From positions 1 through 64,000 of the forward strand of contig NZ_LROZ01000022.1 in the NCBI RefSeq assembly GCF_001549985.1: a stretch of 64,000 nucleotides of DNA. Direction: 5' to 3'. The first letter of the stretch is position 1. Each line of letters begins with the position of its first letter. The translations under genes were made by a program, and so were the position numbers. Under the pieces are notes generated by a model, which saw only the letters and a program-made list of their open reading frames with translations, ran no database searches and was not told the DNA's origin. The stretch comes from Myroides odoratus (GTDB lineage Bacteria; Bacteroidota; Bacteroidia; Flavobacteriales; Flavobacteriaceae). Positions 1-64,000 of this stretch are shown piece by piece.

Positions 1-1138
1 AGATAATCTTGAGTTTATCAATCACATTACCAACAATGAGGATTTCATTACCAATATCATCACCGAATTAAGTGATAAGTATGGAAACGTAAGTTATGAT
101 GGTACTTCTTTTACTTATGTAGATGCAACAGGTATACATGTTATCGATTTAGAGGCGTTTGTGAAAGATAATGAAACGATAACTACCTTAGCCAATGTAG
201 ATGGTGTGTTAACCTATACAAATGAGGCTAATGTACCAGTAGTAGTTGATATTCCTACTTTAGTTAAGTCTAATGAAACGTTAACGGTTCTTGAAAATGT
301 GGTTACTCAAGAAGAGGATGAACATGGACAGGAATTAGATATTTATACGTTAACTTATAAAGATGAAAATGGAGATGCTCATCCGATTGATATCAAAGTA
401 TTAGTAAAAGGGACTGAGACAGTAACTACTTTGGTTTATGATCCAATGGAGCATGTCTTAACTTATAAAAATGAGAAAGGAGAAGTTACAAATTTAAAAT
501 TGACAGATTTAGTTGGTGATGGGGAATCGTTAACGAAGTTGGAATTTGATACAGCAACCAATTCTTTATTGTATACAGATGAGGATGGAATCATTCATAC
601 GATTGAAATCGAATCCATTAATAAACATCCTTGGTTAGATTCTTCAACACATAATATCGCTACGAATAGTACCGCTAATATTTACACCAAAGGATGGGTT
701 GGAATTGGATTTACCGAACCATCTGATGCTCCAAATGAAAAATTAAGAGTAAATGGTAGTATTACAGCAGTAAATAGTTATTATGCAGATTATGTATTTG
801 AAAAGTATTTTGATGGGTATTCATCCTTAAAATATGATTATAATTTTAAAGGTTTAGATGCTGTTGAAGATTTTATTAAAGAAAATCGTCATTTACCTGG
901 GATAACGCCAATTCATGAATTGAATAAATCAGAGGAAGGCTATTCTTTTAATGTTTCAGAATTATCAATTCAACTTTTAGAAAAAACAGAAGAATTGTAT
1001 TTACATATTATTGAGCAAAATAAAGAATTAGAGGAAAAAGAGTCTAGAATTAAAGAATTAGAGCAAGCTAATCAACATGTTCAACAAAAAGTAGAACAAT
1101 TAGAGAAAATGCTTCTAGACTTCATGCAAAAAAACTAA
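1..1138 (+). CDS. Repeat-containing surface protein, 5' end outside the window
   Basis: The reading frame is open from base 2 with no stop upstream, so the gene starts before the window; a GTG at 161 is internal. The visible 378 residues begin with a repeat-like block, then carry three to four imperfect repeats of about 45-50 residues (pattern K-x-NET-x-T-x-L ... LTY-x-NE ... LVK). The last 170 residues change character: a WVGIGF / LRVNGSI segment, then YVFEKYFDG, FIKENRHLPGI, and a coiled coil up to the end. That arrangement is typical of Bacteroidota proteins annotated as tail-fibre-domain or S74-like. I infer a trimeric, stalk-like surface or secreted protein; no enzyme motif is visible. 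It lies 18 bp upstream of the next repeat protein and probably shares its transcript. Confidence 0.75.
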   Translation, partial: DNLEFINHITNNEDFITNIITELSDKYGNVSYDGTSFTYVDATGIHVIDLEAFVKDNETITTLANVDGVLTYTNEANVPVVVDIPTLVKSNETLTVLENVVTQEEDEHGQELDIYTLTYKDENGDAHPIDIKVLVKGTETVTTLVYDPMEHVLTYKNEKGEVTNLKLTDLVGDGESLTKLEFDTATNSLLYTDEDGIIHTIEIESINKHPWLDSSTHNIATNSTANIYTKGWVGIGFTEPSDAPNEKLRVNGSITAVNSYYADYVFEKYFDGYSSLKYDYNFKGLDAVEDFIKENRHLPGITPIHELNKSEEGYSFNVSELSIQLLEKTEELYLHIIEQNKELEEKESRIKELEQANQHVQQKVEQLEKMLLDFMQKN

Positions 1139-1156
1139 CTTTTTAAACGATTAATT

Positions 1157-3574
1157 ATGCGTTATAATAATACAAGATATAAAGGAATGAAATATGTTAT
1201 TTCATTACTATTGCTACTTTTTATAGGCATCTTTTCAGGTATTGCCCAAACGAATATGACCAAAATTAAGGATGGTACAATTTCAGGTTCATCTGCTGTT
1301 CCAGGTTTAGGTGTCATACTTGAATTAGAAAGTGCTAATAAAGGATTCTTAACCCCGCGATTGACAACTCAGCAACGAGATGCTATTGCAGTTGCTAATA
1401 GGACAGATGGGTTATTGATTTACAATAAAACAACGGGGTGTTTTAATTATTGGAGTGAGAGCCAAGATAATTGGTTGAGTTTGTGTGGAACACCACCGCC
1501 TGCGGTATTTGATATTACAGCGTTACAATGTAATGCATTAACTGTAAACGGAACCTTCAAACAAGGGGATTATCTAACGTCTTCTAATTATTTGACAGTG
1601 CCTGTTACGGTTACACAAGCAGGTACTTATGAGGTGGTCGCAACAACTAATAATGGATATTATTTTACAGCAAAAGGAACTTTTCCTTCTGCAGGTAATT
1701 ATACTCTTATTTTAGAAGGATTAGGAACGCCTAGTATAGGATACGATGCCGGTGAAGATGGAGATTTGTTAACAATTACATTGAACAGCAAAACAAGTAC
1801 ATGTATTGATAAACATGTTTTTGTAAGTAAAGCAAGTGTAAGCTATGAAATCGATTGTAATGGAGCTTCAGTAGAAGGAGAATATATGATCGGAAGAGCT
1901 TTAGATGGTACAAATAAAATGGTTTTAGTAGTAGATGTTCAGTCAACAGGATATTGGAGTGTAACAACTAATACAATAAATGGTTATTCATTTAGAGGAT
2001 CGGGAACATTTACACAGACAGGTGCTGGGCAAGTTATCGAATTATTAGGTACAGGAGCACCAATTGCATCGGGTACAAATTCATTCAATTTGACTTCAAA
2101 CTCAGATGCAGGAACTAGAACAAACTGTATGGGAATTGAAGTCATTGTAAAACCAATACGTTATGCTGTAGATTGTTCAAATGCAATTGTAGCTGGAATC
2201 TACAAACAAGACGAGGCAATGACGGCTTCTAATACAGTAACGATTAAGGCTAATGTACTTGCTACGGGAGAAACTACTATTCGTACAAATACTGTTGGAG
2301 GAATTTACTTTACTTCTGGTCCACTTTCGTTCGATACTTTAGGAGAAAGAAATGTGGTACTTACTGCTGTAGGAATACCAACTACTCCAGGTGTAAATAC
2401 CTTTACTTTAGATGCTGCACCAGGTATGATTGCTACTTGTGCATTTGATGTTACAGTGACAGGGCAACCTGTAGCTTATAGTTTAACTTGTTCTACTATA
2501 GTGGTAAATGGAACATATGCTCCTAATATAGCAATGAATGCTACAAATACCATGACATTAAGTGTAAACGTACAATATCCAGGAGCTTATACTATATCTA
2601 CTAATGCAGTAAATGGTGTGACGTTCTCGGCAAGTGGAACATTTACTTTGACCGGTACACAAGATGTAATACTACAGGCTTCAGGTACAGGAATAAGTGG
2701 AGGTACACATCGTTATACATTATCAACGAATAGTGCTATTGGAGCAAATACATGTAATAAAAATGTAGAGTTTATTTATCGCAAAATAAATGTCCTTGGA
2801 TTAGGAGGTGGAGCGTATCAACCAGCAACAGCTTCTAATACTGAAACTTCAAGAGCTTTAATGCAAGCTGTTGCTAATTTTGGACCAAATGGAATAGTGA
2901 AAGTAGATGGTATTACGATTACTAATGGTGGTACAGGACAAGGAACTACATTGAGAAATAACATTAATAATAATAAAATTGACGTTATTGTTATTGGTTA
3001 TAACTATACTCCAAATGCAGCTTCAATCGCAATATTAAATGATTTTGTGAAGAATAAGAAAGGAGTAATTATTCACTCACAAGAGAATGATGCGAATGGT
3101 ACAAGAGATTTAATTAATGCTATTGCTTATTCTGCAACTACTGCTGTATCGGGAACAGGAACAACGTATACAAATCCAATCTTAAATATTGATGATCCTT
3201 TATTGAATGGACCATTTGGTGATGTGAGAGGGAAAAATGGAGGAAGTGATGTAAATAATTCCTACTATGTAACAGGATATTCAGCTGAATTTACCAGTTT
3301 ATCGCATCAAAATAATGATTCGAATCGTTCTTGGATGTTGAAACACAATTCACTAGGTTATGTTTATATTGGAGATTCAGGATGGACTGCGGGAAGTGCT
3401 ACGAATAATTCAACTACAATTTGGCCTGCGGCTATTACGTCTGGAGGAGCTCCATTAAGTAAAGCTTATAATGGTGGAGTTACGGTATTTAACAGTTTTG
3501 TATATGCCAATGCAATTGCTTGGGCAATTCAATATGTACAGGAAAATACAAATGTAGATTACACGGTTCAATAA
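1157..3574 (+). CDS. Large secreted repeat protein with four Cys-paired beta modules
   Basis: This is an 805-residue exported protein. A second ATG at 1187 (MKYVISLLLLLF) begins a cleaner signal peptide ending near IAQ and may be the true start. Residues 32-112 (ILELESANKGFLTPRLT, then DGLLIYN) match a header common in Bacteroidota surface proteins. Four modules of about 105 residues follow, starting near residues 120, 230, 336 and 440; each opens with a C-x(5)-V-x-G segment and ends with a second Cys, suggesting disulphide-closed beta sandwiches. The last 260 residues (INVLGLGGGAYQP, IDVIVIGYNY, GVIIHSQEN) read as an alpha/beta fold of the flavodoxin or glutamine-amidotransferase kind, function unknown. 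I see no clear type IX sorting tail. It probably acts at the cell surface with the preceding protein. Confidence 0.8.
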   Translation: MRYNNTRYKGMKYVISLLLLLFIGIFSGIAQTNMTKIKDGTISGSSAVPGLGVILELESANKGFLTPRLTTQQRDAIAVANRTDGLLIYNKTTGCFNYWSESQDNWLSLCGTPPPAVFDITALQCNALTVNGTFKQGDYLTSSNYLTVPVTVTQAGTYEVVATTNNGYYFTAKGTFPSAGNYTLILEGLGTPSIGYDAGEDGDLLTITLNSKTSTCIDKHVFVSKASVSYEIDCNGASVEGEYMIGRALDGTNKMVLVVDVQSTGYWSVTTNTINGYSFRGSGTFTQTGAGQVIELLGTGAPIASGTNSFNLTSNSDAGTRTNCMGIEVIVKPIRYAVDCSNAIVAGIYKQDEAMTASNTVTIKANVLATGETTIRTNTVGGIYFTSGPLSFDTLGERNVVLTAVGIPTTPGVNTFTLDAAPGMIATCAFDVTVTGQPVAYSLTCSTIVVNGTYAPNIAMNATNTMTLSVNVQYPGAYTISTNAVNGVTFSASGTFTLTGTQDVILQASGTGISGGTHRYTLSTNSAIGANTCNKNVEFIYRKINVLGLGGGAYQPATASNTETSRALMQAVANFGPNGIVKVDGITITNGGTGQGTTLRNNINNNKIDVIVIGYNYTPNAASIAILNDFVKNKKGVIIHSQENDANGTRDLINAIAYSATTAVSGTGTTYTNPILNIDDPLLNGPFGDVRGKNGGSDVNNSYYVTGYSAEFTSLSHQNNDSNRSWMLKHNSLGYVYIGDSGWTAGSATNNSTTIWPAAITSGGAPLSKAYNGGVTVFNSFVYANAIAWAIQYVQENTNVDYTVQ

Positions 3575-3600
3575 CAAATGATAAATATTGAGTAAGAAGA

Positions 3601-3630
3601 GAGGGGGGCACCAGGCCCCCCTCTTTTTTT
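3601..3630 (+). terminator. Strong intrinsic terminator
   Basis: GAGGGGGG pairs with CCCCCCTC across a 7-base spacer and is followed by seven T. It ends the two-gene surface-protein transcript. Confidence 0.93.
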
Positions 3631-3927
3631 ATTCAACTAATTGCTGTAGATGGAAGTAGAAATTCGACTATACGAAATAAAAAAACACGAGGATAAATTC
3701 AAGCAATTATAAGAATATCGTTCTTGTATTTGTCATTTATATGAAAATATGGAAGGTTAAATAAACAAAGTGTAAACAAATTAGGACGAAAACTAAAGGG
3801 AGAGGTATGATGTTTTGCTAATATTGATTTTACTTTAAAAAAATGTAAAAAATGATAGATAATTTGCTTTTTATTTGTTAATGGATTATTTTTGATTGTT
3901 GTTTAATGTGAAAAAGAGTAAATAAAA
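3631..3927. other. AT-rich intergenic stretch, nothing firm
   Basis: After the terminator this stretch has no open frame worth keeping and no RNA gene that I can recognise. A TAATTTG near 3860 resembles a -7 element but lacks the right spacing, so the promoter of the next small gene is not pinned down. Confidence 0.5.
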
Positions 3928-4137
3928 ATGGAAAACAGATTGATGTTTGACTACGCAAAAAGAATACTAGAAAATGTAAGTTTTGATTCAGGACTATTTG
4001 TAAAAGAATTTAATAAAGCTTTACTCCAAATGGTGCCTTATGATGTAGATCGATTAGAACAGTGGGTTGAAAAATATGTCGAAGACAAACCCAGCTTACA
4101 TCAAAAGCTAAGTCAAGTAGAAATGCAACAAGTATAA
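3928..4137 (+). CDS. Small conserved-type hypothetical protein, 69 aa
   Basis: I do not recognise this 69-residue protein. It has no signal peptide or membrane segment; the composition is that of a soluble helical protein (FDYAKRILENVSFDSGLF, then LEQWVEKYVEDK). The gene has its own terminator 55 bp downstream and stands alone between a large secreted protein and the GAPDH gene. A clean start after an AT-rich leader, normal codon use and a private terminator support a real gene. Confidence 0.6.
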   Translation: MENRLMFDYAKRILENVSFDSGLFVKEFNKALLQMVPYDVDRLEQWVEKYVEDKPSLHQKLSQVEMQQV

Positions 4138-4190
4138 GAAGTAAATATTCAGACAAAAGTAGGTTTTGGTTACAGTTAGTTAAAAAAGAA

Positions 4191-4211
4191 GAGAGCTTAG
4201 GCTCTCTTTTT
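4191..4211 (+). terminator. Intrinsic terminator of the 69-aa gene
   Basis: GAGAGC-TTAG-GCTCTC hairpin followed by five T, 54 bp after the stop codon. Confidence 0.85.
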
Positions 4212-4299
4212 GGTTTTATGATGAAGGGTTGACTTTGCTAGAAAAGGACTCAATGTACAATTATGTTATACCAAGAGAATTTCCTTTTATAGCATAAAA

Positions 4300-4325
4300 A
4301 AATCCCGCTTTTGGCGGGATTTTAT
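4300..4325 (-). terminator. Terminator of the GAPDH gene
   Basis: AAATCCCGC pairs with GCGGGATTT across a short loop. On the minus strand it is followed by a run of T, directly after the GAPDH stop codon; the A/T flanks also allow it to work for the plus strand. Confidence 0.88.
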
Positions 4326-4330
4326 ATCTA

Positions 4331-5779
4331 TTAATAGTACGTATAACGTCTTACTTGTGCAATGTATTTCGCTAAGCGGATAACTTGGTGGCTGTAACCA
4401 TATTCGTTATCATACCAAACATATAGAACTACGTTTTTACCATCAGCAGAAACAATCGTTGCCTTACTATCGAAGATAGCAGGTGCAGATGTTCCAACAA
4501 TATCAGAAGATACTAACTCGTTGTTTAATGAATATTTGATTTGCTCTACTAAATCACCGTTTAATGCAGCATTGCGCATTACTTCGTTTAATGCATCAAC
4601 CGAAGTTTCTTTTCCAATCTCTAAGTTTAATACAACTAAAGATCCGTTTGGAACTGGTACACGGATAGCATTTGAAGTTAATTTACCAGCTAAAGAAGGT
4701 AATGCTTTCGCAACAGCACTTCCCGCTCCTGTTTCTGTAATTACCATGTTCAATGCAGCTGCTCTACCACGACGATATTTTTTATGCATATTGTCAACCA
4801 AGTTTTGGTCATTGGTATACGCATGGATTGTCTCTAAGTGACCTTTTACTACACCAAAGTTATCTTCCATAACTTTTAAAATAGGTGTAATAGCATTGGT
4901 TGTACAAGAAGCTGCTGACCAAATGTTTACTTCCGCAGGGTTGTATTCTGTGTGGTTTACTCCGTGTACAATATTAGGAATTCCTTTTCCAGGTGCTGTC
5001 AATAATACTTTTGAAGCTCCTTTTGATGATAAGTGACGTTTTAACGCTTCCTCTGTAGTGAATGCTCCTGTATTGTCAATGATTAATGCATTGTCAATAT
5101 CAAAAGCAGTATAGTCAATTTCTTCTGGTGTTGCAGCTGAAATCATGTGAACAGTTGTTCCGTTGATGATTAAAGCATTGTTTGCTGGATCTGCAATTAC
5201 AGAACCTTCGAAATCACCGTGTACTGAATCGTATTTCAATAAAGAAGCTCTTTTCTCTAATAAAACCGCATCGTTTTTATCACGAGTAACGATAGCTCTT
5301 AAACGCATTTGTTGTCCTTTTCCAATTTTGTTCATTAACTCACGAGCTAATAAACGACCAATACGTCCAAAACCGTAAAGTACTACATCCTTAGGAACAA
5401 TTTCTCCTGTATTTTTAGCATCTTTTAATTTGCTAACAACAAAACCTAACGCATTGCTGTGCTTGTTGTCTTCTAAATGATATTCGTAAGTTAGACGACC
5501 AATATCGATTCGTGAAGGTGGAAGATCAGCTTGTTGAATTGCTTTCGCTATTTCAACCGTATCAAAAATGTTAATCGGTTTCTCAACAAACTTAGCAGCA
5601 TATTCATGTAAATTGATGATATCACTAACGCTACGGTCAATTAATTGATTGCGGAACATTAATAATTCAATAGATTTGTCAAACCATAAATCACTTACGA
5701 TTTTGATAAACTCTACACATGCTTTTCTTCTGTCTGCTTGAAAAGCCAATTCCTTTTCGTATAAACTTGTATCTTTCAT
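4331..5779 (-). CDS. gap: Glyceraldehyde-3-phosphate dehydrogenase, long form
   Basis: GAPDH oxidises and phosphorylates glyceraldehyde 3-phosphate in glycolysis and runs in reverse in gluconeogenesis. The Rossmann motif GFGRIGR lies at residues 136-142, the catalytic Cys at 292 (SAASCTTNA) and the partner His at 319 (HAYTNDQ). At 482 residues it is about 140 longer than the common 330-340-residue enzyme; the excess is an N-terminal helical region (1-130) that I know from Bacteroidota homologues and whose role is not clear to me. It is cytoplasmic, monocistronic, and followed at once by a terminator. Whether it prefers NAD or NADP, or works mainly in gluconeogenesis, cannot be read with confidence here. 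Confidence 0.95.
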   Translation of the reverse strand: MKDTSLYEKELAFQADRRKACVEFIKIVSDLWFDKSIELLMFRNQLIDRSVSDIINLHEYAAKFVEKPINIFDTVEIAKAIQQADLPPSRIDIGRLTYEYHLEDNKHSNALGFVVSKLKDAKNTGEIVPKDVVLYGFGRIGRLLARELMNKIGKGQQMRLRAIVTRDKNDAVLLEKRASLLKYDSVHGDFEGSVIADPANNALIINGTTVHMISAATPEEIDYTAFDIDNALIIDNTGAFTTEEALKRHLSSKGASKVLLTAPGKGIPNIVHGVNHTEYNPAEVNIWSAASCTTNAITPILKVMEDNFGVVKGHLETIHAYTNDQNLVDNMHKKYRRGRAAALNMVITETGAGSAVAKALPSLAGKLTSNAIRVPVPNGSLVVLNLEIGKETSVDALNEVMRNAALNGDLVEQIKYSLNNELVSSDIVGTSAPAIFDSKATIVSADGKNVVLYVWYDNEYGYSHQVIRLAKYIAQVRRYTYY

Positions 5780-5873
5780 ATTGTGTTAGATTGTGTTGTA
5801 TAAAATTAGTGCAAAAGTCTACTTTTTTTATGAATAAAGCAAAAGTTAAATTTTGATTTAAATCCCCCTATGC

Positions 5874-7262
5874 TTATAAATAAACTTTAATTAGTTCACC
5901 CTTAGGAGATAAAATATCCAATTTGATGCGTTGATTTTCATTGATTTGACTAAATAGTGTTTTCGCCTCGTCAATCGAGTTAATTTTTTGTCCATTGATA
6001 GCAAGTAAAATAGCATCTACTAATTCCCCTTGATAGGGCATAAATTTTTTATTGGTAATTGCTGTAATTTTTACCCCATAGTTTACCTTGTATTTCGCCT
6101 GTTCTTCTGGGGTTAAGTCTTCGAATTCGATGCCGTTAAACGCAAAAGTAGCGGCTTGAGCAGCAATTAAGCGAATCTCTTTTTGCTGGATTTTATTGTT
6201 GCTATTGATTGTTAGTGCTACTCGATCTCCAGGGCGTTTGGTGTTGAGGATATTTTTAATATCAACAAAGGAGGTGATTGTTCGTCCATTGATGGCTGTA
6301 ATAATATCTCCCTTTTTTAGCTGCACTTTAGCTGCATCAGAATCCTGTACAACCTCTTGGATATAGAATCCTTGATTCGTCGTTAAGTTGAGTTGTCTGG
6401 CTGTATTGGCATTTATTTCAAAACCAGATACCCCAAGTGCTCCTTGTTGTACATTGCCAAATTCTAAGAAGTCTTCGACAATTTTTTTGGTCACATTCGA
6501 AGGAACAGCAAAGGCATACCCTACATAAGAACCTGTGTTGGAGGAAATCATGGTATTAATACCAATTAACTCGCCTTTTACATTCACTAAAGCACCACCA
6601 CTATTTCCAGGATTAACTGCCGCATCTGTTTGAATAAAAGATTGAATGCCCGTTTCAGATAAATTTCTCGCTTTTGCTGAAATAATACCTGCTGTTACGG
6701 TAGAGGTTAGGTTGTATGGATTTCCAACAGCTAATACCCATTCACCTAATTGAATGGCGTCAGAATCTCCAAAGGTTAAAAAAGGAAGCTTTTCTGGTGC
6801 ATCAATTTTGAGTAGCGCCAAGTCCATCTGTTTTTCTGTTCCAATTAATCGAGCTTTATATGTTTGGTTGTTGTTTAAGGTAATTTCCAATTCTGAAGCA
6901 TTAGCGATAACATGGTTATTTGTTACAATGTATCCATCTTCAGAAATAATAACACCAGAACCTGTTCCCACTTGGGCTTGTGTACCACCTTTATACCCGT
7001 AGAAAAATTCCAATAAAGGATTGCTACGCGTGGTGATGTAACTTAAGTTTTTTACGTGAACCACGGCATTGACAGTATTTTCTGCTGCGCTTGTAAAATC
7101 AACAGGTTGAGCTGTTGATAGCGCATGCAATGAGGAAGAAGATTCTAGTAAAGGTGTTTCTTCTCTAGCTGCTGCTCGTTTGTCTAAATAATATGTATAG
7201 CCTATTAACGTAATACCTGCTGTAAGGAGGCAGGTGAAAAAAGTTGTAAAAAATTTTTTCAT
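5874..7262 (-). CDS. htrA: HtrA/Deg-family periplasmic serine protease
   Basis: This is a 462-residue protease-chaperone of the DegP/DegQ/HtrA group, acting on misfolded envelope proteins. An N-terminal hydrophobic segment (residues 4-25) exports or anchors it. The trypsin-like triad is complete: H117 (TNNHVI), D147 (DLALLKID) and S221 (NPGNSGGAL). PDZ1 covers about 275-360 (GDIITAINGRTI) and a shorter PDZ2-like region about 375-462 (LLAINGQKI). The gene sits between gap and, divergently, dapF, an order I associate with flavobacteria. The family is often stress-induced, but I see no stress operator. Whether it is closer to DegP, DegQ or DegS is not settled; two PDZ regions favour DegP/DegQ. 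Confidence 0.93.
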   Translation of the reverse strand: MKKFFTTFFTCLLTAGITLIGYTYYLDKRAAAREETPLLESSSSLHALSTAQPVDFTSAAENTVNAVVHVKNLSYITTRSNPLLEFFYGYKGGTQAQVGTGSGVIISEDGYIVTNNHVIANASELEITLNNNQTYKARLIGTEKQMDLALLKIDAPEKLPFLTFGDSDAIQLGEWVLAVGNPYNLTSTVTAGIISAKARNLSETGIQSFIQTDAAVNPGNSGGALVNVKGELIGINTMISSNTGSYVGYAFAVPSNVTKKIVEDFLEFGNVQQGALGVSGFEINANTARQLNLTTNQGFYIQEVVQDSDAAKVQLKKGDIITAINGRTITSFVDIKNILNTKRPGDRVALTINSNNKIQQKEIRLIAAQAATFAFNGIEFEDLTPEEQAKYKVNYGVKITAITNKKFMPYQGELVDAILLAINGQKINSIDEAKTLFSQINENQRIKLDILSPKGELIKVYL

Positions 7263-7368
7263 AATAGAACGAATAAAATGTGATACTAGTAAAATTAAAA
7301 AAGGATGTCGGAAATTAAAAAGTGTTTAACCAATGGTTAACAATGTACCAAATACAAGGGATTATTCG

Positions 7369-7376
7369 TAAATTTG
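7369..7376 (+). promoter_or_regulatory. Probable -7 element for dapF operon
   Basis: TAAATTTG matches the Bacteroidota -7 consensus TAnnTTTG, 28 bp before the dapF ATG. No TTG stands at the right distance upstream, so only half of the promoter is supported. Confidence 0.45.
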
Positions 7377-7404
7377 ATACCGAACACAGAAAAAATAATT
7401 GGAT

Positions 7405-8184
7405 ATGTTATCATTTTGGAAATACCAAGGAACAGGAAATGACTTCGTTATGCTAGATAACCGCAACAAAACTTTTGATGCGTCTAATGTAGCGTTGATT
7501 GCTTATTTATGTGATCGCCGATTTGGAATAGGAGCAGATGGATTGATTCTTGTGGAAGAAGATGAACAGGCAGATTTTAAAATGGTATATTTCAATTCTG
7601 ACGGAAAGGAAAGTACCATGTGTGGAAATGGTGGACGTTGTATCGTTGCTTTTGCGAAGCAATTGGGCATCATACAAGATGTGTGTCGTTTTAATGCAGT
7701 GGATGGGTTGCATTATGCAACGATTGATGCACAGGATATCGTTTCTTTGCAAATGATTGATGTGGCATCCGTTGAGTTAAAAAAGAACGGTGCGTTTCTT
7801 AATACAGGTTCGCCTCATCATGTTGAGATTGTAAGAGACTTGGCTTACTTTGATGTCTATAAAAAAGGAAAACAGATTCGAAATAGGGAAGATTATGCTC
7901 CAAAGGGAACTAATGTCAACTTTGTAGAGCAAGAAGGTCCCAATCACTTTAGGATTCGCACTTTTGAAAGAGGGGTGGAAGATGAAACACTTTCTTGTGG
8001 AACTGGCGCAACAGCAGTAGCGCTAGCCATGCATACACTAGGAAAGGTAGATAGCAATGAAGTGAAGATAGAGGTAGAAGGTGGTGAATTAGCTGTTCAT
8101 TTTGAATACATCAACCAAACCTATCAAAAGGTATTTTTAAAAGGACCTGCCTCTTTCGTTTTTCAAGGATCTATTAGCGTATAA
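7405..8184 (+). CDS. dapF: Diaminopimelate epimerase
   Basis: DapF interconverts LL- and meso-diaminopimelate, the last step before meso-DAP is used for lysine and peptidoglycan. Both catalytic cysteines are present: C73 in MCGNGGRC and C198 in LSCGTGATA, with the GTGNDFV opening at residues 9-15. I chose the ATG at 7405 (MLSFWKYQGTGN, 259 residues), which fits the family start, over an in-frame TTG six bases upstream. It is the first gene of a tight operon with a GNAT acetyltransferase (2-bp gap) and mltG. Both flanking roles touch the cell wall, so the operon probably links precursor supply to wall synthesis. Confidence 0.97.
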   Translation: MLSFWKYQGTGNDFVMLDNRNKTFDASNVALIAYLCDRRFGIGADGLILVEEDEQADFKMVYFNSDGKESTMCGNGGRCIVAFAKQLGIIQDVCRFNAVDGLHYATIDAQDIVSLQMIDVASVELKKNGAFLNTGSPHHVEIVRDLAYFDVYKKGKQIRNREDYAPKGTNVNFVEQEGPNHFRIRTFERGVEDETLSCGTGATAVALAMHTLGKVDSNEVKIEVEGGELAVHFEYINQTYQKVFLKGPASFVFQGSISV

Positions 8185-8186
8185 TT

Positions 8187-8711
8187 ATGATTAGATTAGA
8201 ACACGAAACGATTTATCTTCGTGCCTTAGAACCAGAAGATTTAGAGTTTATTTATCAAATAGAAAATGATCTAAGCTTGTGGGAAGTGAGTAATACACAA
8301 ACTCCATATAGCCGTTTTTTGATTCACCAATATTTGGAAAATGCCCATTTGGATATATATGAAGCCAAACAATTGCGCTTGGTGATTTGTTCAAAAGCAA
8401 CAACAGAAACCTTGGGTTTGATTGATTTATTTGATTTTGATCCAAAGAATGGTAGAGCGGGTGTGGGAATTGTGATTCAAAAAAATACTAATCGAGCGCA
8501 AGGAGTTGGTTCTCAGGCATTGGAATTAGTGCTGAATTATAGTAGAGAATATCTATATTTGAATCAACTTTATGCTAATATTGCATCCGATAATCAAGCG
8601 AGTATTCAGTTGTTTGCAAAGTTTGATTTTAGAGAAATAGGAATAAAAAAAGCGTGGACTAGAGTGGGTCAAACGTATAAAGATGAAATAATGTACCAGT
8701 TAATATTTTAA
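8187..8711 (+). CDS. GNAT-family N-acetyltransferase
   Basis: A 174-residue GNAT enzyme that transfers acetyl from acetyl-CoA. It opens with the RimJ/SpeG-like pattern IRLEHETIYLRALEPEDLEFIY, and the acetyl-CoA loop appears as TNRAQGVGSQALELVL (Q-x-x-G-x-G/A) at about residues 99-114, followed by NIASDNQASIQLFAKFDF. The substrate is not evident: RimJ/RimL act on ribosomal proteins, SpeG on polyamines. It is translated 2 bp after dapF and 7 bp before mltG, so it is co-expressed with wall genes. This three-gene order recurs in flavobacteria in my experience, but the functional link is unknown. Confidence 0.88.
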   Translation: MIRLEHETIYLRALEPEDLEFIYQIENDLSLWEVSNTQTPYSRFLIHQYLENAHLDIYEAKQLRLVICSKATTETLGLIDLFDFDPKNGRAGVGIVIQKNTNRAQGVGSQALELVLNYSREYLYLNQLYANIASDNQASIQLFAKFDFREIGIKKAWTRVGQTYKDEIMYQLIF

Positions 8712-8718
8712 AAAGAAG

Positions 8719-9756
8719 ATGAAATTAAAAAATATACTGATTGCACTCTCGGTAGTAGGTGCTTTTGTTTTTTTAGGTTATTTGTATGTGTGGTATCAAA
8801 AGGCCTTTTCCCCCAATTTAAAAAACTGGGATGAAAAAGAGTATTTTTATATTCGAACATCTGATAACTTTTTGGATGTATTGCAAGCTTTACGTCCCTA
8901 TTTAAATGATCCAGAAGGATTTGAAGAGATTGCCAGTCAACGAAGCTTCAACAGCAACTTAATCGCAGGTCGATTCAAGTTGACTAATGGAATGGATAGC
9001 TATAGCTTGATTGAAGCATTGAGAAAAAATATTCCTGTGCGTCTAACATTTAATAATCAGGAACGCATTGAGAATTTAGCAGGAAGAATTGCTTCTCAAG
9101 TTGAAGCGGATAGTATTGCGATGATGGAAGTGTTTTACGATCCTCAATTTTTAAAAGAAAATGGCTTTACCAAAGAAAGTGTCTTAGTTGGTTTTTTACC
9201 AGAAACCTATGAATTCTATTGGACGGTTACTCCTTTAAAAATGCGCAACAGAATGCATAAGGAATATCTGAAATTCTGGGATGAAGAAAGAAAAGAAAAG
9301 GCTGCAGCGTTAGGATTAACACCAGTAGAAGTAGCTATTTTAGCTTCTATTGTACAAAAAGAAACAAGTAAAAACGACGAGAAATCTAAAGTAGCTGGTG
9401 TATACTTAAACCGTATGCGCATTGGAATGCCACTTCAAGCAGACCCAACAGTGGTATACGCAAAAAAATTGTATACGGATGATTTTGATCAAGTAATCAA
9501 AAGAGTATATCACAAGGATACTGAAATTGCTTCTCCGTATAATACGTATCAAAATGTTGGACTTCCTCCAGGGCCAATCTTTATGCCAGATAAAGGAACC
9601 ATTGATGCTGTATTAAATGCTGAAAAACACGATTATATCTATTTCTGCGCTAGTGTTGATCGCATGGGATATCATGAATTTGCCGAAACATTAGCACAAC
9701 ACAACCAGAATAGTAGAAAATATAGTACTTGGTTGAATCAATCAGGGATAAGATAG
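8719..9756 (+). CDS. mltG: Endolytic murein transglycosylase MltG
   Basis: MltG is an inner-membrane lytic transglycosylase that cleaves nascent glycan strands and sets their length. The 345-residue protein has one membrane helix (residues 5-25), a LysM-like region, and the YceG catalytic domain. The catalytic glutamate is E215 in ASIVQKET, matching E218 of the E. coli enzyme, and later signatures YLNRMRIGMPLQADPTVVYA and YNTYQNVGLPPGPI are intact. It ends the dapF operon and is followed by a long bidirectional hairpin. The E. coli homologue is associated with the PBP elongation machinery. Confidence 0.96.
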   Translation: MKLKNILIALSVVGAFVFLGYLYVWYQKAFSPNLKNWDEKEYFYIRTSDNFLDVLQALRPYLNDPEGFEEIASQRSFNSNLIAGRFKLTNGMDSYSLIEALRKNIPVRLTFNNQERIENLAGRIASQVEADSIAMMEVFYDPQFLKENGFTKESVLVGFLPETYEFYWTVTPLKMRNRMHKEYLKFWDEERKEKAAALGLTPVEVAILASIVQKETSKNDEKSKVAGVYLNRMRIGMPLQADPTVVYAKKLYTDDFDQVIKRVYHKDTEIASPYNTYQNVGLPPGPIFMPDKGTIDAVLNAEKHDYIYFCASVDRMGYHEFAETLAQHNQNSRKYSTWLNQSGIR

Positions 9757-9790
9757 TTTACAGTTGACGGTTAACGGTGTACGGTTAATA
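9757..9790. repeat. GTTGAC/GTTAAC-type intergenic repeat
   Basis: TTTACAGTTGACGGTTAACG followed by GTGTACGGTTAA forms a short degenerate repeat just after the mltG stop. Related sequences recur on the other strand at 55609-55627 and, more loosely, at 49592-49622. Confidence 0.5.
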
Positions 9791-9810
9791 GCATAAAAAA
9801 GTTTAAAAAT

Positions 9811-9843
9811 AAGAAGACCATCCTTTGTAGGGATGGTCTTCTT
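9811..9843. terminator. Long hairpin after mltG
   Basis: AAGAAGACCATCC pairs perfectly with GGATGGTCTTCTT (13 bp, 7-base loop). The T tract is short, so it may act as a terminator for mltG or as a 3'-end stabiliser. Confidence 0.75.
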
Positions 9844-9960
9844 GCTTTTATATAATAGATTAATTTTTGATGAACAGCAGATTTTTCTAAATTCGAAAAT
9901 TCATTCTTCTCCACTTTATCTCACCTATTTTATATTGGCTTTGGTGTTCGATGAATCTAC

Positions 9961-10035
9961 ACTACGTTTCGATTTCCCTTTTCCCTTTTCTCTTTTCCCT
10001 TTTCTCTTTTCCTTTTTCTATTTTCTCTTTTCCAT
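9961..10035. repeat. Polypyrimidine repeat at a gene 3' end
   Basis: A run of near-repeats of TTTCCC / TTTTCTC spans the intergenic region and enters the last codons of the CAT-like gene on the minus strand, where it encodes the KLMEKRK tail. Similar tracts occur near 19855, 20105, 22750 and 55640. Confidence 0.8.
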
Positions 10036-10647
10036 TAATTTTTGAAATTCTTCTACAAATAACCCTATGTGGTAACCATCAACCAATGCATGATGTGCAT
10101 GAATAGAAACAGGCATGCTTAAAATACCTTGATGTGCTGTGACCTTCCCAAAGGAAATTTTGGGAGAACTATCAGGAAAAGAAAAACTTCTCGCATGAGA
10201 AAGAGCGGTGAAATTTAACCAAGGAACTGCAGAAAAATGAATGACGTTTTCTCCTGTTATTGCAGGGAGTAAAGCCGTTGATTCTTGTGTTTTTTTGATT
10301 TCTTCTTGTGCGTGTTGAATAAATGTATATTCATGCTCCTGGTAATTCATATAAGCAAAACCAAATGTTCCATTAGGTCTATTGATGGTTGGAGAAGCGT
10401 GAATTTGGTCATACAAATAAACCTGTTGATCAACGATACGATAGCGGAAATTTTCTATCTGATTAGCCGCTTGTAAAGCGCGGTATAAGTAATACAAGAA
10501 AAACGATTGTTTATTTTGTTTCGCTTGTGCATAAGCATGTGTACAATCGACGGTTACTGTGACACCAAAAAAAGGTTCATCAAACGTTGAAAAGAATTTA
10601 AATTGTTCTTTTCTGTTCCATTCTTCCAGGTTGATTAAATGTCTCAT
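10018..10647 (-). CDS. Chloramphenicol acetyltransferase-like protein (CatA type)
   Basis: A 209-residue protein with the full type A chloramphenicol acetyltransferase layout. The active-site signature HHALVDG has its catalytic His at residue 186, and the FSTFDEPFFGVTVTVD opening and FPDSSPKISFGK region are typical. The family O-acetylates chloramphenicol with acetyl-CoA and inactivates it. Chromosomal CAT-like proteins in Bacteroidota are common and not all confer resistance, so the phenotype is uncertain. It is translated 4 bp after a HAD phosphatase gene, an unusual partner. Its 3' end runs into a polypyrimidine repeat that could vary the last residues between strains. Confidence 0.85.
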   Translation of the reverse strand: MRHLINLEEWNRKEQFKFFSTFDEPFFGVTVTVDCTHAYAQAKQNKQSFFLYYLYRALQAANQIENFRYRIVDQQVYLYDQIHASPTINRPNGTFGFAYMNYQEHEYTFIQHAQEEIKKTQESTALLPAITGENVIHFSAVPWLNFTALSHARSFSFPDSSPKISFGKVTAHQGILSMPVSIHAHHALVDGYHIGLFVEEFQKLMEKRK

Positions 10648-10651
10648 AAAA

Positions 10652-11347
10652 TTATAAATAATGTAAAAGATCAGGTAGTGTTTGTAAGGTAATTAATTTT
10701 TCGTGTTGCATGGCAGTATCATGTTGTTCATGAGACCAGGTAACAGCATAGGGAATATAACCCGCATGGGCATCCAAGGTCAAGACAGGTAAAATATCTG
10801 ATTTCATTGAATTACCTACCATAAAAAAATGCTCGGGTTTACATGACAAGCGATGCAGCAAATGTTCATAATCTACGGTTTGTTTATCACTCATAATTTC
10901 GATGTGATGAAAATAATCACCAAGAGCAGAATTTTTGATTTTTCGCTGCTGGTCGAGTAAATCTCCTTTGGTAGCGAGAATTAAATCATACTTTCCATGT
11001 AGGGCATCAAGGGTTTGTTGCACACCTGGGAGTAACTCAACAGGACGTTGCAATAAGGCATGACCTAAATCAATAATTTTAGATATAATTAGTGGGGACA
11101 CTTGATGATTACTTACTCGATGAGCAGTTTCAATCATGCATAAGATAAATCCTTTGATACCGAAACCATATAAAGGTAAATTCTTAACTTCAGTCTGGTA
11201 TAATTCACTTGAAAGTTGTTCTGCTGTTTGATAATCTTGTAAAAAATGAACGAATTGCTGTTCCGCTTCTTGAAAATAAGGCTCATTTACCCAGAGCGTG
11301 TCATCAGCATCAAAAGCAAGAGTCGTTATTTTATTTTGTAGTCGCAT
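10652..11347 (-). CDS. HAD-superfamily hydrolase
   Basis: A 231-residue HAD phosphatase. Motif I is FDADDTLW (residues 13-20; both Asp present), motif II is ILATKG near residue 119, and the C-terminal HFFMVGNSMKSDI gives motif IV. The alpha-helical cap between motifs I and II makes it a C1-type member. Known members dephosphorylate small metabolites such as phosphoglycolate or sugar phosphates; the substrate cannot be read here. It is the first gene of a two-gene operon with the CAT-like protein and diverges from a Crp/Fnr regulator gene across 75 bp, so the regulator may control it (inference). Confidence 0.88.
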   Translation of the reverse strand: MRLQNKITTLAFDADDTLWVNEPYFQEAEQQFVHFLQDYQTAEQLSSELYQTEVKNLPLYGFGIKGFILCMIETAHRVSNHQVSPLIISKIIDLGHALLQRPVELLPGVQQTLDALHGKYDLILATKGDLLDQQRKIKNSALGDYFHHIEIMSDKQTVDYEHLLHRLSCKPEHFFMVGNSMKSDILPVLTLDAHAGYIPYAVTWSHEQHDTAMQHEKLITLQTLPDLLHYL

Positions 11348-11350
11348 GTT

Positions 11351-11380
11351 TTGTGTTTTTGCAATTTTGCGGTAAATTTA
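11351..11380 (+). promoter_or_regulatory. Predicted promoter of the Crp/Fnr regulator
   Basis: TTG at 11351-11353, 19 bp, then TAAATTTA at 11373-11380 (7 of 8 positions of a TAnnTTTG-type -7). The ATG is 43 bp downstream. It lies within the 75-bp region shared with the divergent HAD gene. Confidence 0.55.
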
Positions 11381-11422
11381 GGTAAATTAAAATGACTAAA
11401 AGGGACAATTGTCTTACAGACT

Positions 11423-12010
11423 ATGATACGAACCAACGAAACTTTTTTGCACTATCTGGACGAACTTTATTTTCAACATACGTATCCTAGTGATGCTATC
11501 GCAGTCGTAACATTTGCTCCTGGAGATTATTTATTTTTTCAAAATGAAAAAGCATCTCATGTTTTATTAATCAAACAAGGGGTGACTAAGGTTTTCTTTG
11601 AAGAAGAAAATGAAAAAGAATACATCGTTGAGTTTTTAGGCAAAGGGGAGATTATTGGCGATATTGAATACATCCGAAAAATTGATGGATTGTGTAATGT
11701 ACAGGCCTTAGATGTTGTGGAAACTTATCGGTTGTCTTACGCTTTTTTCCAAACCCTATTGAACAAAGATCATGTGTTGTATGAATTGCTCTTGGATGCT
11801 TTTGCTGCGCGTATTGTCAATACAGCACGTAGAGCCTCTTATCAGCAGTTGTATACCATAGAATACAGCTTGCATCAATTGGTTGAGATGCAGAAAAAAC
11901 AAGCTATTACGTTATCAAAAGAAGACATGGCGGCTTATTTGGGAATTTCTCTTCGAAGTTTAAATCGAAGTTTGAGACAGTTGAAAGAAGGTGAGACGAT
12001 GAGAAGGTGA
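11423..12010 (+). CDS. Crp/Fnr-family transcriptional regulator
   Basis: A 195-residue regulator. Residues 25-115 form a cyclic-nucleotide-binding-type beta barrel (FAPGDYLFFQNEKASHVLLIKQG, then GEIIGDIEYI), and residues 150-190 a helix-turn-helix (LSKEDMAAYLGISLRSLNRS). The barrel lacks the canonical cAMP-contact pattern I would expect, and there is no FNR-type cysteine cluster, so the signal is unknown. It diverges from the HAD-CAT operon. The end of the gene lies in a 16-bp tandem repeat (11985-12032): the stop codon is inside the second copy, so the C-terminal GETMRR is repeat-encoded. Confidence 0.88.
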   Translation: MIRTNETFLHYLDELYFQHTYPSDAIAVVTFAPGDYLFFQNEKASHVLLIKQGVTKVFFEEENEKEYIVEFLGKGEIIGDIEYIRKIDGLCNVQALDVVETYRLSYAFFQTLLNKDHVLYELLLDAFAARIVNTARRASYQQLYTIEYSLHQLVEMQKKQAITLSKEDMAAYLGISLRSLNRSLRQLKEGETMRR

Positions 12011-12032
12011 GACGATGAGAAGGTGAGACGAT
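11985..12032. repeat. 16-bp tandem repeat, three copies
   Basis: Three copies of GAGAAGGTGAGACGAT (the first with one mismatch) span the end of the Crp/Fnr gene and its stop codon. The unit is not a multiple of three. Confidence 0.93.
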
Positions 12033-12088
12033 GAGGTTTGTAAAGTCGGTATGTTACTCTTACAAAAAACGAATCTTACAGGGACAAA

Positions 12089-12127
12089 AAATAAGAAGAG
12101 GGTGTAAAAAACACCCTCTTCTTATTT
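12089..12127. terminator. Bidirectional terminator, Crp/Fnr gene and prfC
   Basis: AAATAAGAAGAGGGTGT pairs perfectly with its reverse complement across AAAAA (17-bp stem). It serves both convergent genes. Confidence 0.9.
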
Positions 12128-12156
12128 GAACAATACTTGCGTATCTATATAACTGA

Positions 12157-13752
12157 TTATTTTTCAATCTCTTCTGATGTAAATCCTAGTTTTACTGTAG
12201 GGAATTTACTCTGTGTCATTTGAACGGAGAATTCACTATCTGCTAAGAAAACCAATTGACCTGATTTATCTGTCGCTAAGAATTTTTGTTTGATGCGTTT
12301 AAACTCTTTGAATTCTTCATTTTTCGGATCTTCTGGTCGTACCCAACAAGCTTTGTAAGCAGGAAAGTTTTCATAGGTACATTTTGCGCCGTATTCGTGT
12401 TCTAAACGATATTGAATAACTTCATATTGTAAAGCTCCAACAGTTCCAATTACTTTACGTCCATTCATTTCTAATGTAAACAACTGAGCAACTCCCTCAT
12501 CCATCAACTGGTCAATTCCTTTTTCCAATTGTTTCGACTTCATCGGATCTGCATTATTGATGTATCGGAAGTGTTCAGGAGAGAAACTAGGAATTCCTTT
12601 GAAACTCATGATTTCTCCTTCTGTTAAGGTATCTCCAATTTTGAAGTTTCCTGTATCATGTAAGCCCACAATATCTCCCGCATAAGAAATATCAACAATT
12701 TCCTTTTTCTCTGCAAAGAAGGCATTCGGACTTGAGAATTTTAGTTTTTTATTTTGACGAACGTGTAAATAAGGCGTATTTCTTTCAAACGTACCTGATA
12801 CAATTTTGATGAAAGCCAAACGGTCTCTGTGTTTTGGATCCATATTGGCGTGAATTTTAAATACAAAACCACTAAACCCTTTTTCTGTTGGTTCAACCAC
12901 ACGTGTATCTGATTCTTTTGCTCTTGGAGAAGGTGCAATTTGAATAAAACAATCCAATAATTCTCGAACGCCAAAGTTGTTTAAGGCTGAACCAAAAAAT
13001 ACAGGTTGTAGTTGTCCTTGTACGTAGGCTTCGCGGTCAAAATCAGGATAAATCTCATGAATAATCTCTAATTCTTCTCTTAATTTATCTGCTGGCTTGT
13101 TGCCAATCAATGCGTCTAATTCTTTCGATTCTAAGTCAGAAATATTAATCACATCATCAATATTCTTTCTGCTGTCATCGGTGAATAAGTTAATATTCTT
13201 TTCCCAAATGTTGTAGATTCCTTTGAAATCATACCCCATTCCGATAGGATAACTTAAAGGGGTTACTTTCAATTGAAGTTTTTGTTCCACTTCATCCATC
13301 AAGTCAAAAGCATCACGTCCTTCACGGTCTAATTTATTGATGAAAACAATCATCGGAATGTTGCGCATACGACATACTTCAACCAATTTTTCCGTTTGTT
13401 CTTCCACCCCTTTAGCAACGTCAATTACTACAATCACACTATCAACGGCTGTTAAGGTACGGAATGTATCTTCAGCAAAATCCTTGTGACCAGGTGTATC
13501 TAAGATGTTTACTTTTTTATCTTTATAGTTAAAGGCTAATACAGATGTTGCAACTGAGATTCCTCTTTGGCGTTCAATCTCCATGAAATCGGAAGTAGCT
13601 CCTTTTTTAATCTTATTATTTTTTACTGCACCAGCTTCTTGAATTGCCCCTCCAAAAAGTAGCAATTTCTCTGTTAAGGTTGTCTTACCAGCATCAGGGT
13701 GAGCAATTACACCAAATGTTCTTCTGCGTTCTATTTCTGTTAAAAAACTCAT
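12157..13752 (-). CDS. prfC: Peptide chain release factor 3
   Basis: RF3 is the GTPase that recycles RF1 and RF2 from the ribosome after termination. The 531-residue protein shows AHPDAGKT (17-24), DTPGH (85-89) and NKLD (139-142) of the translational GTPase domain, followed by the RF3-specific C-terminal domains (MDEGVAQLFTLEMNGRKVIG and EHEYGAKCTYENF). Length and start fit the family. It is monocistronic and convergent with the Crp/Fnr gene. Confidence 0.97.
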   Translation of the reverse strand: MSFLTEIERRRTFGVIAHPDAGKTTLTEKLLLFGGAIQEAGAVKNNKIKKGATSDFMEIERQRGISVATSVLAFNYKDKKVNILDTPGHKDFAEDTFRTLTAVDSVIVVIDVAKGVEEQTEKLVEVCRMRNIPMIVFINKLDREGRDAFDLMDEVEQKLQLKVTPLSYPIGMGYDFKGIYNIWEKNINLFTDDSRKNIDDVINISDLESKELDALIGNKPADKLREELEIIHEIYPDFDREAYVQGQLQPVFFGSALNNFGVRELLDCFIQIAPSPRAKESDTRVVEPTEKGFSGFVFKIHANMDPKHRDRLAFIKIVSGTFERNTPYLHVRQNKKLKFSSPNAFFAEKKEIVDISYAGDIVGLHDTGNFKIGDTLTEGEIMSFKGIPSFSPEHFRYINNADPMKSKQLEKGIDQLMDEGVAQLFTLEMNGRKVIGTVGALQYEVIQYRLEHEYGAKCTYENFPAYKACWVRPEDPKNEEFKEFKRIKQKFLATDKSGQLVFLADSEFSVQMTQSKFPTVKLGFTSEEIEK

Positions 13753-14092
13753 CTCTAAAAAAATTAGGTTGCAAAAATACTCATTATTTGCTGAAAATAA
13801 TAATAATGAATAGCAATCGTTTTTTTAAGGAGACGTTTCTCTACTAAAAGAAGGGTTAAACGAACTTGAATACAGGAATTAAAGGCAGCTGAGAAAGGGA
13901 AAATAGATTGAAAAAACTAAATAGAATGTTAATCCTTAAGGTAAATAAATGAGGTATTAGTAATATTGTTAATTACGTTTTTTAACTTGTTTATTTAAGC
14001 GTATTTTGATTCGTTTTTTTAAAAATTATCCATTTATGGCTTATATATGTTATTTTTGTTAGCGAATAAGAAATATAAAATAGGTATAGGTA
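13753..14092. other. Intergenic region between prfC and the surA operon
   Basis: This is AT-rich divergent DNA. It contains TATTTTTG on the minus strand at 13772-13779, 20 bp before the prfC ATG, and the same word on the plus strand at 14051-14058. Both fit the -7 consensus without a well-placed TTG. I see no gene or RNA structure. Confidence 0.5.
14051..14058 (+). promoter_or_regulatory. Probable -7 element of the lipoprotein-surA operon
   Basis: TATTTTTG, matching TAnnTTTG, lies 35 bp before the ATG of the lipoprotein gene. No TTG lies at the usual distance upstream. Confidence 0.45.
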
Positions 14093-14968
14093 ATGAAGTA
14101 TAGAGAAATTAGATCCATCAAATATAGCGTTGTTTTGCTAGCAATACTTTTGGGCTATACGAGTTGTGACAAGCAAAAGAAGCTCGATGGAGATAACTAT
14201 GTTGCTCGAGTGGATAATAAATATTTAGAACGTTCCTCTTTGCAAAATATCGTACCTCCACAAAGTACGGTAAAGGACAGTATCGCAATGGTGGAATTAT
14301 TCATCAATAAATGGGCAACCAAACAGCTGTTGATGAATGCGGCAGAGTTTAATTTATCGGATGAGAAAAAGAAAGAAATAGATGAATTAGTGGCCAATTT
14401 CAAATCGGAATTGCTCATCAAAGGATATCTGGAAAAATTAGTACAACAATCCATTGATACAGTTGTTCGAACAAGTGATCTTAAAACGTATTATGATCAA
14501 GTTAAACAAGGATTTCGAGTAGATGATATGCTAGTCAAGCTTTCTTATGTCAATATTTTAAATTCTAATACGCATTTTAATAAGGTAAAGAATGGGTTTA
14601 ATGGAGGTAAGGATATCAAGTATGAATTGCTCGATCAGCTTTCTTTGCAAATGAAATCCTATGTATTAAATGATTCATTATGGGTCAATGTTTCTCAAAT
14701 CTATGAGAAACTACCTTTTATTAATGCAGAAAACAGAGAACAATATTTAAAAAATAATACCTATTTCGAGGTTAAGGATGAAAATAGTACGTACTTTGTG
14801 CGTATCAATCAAGTTTTGAAAAAAGGAGATATGGTTCCTTATTCTTATTTAGAACCCTCATTGCGATTAATGGTTTTAAATAATCGAAAAATGGAATTAC
14901 TAAAACAGATAGAAGAAGATATTTTAAAAGATGCAAAAAAAGATAAAAATTATGAAATTTATCAGTAA
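14093..14968 (+). CDS. SurA-like periplasmic lipoprotein, likely chaperone partner
   Basis: A 291-residue lipoprotein: hydrophobic segment at residues 12-21 and lipobox LGYTSC with C25 as the lipidated residue. The mature part begins VARVDNKYLERSSLQNIVPP and has the long helical pattern of SurA/PrsA N-terminal domains, but no parvulin active-site domain is evident, so it is probably a chaperone or scaffold and not an isomerase. It overlaps the start of surA by 17 bp, which implies coupled translation and a joint role in outer-membrane protein folding. The family name is not certain; the context argument is the stronger one. Confidence 0.7.
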   Translation: MKYREIRSIKYSVVLLAILLGYTSCDKQKKLDGDNYVARVDNKYLERSSLQNIVPPQSTVKDSIAMVELFINKWATKQLLMNAAEFNLSDEKKKEIDELVANFKSELLIKGYLEKLVQQSIDTVVRTSDLKTYYDQVKQGFRVDDMLVKLSYVNILNSNTHFNKVKNGFNGGKDIKYELLDQLSLQMKSYVLNDSLWVNVSQIYEKLPFINAENREQYLKNNTYFEVKDENSTYFVRINQVLKKGDMVPYSYLEPSLRLMVLNNRKMELLKQIEEDILKDAKKDKNYEIYQ

Positions 14969-16325
14969 GAAGGTGCTGTTTGCACTAGGACTATCATGTA
15001 TGATGATAGGCGGTATGCAAGCACAAAATCCAGCGGGAAAGAGAAAAATTGACGGGGTAGTTGGGGTAGTTGGAGATTATGTAATCTTAGAATCAGAAAT
15101 TGATAAAACCTTATTGGAGTTAAAAGCACAGCGTATTCCTATTGATAATTTGTCAAAATGTGATTTATTTGAGCGTTTATTAGAAGATAAATTATATGCC
15201 CACCAAGCAGTTCAAGATAGTATTGAAGTGAATGATGCTGAAGTAACGGGATTCATGAATGACCAGATCAACAGAATGGTGGAAGAAGTTGGGGGAATTG
15301 ATCGTATTTTAGGATTTTACAACAAAAAAACAGAAGAAGAATTTAGAGATTATTTCTTTGATATTGTAAAACAAAATAAATTAACTCAAGCAATGCAGAA
15401 ACACATTGTTGAGAAAGTAACGATTACACCTGAAGAAGTAAGACAGTTCTTTAAATCTATACCAGAAGATGAAAGACCGACTGTAGGAGATGAGGTAGAA
15501 ATTGCTGAAATTATAATCAAACCAGAAATTTCAAAAGAACAAAAGCAAAAGGTTATCGATCGTTTAAACGAAATGCGTCGCGACGTATTGGATAATGGAG
15601 CAAGTTTCTTCAGTAAAGCGGTTTTGTTTACAGATGATAAAGGTTCAGCTGCTAATGGAGGATTTTATTCGATTACGAAAAAATCTCCTTTTGCTAAAGA
15701 ATTTAAAGAGGTTGCTTTTAGTTTAGCTGAAGGAGAAATATCAGCTCCTTTCGAAACGGAGTTTGGATTTCACATCATCTATTTAGAGAAAATTAGAGGA
15801 CAACATTTAGATGTTCGCCATATTTTGTTGGTTCCTAAACCAACAGAACAAGCAATGGAAGAGGCAAAGAAAAAGTTAGAAGGTGTTCGTGAGAAAATTG
15901 TGAACAATGAAATTACATTTGCTGAAGCAGCAGCAGCTTCTTCTGATGATAAGGATACAAAACAAAATGGTGGAGTGTTAAGAGATCCAATGACAATGGA
16001 TCCTCGTTTTGACTTAAATACAATGGAAGATAGAGAATTGTATTTCTTAGTTAATTCACTTAAAGAAAAAGAGGTTTCTCCTGTGGCATTAAAAACGGAT
16101 TACAGAGATCAAAAAAGCTATCGTATTGTAACAATCAATAAGAAAATTGCCTCACATAAAATCGACTTTGTTGACGATTATACGAAGGTAAAGAACATGG
16201 CTTTGAATAAAAAACAAGAAGGAGAGCTTCAAAAATGGATTACAAAGAAGATAAATGACGCCTATATTAACATTCAAGGGGAATATAGAGACTGCAAATT
16301 CCATAATAATTGGCTCAAAAAATAA
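14952..16325 (+). CDS. surA: Periplasmic chaperone/peptidyl-prolyl isomerase SurA
   Basis: SurA escorts outer-membrane proteins to the BAM complex. I chose the ATG at 14952 (MKFISKKVLFALG), which begins a good signal peptide ending at MQAQ; an upstream in-frame ATG at 14931 gives a charged extension and is less likely. The mature 435 residues contain the SurA_N domain (DGVVGVVGDYVILESEIDKT), then two parvulin-type domains at about 170-275 and 280-385 (NGGFYSITKKSPFAKEFKEV, and DVRHILLVPKP). The length fits the family. It is the second gene of the operon and is followed by a strong terminator. Confidence 0.93.
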   Translation: MKFISKKVLFALGLSCMMIGGMQAQNPAGKRKIDGVVGVVGDYVILESEIDKTLLELKAQRIPIDNLSKCDLFERLLEDKLYAHQAVQDSIEVNDAEVTGFMNDQINRMVEEVGGIDRILGFYNKKTEEEFRDYFFDIVKQNKLTQAMQKHIVEKVTITPEEVRQFFKSIPEDERPTVGDEVEIAEIIIKPEISKEQKQKVIDRLNEMRRDVLDNGASFFSKAVLFTDDKGSAANGGFYSITKKSPFAKEFKEVAFSLAEGEISAPFETEFGFHIIYLEKIRGQHLDVRHILLVPKPTEQAMEEAKKKLEGVREKIVNNEITFAEAAAASSDDKDTKQNGGVLRDPMTMDPRFDLNTMEDRELYFLVNSLKEKEVSPVALKTDYRDQKSYRIVTINKKIASHKIDFVDDYTKVKNMALNKKQEGELQKWITKKINDAYINIQGEYRDCKFHNNWLKK

Positions 16326-16349
16326 GAAAATAATAATCTAAACGATTGA

Positions 16350-16389
16350 AAACGACATTTTAGCAATAGACTAAAATGTCGTTTTTTTA
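16350..16389 (+). terminator. Terminator of the surA operon
   Basis: AAACGACATTTTAG pairs with CTAAAATGTCGTTT (14 bp, 7-base loop), running into a T tract. Confidence 0.93.
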
Positions 16390-16550
16390 TTAAATAAGAA
16401 TGAAAAGTTGAAATATCTTAAAATTATAAGGTAAAAAATAATTTATTTCAGATTAATTGATAAGAAACACTAAAAGTATTGTTGTTTTTTCATCAAAGTA
16501 GAATGTTTATAAATAATAATTTTTGGATTTGAGGGAAATATTAAAAACTT

Positions 16551-16579
16551 TTGAAAATTAATTAGATTGATTAAATTTG
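16551..16579 (+). promoter_or_regulatory. Predicted acnB promoter
   Basis: TTG at 16551-16553, 18 bp, TAAATTTG at 16572-16579: both Bacteroidota elements match in full. Transcription would start near 16586 and leave a leader of about 290 nt before acnB. Confidence 0.7.
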
Positions 16580-16585
16580 CGACGA

Positions 16586-16879
16586 CAAAAAATAAAATAC
16601 AAGTCAAATGCTCTTTCGAAGTAAGAGGTTGTCGGTTTTAAATTTTTGACTCAAAAGCAAAGGGTTAGGATTGCTAGAAGCAAAATAGCGTACTGTTCCA
16701 AATGCTTTTGGAGGGATTCAAAAGTGGAAGCTATGATGCTGATGTAGTAAGTGAAATTTAAAATCAACAGACTTGGAAGAGAAGAAGTACAAGTGAAAAA
16801 ATAACTAATACAAAATAATCAGTTATGGGGAAGAGGAGATCTTTGATTTTCAACAACCTGTAAGTAATAGACCTGAATT
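16586..16879 (+). promoter_or_regulatory. Long structured 5' leader of acnB
   Basis: From the predicted start to the acnB ATG there are about 290 nt without a long frame. TTTTAAATTT (16636-16645) can pair with AAATTTAAAA (16754-16763), extended by GTTG (16628-16631) with CAAC (16765-16768), closing a domain of about 110 nt. Inside, CAAAAGCA (16652-16659) can pair with TGCTTTTG (16703-16710), or CTTTTG (16705-16710) with CAAAAG (16719-16724); the two are mutually exclusive. A 13-codon ORF (16608-16649, MLFRSKRLSVLNF) overlaps the closing helix. I recognise no known riboswitch class. Regulation is inferred from structure only. Confidence 0.45.
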
Positions 16880-19642
16880 ATGAGCTTTTATAAGGATTAC
16901 ATCAACGAGATTGAAGAAAGAAAAAATCAAGGACTTAACCCTAAGCCAATTGATGGAGCTGAGCTATTAAGTGAAATTATAGCACAGATTAAAGATACAG
17001 AGAACGTGCACCGCGCAGAATCTCTTAAGCTTTTTATTTATAACGTTTTACCTGGTACAACTAGTGCTGCTGGGGTTAAAGCTAAATTTTTAAAAGAAAT
17101 CATCTTAGGTGAGGCTGTGGTAAGTGAAATTACACCTGCTTTTGCTTTTGAATTATTATCACACATGAAGGGTGGACCTTCTATTGAGGTGTTGTTAGAT
17201 TTAGCATTAGGAAATGACGTAGCAATCGCTCAAGAGGCTGCGAAAGTATTGAAAACGCAAGTATACTTATACGAAGCTGATACAGATCGTTTAAAAGAAG
17301 CATTCTTAAACGGTAATGCTGTAGCAAAAGATATCGTAGAAAGTTATGCAAAAGCAGAATTCTTTACTAAATTACCTGAAGTAGATGAAAAAATTGAAGT
17401 AGTTACTTTCATCGCTGGTGAAGGAGATATTTCGACGGATTTACTTTCTCCAGGGAACCAAGCACACTCTCGTGCAGATCGTGAACTTCACGGATTATGT
17501 ATGATTAGTACAGAAGCTCAACAACAAATCAAAGCTTTACAAGAATTACATCCTGGTAAAAAAGTGATGTTAATTGCTGAAAAAGGAACGATGGGAGTTG
17601 GATCTTCAAGAATGTCAGGGGTAAATAACGTGGCACTTTGGACAGGTAAACAAGCAAGTCCATATGTTCCATTCGTGAACATTGCTCCAATTGTTGCAGG
17701 GACAAACGGAATTTCTCCAATTTTCTTAACTACAGTTGATGTAACTGGAGGTATTGGAATTGACTTGAAAAACTGGGTGAAAAAAACAGATGCAGCTGGT
17801 GAAGTAGTTCGCAATGAAAAAGGAGAGCCTGTATTAGAAGAGGTTTACTCTGTAGCTACTGGTACAGTATTGACAATTAATACAAAAACAAAAAAATTAT
17901 ACAACGGAGATCAAGAGTTAATCGATATTTCGAAAGCTTTAACTCCACAAAAAATGGAATTTATCAAAGCAGGTGGATCTTATGCTATCGTATTTGGTAA
18001 AAAAATCCAAACATTCGCTTCAAAATTATTAGGAATGGAAGCTCCTGTAGTTTTTGCTCCTTCTAAAGAGATTTCTGTTGAGGGACAAGGATTAACAGCA
18101 GTTGAAAAAATCTTCAATAGAAACGCAGTAGGGGTAACTAACGGAAAAGTATTACATGCAGGTTCTGACGTTCGCGTAGAAGTGAATATCGTGGGATCTC
18201 AGGATACAACTGGATTGATGACTGCTCAGGAATTAGAAGCAATGGCAGCAACTGTTATTTCTCCTATTGTGGATGGTGCTTACCAATCAGGATGTCATAC
18301 AGCATCAGTTTGGGATAAAAAAGCACAAGCAAATATTCCGAAATTGATGAAATTCATGAATGATTTCGGTTTAATTACTGCACGTGACCCTAAAGGAGAA
18401 TACCACTCAATGACAGACGTTATCCACAAAGTATTGAACGATATTACAGTGGACGAATGGGCAATCATCATCGGTGGGGATTCACATACTAGAATGTCTA
18501 AAGGTGTTGCTTTTGGAGCAGATTCAGGAACTGTAGCTTTAGCTTTAGCAACAGGTGAGGCTTCAATGCCAATTCCAGAGTCTGTAAAAGTTACGTTTAA
18601 AGGAAACATGAAAGAACACATGGATTTCCGTGACGTAGTACACGCAACTCAATCACAAATGTTGAAACAATTTGGAGGTGAAAACGTGTTCCAAGGTAGA
18701 ATTATCGAAGTTCATATCGGTACTTTACTTGCAGACCAAGCGTTTACATTCACAGACTGGACAGCTGAAATGAAAGCAAAAGCGTCTATCTGTATTTCAC
18801 AAGATGATACTTTAATCGAATCATTGGAAATCGCAAAGAGCCGTATCCAAATCATGATTGATAAAGGAATGGATAACAAAAACCAAGTGTTACAAGGATT
18901 AATCAACAAAGCAAACAAGCGTATTGAAGAAATTAGAACAGGTGATAAACCTGCTTTAATGCCAGATGCAAATGCAAAATACTATGCTGAGGTTGTTGTT
19001 GATCTTGATATCATTGAAGAACCAATGATTGCCGACCCAGACGTAAACAATGATGACGTTTCTAAACGCTATACACACGATACAATTAGAGAGCTTTCTT
19101 TCTATGGTGGTGATAAAAAAGTAGATTTAGGTTTCGTAGGTTCATGTATGGTTCATAAAGATGACTTGAAAATTGTTTCTCAGATGTTGAAAAATATTGA
19201 AAAACAAACAGGTGCTGTGAAATTTAATGCTCCTCTTGTCGTTGCAGCTCCAACATACAACATCATTGATGAGTTAAAAGCAGAAGGAGATTGGGAATAT
19301 TTACAAAAATATTCTGGATTTGAATTCAGTGACCTTTTACCAAAAAACAATGCACGTACTGAATATGAAAACATCATGTATTTAGAGCGCCCTGGTTGTA
19401 ACTTATGTATGGGTAACCAAGAGAAAGCAGCAAAAGGAGATACGGTAATGGCTACATCAACTCGTTTATTCCAAGGACGTGTGGTAGAAGATTCAGAACG
19501 CAAAAAAGGAGAATCTTTATTAGCTTCTACTCCAGTAGTGGTTCTTTCTGCAATCTTAGGTAGAGTTCCAACAATGGAAGAATACAAAGCTTCTGTGGAA
19601 GGAATTAACTTGACTAAGTTCAAACCAATTTCGACAAAATAA
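16880..19642 (+). CDS. acnB: Aconitate hydratase B (bifunctional with 2-methylisocitrate dehydratase)
   Basis: AcnB isomerises citrate to isocitrate in the TCA cycle and in many bacteria hydrates 2-methylaconitate. The 920-residue protein has the AcnB order, with the HEAT-like N-terminal domain (1-160), then the swivel domain, then the three catalytic domains. The 4Fe-4S cluster cysteines appear at C756 (VGSCMVH), C840 and C843 (RPGCNLCMGNQ). The C756-C840 spacing is longer than in E. coli AcnB, so a small insertion (YLQKYSGFEFSDLL region) is likely. A second aconitase gene of the other family lies 600 bp downstream, behind a terminator. The E. coli protein can also bind mRNA when its cluster is lost, which makes the structured leader noteworthy. 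Confidence 0.97.
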   Translation: MSFYKDYINEIEERKNQGLNPKPIDGAELLSEIIAQIKDTENVHRAESLKLFIYNVLPGTTSAAGVKAKFLKEIILGEAVVSEITPAFAFELLSHMKGGPSIEVLLDLALGNDVAIAQEAAKVLKTQVYLYEADTDRLKEAFLNGNAVAKDIVESYAKAEFFTKLPEVDEKIEVVTFIAGEGDISTDLLSPGNQAHSRADRELHGLCMISTEAQQQIKALQELHPGKKVMLIAEKGTMGVGSSRMSGVNNVALWTGKQASPYVPFVNIAPIVAGTNGISPIFLTTVDVTGGIGIDLKNWVKKTDAAGEVVRNEKGEPVLEEVYSVATGTVLTINTKTKKLYNGDQELIDISKALTPQKMEFIKAGGSYAIVFGKKIQTFASKLLGMEAPVVFAPSKEISVEGQGLTAVEKIFNRNAVGVTNGKVLHAGSDVRVEVNIVGSQDTTGLMTAQELEAMAATVISPIVDGAYQSGCHTASVWDKKAQANIPKLMKFMNDFGLITARDPKGEYHSMTDVIHKVLNDITVDEWAIIIGGDSHTRMSKGVAFGADSGTVALALATGEASMPIPESVKVTFKGNMKEHMDFRDVVHATQSQMLKQFGGENVFQGRIIEVHIGTLLADQAFTFTDWTAEMKAKASICISQDDTLIESLEIAKSRIQIMIDKGMDNKNQVLQGLINKANKRIEEIRTGDKPALMPDANAKYYAEVVVDLDIIEEPMIADPDVNNDDVSKRYTHDTIRELSFYGGDKKVDLGFVGSCMVHKDDLKIVSQMLKNIEKQTGAVKFNAPLVVAAPTYNIIDELKAEGDWEYLQKYSGFEFSDLLPKNNARTEYENIMYLERPGCNLCMGNQEKAAKGDTVMATSTRLFQGRVVEDSERKKGESLLASTPVVVLSAILGRVPTMEEYKASVEGINLTKFKPISTK

Positions 19643-20243
19643 TATTTTGTGAGAGATGGGAGAAGGGAAAGTAGAGAAGAGTGAAATTTTCTAATGTAAG
19701 ATAAGCTTCCTTTAACCGAAAACTCTAACAACTTCATATAAAACAGAGCCCTCACTTAATAGGGGGGGACTGTTTTAAAACATTGAATACATACAAAAAA
19801 GCTTGCGTTTTTTAATGCAAGCTTTTTTTATATTGTCAATTCTCGATTACGTCTCATTTCCCTTTTCTTCTTATTTTTTTTTTGGAAAGAAGAAAGAAGA
19901 AAACACTAAATTGAGCATACATTTATCATTATTAATTGATTTAGTTCTTGATTGTGATTTTCTATCTAATATGTCTTAATACAAGAAGAGACGTATCCAA
20001 TATGTTTATAGGATATCATCTTCATATTAGGATAGATTTTATTTTATGTGTTCACTAGGGATGAAGTAATAAAAAGCAAATACATTTAAGTATTGAAAAT
20101 TCACTTCTTTCCCTTTTCTTCTCTCCTCTTTCCAATAAAATAGAATCATTTTAAATATTTCCTTTTAACATTTCCATAATTTTTGTCTGCATTAAAAGCG
20201 GTAAATTGTGTTATAAATTAAACATTTAAAAAGAATTGTTATT
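19643..20243. other. Intergenic region between the two aconitase genes
   Basis: About 600 bp without a gene. It holds a terminator at 19795-19829 and two pyrimidine/purine tracts: 19855-19906, where CTTTTCTTCTT faces AAGAAGAAAAC as a long imperfect inverted repeat, and 20101-20135. The acnA promoter is probably in the last 80 bp (a TAAATTGTG at 20202-20210 is only a partial -7 match). Nothing else is evident. Confidence 0.55.
19795..19829 (+). terminator. Terminator of acnB
   Basis: AAAAAAGCTTGC and GCAAGCTTTTTT form a 12-bp stem with a 10-base loop and a T tail. Confidence 0.9.
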
Positions 20244-22505
20244 ATGGCTTTTGATATTGAAATGATTAAAAAAGTGTATGAAAAGATGCCAGATCGCGTA
20301 GCAAAAGCACGCGAATTAGTTGGACGTCCTTTGACACTTACAGAGAAAATTTTATACACACACTTATGGGAGGGTATGCCTGCGCAAACCTTTGAACGAG
20401 GGAATGATTATGTTGATTTTGCTCCAGATCGCGTTGCTTGTCAAGATGCAACAGCACAGATGGCGTTATTGCAATTTATGCATGCTGGAAAAGAAAAGGT
20501 AGCTGTTCCTACAACCGTACATTGTGACCACTTAATTCAAGCAAAAGTAGGAGCTGCAACAGATTTAAAAGTAGCAGAAACCCAATCTTCGGAAGTATTT
20601 AATTTTCTATCTTCTGTATCAAATAAATATGGAATCGGATTCTGGAAACCAGGAGCTGGAATTATCCACCAAATTGTTTTAGAAAACTATGCTTTCCCAG
20701 GAGGATTGATGATTGGAACGGATTCACATACAGTAAATGCAGGTGGATTGGGAATGTTGGCTATCGGAGTTGGGGGAGCAGATGCTGTGGATGTAATGTC
20801 GGGCATGGCTTGGGAATTGAAGTTTCCAAAATTAATTGGCGTGAAGTTAACCGGAAAATTAAACGGATGGACGGCACCGAAAGATGTAATTTTAAAAGTA
20901 GCGGATATCCTTACGGTAAAAGGAGGAACTGGAGCTATTGTTGAATATTTTGGAGAAGGCGCTTTATCGATGTCTTGTACTGGAAAAGGAACCATCTGTA
21001 ATATGGGGGCAGAAATTGGAGCGACAACTTCAACTTTCGGTTATGATGATTCAATGCGTCGTTATTTAGCTGCAACAGGACGCCAAGATGTAGTCGATGC
21101 AGCAGATAAAGTGGCTGAACACTTAACAGCGGATGCTGCAGTATATGCAAACCCAGAGCAATACTTTGATCAATTAATTGAAATTAACTTATCAGAATTA
21201 GAGCCACATATCAACGGACCTTTCACACCAGATAGAGGAACACCTGTATCGAAAATGCGAGAAGATGCAGAAAAGAATGGTTGGCCGTTAAAAGTAGAGT
21301 GGGGGTTAATTGGATCTTGTACAAACTCTTCGTATGAAGATATGTCAAGAGCAGCTTCGATTGTAGAACAAGCCGTTAAAAATGGAATTACGCCTAAAGC
21401 TGAATTTGGAATTAATCCAGGATCAGAGCAAATTCGCTATACTATTGAACGTGATGGAATCATTGAGACGTTTGAAAAAATGGGAACCAAAGTATTTACC
21501 AATGCTTGTGGACCGTGTATTGGACAATGGGATCGTGAAGGAGCTGATAAGGGAGAAAAGAATACAATTGTACATTCGTTCAACCGAAACTTCTCTAAAC
21601 GTGCCGATGGGAATCCAAATACCCATGCTTTCGTTACTTCTCCAGAAATGGTAGCTGCGTTAGCTATTGCAGGAGATTTGGGATTCAATCCAATTACAGA
21701 TACGTTAATCAATGACGAAGGACAAGAAGTAAAATTATTGCCTCCGACAGGAGATGAATTGCCTACAAAAGGATTTGATGTAGAGGATCCAGGGTACCAA
21801 GCACCAGCCGCAGATGGTTCAAGTGTAGAAGTAATCGTTTCTCCAACATCGAGTCGCCTTCAGCTGTTAGAACCGTTTGCTCCTTGGAATGGACAAAATA
21901 TTACAGGAGCTAAATTATTGATTAAAGCTTTTGGAAAATGTACAACGGATCACATCTCTATGGCGGGTCCATGGTTGCGTTTCCGCGGTCACTTAGACAA
22001 TATTTCAGACAATATGTTGATTGGTGCTGAAAATGCATTTAATCATTTAACGAATAAAGTAAAAAACCAATTGACGGGCGCATATGATGCAGTACCTGCA
22101 GTACAACGCGCGTATAAAGCAGCAGGAATTCCTTCTATTGTTGTGGGAGACCAAAATTATGGAGAAGGGTCTTCTCGTGAGCATGCGGCTATGGAGCCTC
22201 GTCATTTAGGGGTTACTGCAGTATTAGTGAAATCATTTGCTCGTATTCACGAAACAAACTTGAAAAAACAAGGAATGTTAGCTCTTACGTTTGCAAATGA
22301 AGCAGATTATGACAAAGTACAAGAAGATGATACCATCAACTTCTTAGACTTAACTGAATTTGCTCCTGGAAAACAATTGCACTTAGAATTTGTCCATGCA
22401 GACGGATCTAAAGACGTAATTGCAACCAATCATACCTATAATGCGAGTCAAGTGAATTGGTTTAAAGCTGGATCTGCTTTGAATTTAATTGCAGCTGGTA
22501 AATAG
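20244..22505 (+). CDS. acnA: Aconitate hydratase, mitochondrial type
   Basis: A second aconitase, of 753 residues. The cluster cysteines are C359 (GSCTNSS), C422 and C425 (ACGPCIGQ), almost the numbering of mitochondrial aconitase (358, 421, 424 in the pig enzyme), and the C-terminal [17 protein letters not shown] signature is intact. By length and cysteine numbering it resembles the eukaryotic mitochondrial enzyme more than the roughly 890-residue AcnA/IRP group of proteobacteria; such proteins are known in Bacteroidota. It has its own terminator. Having AcnB next door suggests division of labour, for instance stationary-phase or oxidative-stress use against vegetative use as in E. coli, but that is inference. 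Confidence 0.95.
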
Positions 22506-22587
22506 CGTAGTGGAGAAGGGAAATTGGAAAGGGGAAAATGAAGAGTTTGATCAACCGATTACTCAACTAACAATATCGACATTACAT

Positions 22588-22620
22588 AAAAAAGCGAAAG
22601 ATTTTATCTTTCGCTTTTTT
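22588..22620 (+). terminator. Terminator of acnA
   Basis: AAAAAAGCGAAAGAT pairs with ATCTTTCGCTTTTTT (15 bp, TTT loop). Confidence 0.92.
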
Positions 22621-22662
22621 ATTATAACGTGTTTATTGGTTTATATAGTTATGGATTATGAG

Positions 22663-22746
22663 TTAAGGGTTAAGGGTTAAGGGTTAAGGGTTAAGGGTTA
22701 AGGGTTAAGGGTTAAGGGTTAAGGGTTAAGGGTTAAGGGTTAAGGG
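22663..22746. repeat. 12 perfect tandem copies of TTAAGGG
   Basis: A pure heptamer array of 84 bp follows acnA and ends in GGGGGGATCCC. It is telomere-like in form only. The G runs could form a quadruplex on the plus strand, and the array is a good candidate for slipped-strand length variation. Confidence 0.97.
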
Positions 22747-22749
22747 GGG

Positions 22750-22792
22750 ATCCCTTTTCCAATTTCCTCTTTCCCCTTTCCTCTTTCCATTC
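22750..22792. repeat. Polypyrimidine tract
   Basis: TCCCTTTTCC, TTTCCTC and TTTCCCC near-repeats run up to the stop codon of the LysR gene. They resemble the tracts at 9961 and 20101. Confidence 0.7.
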
Positions 22793-23685
22793 TAAAGTTG
22801 ATTGTATTCTTCTTTATCTTCTGCTTTCAATAAATTGATAAAATAAATAGCCGCTTTTTTCTGGTAACTATCTTTTAAACGCAAGGTGACCGCTTCTCTT
22901 CTCATGTTCTTATTGCGAATAGGGATGGCACATAAATCTTTTTCACCATGTACGGTCGCTAGGGTAAGAATCGTTTGAAAAGCCCCAGTACGCACCAAAT
23001 CGACGATTGTAGCTGTGTAGTTCACTTCTACAGTTACATTTGGGTGAATTTTGTATTTTTCAAATTGACGATCTAAGAAGTCGCGGGTACTGAATCCTTT
23101 GACAGGAAGTGCTAAAGTCAATTGCTCCACTTCCTTCAGGTCGATACTTTTCTTCGTTGCTAAAGGACTTGTGGCAGCAACAATAACAGCCATATCTGAA
23201 CTCATAATGGGTTCGTGTACAAGTTCATCACTGTGTTTGCCTTCATAGAAGGTCAAGGCAAAGTCAATCTCTTGTTTGAGCAAAGCGTCAATTAATTCGG
23301 TTGTGGTTCCAAAAGTCACTTGCAATTTAATTTTAGGAAATTGTGCGATGAAATTTTTAAACGCATTAATAACAATCGATTTGAGTCCCCAAGTCAAGCC
23401 AATATTCAACGTACCCGTGTTCACTTGCTTTAAATCATCGAGGATGAGTTTGCCATCATTGGATGCTTGAATACTCTTTTCTGCATAAATAGCAAAAAGT
23501 TCGCCTGCTTCAGTAATGGAAACACGTTTACCAATGCGATCAAATAGGGGAATGCCCAATTCCTCTTCTAATTGTTTAATCTGTTGAGAGAGTGTGCTCT
23601 GTGTGATGAATAGCTCTTTCGCGGCTTCCGTAAAATTGAGAAGCTCTTTTGCTTTTAAAAAATACTTGAGTTGTCTTAGTTCCAT
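22792..23685 (-). CDS. LysR-family transcriptional regulator
   Basis: A 297-residue LysR protein. The winged helix-turn-helix is at residues 1-60 (LRQLKYFLKAKELLNFTEAA, then TQSTLSQQIKQLEEELG), followed by the periplasmic-binding-like effector domain (GTLNIGLTWGLKS onward). It diverges from an MFS transporter gene with 93 bp between starts, the classic LysR arrangement, so it probably controls that transporter in response to a compound it handles. The shared spacer has GATTGAT twice, 17 bp apart (23686 and 23703), a possible binding site. The effector is unknown. Confidence 0.92.
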   Translation of the reverse strand: MELRQLKYFLKAKELLNFTEAAKELFITQSTLSQQIKQLEEELGIPLFDRIGKRVSITEAGELFAIYAEKSIQASNDGKLILDDLKQVNTGTLNIGLTWGLKSIVINAFKNFIAQFPKIKLQVTFGTTTELIDALLKQEIDFALTFYEGKHSDELVHEPIMSSDMAVIVAATSPLATKKSIDLKEVEQLTLALPVKGFSTRDFLDRQFEKYKIHPNVTVEVNYTATIVDLVRTGAFQTILTLATVHGEKDLCAIPIRNKNMRREAVTLRLKDSYQKKAAIYFINLLKAEDKEEYNQL

Positions 23686-23778
23686 GATTGATCGTTTTTA
23701 CCGATTGATGTTATAGAAAAATACCGTTTTACAAATTTAGAACTTAAGCTTAACTTTACTTCAAATATCAAGATAAAA
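23686..23778. promoter_or_regulatory. Divergent control region, LysR gene and MFS gene
   Basis: The 93-bp spacer contains a direct repeat GATTGAT at 23686-23692 and 23703-23709, close to the LysR start, and an A/T-rich ACAAATTTAG toward the transporter. LysR proteins typically bind such a spacer; the exact site is inferred. Confidence 0.45.
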
Positions 23779-24999
23779 ATGGCAACAACCGCTTATGTTG
23801 ACTTTAGCGAGGCAGAAAAAGCAGTCAAAGGTAGTGTGCGCTACAAGCGAATCAAATGGGGTATCTTTTTAATAGGAGTCTCAGTGTTCGCCCAGTTGTA
23901 TAACTATCAACCGCTCTTGTCAGAAATCACTCAATTTTTTGCGATAACCCCTGCTGAAAGTAGCTATTTGGTTTCAGCATCTACGTTTGGAATGGCTATT
24001 GGATTACTATTGTTTGCCTTTATAGCGGATCGTTACCCTCGCAAAGATATTATGTTGTTCTCCTTGGTGACTTCTACCTTGTTGACTTTGTTGTCTGTAT
24101 TTGTATATGATTTTGCACTACTAATCAATATTAACTTTTTAAAAGGAATCTGTATCTCTGGTGTATCTGCGGTTACGTTGGCCTATTTAGCAGAAGAAAT
24201 CGATTCCAAATCCATAGGAACGGCGATTAGTTTTTATCTCGCAGGGAATACCTTTGGGGGAATGTTTGGGCGTATAATTGCCGCTTTAGTCAGTGGTTGG
24301 TTTAATTGGCAAATTGCAGTGCTTACTATTGGTTTGCTTGCTTTTAGTATTGCCATTGTATTTTACTATCTTTTTCCGGAATCTCAATTTTTTCAACCTC
24401 AAAAAGTAAAATTTAATAAGAAAATGCGCCAGATGCAAAGCATCTTTCGAAATAAGAAAATCTTAGCGATGTATGTTGTTGCGATTTGCTTAATGGGAAC
24501 TTTCGTCAGCATTTATAATTATTTGGGGTTTAAATTAGAAGCACCACCCTATAGTTTACCTCATTATATCATTGCTCTAATTTTCTTGATGTATGCTTTT
24601 GGTATTGTTGGTAATTTAGTTGCAGGGCGCTTATCCGATCGCTATGCAGCTAAGAATATCTTATTATTAGCCTTGACCTTATTACTGTTGGGATTAGGAT
24701 TGATGTATATCGCTAATTTAGCTGTCATTTTATTGGGGTTGACGATTTTTACGGTTGCTTTTTTTAGCGGACACACCATTGCTAGCCGTGTAGTTACCCA
24801 ATTGGGAGGCAAGGCGAAAAGTTCAGCAACTGCTTTGTATTGGTTCTTTTACTATATGGGTTCTACTTTAATTGGAAGTTCGACTGGTTTTTTTATCAAC
24901 AACGACAATTGGGGTGGATTCTTTATTACCCTTGTGATTTTAGCTTCTCTTGCGTTGCTATCTACTTATGTTACAACGAGAAGTAGAACTGCTAAATAA
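23779..24999 (+). CDS. MFS transporter, YnfM/arabinose-efflux-like
   Basis: A 406-residue major facilitator protein with about 12 membrane segments. The MFS loop 2-3 signature is visible as FAFIADRYPRKD near residue 75 and again in the second half as LVAGRLSDRYAAKN, and the first helix region contains FAQLYNYQPLLSEIT. Proteins of this kind (YnfM-like) export drugs or metabolites by proton antiport. The substrate is unknown; the divergent LysR gene suggests inducible expression. Confidence 0.88.
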   Translation: MATTAYVDFSEAEKAVKGSVRYKRIKWGIFLIGVSVFAQLYNYQPLLSEITQFFAITPAESSYLVSASTFGMAIGLLLFAFIADRYPRKDIMLFSLVTSTLLTLLSVFVYDFALLININFLKGICISGVSAVTLAYLAEEIDSKSIGTAISFYLAGNTFGGMFGRIIAALVSGWFNWQIAVLTIGLLAFSIAIVFYYLFPESQFFQPQKVKFNKKMRQMQSIFRNKKILAMYVVAICLMGTFVSIYNYLGFKLEAPPYSLPHYIIALIFLMYAFGIVGNLVAGRLSDRYAAKNILLLALTLLLLGLGLMYIANLAVILLGLTIFTVAFFSGHTIASRVVTQLGGKAKSSATALYWFFYYMGSTLIGSSTGFFINNDNWGGFFITLVILASLALLSTYVTTRSRTAK

Positions 25000-25075
25000 G
25001 AAGTATACGCTGTTATTGTTTCCGTTTTGTGAGAAAATGCTCTATTTTCGTACCTGTTTTTAAATAAATAACAAC

Positions 25076-26392
25076 ATGAACGAAAATATAGATCAAAACA
25101 TTGTATTGGCTATTGATGAAAAACCCAAAGTAGGACAATGGTTATTGTTGAGTATTCAACATCTATTTGCCATGTTTGGGGCAACGGTATTAGTCCCTAC
25201 CTTAACCGGAATGGATCCTGCCATTGCATTGATATCAAGTGGAATAGGTACTTTGGTTTTTATCGCCATTACGAGAGGAAAAGTTCCTTCGTATTTAGGG
25301 TCTTCTTTTGCTTTTATTAATCCCATCATTGCTATTAAGGCAATGGAACAAGTTACAACAAATGATGTTCCTGTGGGAAGTTTCTTAGTAGGAAGCTTTT
25401 TGGTGGGTGTGGTATATGCTTTAGTTGCTCTTTTAATTGCTAAAGCGGGTACCAATTGGTTGATGAAATTATTACCTCCTATCGTAGTGGGACCTGTGAT
25501 TATGGTTATCGGTTTGGGCTTGGCAAGTACAGCTGTTGGGATGATTACCAATAATCCCAAAGGTGACTATGATATTACTTTTGTTACGATTGGTTTAGTG
25601 ACGTTAATGATTACTATTGTTGCCGCTATTTTTACCAAGGGATTTTTAAGTGTAATCCCTGTTTTGGTTGGTATTGTTGGTGGGTATATTTTTTCAGCAA
25701 CTATGGGAGTAGTCAACTTTACTCCTGTAATGGAAGCTGCTTGGTTTCAAATTCCAAATTTTACTATTCCTTTTGTAGATTATACACCGAGCGTAACATT
25801 ATATGTTGTATTTGTGATGTTGCCTGTGGCTATTGTACCTATTGCAGAACACATCGGACATCAATTGGTATTGAGTAAAGTTGTCAATAAAGATTTAATT
25901 AAGGACCCCGGGCTAGATCGTTCGATGCTAGGAGATGGAGTAGCTACGATGTTAGCCTCTTTAATTGGTGGACCACCCAATACAACGTATGGAGAAAATA
26001 TAGGAGTATTAGCAATTACGCGTGCTTTTAGTATTTATGTATTCATTGGAGCTGCTTGTTTTGCTATTTTATTTGGATTTTGTGGAAAAATAACGGCATT
26101 GTTAGCTACTATTCCGTCTCCTGTAATGGGCGGAGTATCCATTTTGTTGTTTGGAATTATTGCTTCAAGTGGTTTGCGTATGTTGGTAGAAAATAATGTA
26201 GATTTTAAAGTAAAACGCAACTTAATTATCTCTTCTGTCATTTTAATCATTGGAATAGGGGGTGCAGCGATTCATATTGGTGATTTAATGTCCATTGAAG
26301 GGATGGCTTTAGCTTCCATTATTGGTATTATTTTAAATATTGTATTGCCAGGAAGGAAAGAAATTACCTTTGATGATATGTTTAAGGAATAA
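25076..26392 (+). CDS. uraA: Uracil-xanthine permease (NCS2 family)
   Basis: A 438-residue NCS2 nucleobase:proton symporter. The UraA substrate site is intact: PIAEHIGHQ (Glu and His of TM8) and TYGENIGV (Glu of TM10), with a QHLFAMFGATVLVPTLTG opening. These favour uracil over purines, though a xanthine or urate role cannot be excluded. It stands 76 bp after the MFS gene. A partial promoter match (TATTTTCG at 25043-25050) precedes it. No pyrimidine riboswitch or PyrR site is visible. Confidence 0.93.
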   Translation: MNENIDQNIVLAIDEKPKVGQWLLLSIQHLFAMFGATVLVPTLTGMDPAIALISSGIGTLVFIAITRGKVPSYLGSSFAFINPIIAIKAMEQVTTNDVPVGSFLVGSFLVGVVYALVALLIAKAGTNWLMKLLPPIVVGPVIMVIGLGLASTAVGMITNNPKGDYDITFVTIGLVTLMITIVAAIFTKGFLSVIPVLVGIVGGYIFSATMGVVNFTPVMEAAWFQIPNFTIPFVDYTPSVTLYVVFVMLPVAIVPIAEHIGHQLVLSKVVNKDLIKDPGLDRSMLGDGVATMLASLIGGPPNTTYGENIGVLAITRAFSIYVFIGAACFAILFGFCGKITALLATIPSPVMGGVSILLFGIIASSGLRMLVENNVDFKVKRNLIISSVILIIGIGGAAIHIGDLMSIEGMALASIIGIILNIVLPGRKEITFDDMFKE

Positions 26393-26455
26393 TATTGTGA
26401 ATATATTAAATAAAAAAGGTTAAAAGTTATTAAAAATAAAATTAATAATTTTTAT

Positions 26456-26487
26456 TTGGCAATATGGGTGTAAGTTTTATATATTTA
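26456..26487 (+). promoter_or_regulatory. Predicted promoter of the TlpA-like gene
   Basis: TTG at 26456-26458, 21 bp, TATATTTA at 26480-26487 (one mismatch to TAnnTTTG), 18 bp before the ATG. Confidence 0.55.
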
Positions 26488-26505
26488 TGCTAAATAAATT
26501 TAGGT

Positions 26506-27084
26506 ATGTTTAATAAAGGTGAAAAAAAGAAAAAGGGATGGATAGGTAATTTGGTTTTTATCCTTATTCTTTTTGTGCTGTTATTCACTCCATTGGGGAC
26601 AACGTTTAAGGTTTGGGTGAATCAATTATTGGCCATGAGCCCCAGTTTAGAAAAGCCGGAAAATTTTGAACAAGTGAGTTTAGATGGTTGGACTTTGTTA
26701 GATGAAGAAGGCCGTGTATTTGATATGGCTGATACCAAAGGAAAAGTAGTGATACTGAATTTTTGGGCTACTTGGTGTCCACCTTGTATTGCAGAAAAAC
26801 CTAGTTTTCAAGCCTTGTATGATGATTATAAAAATAGCGTTGTCTTTTTATTTGTCACAACCGATACCCCTGAAAAGGTAAAAGTATTTAAAGAGAAACA
26901 TGGATATACCTTACCGAGTTATTTTCAACAAGATGGACCACCTGCAGCATTATATTCGACTTCATTGCCTGCTTCTTATGTAATTGATAAGAAAGGAAAT
27001 ATTGTCGTTCAGAAGTTCAGAGCCGCCGATTGGAATAGCTCTAAATTTAGAGTTACCTTGGATGAGTTGATTCAAGCAAAATAA
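26506..27084 (+). CDS. TlpA/ResA-like membrane-anchored thioredoxin
   Basis: A 192-residue thiol-disulphide protein. An N-terminal membrane anchor (residues 13-30, preceded by KGEKKKKG) places a thioredoxin fold outside the inner membrane; the active site is WCPPC (C91, C94) within NFWATWCPPC. Members of this group reduce cysteines of apocytochrome c or act in periplasmic thiol homeostasis. No cytochrome gene is adjacent (CcsBA lies 35 kb away), so the target is unknown. A well-placed promoter and a private terminator show it is monocistronic. Confidence 0.92.
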   Translation: MFNKGEKKKKGWIGNLVFILILFVLLFTPLGTTFKVWVNQLLAMSPSLEKPENFEQVSLDGWTLLDEEGRVFDMADTKGKVVILNFWATWCPPCIAEKPSFQALYDDYKNSVVFLFVTTDTPEKVKVFKEKHGYTLPSYFQQDGPPAALYSTSLPASYVIDKKGNIVVQKFRAADWNSSKFRVTLDELIQAK

Positions 27085-27086
27085 AT

Positions 27087-27119
27087 AAAAAAGTCTTTGG
27101 TTTACCAAAGACTTTTTTT
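27087..27119. terminator. Bidirectional terminator, TlpA-like gene and lipoprotein gene
   Basis: AAAAAAGTCTTTGG pairs perfectly with CCAAAGACTTTTTT across TTTA. Confidence 0.93.
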
Positions 27120-27132
27120 GTTGATCCATTAG

Positions 27133-27933
27133 TTAAATCACTTTTTGTAAAGTGATAATTACTTTATAAGTACTTTGTTCAACAAAGACTAAGTAATCAA
27201 CACCTCCATAATTAAAAGTATATTTGTTTTTGTATATACTTGAGGAACTTATAGTCGAACAAACCTCTAAGGTTTCTTTATTAAAAATTAATTCATCTGC
27301 AAAGTGGTTATCACTAAAAGGTAAATTAGCCCATGGAACTGGTAATCCAGTACTGCTATTAACATCATAAGGGAAATTTAATTTTACTCGTTCATTTGCT
27401 ACAATAGGAGTATTGTTATCAAGTACAGAGAAATCATAGAAGAAAAGTTTACCACGTTTGGCTAGTTCACTTTTCTCTGAACTCGTAATGATAGGGTTTG
27501 AAAAACTAAAAAGATTAGGACCAGACATTATAGCAGTATTAGGAACAGGTAAAAAAGAAGAAATGAGATGAGAAGAATATGGTTTTATAATCAGTTCATC
27601 TGCGGGTACATAATTTCCATATACTTGACCACCTGTGCCTAAGGTATTAAACATAGAGCCGTTTCCATAGTAGTTTCCGTCATTAATGTGAAAGCCAATT
27701 CCAAAATTTGGAGTAACATAAAAATAATAATCTGTTTCATTAATAAAATAATAATCAATTTGATTATGCTCAATATTTGATCCAGACCCATAGAAATTAT
27801 ACGGGGATTCATAACCAATGTTGGGATCTGAGGTTTGGATGTTTTTATCCAATTGCGTTGACGTTGATGAAGCATCATCTTTAGAGCAAGATAGTAACGT
27901 TAATGTTAAACATGCTAATAATACTTTTTTCAT
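27133..27933 (-). CDS. Lipoprotein of unknown function, 266 aa
   Basis: The start MKKVLLACLTLTLLSCSKDD has a clear lipobox with C16 as the lipidation site, followed by a Ser/Thr/Asp-rich linker. The +2 Lys-Asp-Asp context resembles the lipoprotein export signal seen in Bacteroidetes surface lipoproteins, which suggests surface exposure (inference). The rest, rich in Tyr, Asn and Gly (NYYGNGSMFNTLGTGGQVYG), is probably beta-structured. I recognise no domain. It is monocistronic. Confidence 0.75.
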   Translation of the reverse strand: MKKVLLACLTLTLLSCSKDDASSTSTQLDKNIQTSDPNIGYESPYNFYGSGSNIEHNQIDYYFINETDYYFYVTPNFGIGFHINDGNYYGNGSMFNTLGTGGQVYGNYVPADELIIKPYSSHLISSFLPVPNTAIMSGPNLFSFSNPIITSSEKSELAKRGKLFFYDFSVLDNNTPIVANERVKLNFPYDVNSSTGLPVPWANLPFSDNHFADELIFNKETLEVCSTISSSSIYKNKYTFNYGGVDYLVFVEQSTYKVIITLQKVI

Positions 27934-28101
27934 AATTAAATAGTTTAAAAGATTAGTTAGTTAAATTTAACAAAAAATAATTTAACAAATATGGTTAATT
28001 AGTTTTTATTGCTGATTACTGCTTGAATAATTATTATATTTTTATTTTTTTTTTTTAAAATTAAAGAAGATTATTTAGGTTGTTTTGAAATGGAAAGACA
28101 A

Positions 28102-28725
28102 TTAGAAAAGATTAATCTCTCTTGCTATATTCAGTCGAGCTTGATTTTCGTATTTCTCTTTGAAATATGGAGTTTTGAAAATAGAGGTAAGAGTCAAAAA
28201 ATGAGTAAGTGCTTTTTTTCTACCTTGATTATATACATCATCAGGGTAAATGGCATATTCTTTTCTGATATTTTGATAATAACTTTTGTATTGCTCCCAA
28301 TCCTTTCCTAAAATACTAAGATCTGCATCCAAAAAGTAATTGGTGTCTGAATTTGTAGATTTTTGATGTTGCTTGGTTGCTATTATTTGATTGACAATTA
28401 AGTCTGTTTTTGATTTTGGTAGTTGAAGGATAGTTAATCTTTCTTTTGCGAGTTGAGCACTTTGTTCTTCATTATCTTGAGCACGGGCGTCATAGATGAT
28501 ATCATGATAAAAAACAGAGAATAAGATTGCCTCCCAATCGTTTATTTCGGTACGTATTTCATTTAGCTCCTCTAGTATATTTTTGAGATGGGTTAAGTTG
28601 TGATAATATCGCTCAACCGTTTCGTATTGCTTTTTTATTTCAAGCCAATAGGATTGTATGAGATTTTGATCTGTTGAATATTGACTTACAATGTGTTGGA
28701 ATTCAATTTGAAGAGAAGTTGACAT
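28102..28725 (-). CDS. Predicted HD-superfamily metal-dependent phosphohydrolase
   Basis: A 207-residue protein of the COG4339 kind. The HD-type metal ligands appear as YHNLTHL (residues 41-47) and FYHDIIYDARAQDNEEQSA, with later helices typical of the fold. Such proteins hydrolyse phosphate esters or nucleotides, but the substrate of this branch is not known to me. It is soluble, with no signal peptide. A VOC gene lies 53 bp upstream in the same direction and may share the transcript. Confidence 0.85.
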   Translation of the reverse strand: MSTSLQIEFQHIVSQYSTDQNLIQSYWLEIKKQYETVERYYHNLTHLKNILEELNEIRTEINDWEAILFSVFYHDIIYDARAQDNEEQSAQLAKERLTILQLPKSKTDLIVNQIIATKQHQKSTNSDTNYFLDADLSILGKDWEQYKSYYQNIRKEYAIYPDDVYNQGRKKALTHFLTLTSIFKTPYFKEKYENQARLNIAREINLF

Positions 28726-28778
28726 ATTGATTTAGCTAGTAAAATAAATATAGAGAAGAATAAAAAATGATCTTGATT

Positions 28779-29156
28779 TTAGATGTTATGCGCAATTCTC
28801 CAAAGCACCCCAGAAGGATCTATGAGAACAAAATCACGCATGTTCCATGCTCGATCTTCAGGATCTGTCAAGGTGAAAGTAAAGGTATGATGCAGCTTTA
28901 ATTCTTTTATGTGGGTATGCCAAGCATCTGCATTTTCTACCTGCAAATGGAGCATGGTATTTTCTGCCCATTCTTTGGTATACAAATTCTGTAAAAAGAA
29001 TTTGGTTTGTCCTAGTGCAAATAGACATAGTTGTTCCTCTTGCCACAAAATTTCGAAACCCAAAGCGGAGTAAAAAGCAAGGGAAGTTTGAAAATCCTTT
29101 GCCGGAATAAAACTTTTTAGTTCTATTGTATTTAAGTTGAAAGAAGATATTTTCAT
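28779..29156 (-). CDS. VOC (glyoxalase/bleomycin-resistance fold) protein
   Basis: A 125-residue vicinal-oxygen-chelate protein. I start it at the ATG at 29156 (MKISSFNLNTIELK) because the upstream in-frame codon is TTG. The fold is seen in FIPAKDFQTSLAFYSALGFE, ENTMLHLQVENADAW and FVLIDPSGVLWRI. Some members bind antibiotics or metals; the usual His/Glu metal ligands are incomplete here, so catalytic activity is doubtful. It stands upstream of the HD phosphohydrolase gene. Confidence 0.85.
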   Translation of the reverse strand: MKISSFNLNTIELKSFIPAKDFQTSLAFYSALGFEILWQEEQLCLFALGQTKFFLQNLYTKEWAENTMLHLQVENADAWHTHIKELKLHHTFTFTLTDPEDRAWNMRDFVLIDPSGVLWRIAHNI

Positions 29157-29379
29157 TGATGCTAACAATTAGAAAATAAAGATAGTTTTTTATTTATTGC
29201 ATATCATAATGAAAGGTAATTGGTTGATACAATTCCAAGATAAAAGGATGTTTTATTCGGTACTAATTTTCATTTTATACGCCAAATAACCTGTTTTTTT
29301 CAACGACCTATGGTAGTCGAATTTGGTTATCTGTTTAATTTTTAGTATCTTACAAGAATATCATTTAAAATTTAAAAAT

Positions 29380-29619
29380 ATGACCTCAAATGAGATTTTT
29401 GAGCTAGATACCGCTAGCATTTGCGAATTAGTTGGAAAAAGGTTTATGGTTTCGTATAAAGTAGAACGCAATGGAAAAGTAGAATCTGTAAGTAGAGATA
29501 AAAAATTAATTGCGTTAGATTATACAGATAAACGACAAGTCAATCATTATATTTTTAGTGATGGTATGCAGCATTTTAAAGTACCTCATGCTCAGTTAGT
29601 AACAATGACTCAATTGTAA
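29380..29619 (+). CDS. Small hypothetical protein, 79 aa
   Basis: I do not recognise it. The start at ATG 29380 (MTSNEIFELDTASICELVGK) is preferred to one 57 bp upstream, whose extension is hydrophobic and poorly coded. The protein is soluble and probably beta-rich (KRFMVSYKVERNGKVESV). It has a perfect 23-bp bidirectional terminator at its end, which supports a real gene. Confidence 0.65.
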   Translation: MTSNEIFELDTASICELVGKRFMVSYKVERNGKVESVSRDKKLIALDYTDKRQVNHYIFSDGMQHFKVPHAQLVTMTQL

Positions 29620-29663
29620 AATAATAAAAAAGGCTCGTTTAAACGAGCCTTTTTTATTATTTT
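29618..29663. terminator. Perfect 46-bp palindromic bidirectional terminator
   Basis: A 23-bp arm (core AAAAAAGGCTCGTTT) meets its exact reverse complement with no spacer, with T tracts on both strands. It overlaps the stop codons of both flanking convergent genes. Confidence 0.95.
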
Positions 29664-30043
29664 ATGGGTTTAATTATTATTGGATCTGGTGTTATTGGGT
29701 CTCCTATACCAATATAAGAAGAGTATTCAATATCAAGTATTCTTACATTAGGATAGAAACGTTGAAGTTCTCCATATTGGCAGATTTGATCTGAAATTTG
29801 TTGAACAATAGGATATAAAATACCCGTAGGTGGTGTACCATAAATCGTCTGAAGTATTTCTATTGTATATTTCTTGTACTTAGGATGCCTTTGATCTGTA
29901 ATTCTATAGCCATCACTATCACAAGTGTAAAACTCATACGTAATCCAACGTTCCATATCTGGTCGATCGGGGTTTGCTGGTTCATATTGTGCAAAAGCAC
30001 TAAAAGACAATAGTAAAGTCAATACTAAAAATAAATTTTTCAT
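29657..30043 (-). CDS. Small secreted protein, 128 aa
   Basis: The signal peptide MKNLFLVLTLLLSFSAFAQ is clear, with cleavage after AFA-Q. The mature part is rich in Pro and Tyr (YEPANPDRPDMERWITYEFY) with two Cys and ends in DPIIIKPIK. No family is recognised. Its size and export resemble another small secreted protein at 32522-32887, but I see no convincing sequence match between them. Its 3' end is inside the shared terminator. Confidence 0.7.
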   Translation of the reverse strand: MKNLFLVLTLLLSFSAFAQYEPANPDRPDMERWITYEFYTCDSDGYRITDQRHPKYKKYTIEILQTIYGTPPTGILYPIVQQISDQICQYGELQRFYPNVRILDIEYSSYIGIGDPITPDPIIIKPIK

Positions 30044-30222
30044 AATCGTATAAATTAAAATTGGTTACTCTAATTTAATAATAATGACTTATTTTTTGTT
30101 TAAATAAACTTGATTATTAACTATTTAGGTTGTTTTTCTGTACTTGTTGTTAAACATGTTTTTTGAGATAATGACAAAACAAGAGGAAATATAGAAAGGG
30201 GAATTGTGGGAATTTTATAAGG

Positions 30223-30254
30223 TTGTTTCGTTTTTTTAAAAAACAATATCTTTG
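30223..30254 (+). promoter_or_regulatory. Predicted promoter of the AraC-type gene
   Basis: TTG at 30223-30225, 21 bp, TATCTTTG at 30247-30254: full match to both elements. Confidence 0.65.
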
Positions 30255-30325
30255 TTTTTATTTAGGAGACAAACGACAGTATAGGGAAGTCAGGTGCTGT
30301 AGTGAGTACTCATCCAAAAGTGTAT

Positions 30326-31174
30326 ATGAAGACAAAAGCAAAAGTTGTTCAAGTTCATCAAGTCGATAAGAACATTCCTATTGAGTTTTATCGCATTGAA
30401 GCCATTGGAGATCTTTTTGAAGTTGAAGGGCATTACCAATATGATTTTTATCAAATCTATTGGTTTACAACGGTACTCGTTCCTCATCATCAAGAAATTG
30501 ACTTTATTTCTTATCCTGTAAGGGCTCAAGAAATTTGGATTATTTACCCTGGGCAAGTTCATCAGTTAGATACACGTTATAGCAAAGGGTATTGTCTAGC
30601 GATCGATAAAAATTACTTTCACAGTGTCTTGTTTAAAGAAGCCAAACAACAATTTTTTACAGGCCATAACCAGTTGAAATTTGAGGTTACCACAGAGGAA
30701 AGTTGGCGTTTAGAATACCTGCATTTGTTGATTGAAATTGAATTCAATACGCATAAACGACCTACCGTTTTGGAGCAGTATTTGCAATTGTATATTGTTC
30801 ATTTACAGGATTTGCCGCTAATAGCAGAAAAGCATATTGTGTTAGATGAACGCATGCATAAATTATTACAGCTGATAGAAGAACATTATATAACACAGCG
30901 AAAAAACGAGTTTTATGCAGATCAAGTTGCTCTCTCTGTCAAGCGAATGAATGAAATTTTATATCACGCTATTGGGAAGACATTAAAACAACAACTACAA
31001 GAACGGTTATTACTAGAAGCGAAACGATTAGTGGGCTATAGTGAAGAGAATATTCAAACGATAGCTGATGCATTGAATTTCTCTGAAGTCTCCTATTTCA
31101 ATCGTTTTTTTAAGAAGCTTACCCATCAAACTCCCAAAGATTTTAGGGCTCAGGTGAAAAAAGTCCAAGGATAA
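30326..31174 (+). CDS. AraC-family transcriptional regulator
   Basis: A 282-residue regulator from the ATG at 30326 (MKTKAKVVQVHQVD); an in-frame GTG at 30302 would add eight residues. The N-terminal half is a cupin-like sensor (YWFTTVLVPHHQEIDFISYP), and the last 100 residues carry the two AraC helix-turn-helices (ADQVALSVKRMNEILYHAIG, then NIQTIADALNFSEVSYFNRF). It is followed after 63 bp by a Bcr/CflA efflux gene. Two AGGATAAGT direct repeats sit in that gap, suggesting it controls the pump (inference). The ligand is unknown. Confidence 0.92.
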   Translation: MKTKAKVVQVHQVDKNIPIEFYRIEAIGDLFEVEGHYQYDFYQIYWFTTVLVPHHQEIDFISYPVRAQEIWIIYPGQVHQLDTRYSKGYCLAIDKNYFHSVLFKEAKQQFFTGHNQLKFEVTTEESWRLEYLHLLIEIEFNTHKRPTVLEQYLQLYIVHLQDLPLIAEKHIVLDERMHKLLQLIEEHYITQRKNEFYADQVALSVKRMNEILYHAIGKTLKQQLQERLLLEAKRLVGYSEENIQTIADALNFSEVSYFNRFFKKLTHQTPKDFRAQVKKVQG

Positions 31175-31219
31175 GTCCTATTAGGATAAGTTTTACTCTT
31201 TAACCTCGATGTATTTTTG
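31168..31219 (+). promoter_or_regulatory. Bcr/CflA gene control region: AGGATAAGT direct repeats and -7 element
   Basis: AGGATAAGT occurs at 31168-31176 and 31183-31191, 15 bp apart, followed by TATTTTTG (-7) at 31212-31219, 18 bp before the ATG. No TTG lies at the -33 position; the repeats cover it. That is the layout of an activator-dependent promoter, with the adjacent AraC protein the natural candidate. Confidence 0.55.
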
Positions 31220-31237
31220 CACTTTTAGAAAAAGAGT

Positions 31238-32413
31238 ATGAGTAAGTTAAAGAAACAGCAGTTTATTGTGGTCTTTATTTTGGCCTTATTGTCTGCATTA
31301 GAGCCTTTTAGTATTGATTTGTATTTGCCAGGATTTTTGAAAATGGCACAGTACTATCAAACCGATTTAAAGGCAGTTCAATTTTCAATTTCAACGTTTT
31401 TAGCAGGGTTTGCTGTTGGTCAATTGTTTTGGGGAATTATTTCGGATCAATATGGACGCAAATGGCCAACGATTGCCTCTTTGTTGCTTTTTATAGCTGC
31501 AACCATTGCCTGTATTTATTCCGTGAGTATTGAACAGTTTTGGATTGCTCGTTTTTTCCAAGCTTTCGCTGGTTGTGCTGGAGTAGTGATAGCAAGGGCG
31601 ATTGTCAATGAGTATTTCGAACAGGATGATACCATGCGTGTGTTTTCCCTTTTAGCTATTATTGCTGGTGTTGCTCCAATTATTGGGCCTGTTGCAGGAA
31701 ACTTTTTAGTGTCTCATTTTACGTGGCAATCTACGTTTATTACCCTCTTAGTTTTAGGGATTATTTCTTTACTCTTGGTTGTGCTCTTCTTGCCAGAAAC
31801 GAAAGTCAAGACGACAGCGCCTATGCAGAAGCGCAATTTGCTTCAAGATTTTAGAGCCATATTACGAGTGAGAATCTTTTTGAAATATACTTTAATAGGG
31901 AGTGTAACCTATAGTGTTTTAATGATTTACTTAGCTAATGCCCCTTATCTCATTATGGAATATGGTCAATTGTCATCTGCTACGTTTAGCTATATCTTTG
32001 CTTTTAATGCAGTGGGATTGATGGTAGGGGCTTGGGCATCAAGTGCCTTTACCCGTTGGTGGTCCATTCGTCAGATTATTTTATATACGACTATATTGGG
32101 CTTTCTTTGTAGTATCATTTTCTTAGGATTATGTATATTGCAACAGCCAATCGAATGGCTTTTAGTTCCTTTGTTTTTTATTATTTTAACCTTGGGGGTT
32201 TTATTCCCTGCAACAACGAAATTAGCCCTAGAGCCTTTTCATGAAAATAGTGGATCTGCCTCCGCCTTGCTTGGGTCTTTGCAGTTGATGTTAACCTTTA
32301 TTGTTTCTGCAGCTACCAATTTAATCCCCGTAGATTTATTACTCTTAACAGGGTTGGCTCTACTTGTTTGTCATCTGTTATATCTAGCTTGCTATGGGAT
32401 TAAAGAAGCATAG
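31238..32413 (+). CDS. Bcr/CflA-family drug efflux MFS transporter
   Basis: A 391-residue 12-TM drug:proton antiporter of the Bcr/CflA (DHA1) group. The signature opening SALEPFSIDLYLPGF at residues 19-33, GQLFWGIISDQYGRKWP in loop 2-3, and GVAPIIGPVAGNFL in TM5 (the antiporter motif C region) are all visible. Known members export bicyclomycin, chloramphenicol or sulfonamides; the specificity here is not readable. It is probably controlled by the AraC gene directly upstream. Confidence 0.92.
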   Translation: MSKLKKQQFIVVFILALLSALEPFSIDLYLPGFLKMAQYYQTDLKAVQFSISTFLAGFAVGQLFWGIISDQYGRKWPTIASLLLFIAATIACIYSVSIEQFWIARFFQAFAGCAGVVIARAIVNEYFEQDDTMRVFSLLAIIAGVAPIIGPVAGNFLVSHFTWQSTFITLLVLGIISLLLVVLFLPETKVKTTAPMQKRNLLQDFRAILRVRIFLKYTLIGSVTYSVLMIYLANAPYLIMEYGQLSSATFSYIFAFNAVGLMVGAWASSAFTRWWSIRQIILYTTILGFLCSIIFLGLCILQQPIEWLLVPLFFIILTLGVLFPATTKLALEPFHENSGSASALLGSLQLMLTFIVSAATNLIPVDLLLLTGLALLVCHLLYLACYGIKEA

Positions 32414-32485
32414 GTTTGTATGGAATTGGTTTAAAAAATCTAATTCAGTTGTGAAGTAGAAATGAATATATTGCAGTAGAAAAAT

Positions 32486-32516
32486 AAATAGGGTGTCTTG
32501 CTGAGACACCCTATTT
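32486..32516. terminator. Bidirectional terminator, efflux gene and small secreted protein
   Basis: AAATAGGGTGTCT pairs perfectly with AGACACCCTATTT across TGCTG. Confidence 0.9.
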
Positions 32517-32521
32517 GCATA

Positions 32522-32887
32522 TTATTTAGGCGTAACGGGCATGGTAGTGTATACTCCACAAACGTCATCAGCCATTTGGTTAGGTATCATCGGTATCTGT
32601 ACTAAGGTTCCCGTTTGCGTTTGACGATCATAATGGAACATTCCGTCATATGAGACTACAACTTCTTGATACCAAATGCGAGATTCACTTTCTGTACAGC
32701 TTTTATGATGTGTACCAATTTGTGTAGAACTTACTTGTACACCTCGGTTAAATGTTACTGCATAAATTTGTATTTCGTAACAATTGATTCTTTCTAATCG
32801 TTGCTCTTCTTGTTTGTCTATTTCTCCTGTGTTGGCTAATGCACCAAAAGAAAGGGTTAAAGCTAATCCTACTAGTAATTTTTTCAT
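32522..32887 (-). CDS. Small secreted protein, 121 aa
   Basis: Signal peptide MKKLLVGLALTLSFGALA, cleaved before NTGEIDKQ. The mature part has three Cys (LERINCYEIQIY, HHKSCTES, DDVCGVY). I recognise no domain. It is convergent with the efflux gene and monocistronic. Confidence 0.7.
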   Translation of the reverse strand: MKKLLVGLALTLSFGALANTGEIDKQEEQRLERINCYEIQIYAVTFNRGVQVSSTQIGTHHKSCTESESRIWYQEVVVSYDGMFHYDRQTQTGTLVQIPMIPNQMADDVCGVYTTMPVTPK

Positions 32888-33293
32888 TATTATATTATTT
32901 AAATTGGTTCTTTTAAAGATAGAAGAAGTTGAAATGTTAAAAAAACAAACTTTTGATTTTTAACAAGATAGGTAGTTTTTCTTTCTATTCATTGGCGCTT
33001 TTTATTTTTACTAGGCAATTAATAATAATTACTAAATATGAATTGATTAGTAAAATTACTAAATACCAATGTTTTTAGTACTTAAGCATGTGTTATTGGT
33101 TAAAAAAAAACTGTATTACTTGTGTTTTTTTAAATATTTTGTTGTTACCTATTGTTAATTAACTTTATTTAACTAAATTTATATCACTATAATGTCTTTT
33201 AAAAATTAGTCCGGAATACTTTATGAGATGTAATAGCTGATTTTACTTATTGAAAGTAGAATTAAAAATAATGACCAATTTAAATTTTAAATT
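32888..33293. other. AT-rich intergenic region upstream of a lipoprotein gene
   Basis: About 400 bp without a gene. A possible promoter is TTG at 33152-33154, 19 bp, TAAATTTA at 33174-33181 (one mismatch), which would give a leader of about 105 nt. Short AT repeats (ACTAAATATGAATTGATTAG, TTACTAAATACC) are present upstream. No RNA gene is recognised. Confidence 0.5.
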
Positions 33294-34313
33294 ATGAAGA
33301 AAATTTTATTTATGTTATTGACTTTGTCATTAACGCTTGCTTCTTGTAGTTCGGATTCAGTTAATACTGACAGTGAAACTCCAAATTCAAAAACAGAATT
33401 AAGGGTTAATGAGAACTTAAGAGCTCTTAGACAAAATGCTTTGACCGACTTTAACCAAGGAGGTAGAATTTATTATTATGCAGAAAGAGGTGCTGTTTTT
33501 CAGACAGAAGGTAACTCTAGTATTGTGATTCCGCCTCATTCAATTAAAACAAGAAATGGAGAAGATATTAATGGCATTGTAGAGATCGATTTTATAGAGA
33601 TTTTTGAGAGAAGTAAAATGGTCGTAGCGAATACACCCACAATGGCTTTAATCAATGGACGAAAAGACATATTGGTAACTGGTGGCGAGTTTTATATAGA
33701 TATTAGATACGAAAGAGAGCAAGTAGAAATAGTTCGTCCTATTAAAGTAAATATCGGTACATGGAATTCAGATGAAAATTCTGAAGGTATGGTTTTATGG
33801 AATGGAGAAATTGATGAAAATGATGATTTAACCTGGCTACCAGCAAAGCCAGATGATTTAATTTTCGAACAAGACGGTGAAATCTTTAAAGGTGATAGAG
33901 ATAAGAAACAAGAGTATGATATCTTAATTAAGAACTCTCGTAGTTTAGGATGGTGTAATGTTGATAAATTAATTAATTTCCCAGGAGACAAAACCAATGT
34001 AGGGGTAATTGTACCATCGAATTTTGATCAAACAAATTCTACTGTATATTTAGCGGTTGAAGGACAAAATAATATGATTTTTCAATTGGATACATTTAAT
34101 CCAGGAGCAAATGCATTTAAATTTTCTTCGGATATAGCAACTGTAGGTTTAGATGTTCATCTTATTTTTGTAGCTGAAATGAATGGAAATTATGTTTATA
34201 GTATTTTATCTACAACTCTTGGAAATAATTCAACTTATGTAGTATCAGCTAATAGTTTGATTTCTACAACAGACTATCAACAATTAGAAGCAGCAATAAT
34301 GGCTTTACCTTAA
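33294..34313 (+). CDS. Lipoprotein with beta-sandwich domain, 339 aa
   Basis: The lipobox is LTLASC (C18), followed by a Ser/Asp-rich surface-type linker. The region around residues 60-140 (AVFQTEGNSSIVIPPHSI, GIVEIDFIEIFERSKMVVAN, GGEFYIDIRYE) follows a pattern I know from Bacteroidota surface lipoproteins that place a ZU5-like beta sandwich after the anchor. The C-terminal half has no recognisable domain. It stands alone and marks the left edge of the accessory region. Confidence 0.75.
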   Translation: MKKILFMLLTLSLTLASCSSDSVNTDSETPNSKTELRVNENLRALRQNALTDFNQGGRIYYYAERGAVFQTEGNSSIVIPPHSIKTRNGEDINGIVEIDFIEIFERSKMVVANTPTMALINGRKDILVTGGEFYIDIRYEREQVEIVRPIKVNIGTWNSDENSEGMVLWNGEIDENDDLTWLPAKPDDLIFEQDGEIFKGDRDKKQEYDILIKNSRSLGWCNVDKLINFPGDKTNVGVIVPSNFDQTNSTVYLAVEGQNNMIFQLDTFNPGANAFKFSSDIATVGLDVHLIFVAEMNGNYVYSILSTTLGNNSTYVVSANSLISTTDYQQLEAAIMALP

Positions 34314-34337
34314 AATGCTAAATTAAAAATAAAAGAA

Positions 34338-34371
34338 GTCCTACTTTGATTAATCAGAGTAGGATTTTTTT
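34338..34371 (+). terminator. Terminator of the 339-aa lipoprotein gene
   Basis: TCCTACTTTGAT pairs with ATCAGAGTAGGA (one G-U) across TA, followed by seven T. Confidence 0.88.
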
Positions 34372-34385
34372 ATAGTAAGAACTAA

Positions 34386-34664
34386 GGAATAATTTCTCGT
34401 ACATTTTGTAGACTTCCCCAAGGAGAAGTAAAATACTTCAATACGATTCAAGGATGGAAGATTGAGAGATTGCCAATGGGTAATAATGCATCACAAAGGA
34501 ACTACCAAGCTAATACAGGGCAACCGGCACAACAACCAAGATTCTATCACAATCCTAGCTATGGGGGTGGGGTGCAACAAAATTATCAACCACCACCACA
34601 AGAACAAGAGTTTCCATCAACACCACAGTATAATAAAGGTAATCATGATGATTTACCGTTTTAA
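34386..34664 (+). pseudogene. 3' remnant of a DUF3127/SSB-like gene
   Basis: The frame after the TAA at 34383 reads ISRTFCRLPQGEVKYFNTIQ, then GWKIERLP, a Gln/Pro/Asn-rich linker, and the acidic tip NHDDLPF. The PQGE-x-KYFN-x-IQ-W segment is what I know from the end of DUF3127 (OB-fold, SSB-like) proteins of Bacteroidota, and DDLPF is the standard SSB C-terminal tail that binds replication partners. There is no start codon before the OB segment and the N-terminal half of the fold is missing, so this is a truncated gene. A short ORF from a TTG at 34470 could still express only the tail. It probably comes from a phage or integrative element. Confidence 0.65.
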
Positions 34665-34683
34665 AAATTTAAAACAACATTAG

Positions 34684-34707
34684 AGCACTCATTAGGAGTG
34701 CTTTTTT
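34684..34707 (+). terminator. Terminator after the SSB-like remnant
   Basis: AGCACTC-ATTAG-GAGTGCT followed by TTTTT. Confidence 0.85.
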
Positions 34708-34720
34708 AATTCGATGTATT

Positions 34721-34954
34721 ATGGATGAACAATAGATTAAAAGCTTCATTGCGGAACTAGGTTATAATCGATATGTACAGAATGTTGTTTGTGACTATTA
34801 TTTGATTCATCAAAAAGACAGGTTAGTTCATACATCCATAAAGCAATACTTCAAGGACCTAAGAAACAAACAAGAGATTTTAGATAACGTAATCCCCTTA
34901 TTGGACGAAGTACAAGCAACAGGGCTATGGAAAAACAAAAAAAAACAATCGTAG
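34721..34954 (+). pseudogene. Phage-type ORF interrupted by an in-frame TAG
   Basis: From the ATG at 34721 the frame reads MDEQ, then TAG (34733-34735), then 72 residues without a stop (IKSFIAELGYNRYVQNVVCD, then HTSIKQYFKDLRNKQEILDN, ending near NKKKQS). The uninterrupted coding character after the TAG suggests a recently disabled gene, or one using a non-standard start. The product is a soluble helical protein that I do not recognise. Its end overlaps the next small gene by 28 bp, a phage-like arrangement. Confidence 0.5.
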
Positions 34955-35133
34955 TATCTATTGAGTTTGAGATACAGCAAATAGTTTACTTAAGAACAGA
35001 TCCAGAACAATTACCTCGATTAGTCTCAGATATAGTCGTTGGTTACAAAGAAGTGCATTACGGACTTAAACAGGGAACTAATTATGAAATACACCAAGCG
35101 TACGAAATAAGCGCTGAAAAGATAGTTATGTGA
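34927..35133 (+). CDS. Small hypothetical protein, 68 aa, mobile-element context
   Basis: The start MEKQKKTIVVSIEFEIQQIV is followed by VYLRTDPEQLPRLVSDIVVG. It is soluble and probably alpha/beta. No family is recognised. It overlaps the preceding interrupted ORF and belongs with the remnants of an integrated element. No terminator follows at once; a promoter for the next gene begins at 35213. Confidence 0.5.
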   Translation: MEKQKKTIVVSIEFEIQQIVYLRTDPEQLPRLVSDIVVGYKEVHYGLKQGTNYEIHQAYEISAEKIVM

Positions 35134-35212
35134 TTATTTATTGCTCTATTTTCTTTTAAAATTAGAATTACATTAAAACTGTATAATTTGTTAATTCGAT
35201 ACGTTTCTGTTT

Positions 35213-35240
35213 TTGGTTAAATTAACATTATGTATATTTA
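35213..35240 (+). promoter_or_regulatory. Predicted promoter of the glycine-zipper lipoprotein operon
   Basis: TTG at 35213-35215, 17 bp, TATATTTA at 35233-35240 (one mismatch), 28 bp before the ATG. Confidence 0.55.
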
Positions 35241-35267
35241 GAATAACTAATCTTTAAATTAAATATC

Positions 35268-36062
35268 ATGAGTAAAATTAAAACAACATTTGTCGGCATT
35301 GTTTGTCTATTATTTTTTGTGAAATGTTCAGATGATGCGAAAGATATTGAAGGTAAAAATTATCAAACAAAAAATGATAATAATATAGAGCTTTCTATCG
35401 ACCAGATTTCTGAAATGGCTAAAATGCACAATAGAATTTTGAAAGATATTCATTTGAATAGGGGAGATGTTTATTTGTATGATGAAAATGAAAAATTAGA
35501 ATTAACTAGAGACATGTATCGTAGACATATGTCTGGTTTTGAAAGAGAAATGGAACTAGAGGCTGTGATTAATTTCTCAAGAAATGTAGCCAGGGTAGGT
35601 AACCCAGCAGATTTATTAATTTATGATTATGAAAAAAGCTATTTAGCAGAAGCCAATGAGGTACTACATAGATCTGCAAATTTAAATGAATTAAATCGCT
35701 CACTCGATAGAGTAGCAGCAAGTGTTAGGTCAGATGAAAGAGAAATGTACAAAACACCAATACTTTTATATATTGAAACATTAAAAGAGTCTTCTTATTA
35801 TTGGGCTTCTGTAGAAGAGGGAGGAGAAGGATTCGGATTTTCTTTATTAGAATCTAGAACTACTAACTCAGCTGTAAAAACGAAAAGAAATTGGAGAAAT
35901 ACAGCAATAGCAGATGCACAAGGAATGACAACAGGGATGTTAGGTCTTGCTGCTTATGGTGCTTGGGGGGTAATGTTCGGTCCAGCAACATTTGCCTTAG
36001 GAGCGGGAGCATTAGTATGGGTTGCTGTTGAATCGGCTATGGCCTCGGCACTATTTGGATAA
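35268..36062 (+). CDS. Lipoprotein with a C-terminal glycine-zipper tail, possible toxin
   Basis: A 264-residue protein with lipobox FFVKC (C20). Residues 40-210 are helical and strongly charged (DQISEMAKMHNRILKDIHLN, then RHMSGFEREMELEAVINFSR). The last 52 residues (213-264) change abruptly to Gly/Ala-rich hydrophobic sequence with regularly spaced Gly (QGMTTGMLGLAAYGAWG, then FALGAGALVWVAVESAMASA), able to form two membrane-inserting helices as in bacteriocin-like or glycine-zipper tails. No start or stop lies between the two parts. The next gene starts on the last base of its stop codon (TAATG) and encodes a two-TM protein. Lipid anchor, membrane-active tail and overlapping membrane partner resemble a toxin-immunity pair; this is inference, and the family is not recognised. 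Confidence 0.7.
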   Translation: MSKIKTTFVGIVCLLFFVKCSDDAKDIEGKNYQTKNDNNIELSIDQISEMAKMHNRILKDIHLNRGDVYLYDENEKLELTRDMYRRHMSGFEREMELEAVINFSRNVARVGNPADLLIYDYEKSYLAEANEVLHRSANLNELNRSLDRVAASVRSDEREMYKTPILLYIETLKESSYYWASVEEGGEGFGFSLLESRTTNSAVKTKRNWRNTAIADAQGMTTGMLGLAAYGAWGVMFGPATFALGAGALVWVAVESAMASALFG

Positions 36063-36259
36063 TGAAAAAATGGTTGTACTTAATAATTGTTATTACTTTT
36101 ATTGTATTATTTAATCATTTTCTGTATTGCAAAATTTACGATTTATACATGTTTGATTTTTCTAGAGTAGAAGTACTTAAATCAATTTTTTTCTCAATTA
36201 TATTTTCAGTAACCTTAGGGATTTTTATTTTCAAAAAATATTTGTTTAAAAAGAATTAA
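36062..36259 (+). CDS. Two-TM small membrane protein, possible immunity protein
   Basis: A 65-residue protein with two hydrophobic helices (YLIIVITFIVLFNHFLYC, and IFFSIIFSVTLGIFIF) and a basic C-terminus. It overlaps the preceding lipoprotein gene by one base, so the two are translationally coupled. Small membrane proteins in this position often protect producers from membrane-active toxins. There is no family signature; function is inferred from position only. Confidence 0.6.
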   Translation: MKKWLYLIIVITFIVLFNHFLYCKIYDLYMFDFSRVEVLKSIFFSIIFSVTLGIFIFKKYLFKKN

Positions 36260-36280
36260 AAAAGAAAATACCCCTTGTTT

Positions 36281-36318
36281 AAAACAGCATCAATTGTAAT
36301 GATTGGTGCTGTTTTTGT
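36281..36318 (+). terminator. Terminator of the lipoprotein/membrane-protein pair
   Basis: AACAGCATCAAT pairs with ATTGGTGCTGTT (one G-U), followed by a T-rich tail. Confidence 0.85.
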
Positions 36319-36393
36319 TTAACTAGGTAATATCACAATTTTTGGATGTTTCTTATTTCCGCACCTGGAAGCATAGTAGTATTGGTTCCAGCA

Positions 36394-36489
36394 TATTTTT
36401 GGTATAATGACAAATTGAATATGTGAAAAATAAACCTTAATTTAATTTAAAAATTAAGGTTTATTATATATTTGACTTTTGTATAAATT
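36394..36489 (+). promoter_or_regulatory. ApeA-gene upstream region: -7 words and a 15-bp hairpin
   Basis: Two TAnnTTTG words occur, TATTTTTG at 36394-36401 and TATATTTG at 36467-36474. Between them AATAAACCTTAATTT (36429-36443) pairs with AAATTAAGGTTTATT (36451-36465). If transcription starts from the first word, the hairpin lies in the leader; if from the second, it covers the -33 zone and could be an operator. Confidence 0.45.
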
Positions 36490-37818
36490 ATGGATAAAGA
36501 AAGAGTATTTGAAGGAGAATGGTTTCTACCTGGTAAAATAGAAGAAAAAGTTTTTGGTACTTTAAAATATGCGCCAGGTGAAAGGATTATTCTATCTATT
36601 TTTGAAGGATTTGAAAAAGAAATTTTTTTAGAGGACTTACATCTCATAAAGATTATTCACGGAAATACTATTGATGGAAAAAGAATAACCTTATACAATT
36701 GTATTGAAATACATAATCAAAATAATCTTGTACAAAAAACATATTCTAAATGGTCTGTAGATTACGTTTTTATTGGACATCAATTTGACAATGAAAGTGA
36801 TATTAAACCAAATAAAATAATGGCGTATTTTCCAATTTTAAATGAATGGATGTTTAAAAATGGATTTAAATTATCTAAAACAAGTTTGTATGATTTTGAT
36901 TTAAAATATAAATCACCTTTAGATATAAAACATACAATTAATGAGGATTTTAAAATAGAGTTTAATTTTAATATTGTACATACTGTAGGAGCTAGAAATA
37001 GCTTTAGATCACATCAAAAAAATATAATATCTATTACAACATCAAAGGATAAATCATTTTTTGAATTGGAGAGACAAATATATGTTTTTAGAGATTTAAT
37101 AACACTTTTTTCGTTCAGACCAGTTTATTTGAATAGTCTAAAAATAATCATTACAGATAATAAATATCCAGTAGAAGTATTGATTGGATTTAATAAAGTA
37201 AAAGAAGATAAAAGAGTTTTGTTTGTTACTTCATATCAAAATATCGAAGATGATTTTGGAGATATTCTAAGAAAATGGTATAAATTGGATAAAGAAGCTC
37301 CTGAAATACTTGGTCTTTTTTTGGAAGTTTTTTACAATGAAGGTAGAATCCTAGAAAATAAATTTCTAAACTTATTACAAGCAATGGAGTCATTTCATAG
37401 AAAATTCAGAAAAAATACCGTGTATGGAAAGGAAGAATTTAAAAATATGCTGGATGAAATAGTAGATTCTGTGCCACTTGAACATAAAAACTTTGTCAAG
37501 GAAAAACTAAATTTTGGAAATGAACCCAGTTTGCATTTTAGATTAGAGGAATTAATTTCAGAAGTTCCAAGTGATTTGTTAAATGTCTTAATCAATGACA
37601 AAGCGATATTTATAAAGCAGATAAAACAAACGAGGAATTATTTCACACATTATGATAATAAATTAAAAAACAAAGCATTAAAAGGCCAAAAACTATTTAA
37701 TACAATACAGAAAGGAAAAACTTTATTTTTAATTATTATTTTACAAGAAATAGGACTTAATAAACATCAAATACAAGATAGTATAAGTGTAATAAAAACA
37801 TTTATCAGCGACCATTGA
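36490..37818 (+). CDS. apeA: ApeA-type HEPN anti-phage protein
   Basis: A 442-residue protein. The N-terminus, GEWFLPGK (residues 9-16) and VFGTLKYAPGERIIL, matches what I know of the ApeA N-terminal domain (G-x-W-x-LP then GTL), followed by a long beta region. The C-terminal third is helical (FLNLLQAMESFHRKF) and ends with the HEPN RNase signature RNYFTHYD (R382, H387; R-x4-H). HEPN proteins of this family cleave RNA and act in abortive infection; ApeA was reported among defence systems found in prokaryotic defence islands. It is a single-gene system, cytoplasmic, AT-rich even for this genome, and lies among decayed mobile genes next to a tRNA gene. Its stop codon is inside its terminator hairpin. 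Confidence 0.85.
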   Translation: MDKERVFEGEWFLPGKIEEKVFGTLKYAPGERIILSIFEGFEKEIFLEDLHLIKIIHGNTIDGKRITLYNCIEIHNQNNLVQKTYSKWSVDYVFIGHQFDNESDIKPNKIMAYFPILNEWMFKNGFKLSKTSLYDFDLKYKSPLDIKHTINEDFKIEFNFNIVHTVGARNSFRSHQKNIISITTSKDKSFFELERQIYVFRDLITLFSFRPVYLNSLKIIITDNKYPVEVLIGFNKVKEDKRVLFVTSYQNIEDDFGDILRKWYKLDKEAPEILGLFLEVFYNEGRILENKFLNLLQAMESFHRKFRKNTVYGKEEFKNMLDEIVDSVPLEHKNFVKEKLNFGNEPSLHFRLEELISEVPSDLLNVLINDKAIFIKQIKQTRNYFTHYDNKLKNKALKGQKLFNTIQKGKTLFLIIILQEIGLNKHQIQDSISVIKTFISDH

Positions 37819-37830
37819 GTCGCTTTTTTT
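37807..37830 (+). terminator. Terminator overlapping the apeA stop codon
   Basis: AGCGAC-CATTGA-GTCGCT followed by TTTTTT. The TGA stop lies in the loop. Confidence 0.9.
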
Positions 37831-37880
37831 ATTGTCTTTATCTATATATGTAGTTAAATGATTATTTAATTATTTTTACA
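37807..37880 (+). repeat. Terminator-linker module, copy A
   Basis: It aligns with 39830-39893: an AGCG-x-C...TCxC hairpin, a T run, 20 AT-rich bases, an exact GTAGTTAAATGATT (37850-37863; 39866-39879), then TATTTTTA here against TATTTTTG in copy B. The promoter part has decayed in this copy. Confidence 0.7.
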
Positions 37881-37902
37881 AATGTACATATTTACAAATG
37901 TA
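37877..37902. promoter_or_regulatory. Two TACAAATGTA palindromes
   Basis: TACAAATGTA at 37877-37886 and 37893-37902, 16 bp apart, the second extended to TTTACAAATGTAAA. TACAnnTGTA is the core bound by CopY/BlaI-type repressors, although no such gene is nearby. They lie just upstream of the promoter at 37921-37951 and may be its operator. Confidence 0.5.
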
Positions 37903-37920
37903 AAAAGTTTTACAAAAAGG

Positions 37921-37951
37921 TTGGAGTGTTTGTAAAAAGTTTGTACTTTTG
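37921..37951 (+). promoter_or_regulatory. Predicted promoter of a short plus-strand RNA
   Basis: TTG at 37921-37923, 20 bp, TACTTTTG at 37944-37951: full match. No plus-strand gene of any length follows before the terminator at 38190-38219. Confidence 0.55.
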
Positions 37952-37962
37952 AAGGAGTTTAA

Positions 37963-37991
37963 AAATAGAGGTGCTACGAACACCTCTATTT
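37963..37991 (-). terminator. Terminator of the 32-aa peptide gene
   Basis: AAATAGAGGTG-CTACGAA-CACCTCTATTT. On the minus strand it is followed by TTT and starts 11 bp after the peptide's stop codon. Confidence 0.7.
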
Positions 37992-38001
37992 AATAAGACT
38001 T

Positions 38002-38100
38002 CTACATTTTGTAGAAAATTGCAATAATAGTAAGTAAAGCTGTGATTGACCATACTAACTTACTTACTGAACAAACTAAGTCTTTTATGTCTTTAATCAT
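38002..38100 (-). CDS. Hydrophobic small peptide, 32 aa, toxin-like
   Basis: The minus strand reads ATG ... TAG for 32 residues: a charged N-terminus (MIKDIKDLVCSVSKL), one strong membrane helix (VWSITALLTIIAIFY) and a Lys-Met end. Size and layout are those of type I toxins and of the short membrane peptides found in mobile Bacteroidota DNA. A terminator follows at once. No minus-strand promoter matches the consensus closely, which weakens the case. Confidence 0.5.
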   Translation of the reverse strand: MIKDIKDLVCSVSKLVWSITALLTIIAIFYKM

Positions 38101-38189
38101 AAAAAAAGATTTAGATGTTAGATAATATTCATCGACAGCGCCCATCGTAGGCAAAACCCGAAGTTTATTGAACTAAAATATAAAATTAG

Positions 38190-38219
38190 TCCGCAGTTTT
38201 TAACTAGCGGATTTTTTTA
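38190..38219 (+). terminator. Intrinsic terminator of the short RNA
   Basis: TCCGCAGTT-TTT-AACT(A)GCGGA followed by seven T. Confidence 0.85.
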
Positions 38220-38466
38220 TTGTAACACTTTGCTAAGGTAGTATATACTTCCTATGATGTCAACGTTATTTCACTTTAACTTATCAAATAATGTTAATAA
38301 CTATTTTTGATATATCCATCAATTAAAATGGAAATCATAAAACAGCAACCATTGCTAAGATAATATCAATTTTCTAAAAAAAAGATTTCAACTTCTTTTA
38401 CATAAAAAATAAAAAAAGTAATTATGTTATTTTAAGTAAATTAGCTCCTTTATAAAAAATCGCAAT
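38220..38466. other. AT-rich leader of the coiled-coil operon
   Basis: A -7 word TATTTTTG lies at 38302-38309, with no TTG at the correct distance; the start would be 150 bp before the first gene. TTGCTAAG occurs twice (near 38230 and 38352). No open frame or RNA family is recognised. Confidence 0.45.
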
Positions 38467-38706
38467 ATGAGCATAATTAATGAAGCTAAGTCTTGTTTAA
38501 AAGATATCAAGAGTACTGAAAATCATATTTTAAAGGAAAATCCTAATAGAATAGAAAAAGAATGTGGTTATAAAGCAATTGAGATTGCATGGTCAAGATT
38601 CACTTCAAAACTTACTCAACAAGATATTGAGAAATATAAAATCAATATTAAAGAAAGAAAATTAGATAATATGTATTCTGTTTTAGAATCAATAATTGGA
38701 TATTAG
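38467..38706 (+). CDS. Unknown helical protein, 79 aa, first gene of a two-gene operon
   Basis: The start MSIINEAKSCLKDIKSTENH is followed by a helical, Lys/Glu-rich sequence (YKAIEIAWSRFTSKLTQQDI) with no signal peptide or membrane helix. I do not recognise it. It ends 2 bp before the next start, so the two genes are coupled. A small helical partner before a membrane-anchored coiled-coil protein suggests a regulator or adaptor (inference). Confidence 0.6.
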   Translation: MSIINEAKSCLKDIKSTENHILKENPNRIEKECGYKAIEIAWSRFTSKLTQQDIEKYKINIKERKLDNMYSVLESIIGY

Positions 38707-38708
38707 TT

Positions 38709-39812
38709 ATGGACGATGTAAAAAATAGTTTCAATGAAATAAAAGAATATACTATGGATAGACTCAAGATGCCTATTTTCTTTTATTATTTTGTCATACT
38801 ATTAGTTTGGAATTGGGATATTATCTTATTTATTTGGAAATCAAATTACCCTATTGAATATGTAATAAAGATTATCAAACAAAATGGTTTTGAACCAAAC
38901 AGATATTTATATCCATTAATAATAGCTGCTGCAGGTAATTTTGTTTTTCCTTTTATAATGCTTGTAATAGAATTATCGCTAAGTAAAATCACAAAAAAAA
39001 GAAATGAAACGGCTTTAGATATCGAGTTACAAAAAGCTGAAAAAGAATTTGAAGTTCAGAGAAAAAGAACTGGAGCCGTATCATTAAAAGATCTTCAAGA
39101 TCAGATTGATAGTTTAAATAAAGAAAAGGATGATTTGAGTGGACAAATTGTACTAAATAAAATGAGTTTAGAACAGGTAAATAAGAAGATACCCGAATTA
39201 GAAAAAAAATTACAAAAGGAACAAGCAGAAAAAGATAAATTTAAACAAGATGTAATTAAATTTACTAGACATGTGGATTATAATAATTTAGATGAAGAGA
39301 TAAATAGTTTTAAAACAGAAGTGAAAAGGTTTGAAGATAACTACATTAATATAATAGAAGTATTTGATTTTTTAAAAAAAATATTTAATGAAGAGAATAG
39401 CCCTTTAGCAATGAATATGAAATTAGACCCTTTGTTCTCTATTCTTGATGAATCAAATAAGTTCTTAAAAGAATATCAAAGTGGTCAAGTTACAAGGATA
39501 AAACTACTCCCTTATGGTATTAAATTTTTGTATTGGCTGTATGGTTATTCAGATGAGTATAAAGGTGTTTTAAATGTATATAATCATCTGAGAAATAAAG
39601 GCATTTTAAGTGATTTTATGCAAAAAGGATTAGATATGCTTAATAACAAAAACACACTTTATCAGGATAGTAATGTTAATCAGTTTTTACAACTAGGGTT
39701 GATAAATCACAAAGGTAATCTTATAAATTCTGATAGAAAACGTTATGAGTTAACTGATTTAGGTATGGCTATATTAAAATATGCTCAATTAAATTATAAT
39801 GAAAATTTATAA
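38709..39812 (+). CDS. Unknown membrane-anchored coiled-coil protein with a winged-helix-like end
   Basis: A 367-residue protein that I do not recognise. It has two membrane helices (about 22-43 and 68-91; FFYYFVILLVWNWDIILFIW and YPLIIAAAGNFVFPFIMLVI), a long coiled coil (about 102-215; LQDQIDSLNKEKDDL), and a C-terminal helical domain (about 270-367). The last 40 residues (QFLQLGLINHKGNLINSD, KRYELTDLGMAILKY) look like a winged helix: a LTDLGMAIL segment is common in such folds. Low G+C and its position among defence and mobile genes, next to a tRNA gene, suggest a defence-island cassette. No catalytic motif is visible. Confidence 0.75.
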   Translation: MDDVKNSFNEIKEYTMDRLKMPIFFYYFVILLVWNWDIILFIWKSNYPIEYVIKIIKQNGFEPNRYLYPLIIAAAGNFVFPFIMLVIELSLSKITKKRNETALDIELQKAEKEFEVQRKRTGAVSLKDLQDQIDSLNKEKDDLSGQIVLNKMSLEQVNKKIPELEKKLQKEQAEKDKFKQDVIKFTRHVDYNNLDEEINSFKTEVKRFEDNYINIIEVFDFLKKIFNEENSPLAMNMKLDPLFSILDESNKFLKEYQSGQVTRIKLLPYGIKFLYWLYGYSDEYKGVLNVYNHLRNKGILSDFMQKGLDMLNNKNTLYQDSNVNQFLQLGLINHKGNLINSDRKRYELTDLGMAILKYAQLNYNENL

Positions 39813-39829
39813 TATACATAAGCGGCTCG

Positions 39830-39893
39830 ATAGAATCACTTTTTTATACCCCTATTTTACCTTTTGTAGTTAAATGATTTTTAGCTATTTTTG
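39830..39893 (+). repeat. Terminator-promoter linker module, copy B
   Basis: A degenerate hairpin (AGCGGC ... AATCAC) and T run after the coiled-coil gene, then GTAGTTAAATGATT (39866-39879), identical to copy A at 37850. The copy also contains a complete promoter: TTG at 39864-39866, 19 bp, TATTTTTG at 39886-39893. Confidence 0.65.
39864..39893 (+). promoter_or_regulatory. Predicted promoter of the 63-aa gene
   Basis: Full match to both elements (TTG, 19 bp, TATTTTTG). The leader of about 58 nt includes a small hairpin CCTATT-TCAAG-AATAGG (39922-39938). Confidence 0.65.
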
Positions 39894-39957
39894 TTAATGT
39901 CTTAGCGACACACATATTTCGCCTATTTCAAGAATAGGTCTAGGTCCTAAAAACTAA

Positions 39958-40149
39958 ATGGGAACTCTACAAGAAGAATTTGCAACAACAAATTCCACAG
40001 AAAACACAGAAACAATCATTCAAATCAAAAATGGTAAACTATTTGTAAATGGTGAAGAAACTTCTAATCCAGAACTAATAGGTTTTGCTGTATTGGATAT
40101 TGTCGAACAAGTTATCGAAGGTACCATAATCGATATACAAAAGTTCTAA
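39958..40149 (+). CDS. Small hypothetical protein, 63 aa
   Basis: A soluble acidic protein with an ESEP-like N-terminus (MGTLQEEFATTNSTENTETI) and a helical end (LIGFAVLDIVEQVIEGTI). No family is recognised. It is preceded by a good promoter and followed directly by a transposase remnant, so it is probably cargo of, or debris from, mobile DNA. Confidence 0.5.
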   Translation: MGTLQEEFATTNSTENTETIIQIKNGKLFVNGEETSNPELIGFAVLDIVEQVIEGTIIDIQKF

Positions 40150-40162
40150 TAATTGGACATTG

Positions 40163-40272
40163 GATCAGCAAAACAGAGCTAACTGCTTTTTGAACTATAT
40201 CCTGAAATTGAGCAAGCTTACAAATTAACTAATAAATTAAGGAGTATATACAATCAACTTATCTCTAAATAA
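40163..40272 (+). pseudogene. Transposase C-terminal remnant, ISL3-like
   Basis: The frame reads LLFELYPEIEQAYKLTNKLR, then SIYNQLISK and a stop at 40270-40272, after an in-frame TAA at 40180. An L-LF-x-x-YP-x-x-x-x-AY-x-L pattern is what I know from the helical insertion of ISL3-family (ISAon1-like) transposases in Bacteroidota. Only about 35 residues survive and no terminal inverted repeats are seen. It is a decayed insertion sequence. Confidence 0.5.
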
Positions 40273-40479
40273 TTGACAATGATAAAAATAGCCTAGGATA
40301 TATAGGATGCGACCCTTCTCCTTCCTTCGTCAGGATGACAAAAATGGAAGAGATTTTTTTATTTTTCAGGGTGACATACGAACTGGAAAAGTCTACTTAA
40401 AAAAAATACTCTTTTTTATACTGTCCCCAACTTTTGCTCCTGATTCACTAAATCACATAAAATGGCTTATTTGTATAAA
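40273..40479. other. Non-coding stretch with short repeats at the island end
   Basis: It contains TCAGGATGACA (40330-40340) and TCAGGGTGACA (40366-40376), two near copies of a word often seen in dispersed intergenic repeats, and AT-rich filler. No gene is supported. Confidence 0.45.
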
Positions 40480-40509
40480 AAAAAACCTTATACAAATGTA
40501 TAAGGTTTT
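40480..40509 (-). terminator. Terminator of tRNA-Arg
   Basis: AAAACCTTATAC-AAAT-GTATAAGGTTTT; on the minus strand the hairpin is followed by a long T run. Confidence 0.92.
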
Positions 40510-40516
40510 CGTTTTG

Positions 40517-40590
40517 TGATCCAGTCAGGATTCGAACCTGAGACCTACTGCTTAGAAGGCAGTTGCTCTATCCAGCTGAGCTACTGGACC
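40517..40590 (-). tRNA. tRNA-Arg (anticodon TCT)
   Basis: A 74-nt cloverleaf on the minus strand. The acceptor GGTCCAG pairs with CTGGATC, the anticodon loop CTTCTAA gives UCU (reads AGA), the D-arm is AGCTCAGCTGGATAGAGCA and the T-loop is GGTTCGAATCC. Its 3' end faces the accessory region, the side where integrases insert elements. I find no second copy of the 3' end nearby, so an attachment site is not shown. Confidence 0.97.
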
Positions 40591-40613
40591 ATTAAATCAT
40601 ATAAGATTTAAAG

Positions 40614-40657
40614 ACCATCAAAAAGAAATAGTACTGCTACTTTCTCATTTTGATGGT
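40614..40657. other. Stable hairpin between the tRNA and the cus operon
   Basis: ACCATCAAAA pairs with TTTTGATGGT, extended inside by AGAAA / TTTCT and AGTA / TACT. It lies in the tRNA leader and could also help end the cus transcript. There is no good T tract. Confidence 0.6.
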
Positions 40658-40658
40658 G

Positions 40659-40690
40659 CAAATATATTCTATTTTTTATAGAAACACCAA
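40659..40690 (-). promoter_or_regulatory. Predicted tRNA-Arg promoter
   Basis: Minus strand: TTG (40688-40690), 21 bp, TATATTTG (40659-40666). Full match. Confidence 0.7.
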
Positions 40691-40789
40691 GGATAATCGA
40701 ATAAAAATGAAAATAATAGAATAACTGATTGGAAATTAGAAAATTGTATTCTTCTCTTTTTAGCGATTTCCCTTGGTTTCTAAGCTAAA

Positions 40790-42661
40790 TTAGCGTTCAT
40801 ACTGACAACAACCGTGTAAACTGTTGTAGGTTTTGTCTTGGGCTTGATCAAAAGCAGTATCGTGTCCTGCTGCTGCAATGACTTTACTAACCTTCTTTTC
40901 ATCTGTTTTAGCCTTGTCAAAGTTGAGGTGTAATACCTTTGCATTGACATCCCAAGTAGCTGTAGAAACACCAGCTACACTTTTAGCTGCTGTTTCAATG
41001 CGCTCTTTACACATAGCACAGTTTCCTTTCACTTTTAGCATGGCATGTCCTTGATGCCCTTCTTTTGGCATTGGCTGAGCAGGTGTTGCTTGATGTTGAC
41101 CGTGTTTGGCTTGATCTCTGCTATACAAACAACAAGATGGCAAGGCATCATAGGCTTTATCTGACGCTTTATCCCATTCAGTATCATGACCTGCAAGAGC
41201 AATGGCTTGACTTACTTTGCGTTGATCTGTTTTAGTCTTATCATAGTTGAGATGTAGTAGTTGGTCTTTGGAGTTCCAAGTTGCACGTACTACACCAGCT
41301 ACGCTTTTTGCTGCTTTTTCAATTCTCGCTTTACACATATCACAATTACCTGAAACAGTAAACATCGCATGTCCTTCATTGGCTGCAGCTGTAATAGTAG
41401 GTGTATCGTTGTTCATCATGCTTGGTTTTCCTTCCAATTGCGCACTAGAATCAACGGTAAATACTCCTCTCGTTACAATTTCTTCTCCATCTTGTAAGCC
41501 TGAAGTTACTACGTAATTATCCCCTAAAGAGGGCCCTAAAACAATTTCTCTCATTTTGAATGCGGGTGTATCAGTATGCGGTTGTTTTACATAAATAACA
41601 GAACGTTTTCCCGTCCACAATACCGCTGATTTTGGAATAACCAATTGATTGTTGTGCTCGCGAATTGGCGCTTGAACCGTTGCTGTAGCATACATTTCCG
41701 GTTTTAAAGCTTGATCCTTATTATCCGTTTCTACGCGAATTTTTGCTGTACGTGAAGTTGCATCAATAATAGGATTGATGAATGAAATCTTTCCGCGGTA
41801 TATTTTTCCAGGAATACTGGGAAGTGTATATTCCAACATATCTCCCTCTTTTAAGAAAGGTAAATCAGCCTCATACGCCTCAAAAACGGCCCAAAGCTTA
41901 GTCATATTAGAGATGCTATATAAGACAGATCCCTGATTGATGTAATCACCTTGATTGACATTTTTAGCTGTTACAATACCACTAGTATTGGCCGTTATAC
42001 TTACATAAGGTGAAACTTTTCCCGTTGAAAGGATTTTGTTGATTTGAGCATCTGACATTTTCCACAATCTCAATTTTTCTTTGGCAGCATCGAGTAATAA
42101 AGGCTGGAAATCGATTAATTTCTTCGCTTCTAACAGCTCTTGCTGTGCATTTAATAAATCGGGTGAATAGATAGTTGCAATGAGCTGTCCTTGTTTAACG
42201 GATTCACCTGTAAAATTAATAAATAATTTTTCGATGCGCCCATTGACGTGTGAGGTTTGGGATTGCTGTAAACGCTCATCTACCTGAATAGTTCCATATA
42301 GTTGCAGATCTTTGACTGCATCCTGACGACCCACTACTGTAGTTTGAATATTCGCTAAAGCAACGGCTTCTTTTGACATTTGGATGGCGTCATCATCAAT
42401 TGCATCATCTCCGCCACCTGCGGATTTTAGCGGAATTAAATCCATGGCACATAAAGGACATTTTCCAGGTTTGTCCATTTTGATTTGTGGGTGCATGGAA
42501 CAAGTCCAAACTACTGCAGCCTCTTCTGTTGGTGCAGGTTCTCCATTGTGTTCATGTGTAGCTGATCCTCCAAAAACCAACCAGCCCAAAAGAAGTCCAA
42601 CTAGTAAAATAGCTCCGTATTTTACTGCATTATTTTTAAATATATCGTTTAATTTACTCAT
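40790..42661 (-). CDS. cusB: Copper/silver RND efflux adaptor with two C-terminal HMA domains
   Basis: This is the membrane-fusion subunit linking the CusA pump to the outer-membrane channel. I use the ATG at 42661 (MSKLNDIFKNNAVKYG, 623 residues); an upstream in-frame ATG lies inside the previous gene. Order: anchor helix (16-32), a heavy-metal-binding domain (52-78; C54, H57, C68 and C71 in WTCSMHPQ and CPLCAMDLIPL), the adaptor barrel-lipoyl region (about 95-400), then two HMA domains beginning near residues 430 and 538, each with GNC-x-MCK and a following CC pair (SCCLY, GCCQY). The tandem HMA tail is unusual and may deliver Cu(I) to the pump. It is last in the operon. Confidence 0.93.
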   Translation of the reverse strand: MSKLNDIFKNNAVKYGAILLVGLLLGWLVFGGSATHEHNGEPAPTEEAAVVWTCSMHPQIKMDKPGKCPLCAMDLIPLKSAGGGDDAIDDDAIQMSKEAVALANIQTTVVGRQDAVKDLQLYGTIQVDERLQQSQTSHVNGRIEKLFINFTGESVKQGQLIATIYSPDLLNAQQELLEAKKLIDFQPLLLDAAKEKLRLWKMSDAQINKILSTGKVSPYVSITANTSGIVTAKNVNQGDYINQGSVLYSISNMTKLWAVFEAYEADLPFLKEGDMLEYTLPSIPGKIYRGKISFINPIIDATSRTAKIRVETDNKDQALKPEMYATATVQAPIREHNNQLVIPKSAVLWTGKRSVIYVKQPHTDTPAFKMREIVLGPSLGDNYVVTSGLQDGEEIVTRGVFTVDSSAQLEGKPSMMNNDTPTITAAANEGHAMFTVSGNCDMCKARIEKAAKSVAGVVRATWNSKDQLLHLNYDKTKTDQRKVSQAIALAGHDTEWDKASDKAYDALPSCCLYSRDQAKHGQHQATPAQPMPKEGHQGHAMLKVKGNCAMCKERIETAAKSVAGVSTATWDVNAKVLHLNFDKAKTDEKKVSKVIAAAGHDTAFDQAQDKTYNSLHGCCQYER

Positions 42662-42671
42662 GGTTTCTGTA

Positions 42672-44135
42672 TTATAAATCGTTAGGAGTAGCCGTGATAT
42701 TTTCAATTGAGGCTACTAGCGTATTGTAATTAGCGATGGCTTCTGCTTTTTTAAGCTGATAATCCAATAATTGGCGCTGTACTTGAATAACATTCGTTAA
42801 GTCGCTTTTTCCCGTTACAAACTCCTTGACAATTAGGTTAAACGTCGTTTCTGCTAAGGTGGTTTGCTTTTCTAACAAAGCAATGGTACGTTCTGTATCT
42901 TCCACTTGGTTTTTAAAGCTGTAATACGAGGCAAGTAAAGTATTGTAGGTGTCTTTGTACTTTTCCTCACTGGATTTCCACCATTTTTTACCTTCTTCTT
43001 GTTGGGCCTTATATTTTTTTCTGAATATAGGGAGAGACACGGTAACCATCGGCATAATCATATCTTTTCCATTCATATCACCCATGGCGAGCATAGGGTC
43101 ATTGGTTTTGCCAATAATCATGTATTGGACCCCAAATCCTACCATGGGATAGCTCATTTTTTTATCCATTGCCGATTTTGCCTGATAGGCTAAACCTTCT
43201 TCTGTTAGCATAGCTAACATAGGGTTGTTGGATTCAATTAGGGTTTGCGCTTCTTCATCTGTGAGGAAAAAGGGTACTTTCTCAATGGCATGGGGTACAG
43301 TAACAGCTGCTTGGATTTCTTGATCAAGTAGGGCGTTGAATTTTACCTTTTCTGCTTTGATTTGTGCTTGTAAACTTTCGATGGTATTTTCAATTTCAAT
43401 GGTTTCCAATCGGATGCGCAATACATCGGACATTCCAGAACCACTACCACCACCGCTCATACCCCCCATAGCGCTACTGCTAGAGGAAGAGGAGGTAGAT
43501 GTAGATATATTAGCCGTTGCTGTTGCACCACCACCCATATTCATGCCGCCCATACCACCACTGGTATTCGTTGTGGTAGATGCAACAGGAGTGCTCGAAG
43601 CCATGCTGTTAGAGGCAGTAGCTCCAGAAGGAGAAGAGAATTTTTTGATGGCCAATTGCTCTAATTGTTCCAAAAGATCTTTATTTTGTTTGGCATTACT
43701 TACTTGTTGCTGTAGCTTTTGTAGGATATACCATTGGGTATTCACTTGTAGAATAACCATTTCTCTTGCTTCTCTATATTGTTGCATCTGCATGCTAGCC
43801 ATGTGATTGGCTTCCTTTTTGGCGGATTTTTTTGTACCAAACCACGGGAGCATCTGCATTAATGTAATATCTCCAATTTGTCTTCCTCCAACAATATCCA
43901 TGGGTTTGGTATAGAAGCCCATGGATAGTTCAGGGTCCTCAAATGCACCAGCTTGTGGAATTTTATCCAGAAAGGCTTCATAAGCTAATCGCTGCGATTT
44001 TAGTCCAGGATTATTCTCTAGTGCCAATTGGGTATAGTAGGCCAATGAATCAATCTTATTTTCTTGTGCCCACATCGTTGTCATAGGTGTAAATAGCCCC
44101 AAGACAACAAGAAGTATAGCATATATCTTATTCAT
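42672..44135 (-). CDS. cusC: TolC-family outer-membrane channel with a Met-rich insert (CusC-like)
   Basis: The outer-membrane efflux protein of the same operon. I start it at 44135 (MNKIYAILLVVLGLF), which gives a signal peptide ending at WAQ and an 8-bp overlap with the end of cusA; a further ATG at 44153 is possible. The 487-residue mature-type protein has the TolC repeat (NNPGLKSQR near the start, TGKSDLTNVIQVQRQLLDYQ near the end). Between helices, residues 167-237 form a low-complexity stretch of Ser, Gly, Thr and Met (GGMGGMNMGGG, SAMGGMSGGG) that ordinary TolC proteins lack. Methionine clusters bind Cu(I)/Ag(I), so a metal-binding loop is likely (inference). Confidence 0.88.
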   Translation of the reverse strand: MNKIYAILLVVLGLFTPMTTMWAQENKIDSLAYYTQLALENNPGLKSQRLAYEAFLDKIPQAGAFEDPELSMGFYTKPMDIVGGRQIGDITLMQMLPWFGTKKSAKKEANHMASMQMQQYREAREMVILQVNTQWYILQKLQQQVSNAKQNKDLLEQLEQLAIKKFSSPSGATASNSMASSTPVASTTTNTSGGMGGMNMGGGATATANISTSTSSSSSSSAMGGMSGGGSGSGMSDVLRIRLETIEIENTIESLQAQIKAEKVKFNALLDQEIQAAVTVPHAIEKVPFFLTDEEAQTLIESNNPMLAMLTEEGLAYQAKSAMDKKMSYPMVGFGVQYMIIGKTNDPMLAMGDMNGKDMIMPMVTVSLPIFRKKYKAQQEEGKKWWKSSEEKYKDTYNTLLASYYSFKNQVEDTERTIALLEKQTTLAETTFNLIVKEFVTGKSDLTNVIQVQRQLLDYQLKKAEAIANYNTLVASIENITATPNDL

Positions 44136-47100
44136 TTTCAACGAATTTTTCATTTGATTTTTGTTCTTTTTTAATGGCCCATTCTCTCCACCAGCATTGA
44201 AATACTGGAACAACAAACATAGTCATGGATTGGATGAGCATTCCTCCAAAAGTTGGAATTGCCATCGGAATCATAATTTCGGCTCCTTTACCCGTTGAAG
44301 TCATAACAGGGAGCAGTGCAATTAAGGCCGTAGCGGTTGTCATGGCTGCAGGACGAACACGTTTAAGTCCAGCATAAACAACAGCCTCTCGGATATCGTG
44401 TTTGGTTTTTGGGCCTCTGGCTTCAAATGTATCGTGTATATAAGTTCCCATTAATACCCCATCATTTGTTGCTAACCCAAATAAGGCAATAAATCCGACC
44501 CAAACGGCAATACTTAAATTGATGCTGTGCATTTGGAATAAATCTCGCATATTCATATCCCCAATAGAGAAATTCATAAACCAAGGTTGTCCATATAACC
44601 ACAACAAGATGAACCCACCTGCAAAAGCAACAAATACACCAGAAAAGTGAATCAAGGAAGCTGTGATGGTTTTAAATTGGAAATATAAAATCAATAAAAT
44701 GGCCAATAAACTCATCGGAACAACAAAAAGTAAGCGTTGTGCAGCGCGTTCTTGCTGTTCATAATTTCCTGCAAACGTATAGGTTACCCCTTTAGGTAAT
44801 GTGAGTTCACCTGATTCCAATTTTGTTTTTAAAATTTGATCAGCTTCACGAACCACATCAACTTCCGCTTTTCCACTAATCTTATCAAAAATAACATATC
44901 CCAATAAGAAGGTATTCTCACTTTGAATCATCTGTGACCCTTTGGCATAGGTAATATCAGCAACATCACTAAGCGGAATTTGTACCCCTGTAGCTGTAGG
45001 GATTAATAGTTTTCCTAAGGCTTCAGGACTGTCTCTTAATTCTCTTGGATAACGCAAGCGAACAGGGAAGCGTTCGCGCCCTTCAACCGTTGTTGTCAGT
45101 TGCATTCCTCCAACAGCAGCTCCTAGTACTTCTTGCAAATCTGCAACTGTAATTCCATAGCGTGCCATATTGTTTCGATTCAGGTGAATTTCAACATAAG
45201 GTGCTCCAACTGCACGGTCATAGAATACCGTAGATGACATGATGGAAGGAATGTCTTTTAAAGCCGTCTCTAACGCTTTTCCTCCTTCTTCAATTGATTC
45301 TAAGTCAGGGCCAGAAACTTTTAATCCCATAGGAGCACGCATTCCTGTTGACAACATCACCAAACGCGCTTCAATGGGTTGAAGCTTCGGTGCTGAGGTT
45401 AATCCAGGAAGATGAGAAACATTGACAATTTGTTGCCAAATATCTTCTGTATTTTTAATTTCTGGACGCCATTGTCTAAAGAATTTACCTTTTTTATCTG
45501 GAATTAAACTATCTCTTGGAATCTGACGGTAACCATCTGCTACAGCATAAGTAGAACCATCTAATAACTCGAATGCTCCATTTTTGGCTACTTTAAAACG
45601 CTCTCGATGTCCATCTTCATTCAAGAAATATTCCGGTTTATAGTTGATTGTATTCTCAAACATCTGCGTAGGAGCAGGGTCAAGGGCTGAGTTGACACGT
45701 CCCCATTTTCCAATAGTTAGCTCTACTTCAGGAATATGTTGAATGCGTTTATCTAAGGTTTGAATAAAAGCTAAGTTCTGTTCAATTCCCGTATGAGGCA
45801 TACTAGTCGGCATCAATAAGAAAGACCCTTCATTTAAACTAGGCATAAACTCTTCACCAATACCTGGGAAAGCAGCTGAAGATTTCTGCCAGAAGGCAGT
45901 TTCTCTAAAGGATTTCCAACCCACAGTTTCAAATCCTTTAGCAACAAAACCAAAAGAGGTATTGAAGCCTAGCCAAACCAATAGACCAAAGACAACTGTG
46001 ATAATTGGAATAGTCATGAATTTCCAACGATTGGCTAATGCCCATCGCAAGATTTGTTCATAATAAATCACGAGCAACCACAATACTCCTAGGATAACAC
46101 CAATAGCTAAGACAACAAAAAGAAAGTTAAGACTTGTACTGGCTTGCGTTCCCAAAGGTAACCATTCAATAGCTAGATAATAAACAGCAATAAATAATGT
46201 AATTGCTACATTGACATAGTTTGCCATTTTTTCATTGCGCCAAGTTGGGGTATAAAGATTGTTAATCCCAATTAAAGTTAGGGCAAATGCAGTAAAAACT
46301 CCAGTGTAAATCCACAGGGCAATACCTAAAATACACAAGATGTAATTGGCAATTTTACGCACTTTCGCCTTGTCTGTTTTAATCGAATAGATGTAATAGG
46401 CTAGGGTAGGTAAAATAACAATACCTAGTAAAAAAGCAGAAACTAAGGCAAATGTCTTTGTGTAAGCCAAAGGTTTAAAGAGTTTACCTTCTTGTGCCTC
46501 CATAGCAAAAACAGGTAAGAAACTGATGATTGTAGTTAGCATGGCAGTGGATAAAGCACCAGAAACCTCGGAAACCGCTTTGATAATCAGGTTGATAAAT
46601 GCTTGTCCTCGACTTTCTACCCCGCGTTCTCGCTCTTCTTCCATGTGGCGGATAATACTCTCCACAAAGACGACGCCGACGTCGACCATTACTCCAATGG
46701 CAATGGCAATTCCAGATAAGGCTACAATATTAGCTTCAATTCCCATGTATTTCATGATAATGAAAGTCGCTAATACACCAATGGGTAGAATACTAGAAAT
46801 AATGACGGAAGCCCTGAGATTAATGACAAGAACGATAACGACAATAATACAGATTAATATTTCATGTGCTAAAGCAGTCTCTAGTGTACCGATAGTTTCT
46901 TTAATTAAACCAGAACGATCGTAAAAAGGAACCACTGTTACTTTAGAAATTGTTCCATCAGCAAGTGTTTTTTGTGGAAGACCTGCTTCCATTTCTTTGA
47001 TTTTACCCTTTACGTTGTCTATCACCTCCATCGGATTAGCACCATAACGAGCAACAACAACGCCACCAACTGCTTCAATACCTTCCTTGTCCAAACCACC

Positions 47101-47973
47101 TCTTCGGGTAGCAGGACCTAAGTTGACAAAAGCAACGTCTTTGATTTTAACTGGAACATTGTTTCGCACAGTTATAACGGCATCTTCAAGGTCTTTGATA
47201 CTCTTGATGTATCCCAAACCGCGAACTAAATATTCCGCTTTATTGATTTCAATGGTTTCTGCACCAATATCCAAGTTACTCTTTTGAATGGCGCTCATGA
47301 TATCCATAATAGACACATTGTACGCACGCATCGCATCGGGTTTAACTTCTACTTGATACTCTTTGACATAGCCTCCAATAGAAGCTACTTCAGATACTCC
47401 TTCAGCAGCGGCTAAGCTATATTTCGCGTAAAAATCTTGAATGGTACGCAATTCGTCAGGATCCCAACCTCCTGTAGGTTCTCCCGTTTGAGGATTTCGA
47501 CCTTCTAAGGTGTACCAGAATACTTGACCTAAAGCTGTAGCATCAGGACCTAAGGTTGGAATAGCCCCTTCAGGAAGTGTTCCTGCTGGTAAGGAGTTTA
47601 ATTTTTCTAAAATACGAGAGCGACTCCAGTAGAACTCTACATCTTCTTCAAAAATAATGTAGATGAAAGACATACCAAACATCGAACTACTTCGGATGGT
47701 TTTTACTCCTGGAACGCCTAATAAGGAAGTCGTTAGAGGGTATGTGATTTGTTCTTGGATGTCTTTGGGTGAACGTCCCATCCATTCTGTAGCTACAATC
47801 TGTTGGTTTTCACCAATATCAGGAATAGCATCTACAGGAACGGGGTCACTTGGCAATAGATTTTGATGCCAATTAAATGGGGCTGTGATTAATCCCCATA
47901 CGATAACGATAATTAGGATTAACATCGTAATTAATCGATTATGTAGGAAATACTTAATGATTTTATTAAGCAT
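44128..47973 (-). CDS. cusA: Heavy-metal RND efflux pump, CusA type
   Basis: The proton-driven inner-membrane pump of the operon. It is 1281 residues long, about 230 more than typical CusA/CzcA. The extra length comes mainly from an extra hydrophobic block after the first TM bundle (about 500-600; NYILCILGIALWIYTG, then NFLFVVLAIGVILGVLWLLV) and an extended periplasmic section (NEDGHRERFKVAKNGAFELL). The selectivity region AIGVMVDVGVVFVES resembles the Cu/Ag subgroup (AIGAMVDAAIVMIEN), not the Zn/Co/Cd subgroup (DFGxxxDG), and the neighbouring Met/Cys-rich proteins agree. Its last codons overlap cusC. Confidence 0.93.
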   Translation of the reverse strand: MLNKIIKYFLHNRLITMLILIIVIVWGLITAPFNWHQNLLPSDPVPVDAIPDIGENQQIVATEWMGRSPKDIQEQITYPLTTSLLGVPGVKTIRSSSMFGMSFIYIIFEEDVEFYWSRSRILEKLNSLPAGTLPEGAIPTLGPDATALGQVFWYTLEGRNPQTGEPTGGWDPDELRTIQDFYAKYSLAAAEGVSEVASIGGYVKEYQVEVKPDAMRAYNVSIMDIMSAIQKSNLDIGAETIEINKAEYLVRGLGYIKSIKDLEDAVITVRNNVPVKIKDVAFVNLGPATRRGGLDKEGIEAVGGVVVARYGANPMEVIDNVKGKIKEMEAGLPQKTLADGTISKVTVVPFYDRSGLIKETIGTLETALAHEILICIIVVIVLVINLRASVIISSILPIGVLATFIIMKYMGIEANIVALSGIAIAIGVMVDVGVVFVESIIRHMEEERERGVESRGQAFINLIIKAVSEVSGALSTAMLTTIISFLPVFAMEAQEGKLFKPLAYTKTFALVSAFLLGIVILPTLAYYIYSIKTDKAKVRKIANYILCILGIALWIYTGVFTAFALTLIGINNLYTPTWRNEKMANYVNVAITLFIAVYYLAIEWLPLGTQASTSLNFLFVVLAIGVILGVLWLLVIYYEQILRWALANRWKFMTIPIITVVFGLLVWLGFNTSFGFVAKGFETVGWKSFRETAFWQKSSAAFPGIGEEFMPSLNEGSFLLMPTSMPHTGIEQNLAFIQTLDKRIQHIPEVELTIGKWGRVNSALDPAPTQMFENTINYKPEYFLNEDGHRERFKVAKNGAFELLDGSTYAVADGYRQIPRDSLIPDKKGKFFRQWRPEIKNTEDIWQQIVNVSHLPGLTSAPKLQPIEARLVMLSTGMRAPMGLKVSGPDLESIEEGGKALETALKDIPSIMSSTVFYDRAVGAPYVEIHLNRNNMARYGITVADLQEVLGAAVGGMQLTTTVEGRERFPVRLRYPRELRDSPEALGKLLIPTATGVQIPLSDVADITYAKGSQMIQSENTFLLGYVIFDKISGKAEVDVVREADQILKTKLESGELTLPKGVTYTFAGNYEQQERAAQRLLFVVPMSLLAILLILYFQFKTITASLIHFSGVFVAFAGGFILLWLYGQPWFMNFSIGDMNMRDLFQMHSINLSIAVWVGFIALFGLATNDGVLMGTYIHDTFEARGPKTKHDIREAVVYAGLKRVRPAAMTTATALIALLPVMTSTGKGAEIMIPMAIPTFGGMLIQSMTMFVVPVFQCWWREWAIKKEQKSNEKFVENE

Positions 47974-48244
47974 ATAGATTTCTTTAAAGTGTTAATAATA
48001 CGCTAGAGGAAACACCAAGGACTTCACATGAATTAGTATCTTTCATGCAAATTAAGCAATCTTTTTAGTTAAAGATATAAAAAAAGCACGTACAAATGAC
48101 TGAATATAAATCAGTTGTGCGTTCTATTTTTTAGTGTAAACTAAACAGAAATTGGGTTTCGAAAAAATAATGAAAAATGATCTGAGTTAGCTCAAAAGAG
48201 GGAGAACTCCCATAGAGAATGAGGCTAACTGAGATTTAGCGGCA
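47974..48244. other. Spacer between the Met-rich protein gene and cusA
   Basis: The spacer is 271 bp, with an imperfect hairpin at about 48089-48124 (ACTGA-ATATAAA-TCAGT core). No gene is evident. It could attenuate or process the cus transcript. Confidence 0.4.
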
Positions 48245-48673
48245 TCATATACGATAAAGACAAATGTAGGAAAGCCGGTCGACGGAAGTAAATTTAAATC
48301 CATCACCAGCAATAGGAGTAGTATAAGAAGCAGTAAGATCAACCGATTGTAAATCGGTCAAGTAGTTGGAATTAAACCATTTTACTTGAATTACTGCTCT
48401 TTTTTCTTTGTTTTTAGGTGTTGTAGCCGTTTGTTCAATTTGCAAGTCAGCCTGAACGGTATGAATACGCGCCATAGGAGAACAGCAAATCATGTCAGCC
48501 ATATTACTATGACTATCCATGCCATCTGTAGCACAACAAGGCATCACATCTTCCTCCATCTCCATACAACCAGCCATAGCCATACTCATGTCACTACAAT
48601 TCCAACTGATGATTGGATTTGCTGTAACAAGTACGGATAACGAGAGTAATACTATGGATAAATATTTCTTCAT
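48245..48673 (-). CDS. Secreted Met/Cys-rich protein, probable copper binder
   Basis: A 142-residue exported protein (signal MKKYLSIVLLSLSVLVTA). The mature N-terminal third is packed with potential soft-metal ligands: WNCSDMSMAMAGCMEMEEDV, MPCCATDGMD and MADMICCSPM, giving six Cys and many Met within about 45 residues. The remainder is an ordinary beta-like sequence. Position at the head of the cus operon suggests a periplasmic metal buffer or sensor. I know of similar short proteins before copper efflux genes in Bacteroidota but cannot name the family. Confidence 0.8.
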   Translation of the reverse strand: MKKYLSIVLLSLSVLVTANPIISWNCSDMSMAMAGCMEMEEDVMPCCATDGMDSHSNMADMICCSPMARIHTVQADLQIEQTATTPKNKEKRAVIQVKWFNSNYLTDLQSVDLTASYTTPIAGDGFKFTSVDRLSYICLYRI

Positions 48674-48709
48674 TAACTTGAATTAATAGTTAAAAGAGGT
48701 GATACACTT

Positions 48710-48725
48710 CAGTACAAATATACTG
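48710..48725 (-). promoter_or_regulatory. Probable operator-promoter of the cus operon
   Basis: CAGTA-CAAATA-TACTG is an inverted repeat; on the minus strand its core contains TATATTTG (48715-48722), a full -7 match, 42 bp before the operon's first ATG. A repressor at this site would block transcription. A metal-dependent repressor is the natural guess, though none is encoded nearby. Confidence 0.5.
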
Positions 48726-48845
48726 TTTTTTTAGTTTAAAATAAAATGTTATTCGTTTACTCACTGTTTATCAGTATACAATAGGATTTAATGAGGAAAC
48801 TTTTTTATTTTTGTTATTTAGCACTGTTTTTTTGACAAGAATAAA

Positions 48846-49559
48846 ATGAAAGAAAGTATTTATAGTGAAGCCTATATTAAAGGTCTTTTTAATCGAATGA
48901 GTAGTTCATATGAAAGAGTAAATTATTTATCCTCTTTTGGTTTTTCTCTTCGTTGGAGAAAGCAGTTTTTACGGCCTATGGAAATTTCATCAACTGCTCC
49001 AGTTCAGATTATTGATCTAATGACAGGTATGGGAGAAACTTGGGGCGCTATTCATCAGGCGTTTCCTAAGGCTAAACTCACGGCTTTAGATTTTTCAGAG
49101 GGTATGTTGATTTATGCCCAAAATAAAAATAAAAAGAAATTTAATGGACGAGTTGAAGTAACATTGCAAAATGTATTACATAATGATCTACCTTCTGATT
49201 TTTATGATGGTGTAACTTGTGCTTTTGGATTAAAAACATTAAATCCAGAGCAGGTAGAAATTTTAGCTCAACAAGTAAAAAGAATCTTGAAACCAGGAGG
49301 GCAATTTTCATTCATTGAGGTTTCTGAACCTACTAATATTGTTTTGAAATTATTATATTCTTTTTACCTCAGTACAATCATTCCTTTATTGGGAAAAATG
49401 TTATTCGGTGGGATAAGAGAGTATAAAATGCTTTGGGAATATACTCATCGATTTAAAAATGCAAAAGAAGTTGAGACTATTTTTCAATCAACAGGTTTAA
49501 CAACGAAGTATCAAACGTATTTTTTTGGTTGTGCAACAGGAGTATATGGTAAAAAATAA
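48846..49559 (+). CDS. UbiE/MenG-like class I methyltransferase
   Basis: A 237-residue SAM-dependent methyltransferase. Motif I is IIDLMTGMGETWG, with acidic motif II LTALDFSEGML and post-I VTCAFGLKTLNPEQ, a pattern close to UbiE/MenG (which methylate ubiquinone or menaquinone precursors). The N-terminal YERVNYLSSFGFSLRWRKQF also fits that group. The family assignment is good; the substrate here is not certain, since a housekeeping menG may lie elsewhere. TATTTTTG at 48806-48813 is a likely -7 element. The gene diverges from the cus operon. Confidence 0.85.
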   Translation: MKESIYSEAYIKGLFNRMSSSYERVNYLSSFGFSLRWRKQFLRPMEISSTAPVQIIDLMTGMGETWGAIHQAFPKAKLTALDFSEGMLIYAQNKNKKKFNGRVEVTLQNVLHNDLPSDFYDGVTCAFGLKTLNPEQVEILAQQVKRILKPGGQFSFIEVSEPTNIVLKLLYSFYLSTIIPLLGKMLFGGIREYKMLWEYTHRFKNAKEVETIFQSTGLTTKYQTYFFGCATGVYGKK

Positions 49560-49594
49560 TTTGCGGTTGATCATTTATTATGACCAACCGCAAA
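49560..49594. terminator. Hairpin between the methyltransferase and a hypothetical gene
   Basis: TTTGCGGTTG pairs with CAACCGCAAA (10 bp), directly after the methyltransferase stop. The following GTTAATTG ... GTCAACC resembles the repeat at 9757. Confidence 0.7.
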
Positions 49595-49618
49595 CTGTTA
49601 ATTGTTTATTGTCAACCA

Positions 49619-50473
49619 TTAACTAACATTATATCGGATAACTGCATTAGCTCTAGAACCTCGAGGGTTATTAAAAAACTGATTTAAACTATAGGGTGAT
49701 CTAGTTTCTTCGCATGCTATTTTAATTTCTTCCATTGAATTTTGAGAGAAAAGGAGTAATTCAAGCGACTTTAAGAAACGTTCTTTCCTTTGATAGTTAG
49801 TCAACGTATCCCCATAAAAATATAGGATGTTGTTATTAAATTCTTCTAGGGATAAATTGTGGTTTTGTAGTAGAGAAAGTAGTTTTAGATCATCGGCAGT
49901 TTCTGTTTGTAATAAGTTGTGATAGATGGTTTGATGTTTGTTTTTGTCCTTGAGGTAAAAATTAAAATCTAAAAGGAGGTCTTCCAGTTGAGTCTCAATT
50001 TTTAAGTAAAAAAGATTGACTGTAAATTCTCTATTTGTAGAGATGTGAATGGTTCCAACTAAGGAGCACATTTGTTTGGTTCTATCTAGGCAGTTGAAGT
50101 GGATATTAGTATATGTATTAGCCGGTTGATGACTAAACTTATCTTTAATTTCCTGACGAACTGCTGCTAGTATTTTTTCTTGTTTTTCTTGTTTAATCTT
50201 GTTGAATTCAATTTCCCTAATGAGTCCTAAAGATTCATTGAGTGTAAGGGAAAAAGGAGTATTGTAGGTTATTTTATCTTCACTTTTTTGAAGCTGAGCA
50301 TAATTGATATGTAATAAGGCTTCAAATAAGGTTGAGGTCATTGCTTTAAAATTATTAAAGTGATAATATTGAAAAGCAAGGGAATTAAGGTTCCCACAGG
50401 GGGCAATTTTAGAAAAATGCCGTACAAAGTGCTGCAGCGTACTTTGTACTTCTTCAAATAATTCAAGTTTCAT
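49619..50473 (-). CDS. Hypothetical protein, 284 aa
   Basis: I do not recognise it. It has no signal peptide or membrane helix. It is predicted helical with many Asn, Gln and Lys (ILAAVRQEIKDKFSHQPANT, then LLDFNFYLKDKNKHQT). The centre has NCLDRTKQMCSLVGTIHIS with two Cys, and the end is PYSLNQFFNNPRGSRANAV. Length and central layout make me think of regulatory proteins of Bacteroidota mobile elements such as RteC, but the signatures do not match, so no name is given. Confidence 0.6.
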   Translation of the reverse strand: MKLELFEEVQSTLQHFVRHFSKIAPCGNLNSLAFQYYHFNNFKAMTSTLFEALLHINYAQLQKSEDKITYNTPFSLTLNESLGLIREIEFNKIKQEKQEKILAAVRQEIKDKFSHQPANTYTNIHFNCLDRTKQMCSLVGTIHISTNREFTVNLFYLKIETQLEDLLLDFNFYLKDKNKHQTIYHNLLQTETADDLKLLSLLQNHNLSLEEFNNNILYFYGDTLTNYQRKERFLKSLELLLFSQNSMEEIKIACEETRSPYSLNQFFNNPRGSRANAVIRYNVS

Positions 50474-50894
50474 AAGGTTAGCTCGTGTTGTTTGTTGGTT
50501 AAAATCGCATTACTAGAATAAATGCAATTTCAATGCTAGTTTACTTAGAATTTCTTAAGTTTCCAAATTGAAAAATAGTAATATCGCATTTTTTCACTGT
50601 TAAATTACTGAAGGAAGTTTGGTTTTTTATCAAGAAGTACAAGGAACGAAGTTTTTTTTAGCGTTAATATTTAATTATCATTGTGTAAACTGTATGATTT
50701 TTATATTAAATTTTTTTTTCAGTAAAGTCGTTTTTTGTGATAATTTTTAGGAATTATGTTTGATTTCTTGCGTTTTTATAGGTTTTAGTTTTTTGCTTTT
50801 CTGTCTTTCTGTTTTTTGTGCAGTTTAAATGAGGGTGATACAGAACTTCCCTTAAGATTAATTGGATCAAAAACACAAAAAGCAAAAATGAAAG
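50474..50894. other. AT-rich intergenic region, nothing found
   Basis: About 420 bp between two minus-strand genes, T-rich on the plus strand. It contains no frame, RNA gene or clear promoter. Confidence 0.5.
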
Positions 50895-51977
50895 TTAGTT
50901 TTCCAACAAGTACAAGTAAGCATTTGGTAAATGATGAGACATGGTGTTGTCAGGATTATTGAATTTTTTTTGATAGGTTTTATTTTGTAAACCATCTAAT
51001 ACAATAGGATTGCCACAGCGGTTGTAGTTACTTTCCTGACGATATACAGGTTCTTGTAAATCAGGTAATGTCTTTTGTATTTGTTTGAATAAAAAGGGAC
51101 CAAGTAATTTAGCGTAGCGTTTTACGCTTTTCTTTGTGGGATTGTTTACGCGATTATAAATTCCACGCGCAAACCATCTTTTTGGCCAACTGATTTTTTT
51201 AATGGCTTTGTCAATATTATCTTGACTGAACGGGCTGATAGGAGTGAAATCTTGAAAACGTTGTGTTGTAGGGGGAACTTCTGGAACCCAATCTTGTGTA
51301 TTGACTATAGAGTAACTCCACTGATTCATTTCCTTTTCATATTGGTATGCAAAATAGAGATTTCCTGGCTTAGGAGCGGCTAAGGTGTAGGTTTTAAAAC
51401 GAATATCGTTAGGAAGTATATTTTGCTTTTGCCATTGTTTTAGTTGGGCTGTAATTAAGTAGGCAATTACTCCGCCTTGACTATGACCTGATATAATGAT
51501 TTCTTTGTGATTGGTTTGATATAAACTATCTATTTTAGGTTTCATGTCTTGTAATAAATAAACCGATGCAATGGCCCATCCTGCGTGAACACTTGCTTTT
51601 TCATCTGCTGAGAATTGATAGGCAATAGGTTGATCAGGAGTGAGGTAAATGGTTCCATTGGCAGGTAGCATAGCGGCGTAGTAATTAGCCAACCAGCTAA
51701 TACCTCGGTTAACAGATCCACGAATAACCATTTCAGCTACTTGCTTTTCTTCATTATAATAGAGTCCCCATTGGTTCGTTAATCCCATTTCAGGAGAACG
51801 ATACAAATTTTTGTACTGGGTGAGTTGATATAAGGAATCAGTAGCAAATGGTTTTTGAATATCTTGAGCCAAGTGCAAGCTATTTTTAATCTCTTGTACC
51901 TCTACGGTAGGTTTTAGTTGTTGAGCAAAAGAAGAGAGACCTAAAAAAGCGAAACAAATACAAGCGAGTTTTTTCAT
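50895..51977 (-). CDS. Secreted class 3 lipase-like protein
   Basis: A 360-residue exported protein (signal peptide MKKLACICFAFLGLSSFAQ). The nucleophile elbow is GHSQG at 164-168, S166, within IIISGHSQGGVIAYLIT, as in class 3 (fungal-type) lipases; KTYTLAAPKPGN and NTQDWVPEVPP follow in the order expected for the fold, with the latter Asp and a His near NTMSHHLPNAY as likely triad members. The substrate is not known; it could be a lipid or ester outside the cell. No sorting tail is seen. Confidence 0.85.
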   Translation of the reverse strand: MKKLACICFAFLGLSSFAQQLKPTVEVQEIKNSLHLAQDIQKPFATDSLYQLTQYKNLYRSPEMGLTNQWGLYYNEEKQVAEMVIRGSVNRGISWLANYYAAMLPANGTIYLTPDQPIAYQFSADEKASVHAGWAIASVYLLQDMKPKIDSLYQTNHKEIIISGHSQGGVIAYLITAQLKQWQKQNILPNDIRFKTYTLAAPKPGNLYFAYQYEKEMNQWSYSIVNTQDWVPEVPPTTQRFQDFTPISPFSQDNIDKAIKKISWPKRWFARGIYNRVNNPTKKSVKRYAKLLGPFLFKQIQKTLPDLQEPVYRQESNYNRCGNPIVLDGLQNKTYQKKFNNPDNTMSHHLPNAYLYLLEN

Positions 51978-52175
51978 GGTGTTCGTTCTAGTTTTAAATA
52001 ATTACCTTATAAAAGTACAGGATTGAAGTGATTAAATACGTTTTTTAGGAATTTGTTTTTTTCTTTGCTAAAAGAATCTTAGTTTTAGAAATATATAAGA
52101 GGATTTTGTTAGGTTTATAGCGACTTAAAGTGCTAAAAATGTCTTAATAAAGGATTCTAATTATGAATTAAACGA

Positions 52176-52183
52176 TACATTTG
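52176..52183 (+). promoter_or_regulatory. Probable -7 element of the small lipoprotein gene
   Basis: TACATTTG matches TAnnTTTG, 23 bp before the ATG. No well-placed TTG. Confidence 0.4.
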
Positions 52184-52205
52184 GAAAAAGTAAAAAGAAA
52201 ATCTT

Positions 52206-52790
52206 ATGAAAAAATTGATATTATTATGTGTTGCAGTACTTGGAACTTTGTTTACGGTAAGTTGTGAAGGACCCCGTGGACCGCAAGGACCTCCAGGTGG
52301 GAATGATATTGCAAATGTGTTTGAATACCATTTAAGTTTTAATCAAAATTTAAATGCAAATGTTGCAAGTCAAATTGTAAAACACCCAACGAAGGTGTAC
52401 TTTGGAGATGCTGTTTTTGTTTATGTGTTAGAAAAAACGGATAAGAATGGAGATCCAATATGGTCGCCTTTACCTATGCGTTATTTTGTAGAGAATACAA
52501 CAACACAAAAAGATGAAGAATTAGAGTATATCTATAATTTTGGATTAGATGATTTTGAAATTGTAGCACGTGCAACGGCTCCTTTAGGTCTATTTAATGG
52601 AGTACCAGGGGATGAAAAGCAGCCGGGTTATGTTACGGATATGATTTTTAGAGTAGTTTATGTTGCAGGAAAGGACCCAATCCAAAAGAACGCAGCTATC
52701 CCATCCAATAAGGATACTACTCCGTTGAGTTATGATGAATTACTTTTAAAGTATAATTTGACTAACTCACCAGTTAAAAAAATGAAATAA
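52206..52790 (+). CDS. Lipoprotein with a short collagen-like segment
   Basis: A 194-residue lipoprotein (lipobox LFTVSC, C20). Immediately after the lipidated Cys comes EGPRGPQGPPGG, three to four Gly-x-y collagen-type triplets, then a beta-rich domain (ANVFEYHLSFNQNLNANVAS). The triplets are too few for a stable triple helix. Proteins with this opening are common in Bacteroidota, and I know no function for them. It has a promoter element and terminator of its own. Confidence 0.8.
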   Translation: MKKLILLCVAVLGTLFTVSCEGPRGPQGPPGGNDIANVFEYHLSFNQNLNANVASQIVKHPTKVYFGDAVFVYVLEKTDKNGDPIWSPLPMRYFVENTTTQKDEELEYIYNFGLDDFEIVARATAPLGLFNGVPGDEKQPGYVTDMIFRVVYVAGKDPIQKNAAIPSNKDTTPLSYDELLLKYNLTNSPVKKMK

Positions 52791-53171
52791 AAAAATAAGA
52801 AAAGCGATACCGATGATTCAGTATCGCTTTTTTTGTAAACTTATGTTTTGTTTGGGATGTCTTTCTTTTTTGTATGACAGGATAGGTTTAAGGCAAGGTA
52901 AATTTCAGTCTATTGAAGTACTAGTAAAGATTGAATCTTTTTCTTTACGTAGTAAAGAAGGTACTGGCTTGATAAGTATTGAAAAGATATACGATATAGG
53001 AGACAAATGAAATTAACAGTATTCATATCCTATAGGATAAGATAGATTGGATCTTCCGTTTGGAGATAGAGGTATAGAAAAATGATTTCTATATCAATAT
53101 AAAAATGTCCTTATATAAAGAGGTAAATAGATGAATAAAAAAAATAACATAAAAAAAGAGGGGGTGTGGTG
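52791..53171. other. Intergenic region before glutamine synthetase
   Basis: Apart from the terminator and the glnA-type promoter, this region holds only weak frames (one of 65 codons begins inside the terminator hairpin and is not supported). No RNA gene is recognised. Confidence 0.5.
52799..52834 (+). terminator. Terminator of the small lipoprotein gene
   Basis: AAAGCGATAC-N10-GTATCGCTTT followed by TTTT. Confidence 0.9.
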
Positions 53172-53199
53172 TTGTTTTTTATGTTTTTTATTATTTTTG
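53172..53199 (+). promoter_or_regulatory. Predicted promoter of glutamine synthetase
   Basis: TTG at 53172-53174, 17 bp, TATTTTTG at 53192-53199; full match, with a leader of about 34 nt. Confidence 0.7.
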
Positions 53200-53239
53200 C
53201 ATCATAAAAATAGGGGGTGTCCCTTTAAAAAGTGTAATT

Positions 53240-55426
53240 ATGTCAACATTTCGTTTTCGAGCAATTGAAAAAGCAGCCTCAAGAAGTGCTGTGAAGGTAG
53301 AAGAACTGGGTAGAAAATCATTAATTTTTGGTGATCATGTCTTTAATGACAAATCGATGCGCCAATTTTTGACACCCGAAGCCTATCAGGCGGTAAAAAA
53401 TGCACAGTTGGGCATTAAGATTGACCGTCGATTAGCGGATTACATCGCATTAGGGATGAAAGAATGGGCACTTTCTAAAGGAGTGACACATTATACACAC
53501 TGGTTCCAACCTTTAACAGGAACAACAGCAGAAAAGCACGATGCCTTTTTTGAAACGCAATTTGATGGAGATCCTGTAGAACAATTTAATGGAGGTCAGT
53601 TGGTACAACAAGAGCCAGATGCTTCTAGTTTTCCAAATGGAGGAATCCGAAATACATTTGAAGCAAGAGGATATACAGCTTGGGACCCTACGTCACCTGC
53701 ATTTATCTTTGGTTCTACCTTGTGTATTCCAACTGTATTCATCTCGTATACAGGAGAAGCTTTAGACAATAAAACGCCACTTTTAAAAGCAATCAATGCA
53801 ATTGATGATGCGGCAACAGAAGTAGCGCGTTATTTTGATAAAAACGTAAAAAAAGTGACACCAACTTTGGGTTGGGAACAAGAATATTTCCTTGTTGATG
53901 CTGCTTTAGCTGCATCAAGACCAGATATCTTAACAACAGGAAGAACCTTGTTAGGACACACTGCTGCAAAAGGACAACAATTAGATGACCATTATTTTGG
54001 TTCTATTCCAACGCGCGTATTAAACTATATGCACGATTTAGAAAACCACTGTATCTTATTGGGAATTCCAGTAAAAACAAGACACAATGAGGTAGCACCC
54101 AATCAGTTTGAGTTAGCCCCTATTTTTGAAGAAATTAACCTGGCAGTAGATCACAATTCATTATTGATGGATGTGATGAAAAAAGTAGCAGAAAAACACC
54201 ATTTCAAAGTGTTATTTCATGAAAAACCATTCAAAGGAGTAAATGGATCAGGAAAGCACAACAACTGGTCTTTGGCTACAGATACAGGAATTAATCTATT
54301 AAGCCCAAGTAAAACGCCAAAGAGCAACTTACAATTCTTGACGTTCTTTATTAATACAATTAAAGCGGTAAACGACAACGAAGAGTTGTTGCGTTCAGCA
54401 ATTGCTTCAGCAAGTAATGATCACCGTTTAGGAGCAAATGAAGCACCTCCAGCAATTGTATCTGTATTCATTGGTCAACAGTTAACCAAAGTATTGGAAG
54501 AGTTGAAAGAGGTGACAGATGGTAAATTATCACCAGAAGAAAAAACAGATTTAAAATTAAATGTAGTAGGGAAAATTCCAGATGTATTGTTGGATAATAC
54601 TGATCGTAACAGAACATCTCCTTTTGCATTTACAGGAAATAAATGGGAGTTTAGAGCCGTTGGATCAACAGCAAACTGTGCAGGCCCAATGACCGTTTTA
54701 AATACGATTGTTGCCAAACAATTGAAAGAGTTTAAAATGGAAGTAGATCGTTTGGTTGAGCAAGATGGATTGAAAAAAGACGAAGCTATTTTTAACGTAT
54801 TACGTGAATATATCAAACAAAGTGAGCGTATTTTATTCGAAGGAGATGGTTATAGTAAAGAATGGGAAGAAGAGGCTGCAAAACGTGGGTTAAGCAACCA
54901 TAAAACAACACCAGAAGCGTTAAAAGCTAAAGTATATCCAGAGTCTATTGCTCTATTTGAAGAAATGCAGGTGATGACGAAAGTAGAGGTAGAGGCACGT
55001 TATGAAATTGAGCTAGAAGAATATGTAAAACGCATCCAAATTGAAGGACGTGTTTTAGGTGATATCGCTAAGAATCACGTAATCCCTACTGCTATTAAGT
55101 ACCAAAATTTAGTTATTGAGAACGTAAAAGGGTTGAAAGAAATTTTCGGAGAAGAAGAGTACAAAGAATATGCTGAAGAGCAAATGCGTATATTGAAGAA
55201 AATATCATTCCACATTGCTCAAGTCAATACTAAAGTAGCTGAAATGGTGGATCAACGCAAGATCGCTAATGCAGTTGAAGACATCGAAGAACAAGCGAAG
55301 ATGTATTGCCACGTAGTGAAACCGTATTTCGAAATTATCCGTTACCACAGTGATAAATTAGAAATGATGGTAGACAATGAATTGTGGACGTTGACCAAAT
55401 ACCGTGAATTGTTGTTTACAAATTAA
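53240..55426 (+). CDS. glnA: Glutamine synthetase type III
   Basis: GSIII forms glutamine from glutamate and ammonia. At 728 residues it has the size of the type III (GlnN) enzymes of Bacteroidota and some others, not the 450-470 of GSI. Signatures include NGGIRNTFEARGYTAWDP, EVAPNQFELAPIFEE (metal-binding region), NGSGKHNNWSL (the metal/ammonia site region) and NRTSPFAFTGNKWEFRAVGS, which are characteristic of GSIII. The gene is monocistronic and has a strong promoter match. No nitrogen regulator is adjacent. Confidence 0.97.
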   Translation: MSTFRFRAIEKAASRSAVKVEELGRKSLIFGDHVFNDKSMRQFLTPEAYQAVKNAQLGIKIDRRLADYIALGMKEWALSKGVTHYTHWFQPLTGTTAEKHDAFFETQFDGDPVEQFNGGQLVQQEPDASSFPNGGIRNTFEARGYTAWDPTSPAFIFGSTLCIPTVFISYTGEALDNKTPLLKAINAIDDAATEVARYFDKNVKKVTPTLGWEQEYFLVDAALAASRPDILTTGRTLLGHTAAKGQQLDDHYFGSIPTRVLNYMHDLENHCILLGIPVKTRHNEVAPNQFELAPIFEEINLAVDHNSLLMDVMKKVAEKHHFKVLFHEKPFKGVNGSGKHNNWSLATDTGINLLSPSKTPKSNLQFLTFFINTIKAVNDNEELLRSAIASASNDHRLGANEAPPAIVSVFIGQQLTKVLEELKEVTDGKLSPEEKTDLKLNVVGKIPDVLLDNTDRNRTSPFAFTGNKWEFRAVGSTANCAGPMTVLNTIVAKQLKEFKMEVDRLVEQDGLKKDEAIFNVLREYIKQSERILFEGDGYSKEWEEEAAKRGLSNHKTTPEALKAKVYPESIALFEEMQVMTKVEVEARYEIELEEYVKRIQIEGRVLGDIAKNHVIPTAIKYQNLVIENVKGLKEIFGEEEYKEYAEEQMRILKKISFHIAQVNTKVAEMVDQRKIANAVEDIEEQAKMYCHVVKPYFEIIRYHSDKLEMMVDNELWTLTKYRELLFTN

Positions 55427-55566
55427 TTGGAGATGAGAAATTGGAAATCGGAGATGAGAAAGTAAAAAACCGATAATCAATAACCGATAAAATGTATAGA
55501 AGTTTAGGATGTGATTTTTCGTTCCTTAAGATAACATACAGATAAAAATCGTAAATCATAGATTAA

Positions 55567-55604
55567 AAAAAAGGATGACTTGCAATCGCAAGTCATCCTT
55601 TTTT
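55567..55604. terminator. Bidirectional terminator, glnA and the czc operon
   Basis: AAAAAAGGATGACTTGC pairs perfectly with GCAAGTCATCCTTTTTT across AATC (17 bp). Confidence 0.94.
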
Positions 55605-55606
55605 AG

Positions 55607-55672
55607 TTTACCGTTAACAGTCAACCATATTTAGGGACGTTCAACGTTCATCCATCTCTCATTTCCCATCTC
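55607..55672. repeat. GTTAAC-type repeat and polypyrimidine tract
   Basis: TTTACCGTTAACAGTCAACC (55609-55628; reverse complement related to 9757-9790), followed by TCTCATTTCCCATCTC tracts running into the end of the czcA gene. The mirror purine form GGAGATGAGAAATTGG occurs at 55428-55445. Confidence 0.6.
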
Positions 55673-58600
55673 TATTATTTCTATACGCCCAATAAAATAC
55701 TTGAGGTAAAATTGTAAAGGCTAGAATCATTCCGATGATTAATCCTCCAACAATCATAATAGCTAAAGGTTTTTGAATTTCAGACCCCATACCATTAGAC
55801 AATGCTGCAGGAAGTAATCCCATCGATCCCATAAGAGCAATCATGATGACAGGGCGAATACGACTTCTTACTCCATCGCGAATTGCTTCTTCCAATGACA
55901 TTCGCTTCTTGAGGTTTTCCTTCATGACCCCAATGAGGACAATACCATCAATGGTGGATACCCCAAATAGAATAATAAAGCCAATACCTGCTGAAATTCC
56001 AAACGTTGTACCTGTTACCCATAGTGAAATAAATCCACCAATAAAGGCAAAAGGTAAGGTTAAGGAAGCAATCGCCGTATCTTTTACATTGCCAAAATTG
56101 AAGTATAATAAAATTAAAATCAATACTAAAGAGACCGGAACAACCAAAATTAGCTGTTTAGCCGCTCGTTCTTTACTTTCAAATTCTCCTGCCCATTCCA
56201 TTTTATTGATAGCAGGTAATTGCACTTCTTTTTCTACTTTTGCTTTGGCTTCAGCAATCGTACTACCTAAATCACGGCCTTCAATACTAAAACCAATACC
56301 AATATAGCGGCTATTTCCTTCGCGATAGATGAAAGCAGGTCCCGTATGATAATCAATCGTTGCAATCTCTTTTAAAGGAACTTGTTTGCCATCTAAACTC
56401 GGAATTAGAATATCTCCAATTTTCTCTGCAGAGTCACGGTAATTCTTGTCAAAACGCAAGACAACATCAAACATGCGCTCGTTTTCATAGAAGGTTGTCG
56501 CTGCCTGCCCTCCAATGGTCATGGCAATTACAGCTTGTGCATCTGCAGTAGTAACAGCGTATTTTGCCATTTTTGAATCACTCAAAGAGATGCGCAATTC
56601 AGGAAGACCAATGTTCTTGAATATATTTAAATCAGCAACTCCTGGTACATCTTTGATGCTTTGAGCGACTTGGTTGGCATATTTTTCTAAATCAAAAAGA
56701 TTGTCTCCAAAAATTTTAATAACCAAAGAACTCTTTACTCCTGCTACATACTCTTCTACGTTATCCTGAATGGGTTGACTAAAACCAAAGTTAATTCCTG
56801 GATATTGCTCTAAGGCAACGCGCATTTCTTCTAGTAATTTATCCTTAGAAATAGAGCGTTTCCATTCGTTTTCGGGTTTTAACTGGGTATGAAATTCAAT
56901 ATTAAAGAATCCCGTTGGATCAGTTCCGTCATTCGGACGACCTGTTTGGGTTAAGACAAATTTTACTTCTTCAAAATTGCGTAAAATACCTTTCATTTCG
57001 TTGGCTAGACGAACGGATTCATTTAAGTTGATACTACTTGGTAACGTAGCGCGAATATAGATGGCTCCTTCATTCAATTTAGGCAAGAATTCAGAACCAT
57101 AGTAGTGAAAACGAACTCCACAAATCACTAAGATTAAACCAAATAACGCAAATGTAGCTTTTTTGTGATAGAAACTCCAATTGAACATTTTGTAAATGGA
57201 GTTTTTAAAGAATCTAGAAACGAAGTTTTCTTTTTCCTCAATATTCTTCGTTAGTAGAAGTTTACACATCGCAGGTACATAAGTTAAGCTTAAGATTAAG
57301 GAACCTAATAACGCATATCCCAGTGTAAACGCAAGTGGAGAGAACATTTTACCTTCTACTTTTTCAAAAGAGAAAATAGGCATTAAGGCTACAATTAAAA
57401 TCAATAAAGCAAAGAAAATATATCCTGCTACGCTACTTGCACTTTTTCGGATGGTTCCTAATTTAGACATCTTATTGAAGCGCTTCATACCAACAACTTG
57501 GGCTTTCTTTTCTAGTCCAACAAAGACATGTTCTACAATCACCAGTGTTCCTTCTAGGAGTAGACCAAAGTCTAAGGCTCCCATAGAAATTAAGTTTGCT
57601 GGCAATCCTTGGATTTTCAACATAATAATGGCAAACAAGAAAGACAGCGGAATAACCGTTGCAACAATAAAAGTGGTACGCCAATTGTATAAAAAGATAA
57701 ATACAATAACGGAAACCAATAAAACCCCTTCAATTAAGTTTTTTGTCACGGTGTGAACCGTTGTATTGACTAAATCGGTACGATCGATAATCGGTACGAT
57801 TTTTACATTTTTCGGTAAAATACGGTTGTTTAAATCGTCAATTTTTGTTTTGAGGTTGCTGATAACTGCACTTGGATTTTCCCCGCGTAGCATCACAACA
57901 ATTCCTTGAACAACGTCGTTTTCATCTTGATATCCAACTTGTCCTAATCGCGGCTTAGCATTGATTGCTACTTTAGCTACGTGTTTAACTAAAATAGGCG
58001 TATTGCCTTTTACTTCAATCAGGATGTTTTCAATGTCTTCTAGATTATCCAATAATCCTACACCGCGAACTACATAGGCTTGATCCCCGCGTTGGATGAC
58101 ATCTCCTCCTACGTTGATGTTACTCTTTTCGACTGCTTCATATACATCCAATGGGGATAGACCGTAGTTGACTAATTCTGTTGGGTTAATTTGAATTTCA
58201 AATATCTTTTCTTCTCCACCAAAACTCACCACATCGGCTACTCCAGGTACGGCCAATAATTCTCTTTCAACTACCCAATCTTGTATGGATGTAACTTCTT
58301 TGATAGGTAAATCACTTTGGATAATATAGCGAAAGATTTCACCAGTTGCTCCTGATGGAGGTTCAATTTCGAAATCAGCTCCTTCTGGAAGATTGACGTT
58401 TCCCATACGGTTTGATGCATATTGCTGCGCATAGAAATCATCAATTTCATCATTGAATATAACCGTAACGACGGATAATCCAAAAAGTGAAATCGAACGA
58501 ACTTCTGCTTTATTGGGAATCGTATTCATCTCTTTCGAGATTGGTAGGGTAATAAATTTTTCTATTTCTTCAGCACTACGCCCGGGCCATTGTGTAATAA

Positions 58601-58754
58601 TACGCGCACGGGTATTCGTTACATCAGGAAAAGCCTCAATCGGCGTGTGAATGTAGCTGTAAATTCCACCAAACAACAATAACAATACGCCAAAAAGAAC
58701 GATGAACGTGTTTTTGAGGGAAAAGGCTACAATATTTTTGACAAATTTTTGCAT
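55659..58754 (-). CDS. czcA: Heavy-metal RND efflux pump, CzcA-type
   Basis: The pump subunit of a second metal-efflux operon. Its 1031 residues fit the family. The TM4 selectivity motif reads DFGLLLEGTLVIVEH, in the divalent-cation group (DFGxxxDGAVVxVEN) but with Glu where Asp is usual. The N-terminus (FGGIYSYIHTPIEAFPDVTN) and the porter region (NEGAIYIRATLPSSINLN) are typical. Substrates are probably Co, Zn, Cd or Ni; the Glu makes the exact choice uncertain. It comes 19 bp after czcB and is last in czcCBA. Confidence 0.92.
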   Translation of the reverse strand: MQKFVKNIVAFSLKNTFIVLFGVLLLLFGGIYSYIHTPIEAFPDVTNTRARIITQWPGRSAEEIEKFITLPISKEMNTIPNKAEVRSISLFGLSVVTVIFNDEIDDFYAQQYASNRMGNVNLPEGADFEIEPPSGATGEIFRYIIQSDLPIKEVTSIQDWVVERELLAVPGVADVVSFGGEEKIFEIQINPTELVNYGLSPLDVYEAVEKSNINVGGDVIQRGDQAYVVRGVGLLDNLEDIENILIEVKGNTPILVKHVAKVAINAKPRLGQVGYQDENDVVQGIVVMLRGENPSAVISNLKTKIDDLNNRILPKNVKIVPIIDRTDLVNTTVHTVTKNLIEGVLLVSVIVFIFLYNWRTTFIVATVIPLSFLFAIIMLKIQGLPANLISMGALDFGLLLEGTLVIVEHVFVGLEKKAQVVGMKRFNKMSKLGTIRKSASSVAGYIFFALLILIVALMPIFSFEKVEGKMFSPLAFTLGYALLGSLILSLTYVPAMCKLLLTKNIEEKENFVSRFFKNSIYKMFNWSFYHKKATFALFGLILVICGVRFHYYGSEFLPKLNEGAIYIRATLPSSINLNESVRLANEMKGILRNFEEVKFVLTQTGRPNDGTDPTGFFNIEFHTQLKPENEWKRSISKDKLLEEMRVALEQYPGINFGFSQPIQDNVEEYVAGVKSSLVIKIFGDNLFDLEKYANQVAQSIKDVPGVADLNIFKNIGLPELRISLSDSKMAKYAVTTADAQAVIAMTIGGQAATTFYENERMFDVVLRFDKNYRDSAEKIGDILIPSLDGKQVPLKEIATIDYHTGPAFIYREGNSRYIGIGFSIEGRDLGSTIAEAKAKVEKEVQLPAINKMEWAGEFESKERAAKQLILVVPVSLVLILILLYFNFGNVKDTAIASLTLPFAFIGGFISLWVTGTTFGISAGIGFIILFGVSTIDGIVLIGVMKENLKKRMSLEEAIRDGVRSRIRPVIMIALMGSMGLLPAALSNGMGSEIQKPLAIMIVGGLIIGMILAFTILPQVFYWAYRNNRDGK

Positions 58755-58773
58755 GTTTTACTTCTCTTTTGGA

Positions 58774-59886
58774 TTACAAGTGATTGTTTAATTGCTCGTA
58801 AATTAATAATTCATTCGTGGTAATCACCGTTTCTCCTTCTTGTACACCGCCTTGGATATAAGTATATTCTTGGTTTTTAGTAAGGGGAGTGATTTGGCGA
58901 ATTTCTTGGTGACAATTATCTTGATACACCACAACATAATTCTGATTGTTGTCAAAAATGATGGCGTTATTCGGTACAGCTAATGCTTCTCCTTGGTTGT
59001 CATCAATCAATAAATGAATTTCTGCAGACATACCGGGACGCAATTTCATTTCGTGATTGTTTAAAACAATACGCGCTTTCAATACACGTTCTTCTGCATC
59101 AAATACTTGTGAAATATTAGAGATATGCCCTTTAAATTTTTCATCAGGATACGCAAGTGTACTCACTTGTACTTCAGCATTGAGATTAACATAACGCATG
59201 GAAGTTGCATAAACATTGGCTAAAATCCATACATCGTTTAAATTAGCAATGGTAAATAAGGGCTCATCTGTATCCGTGATCGTCATGCCTGTTACAATGC
59301 TTTTGGTTACAATATAACCATCTTGTGGAGCAATGATTTGGTATATCCCTTCTTTATTTTGACCATTGAACATAGATAAATTACTTTTAGCTGAACGTAA
59401 TTTACTCTCCAGTACTTGTACATCTTCTTCTGCTGCTAGCAATTCTTTTTGAGAGGAAATACCATCTTGGTACATGGATGAAACGGATTCTAGTTCGCGT
59501 TTAGCTACTTTTAATTCTGCTTCCGTTGCACGTAATTCTGTTTTGAATTCGTTTAAATCTGTACTTCTAATTTCGGCTAGTAATTGTCCTTTTTTGACGA
59601 AATCTCCTAGTGAAAATTTAGCACTTACCACAATTCCTTCTACTAAGCTGTAAAAAGGAATCGTTTTATCTTGGTTGTATTCAACTGTTCCATTTAAGCT
59701 CATCGTTCGTTGAATGGGGCGTTGTGTAACTTTAGCAAAGGCTAAACCTTTACCAATTTCTTCTGGAATACAGTAAGAATCTTGAGTTTGTGGTGCAGTG
59801 TCTTGTTGTTTACAAGCCGATAAGGTCAATGCAGCTAAAACAGCATAGCCAATAGTATGTTTTGTGAATATTTTGATGCTTTTCAT
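58774..59886 (-). CDS. czcB: Metal RND efflux adaptor (CzcB-like), lipid-anchored
   Basis: A 370-residue membrane-fusion protein. The lipobox TLSAC (C25) gives a lipid anchor. The lipoyl/coiled-coil hairpin (FVKKGQLLAEIRSTDLNEFK, LKVAKRELESVSSMYQDGIS) and beta barrel (GYIVTKSIVTGMTITDTDEP) are in the usual order. Unlike the adaptor of the copper operon it has no HMBD or HMA domain. Its start is one base from the end of czcC, so translation is coupled. Confidence 0.92.
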   Translation of the reverse strand: MKSIKIFTKHTIGYAVLAALTLSACKQQDTAPQTQDSYCIPEEIGKGLAFAKVTQRPIQRTMSLNGTVEYNQDKTIPFYSLVEGIVVSAKFSLGDFVKKGQLLAEIRSTDLNEFKTELRATEAELKVAKRELESVSSMYQDGISSQKELLAAEEDVQVLESKLRSAKSNLSMFNGQNKEGIYQIIAPQDGYIVTKSIVTGMTITDTDEPLFTIANLNDVWILANVYATSMRYVNLNAEVQVSTLAYPDEKFKGHISNISQVFDAEERVLKARIVLNNHEMKLRPGMSAEIHLLIDDNQGEALAVPNNAIIFDNNQNYVVVYQDNCHQEIRQITPLTKNQEYTYIQGGVQEGETVITTNELLIYEQLNNHL

Positions 59887-59887
59887 A

Positions 59888-61186
59888 TTAAATATCTTTT
59901 CCGATAGCGAATTGTAAATTTTCTAGTTGTTCGTTTAATTCCTTTTTAGTTTCGAGTAGAATATTTTTGTTGTCTACATAAGCTTCTACAAAATCTAAAT
60001 ACTCAATCATGCTGACGTTCTTTTTCTGGAAATTTTTGACATAAGCTTCAAGTAATTTATCTAATTGAAGTTCATAATCAGCATCTATTTGGTTGTATAA
60101 GTCTTGTGCTTGTGTATAGTTTCTCAAGGCTTCGATAATGTCGTTGGCAATTTCATTTTTCTTGTTTTTAGCCTCTAACTCTGCAATTTGAACTCCTAGT
60201 TTAGCTTCTTTGATGTTGCCTTTGTTGCGGTCAAAGATGGGAAGGTCAAAAGACAACCCGAAACCAACAAAATCACGCATAATATTTCCGCCTCGATCAT
60301 AATCAATACCTAGTGTGATATTGGGTGTACGCTCTGCTTTTTCAATCTCTACTTGTTTTTTAGCCTGATTGATGAGGTTGTCGTTCAGCATGATATCAGG
60401 TCTGTGTTCTTGGGCGTGAATAATCCAATCTTCAATTTGTAGTTCACTGACCAATTTAGTTGGTATTTCTAGCTCGTTGGTCACGTAAATAGGAGTATTG
60501 GTTCCAATGTTGATGAAATTTTTCAATTCTTTCAGCGCCTCTTCTAATTCTTTAGAAACATCCACTAATTCTTTTTTGAATTGCAACTCGGCTGCTTTTA
60601 ATCGGATGTATTCACTTTGACTGATATTCCCTTGGTTCAGCTGATTTTTGTAGCCTGTAATTAAGAGATTGGTGTTGTCAATTTGTTTTTGATAAATCTC
60701 CTGCTGTTGCTGTAAAACTTGAATGGAGGTTAAGGTATTGCGCAAGGAAAGTTTGGATTCGCGCAAAACGATTTCAAAATCAGTTTGACGTTCTTCAATG
60801 CTCAATTTTTGCAAATCAATGCGTTTGCGTCTTTTTCCTGCAGTTTCTATTTCCTGCTCAAGGTGAAGTGAAATTTGTTGGGAAGTTCCCCAATTGCCGA
60901 AGATAATGGGTTGCTCTTCTATATCTGTGGTACGCCAAACATTGACTTCTGAAATTTCAAATGTAGGATTAGGCCATAGTCTAGCTTGAATTAACTGGGC
61001 TTCTGCTTGAGAGATTTCCAATTTTTTAGCCAATAGATCTAAATTCTGTTCTAGAAATAAAGTTTCTATTTCTTGTTTGCTCAATTTTAGTGCTTGCTTT
61101 TTTTCTTGTGCTTGCTTTTTTTCTTGTGCTTGTGAAATACACATAGAAAGAACTAAAAATGATAAGGTTAGTACACGTCTAAACAT
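59888..61186 (-). CDS. czcC: Metal RND efflux outer-membrane channel (CzcC-like)
   Basis: A 432-residue TolC-family protein, first gene of the operon, with signal peptide MFRRVLTLSFLVLSMCISQA. Two tandem copies of QAQEKK just after the cleavage site come from an 18-bp DNA duplication (61093-61128), so this charged linker can vary in length in frame. The rest is typical (LSKQEIETLFLEQNLDLLAK, LNQGNISQSEYIRLKAAELQ, KKNVSMIEYLDFVEAY). A -7 word TAATTTTG (61207-61214, minus strand) stands 21 bp before the ATG. Confidence 0.9.
   Translation of the reverse strand: MFRRVLTLSFLVLSMCISQAQEKKQAQEKKQALKLSKQEIETLFLEQNLDLLAKKLEISQAEAQLIQARLWPNPTFEISEVNVWRTTDIEEQPIIFGNWGTSQQISLHLEQEIETAGKRRKRIDLQKLSIEERQTDFEIVLRESKLSLRNTLTSIQVLQQQQEIYQKQIDNTNLLITGYKNQLNQGNISQSEYIRLKAAELQFKKELVDVSKELEEALKELKNFINIGTNTPIYVTNELEIPTKLVSELQIEDWIIHAQEHRPDIMLNDNLINQAKKQVEIEKAERTPNITLGIDYDRGGNIMRDFVGFGLSFDLPIFDRNKGNIKEAKLGVQIAELEAKNKKNEIANDIIEALRNYTQAQDLYNQIDADYELQLDKLLEAYVKNFQKKNVSMIEYLDFVEAYVDNKNILLETKKELNEQLENLQFAIGKDI
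61093..61128. repeat. 18-bp in-frame tandem duplication in czcC
   Basis: Two exact copies of GCTTGCTTTTTTTCTTGT (plus-strand view) plus a partial third, encoding repeated QAQEKK. Confidence 0.92.
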
Positions 61187-61206
61187 CTTGCTCTTAATTT
61201 ATGGTT

Positions 61207-61214
61207 CAAAATTA
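61207..61214 (-). promoter_or_regulatory. Probable -7 element of the czcCBA operon
   Basis: TAATTTTG on the minus strand, 21 bp before the ATG; no TTG at the -33 position. Confidence 0.4.
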
Positions 61215-61621
61215 CAATACTCATATTATAGGGACTTTGGAGTCGCATTAATAGAATATTAAAACTAGATTAGAATTCGATTAGAACTCATTTGTCCTTT
61301 TCTTTTTAGAAGACAAGCAAAAGGTATACCATAAAAGTGAATTATTGATTAAATCGGGTGTTTTTATTTATTTTTTTATGTAAAATATAAGGTTTATGTA
61401 TGGGATTATTTTTAAAATAGTGTAAAATAACTATGTTTTTAATAAAAGTATATACCTGCAAGTACAAGGGAGGGAGATAGACTTGTATTTGAGGCGTTTT
61501 GCCCGTATCTGGACTAATTGATTTTGTTTTGGTAGAGGTGGGTATTTTTCTGAAAGCGATTGGAAATAAGCGGATAAAGAAGAAGCTAATACCATGAAAA
61601 TAAATAGGAGAGAGGGAAAAT
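61215..61621. other. Intergenic region between the ccsBA and czc genes
   Basis: About 400 bp of AT-rich DNA with no supportable frame or RNA. Upstream control of czcCBA should lie in its first part. Confidence 0.5.
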
Positions 61622-61657
61622 AAAAAAGCCTATTACCGAGCGGTAATAGGCTTTTTT
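61622..61657. terminator. Terminator of the ccsBA gene
   Basis: AAAAAAGCCTATTACCG pairs with CGGTAATAGGCTTTTTT across two bases (17 bp; the inner pairs probably open to form the loop). Confidence 0.93.
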
Positions 61658-61675
61658 TATGTTTAGAAATAGAAA

Positions 61676-64000
61676 TTATTTCTTTAAATGTTTTCTGTAT
61701 TGAATGAAAGATAATATACTAATTGCACTAACAAATCCAATAGACCACCAAATGATTGTTGGTGTAATTACTTTATCACCTGATGCATACGAGTGTAATC
61801 CACTTAAGTAGAAGTTTACTCCAAAATACGTCATCATAATTGCATAGTAAGCAAGGATGCTAAATACGTTGTAAAGCCATGTACCGCGCATTGCTGGAAC
61901 TAGACGAGCATGGATAACAAAAGCGTACACCATAATACTGATTAGTGCCCATGTTTCTTTTGGATCCCATCCCCAGTAACGTCCCCAACTCTCATTTGCC
62001 CATTGACCACCTAAGAAGTTTCCTATTGTCAATAGTACTAGACCAACAGTAAGCGCCATTTCGTTGATATAGGTTAATTCTTTGATGTTTAAATCCATTT
62101 TCTTTTTGTTCTTACTATTCGTTAAGATCATCAAGATTAAGGCAACAACACCTAGAATCATTCCCAGAGTAAATGGACCATAACTCGCCACAATAATGGC
62201 TACGTGGATAATTAACCAGTAAGAGTCTAATACCGGTTGTAAGTTAGAAATAGCAGGATCCATGTAGTTTAGATGGGCAGCCCATAAAATCATTCCTGTA
62301 ACGAAGGCGGTTGAAGCAATCGTTAATTCTGATTTCTTACCAAAATACAATCCAAATAGAGTAGTAGCCCAAGCCACATAGATTACTGATTCATATGCAT
62401 CACTCCAAGGAGCGTGACCTGAAACATACCAACGTACAGCTAAACCTAAAGTATGGATAACAAATAAGGCAAGGGTTAACCAATGCCCTACTTTAATTGC
62501 TTTATTCGCAAATTTATTTGGTTTTAAAATCACCCAAATAATAAAGATGAAAGAGAATAGAGCAACTACCATGTAATATTTATACAACGTTTTGAAAATA
62601 TCATATTGGTTGTATAAAATTTCAAATTTGATTTTGTTGTCTGATGGCATTATATTTTTACCATATGAATGCTGGAACGTATTGATGTGTTCTAGGTATT
62701 CATCTGCCTTTGTATAATCATTAGTACGTTTTGCATCAAATAGAGCAGGAACATACATGCGAGATAGGATATTCTTTGTAAAAGTAGAATCCATACCTGT
62801 CATTCCTGATTCATTTAACTCTAAAGGAGAAATCCATTTATTGTTGTCGTGTTTAGGAATAGGGAAGATGGCTAACATTCTTCCTGTAAAAGCGGCATTT
62901 AATAACGCTACTTTACCATCCAAATCCAAGAAATCGGTTTGGAATTTATTTTTTACGCTTGCGTGGTTTGCCTCGTCTACGTATTTTACAATTTTATAAT
63001 TTCCATTTTCATCAAAGAAATCAACAAATGAAGCATGTTTTGTACCCTTAGGTAAACCTAAAACTTCCGTGATTTTATAATTTCCTCTTTGTAATTCAAT
63101 GATAGGAGCGAAATACCAAAAGTTAGGTGCTCCTTCCATTTGTTGGGCAACGGTAAATTGCGTAATAGATAAGAAAACTTGGTCAGGTGTTAAGCCTTGG
63201 TAATTTTCTTTTTTATATACTTTTCTCAATAATTCAGAAGAGAAAGTATTGATTGGTTTCATACGTCCACCATAATCTTGAATCACTAAAGAACCGAATT
63301 TAGCTGCGTGTTCTTTGCTTATCGTATTGGCGTGAATGATTGAATCAATTACGGCAGCACTTGGTTTTTCAGGTGCATGCATGTGTTGCGCTGAAGCTCC
63401 AACAGAGAATAAAAGAACAAGTAGAGTCAACATCGACGCTTTTTTGTCTCTTACTTTGTTTAATTTGCGTTTTAAGTCAGCAAAACGCGAGTTTTTGTCA
63501 AATAAAATCCAAATTAAACCAACGTATAAGAAGAAATACCCAATGTATGTAATCCAAGTTCCCCAGAAATCGTGGTTTACAGACAGAATAGTCCCTTTTT
63601 CATCTGGGTCAAATTGCGCTTGGAAGAAACGGTATCCTTGATAATCTAAAATATTGTTCATATAAATGCGTGCATCAAAAGAGTTTTCACCATCTAAAAC
63701 AGTGACTTGACTTTCAAAAGCAGAATAACTTTTTTCTGTACCTGGATATTTATCTGCGATAAATTTATTTAAACGTACTTGGAAAGGTGTGGTATAAACT
63801 TTACTACCATAGAGCAAAGTAAACTCTAAATCACCGAGTTGAATTGCTTGAGGTTCACCCATTCTACCTGCTTTTCCTTTCAAGATTACTTCTTTTTCAA
63901 GTCCTTGAGAACGCACAGTAACAATAAGAGCATCCGTAGTCATTTGGTCTTTAAAGTTACCGTTGGAAACTACTTTTGTTTTTCCTTTCATTGGTAGTTC
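61676..64000 (-). CDS. ccsA: Fused ResB-CcsA cytochrome c biogenesis protein, 5' end outside the window
   Basis: The frame stays open to the window edge (an ATG at 63991 is internal), so the N-terminus is missing. The visible 774 residues start inside a ResB-like domain (GKAGRMGEPQAIQLGDLEFT, then YPGTEKSYSAFESQVTVLDG), pass a hydrophobic segment and a long periplasmic region (QHMHAPEKPSAAVIDSI onward), and end with a CcsA domain of several TM helices. The haem-handling WWD motif reads WGRYWGWDPKETWALI. System II CcsBA exports haem and attaches it to apocytochromes; fusions of this kind are usual in Bacteroidota. It is followed by a strong terminator. Confidence 0.93.
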   Translation of the reverse strand, partial: ELPMKGKTKVVSNGNFKDQMTTDALIVTVRSQGLEKEVILKGKAGRMGEPQAIQLGDLEFTLLYGSKVYTTPFQVRLNKFIADKYPGTEKSYSAFESQVTVLDGENSFDARIYMNNILDYQGYRFFQAQFDPDEKGTILSVNHDFWGTWITYIGYFFLYVGLIWILFDKNSRFADLKRKLNKVRDKKASMLTLLVLLFSVGASAQHMHAPEKPSAAVIDSIIHANTISKEHAAKFGSLVIQDYGGRMKPINTFSSELLRKVYKKENYQGLTPDQVFLSITQFTVAQQMEGAPNFWYFAPIIELQRGNYKITEVLGLPKGTKHASFVDFFDENGNYKIVKYVDEANHASVKNKFQTDFLDLDGKVALLNAAFTGRMLAIFPIPKHDNNKWISPLELNESGMTGMDSTFTKNILSRMYVPALFDAKRTNDYTKADEYLEHINTFQHSYGKNIMPSDNKIKFEILYNQYDIFKTLYKYYMVVALFSFIFIIWVILKPNKFANKAIKVGHWLTLALFVIHTLGLAVRWYVSGHAPWSDAYESVIYVAWATTLFGLYFGKKSELTIASTAFVTGMILWAAHLNYMDPAISNLQPVLDSYWLIIHVAIIVASYGPFTLGMILGVVALILMILTNSKNKKKMDLNIKELTYINEMALTVGLVLLTIGNFLGGQWANESWGRYWGWDPKETWALISIMVYAFVIHARLVPAMRGTWLYNVFSILAYYAIMMTYFGVNFYLSGLHSYASGDKVITPTIIWWSIGFVSAISILSFIQYRKHLKK

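Follow-up and report, generated by a model that had tools for sequence, protein, structure and literature searches.

What is the role of the two closely spaced genes at positions 38467-39812 of a 64,000-nucleotide stretch of Myroides odoratus DNA (the window, by which that whole stretch is meant)? The original prediction had described a small protein followed by a larger one with two membrane helices, a long coiled coil and a winged-helix-like end, and had proposed them as a new defence cassette of no known family inside a defence island. Both open reading frames have been found as described, on the + strand and 2 bp apart, and are called gpA and gpB in the following list of features.

36490-37818, + strand: ApeA-type protein with HEPN domain (PF18862, PF18739; PADLOC PDC-S58)
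38467-38706, + strand: gpA, open reading frame of 79 aa, no relatives, possible partner of gpB
38709-39812, + strand: gpB, open reading frame of 367 aa, member of the phrog_13369/phrog_4780 family
40516-40590, - strand: tRNA-Arg (TCT), downstream of the islet

The locus and its DNA setting

The ApeA-type protein has been matched in Pfam (PF18862, E 8.2e-41; PF18739, E 2.9e-32) as well as in PADLOC (PDC-S58, E 1.7e-98), and its gene, at the end of which a terminator-like site has been seen, is separated by 648 bp from the gpA-gpB pair. The GC content of the 36-40 kb region is about 25% (0.247-0.269 per kb), compared with 0.31 just before and 0.33-0.40 just after, and this drop suggests imported DNA. 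The predicted defence-island setting has thus been upheld in so far as low-GC, foreign-looking DNA lies beside a defence gene. However, the ApeA-type HEPN protein is the one clear defence gene product among the 20 window proteins scanned with PADLOC (gpA and gpB included); for the product of 48846-49556, mad2 has been the sole PADLOC match, at 2.8e-11. Because only one clear defence gene has been found, "defence island" is too strong, and the setting is better described as a small, low-GC defence islet near a tRNA-Arg gene.

The gpB copy in the window lies outside any recognisable prophage. Exact words of 12 and 14 revealed no direct copy of the tRNA-Arg end in the window, and no convincing att pair has been found among the 20 largest repeat families listed. 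The repeat at 40305-40380 has been considered as a boundary mark of an island and rejected, as it belongs to a dispersed REP-like repeat of which the genome contains at least 8 other copies, several of them clustered on contig C34; an empty-site search with the downstream flank returned mostly tRNA matches and has been dropped. Further repeats have been recorded around the locus: the tRNA-Arg gene with its 3' flank (40302-40590) has an 82% copy at C8:33195-33477, a similar repeat stands on contig C10 beside a run of tRNA-like copies, and a 75-bp stretch upstream of gpA (38231-38305) is repeated (83%) at C13:52463-52537. The efflux adaptor-like gene at 40790-42706 contains a duplicated stretch (40827-41379, spacing 324 bp), which likely represents two copies of a metal-binding domain, the domain having been recognised by reading.

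gpB and its phage-borne family

The two membrane helices foreseen for gpB have been recovered by hydropathy, in which the 19-residue windows of two hydrophobic segments peak at residues 23-42 and 69-87, and, together with the long coiled coil, in an AlphaFold2 model obtained from 31 sequences (mean pLDDT 75; pTM 0.34, which is low). In the model, a helix at 2-19 is followed by a first membrane helix that is broken at N35-W36 (22-34/36-44), a helix at 49-60, and a second membrane helix continuing into the coiled coil (63-121, 126-226), behind which a helical stretch, partly with pLDDT <50, leads to a C-terminal helix-turn-helix and a beta hairpin. Three parts of the protein have been delimited.

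38709-39071, + strand: membrane module and start of the coiled coil, residues 1-121 (conservation; R18, P22, N35, W36, P69, P81)
39387-39560, + strand: insert, residues 227-284 (mean occupancy 0.09 over 74 members; model confidence partly low)
39561-39809, + strand: winged-helix domain, residues 285-367 (from the model)

At the level of the model, the predicted winged-helix-like end has been borne out: the expected layout (helix-turn-helix, then beta hairpin and C-terminal helix) is present, and residues 285-367 align with winged-helix chains (Rio2 N-domain, TubR, MarR/MexR) at Z 7.0-8.4 and rmsd 2.0-4.8 Å among the matches listed by VIA-align, whose notes grade such Z values as middling. A Foldseek search of gpB against the PDB gave no match at E 0.001 or better, the winged-helix matches lying at E >0.1, and the likeness appears to be one of topology that is not decisive. 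Nine K/R have been counted in residues 93-122 behind the second helix and two in the loop 45-64, and the N-terminal tail (1-21) holds four K/R and five D/E; because of this charge distribution around the helices, the coiled coil would be placed in the cytoplasm.

The assumption that gpB has no known family has had to be abandoned. Its residues 2-217, covering the membrane module and the coiled coil, match phrog_13369 (E 5.1e-8) and phrog_4780 (E 1.5e-7), both annotated as of unknown function, relatives also match phrog_35327, 22645 and 8191, and a second family copy with 29% identity to gpB is encoded in the same genome at C43:178668. The model of this copy (mean pLDDT 82; pTM 0.37, again low) has the same layout as gpB with a beta hairpin and helix at the C-terminal end, and Foldseek found no match for it among viral models at E 0.001. 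For residues 1-110, a range chosen to exclude coiled-coil similarity, a profile has been derived from the other 73 members with gpB left out; gpB scored 71.1 bits, compared with 10.8 for the best of 5000 shuffles and 7.1 for the best real non-member. On sequence grounds, gpB is placed in a widespread family through the membrane module itself, and it is a divergent member of that family: gpB alone as query retrieved one phage record at E 2e-3 and nothing in the GTDB contigs. A confident match to a housekeeping family, which would have spoken against the proposal, has been found in none of Pfam, NCBIfam, PADLOC, the PDB sequences and Foldseek; the first three returned weak coiled-coil matches, and the PDB sequences coiled coils together with weak winged-helix proteins.

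Conservation has been counted over 74 unique members (84 collected) and is high at P22 (95%), N35 (91%) and W36 (95%) as well as at G352 of the winged helix (88%). By hydropathy, 44 of these members have exactly two N-terminal segments and none later; 19 have one segment, 9 have three, and 2 show other patterns. The winged-helix tail motif occurs in 49 of the 74, yet in one of the eight members that come from phage and plasmid records. Residues 227-284 are hardly seen elsewhere and, because of the mean occupancy listed above, are regarded as an insert of the gpB form. The family is already present in PHROGs without a function, and the form in the window is a derived variant: it has the membrane module and the coiled coil in common with the two PHROG families, and it differs from them by the helical insert, by the gpA gene in front, and by its place outside a recognisable prophage. 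None of the titles and abstract openings listed in searches of open-licence literature for the family names it, and we have found no functional test of any member.

Searches by profiles or with gpB itself have detected members in 64 of 398 genomes of the same genus, in 16 of 395 of the order and in 5 of 199 of the taxonomic family (the own genome included in each case), a distribution that is patchy. With a closer profile, 10 loci have been obtained from GTDB contigs, namely two from Chryseobacterium and one each from Capnocytophaga, Arenibacter, Formosa, Labilibaculum, Flavobacterium, a Cytophagales MAG, a Lysobacter MAG and Vibrio. Carriage by phages has been observed repeatedly. A member is present on eleven distinct IMG/VR contigs, one of which has the gene at two positions (L041, L044), and the second copy of the Myroides genome is present on an IMG/VR viral contig at 100% identity. 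The gene adjoins the terminase genes on the opposite strand in six records, namely Escherichia phage EC.W1-9, Klebsiella phage BUCT711, a 41-kb plasmid record of E. coli that contains phage genes, and three E. coli prophages. In five of them a portal gene (annotated as portal, connector or tail protein) has been found on the other side, where the plasmid record ends. In KO-TP1, a member lies antisense between replication and nin-type genes. Two filamentous phages of Vibrio also have a member, as does a Klebsiella plasmid that carries phage tail genes, and on an E. coli plasmid that carries phage genes for tail and baseplate a member lies beside HigBA; plasmids with phage genes are what we call phage-plasmids here. 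Among 5426 complete E. coli genomes, the gene of locus L013 has been found in 55 (36 with coverage of at least 80%), 57 of its 59 places being chromosomal, and that of L012 in 51, all on plasmids.

Several side observations belong to this survey. A tblastn search with one relative returned 38 plasmid records at E 0.01, including 8 from Leptospira. Different members form tandem pairs, with a gap of 12-16 bp in L116, L125 and L043 and of 95 bp in L048; L043 and L048 are viral contigs. A related 108-aa protein, a recurring small partner that is unlike gpA, is encoded 11 bp downstream of the member in L127 and L130 and is followed in L127 by a second member, and in L069 (8512-9902) a member stands after a two-gene unit which by reading resembles an HNH nuclease and a HIT-domain protein. 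In the three E. coli prophages (L232, L233, L234), a tRNA-Arg gene adjoins the family gene at about 2702-2779; that gpB shares this vicinity is perhaps coincidence.

Close relatives have been compared along their length. L013 and L232, which occupy the same E. coli prophage site, share 118 of the first 120 aligned residues (98%) and, in the last four blocks, 15 of 92. L013 and L014 form a reverse mosaic: at the N-terminus 14 of 22 residues are identical, and in a coiled-coil block 29 of 30. Over 110 member pairs with an N-terminal identity of at least 50%, which are non-independent, the median identity is 0.56 at the N-terminus and 0.25 in the last 90 residues, shuffled ends giving 0.23; the C-terminal value does not exceed 0.30 in 80 of the 110 pairs and is higher than the N-terminal one in a single pair. 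For the 15 pairs with an N-terminal identity of at least 0.7, the median C-terminal identity is 0.48. Judged from these alignments, the C-terminal sequences differ almost completely between close relatives and the membrane module stays constant. Such a pattern would fit exchangeable recognition, and it could instead reflect relaxed constraint on the C-terminus rather than specificity.

Neighbours of gpB and of its relatives

Against this family background, gpA is the weak part of the pair. Pfam, PADLOC, NCBIfam and PHROGs gave no significant family for it, viral contigs and plasmids yielded no relative, and 299 same-family genomes yielded no convincing one, the best outside match there having E 0.0019; the weak matches there fall by reading in Crp-like and other proteins, the one at E 0.0019 being Crp-like. 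Among the 1693 proteins of the fetched loci (gpA included), the best other match is a 107-aa open reading frame (L042 3319-3642, E 0.0068), which lies on a viral contig carrying a family member; L045 has a weaker gpA match at a similar place. When the 890-bp stretch was shuffled 2000 times with dinucleotides kept, a + strand open reading frame of at least 79 aa arose in 14 of the shuffles, and codon usage does not discriminate. As chance frames occur at this rate, codon usage is silent and a convincing homologue is lacking, gpA is less certain as a real gene than gpB. In 146 small open reading frames up to 500 bp upstream of 44 members, no gpA match has been detected (best E 0.2), and for 22 of the 44 members a gene on the same strand lies no more than 50 bp away on at least one side (tandem members included), the other 22 having none. 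The family consequently does not need a gpA-type partner, and gpA is probably a lineage-specific partner of gpB that stands outside any family-wide cassette. Of the new defence cassette originally proposed, the two-gene arrangement has therefore not stood as a general system; what has stood is a family whose members have been found in phages, in prophages and on plasmids with phage genes, some of them beside defence genes.

The association with defence genes has been examined at 40 same-genus member loci and 40 controls placed 50 kb away on the same contigs, a member being present in all 40 cases and in none of the controls. Up to three genes of at least 70 aa on each side (233 case and 226 control proteins) have been scanned with PADLOC. 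Because in two of the four neighbour sets the PADLOC families were those among the matches listed (25 families), the case loci have been classified by reading proteins of at least 160 aa, by Pfam on 10 case proteins, 8 of which matched a family, and by three mapped PADLOC models; control proteins have been read for L176-L195 only and from 230 aa upwards, and the Pfam run included none of them. Named defence or conflict genes have been counted at the following seven loci.

L118: AbiH and PDC-M65B near the member
L129: PDC-M43B and a DUF4365 protein near the member
L141 (4646-6437): TIR-domain gene ending 19 bp upstream of the member, same strand
L142: HD-CE/HATPase and KAP NTPase near the member
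L144: Schlafen AlbA_2 near the member
L151 (4539-8128): member within a type I restriction operon, flanked by HsdS and the GmrSD nuclease gene
L153: Z1 near the member

In L151, GmrSD has been identified by Pfam and HsdM, HsdS and HsdR by reading, type I PADLOC models being listed for that locus set, and the member itself is short and weak (205 aa, 38.9 bits). The TIR gene and the member in L141 possibly form a two-gene TIR system. The single control counted is a type II restriction enzyme in L185. Left uncounted have been two unmapped mad3 matches in controls (E 9.9e-33 and 9.6e-98), three control proteins read as housekeeping (a cysteine desulfurase in L177, UvrD in L190 and a helicase-like protein in L182), and, on the case side, neighbours of the helicase, ThiF-like and Fic-like kinds. 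The comparison of 7 of 40 loci with 1 of 40 controls gives a one-sided Fisher p of 0.028, and 6 against 1 with p 0.054 when the AlbA_2 locus is left out. The predicted enrichment near defence genes has thus been found in direction, but it is suggestive only, because the classification has been made by hand, after the fact and more thoroughly for the cases; in 33 of the 40 case loci, no named defence gene has been seen within three genes on each side.

Among known systems, membrane superinfection-exclusion proteins of temperate phages such as SieA of P22 and gp15 of HK97 are similar in setting: they are accessory membrane-protein genes of temperate phages, as are the relatives of gpB, although gpB itself is not in a recognised prophage. 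The likeness is one of functional class, and we know of no long coiled coil with a winged-helix tip in SieA or gp15. Zorya and Kiwa offer architectural parallels. In ZorA, a membrane anchor is joined to a long coiled coil, and in KwaA/KwaB to DNA recognition at the membrane; gpB has an anchor with a long coiled coil like the former and putative DNA binding like the latter, and PADLOC gave no match to ZorA, ZorB, KwaA or KwaB in gpB or the scanned neighbours. The two-helix SLATT effectors, which are partners of nucleotide-signalling systems, resemble gpB in having two membrane helices in a conflict-system setting. In Pfam, gpB matched no SLATT family at E up to 1, a search in which short divergent domains can be missed, and no nucleotide-signalling system has been seen at the gpA-gpB locus.

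Possible roles of gpB

The explanation that we favour, and to which we give an evenly balanced chance of being right, is that gpB, as a member of a phage-borne family, would be anchored in the membrane and act there against phages, either in superinfection exclusion or in defence. Both ends of the protein would then be cytoplasmic, the coiled coil would assemble oligomers, and the variable tip would recognise a component of an incoming phage (DNA or protein) at the inner membrane. As a result, genome entry or replication might be blocked at the membrane, or the membrane module might be triggered and the membrane changed, with gpA most likely regulating or restraining gpB. Permeabilisation of the membrane by gpB is a guess with which the conserved membrane module fits.

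That last outcome is central to an abortive-infection pair, in which gpA would hold a growth-arresting gpB inactive until infection released it and the two-helix module depolarised the membrane. The membrane module as the conserved part with its helix break at N35-W36 and its prolines P69 and P81, the spacing of the two genes and the ApeA-type HEPN neighbour all speak for it. We nevertheless consider it unlikely, as no gpA-like gene has been found in front of the 44 other members and half of these stand without a close same-strand neighbour. An element-borne function without any anti-phage role would be that of a membrane-tethered DNA-binding protein, whose winged helix sits on the DNA of a mobile element for regulation, maintenance or partition and whose anchor holds it at the membrane. 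The TubR- and MarR-like alignments of the modelled winged helix (Z 7-8.4) would be in line with this, as is the occurrence of the family in prophages and on plasmids with phage genes, but members also sit at chromosomal places and within a restriction operon, the winged-helix tail motif is missing in 7 of 8 phage and plasmid members checked, and C-termini differ at one and the same prophage site, which leaves this role quite doubtful. Finally, many phages carry the family, as do filamentous phages and plasmids with phage genes, which could point to a counter-defence or host-takeover factor that serves the element in its own infection cycle. The antisense position in temperate phages, however, suggests expression in the lysogen, and chromosomal copies lie beside defence genes, so that we regard such a factor as improbable.

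The favoured anti-phage reading of gpB can be extended to the whole family, in a form that we put forward tentatively and with somewhat less than even confidence. Across phyla, a phage-carried immunity family would join a constant inner-membrane module of two helices to a C-terminal recognition domain that can be exchanged, and prophages, filamentous phages, phage-plasmids and chromosomal islets would swap specificity by recombination with one membrane mechanism kept; the form in the window would be a derived one to which an insert and a partner gene have been added. This family-wide constant and variable design is more interesting than the form in the window. If the defence reading is true, genes of the family are missed by present defence annotation, since PADLOC gave no good match for the 11 members scanned (weak matches only, best E 4e-5). 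The family spans Flavobacteriia, enterobacterial prophages, Vibrio filamentous phages and plasmids with phage genes, and its natural alleles, which join the same membrane module to different tips, make both the target of the tip and the role of the membrane part directly testable in laboratory E. coli.
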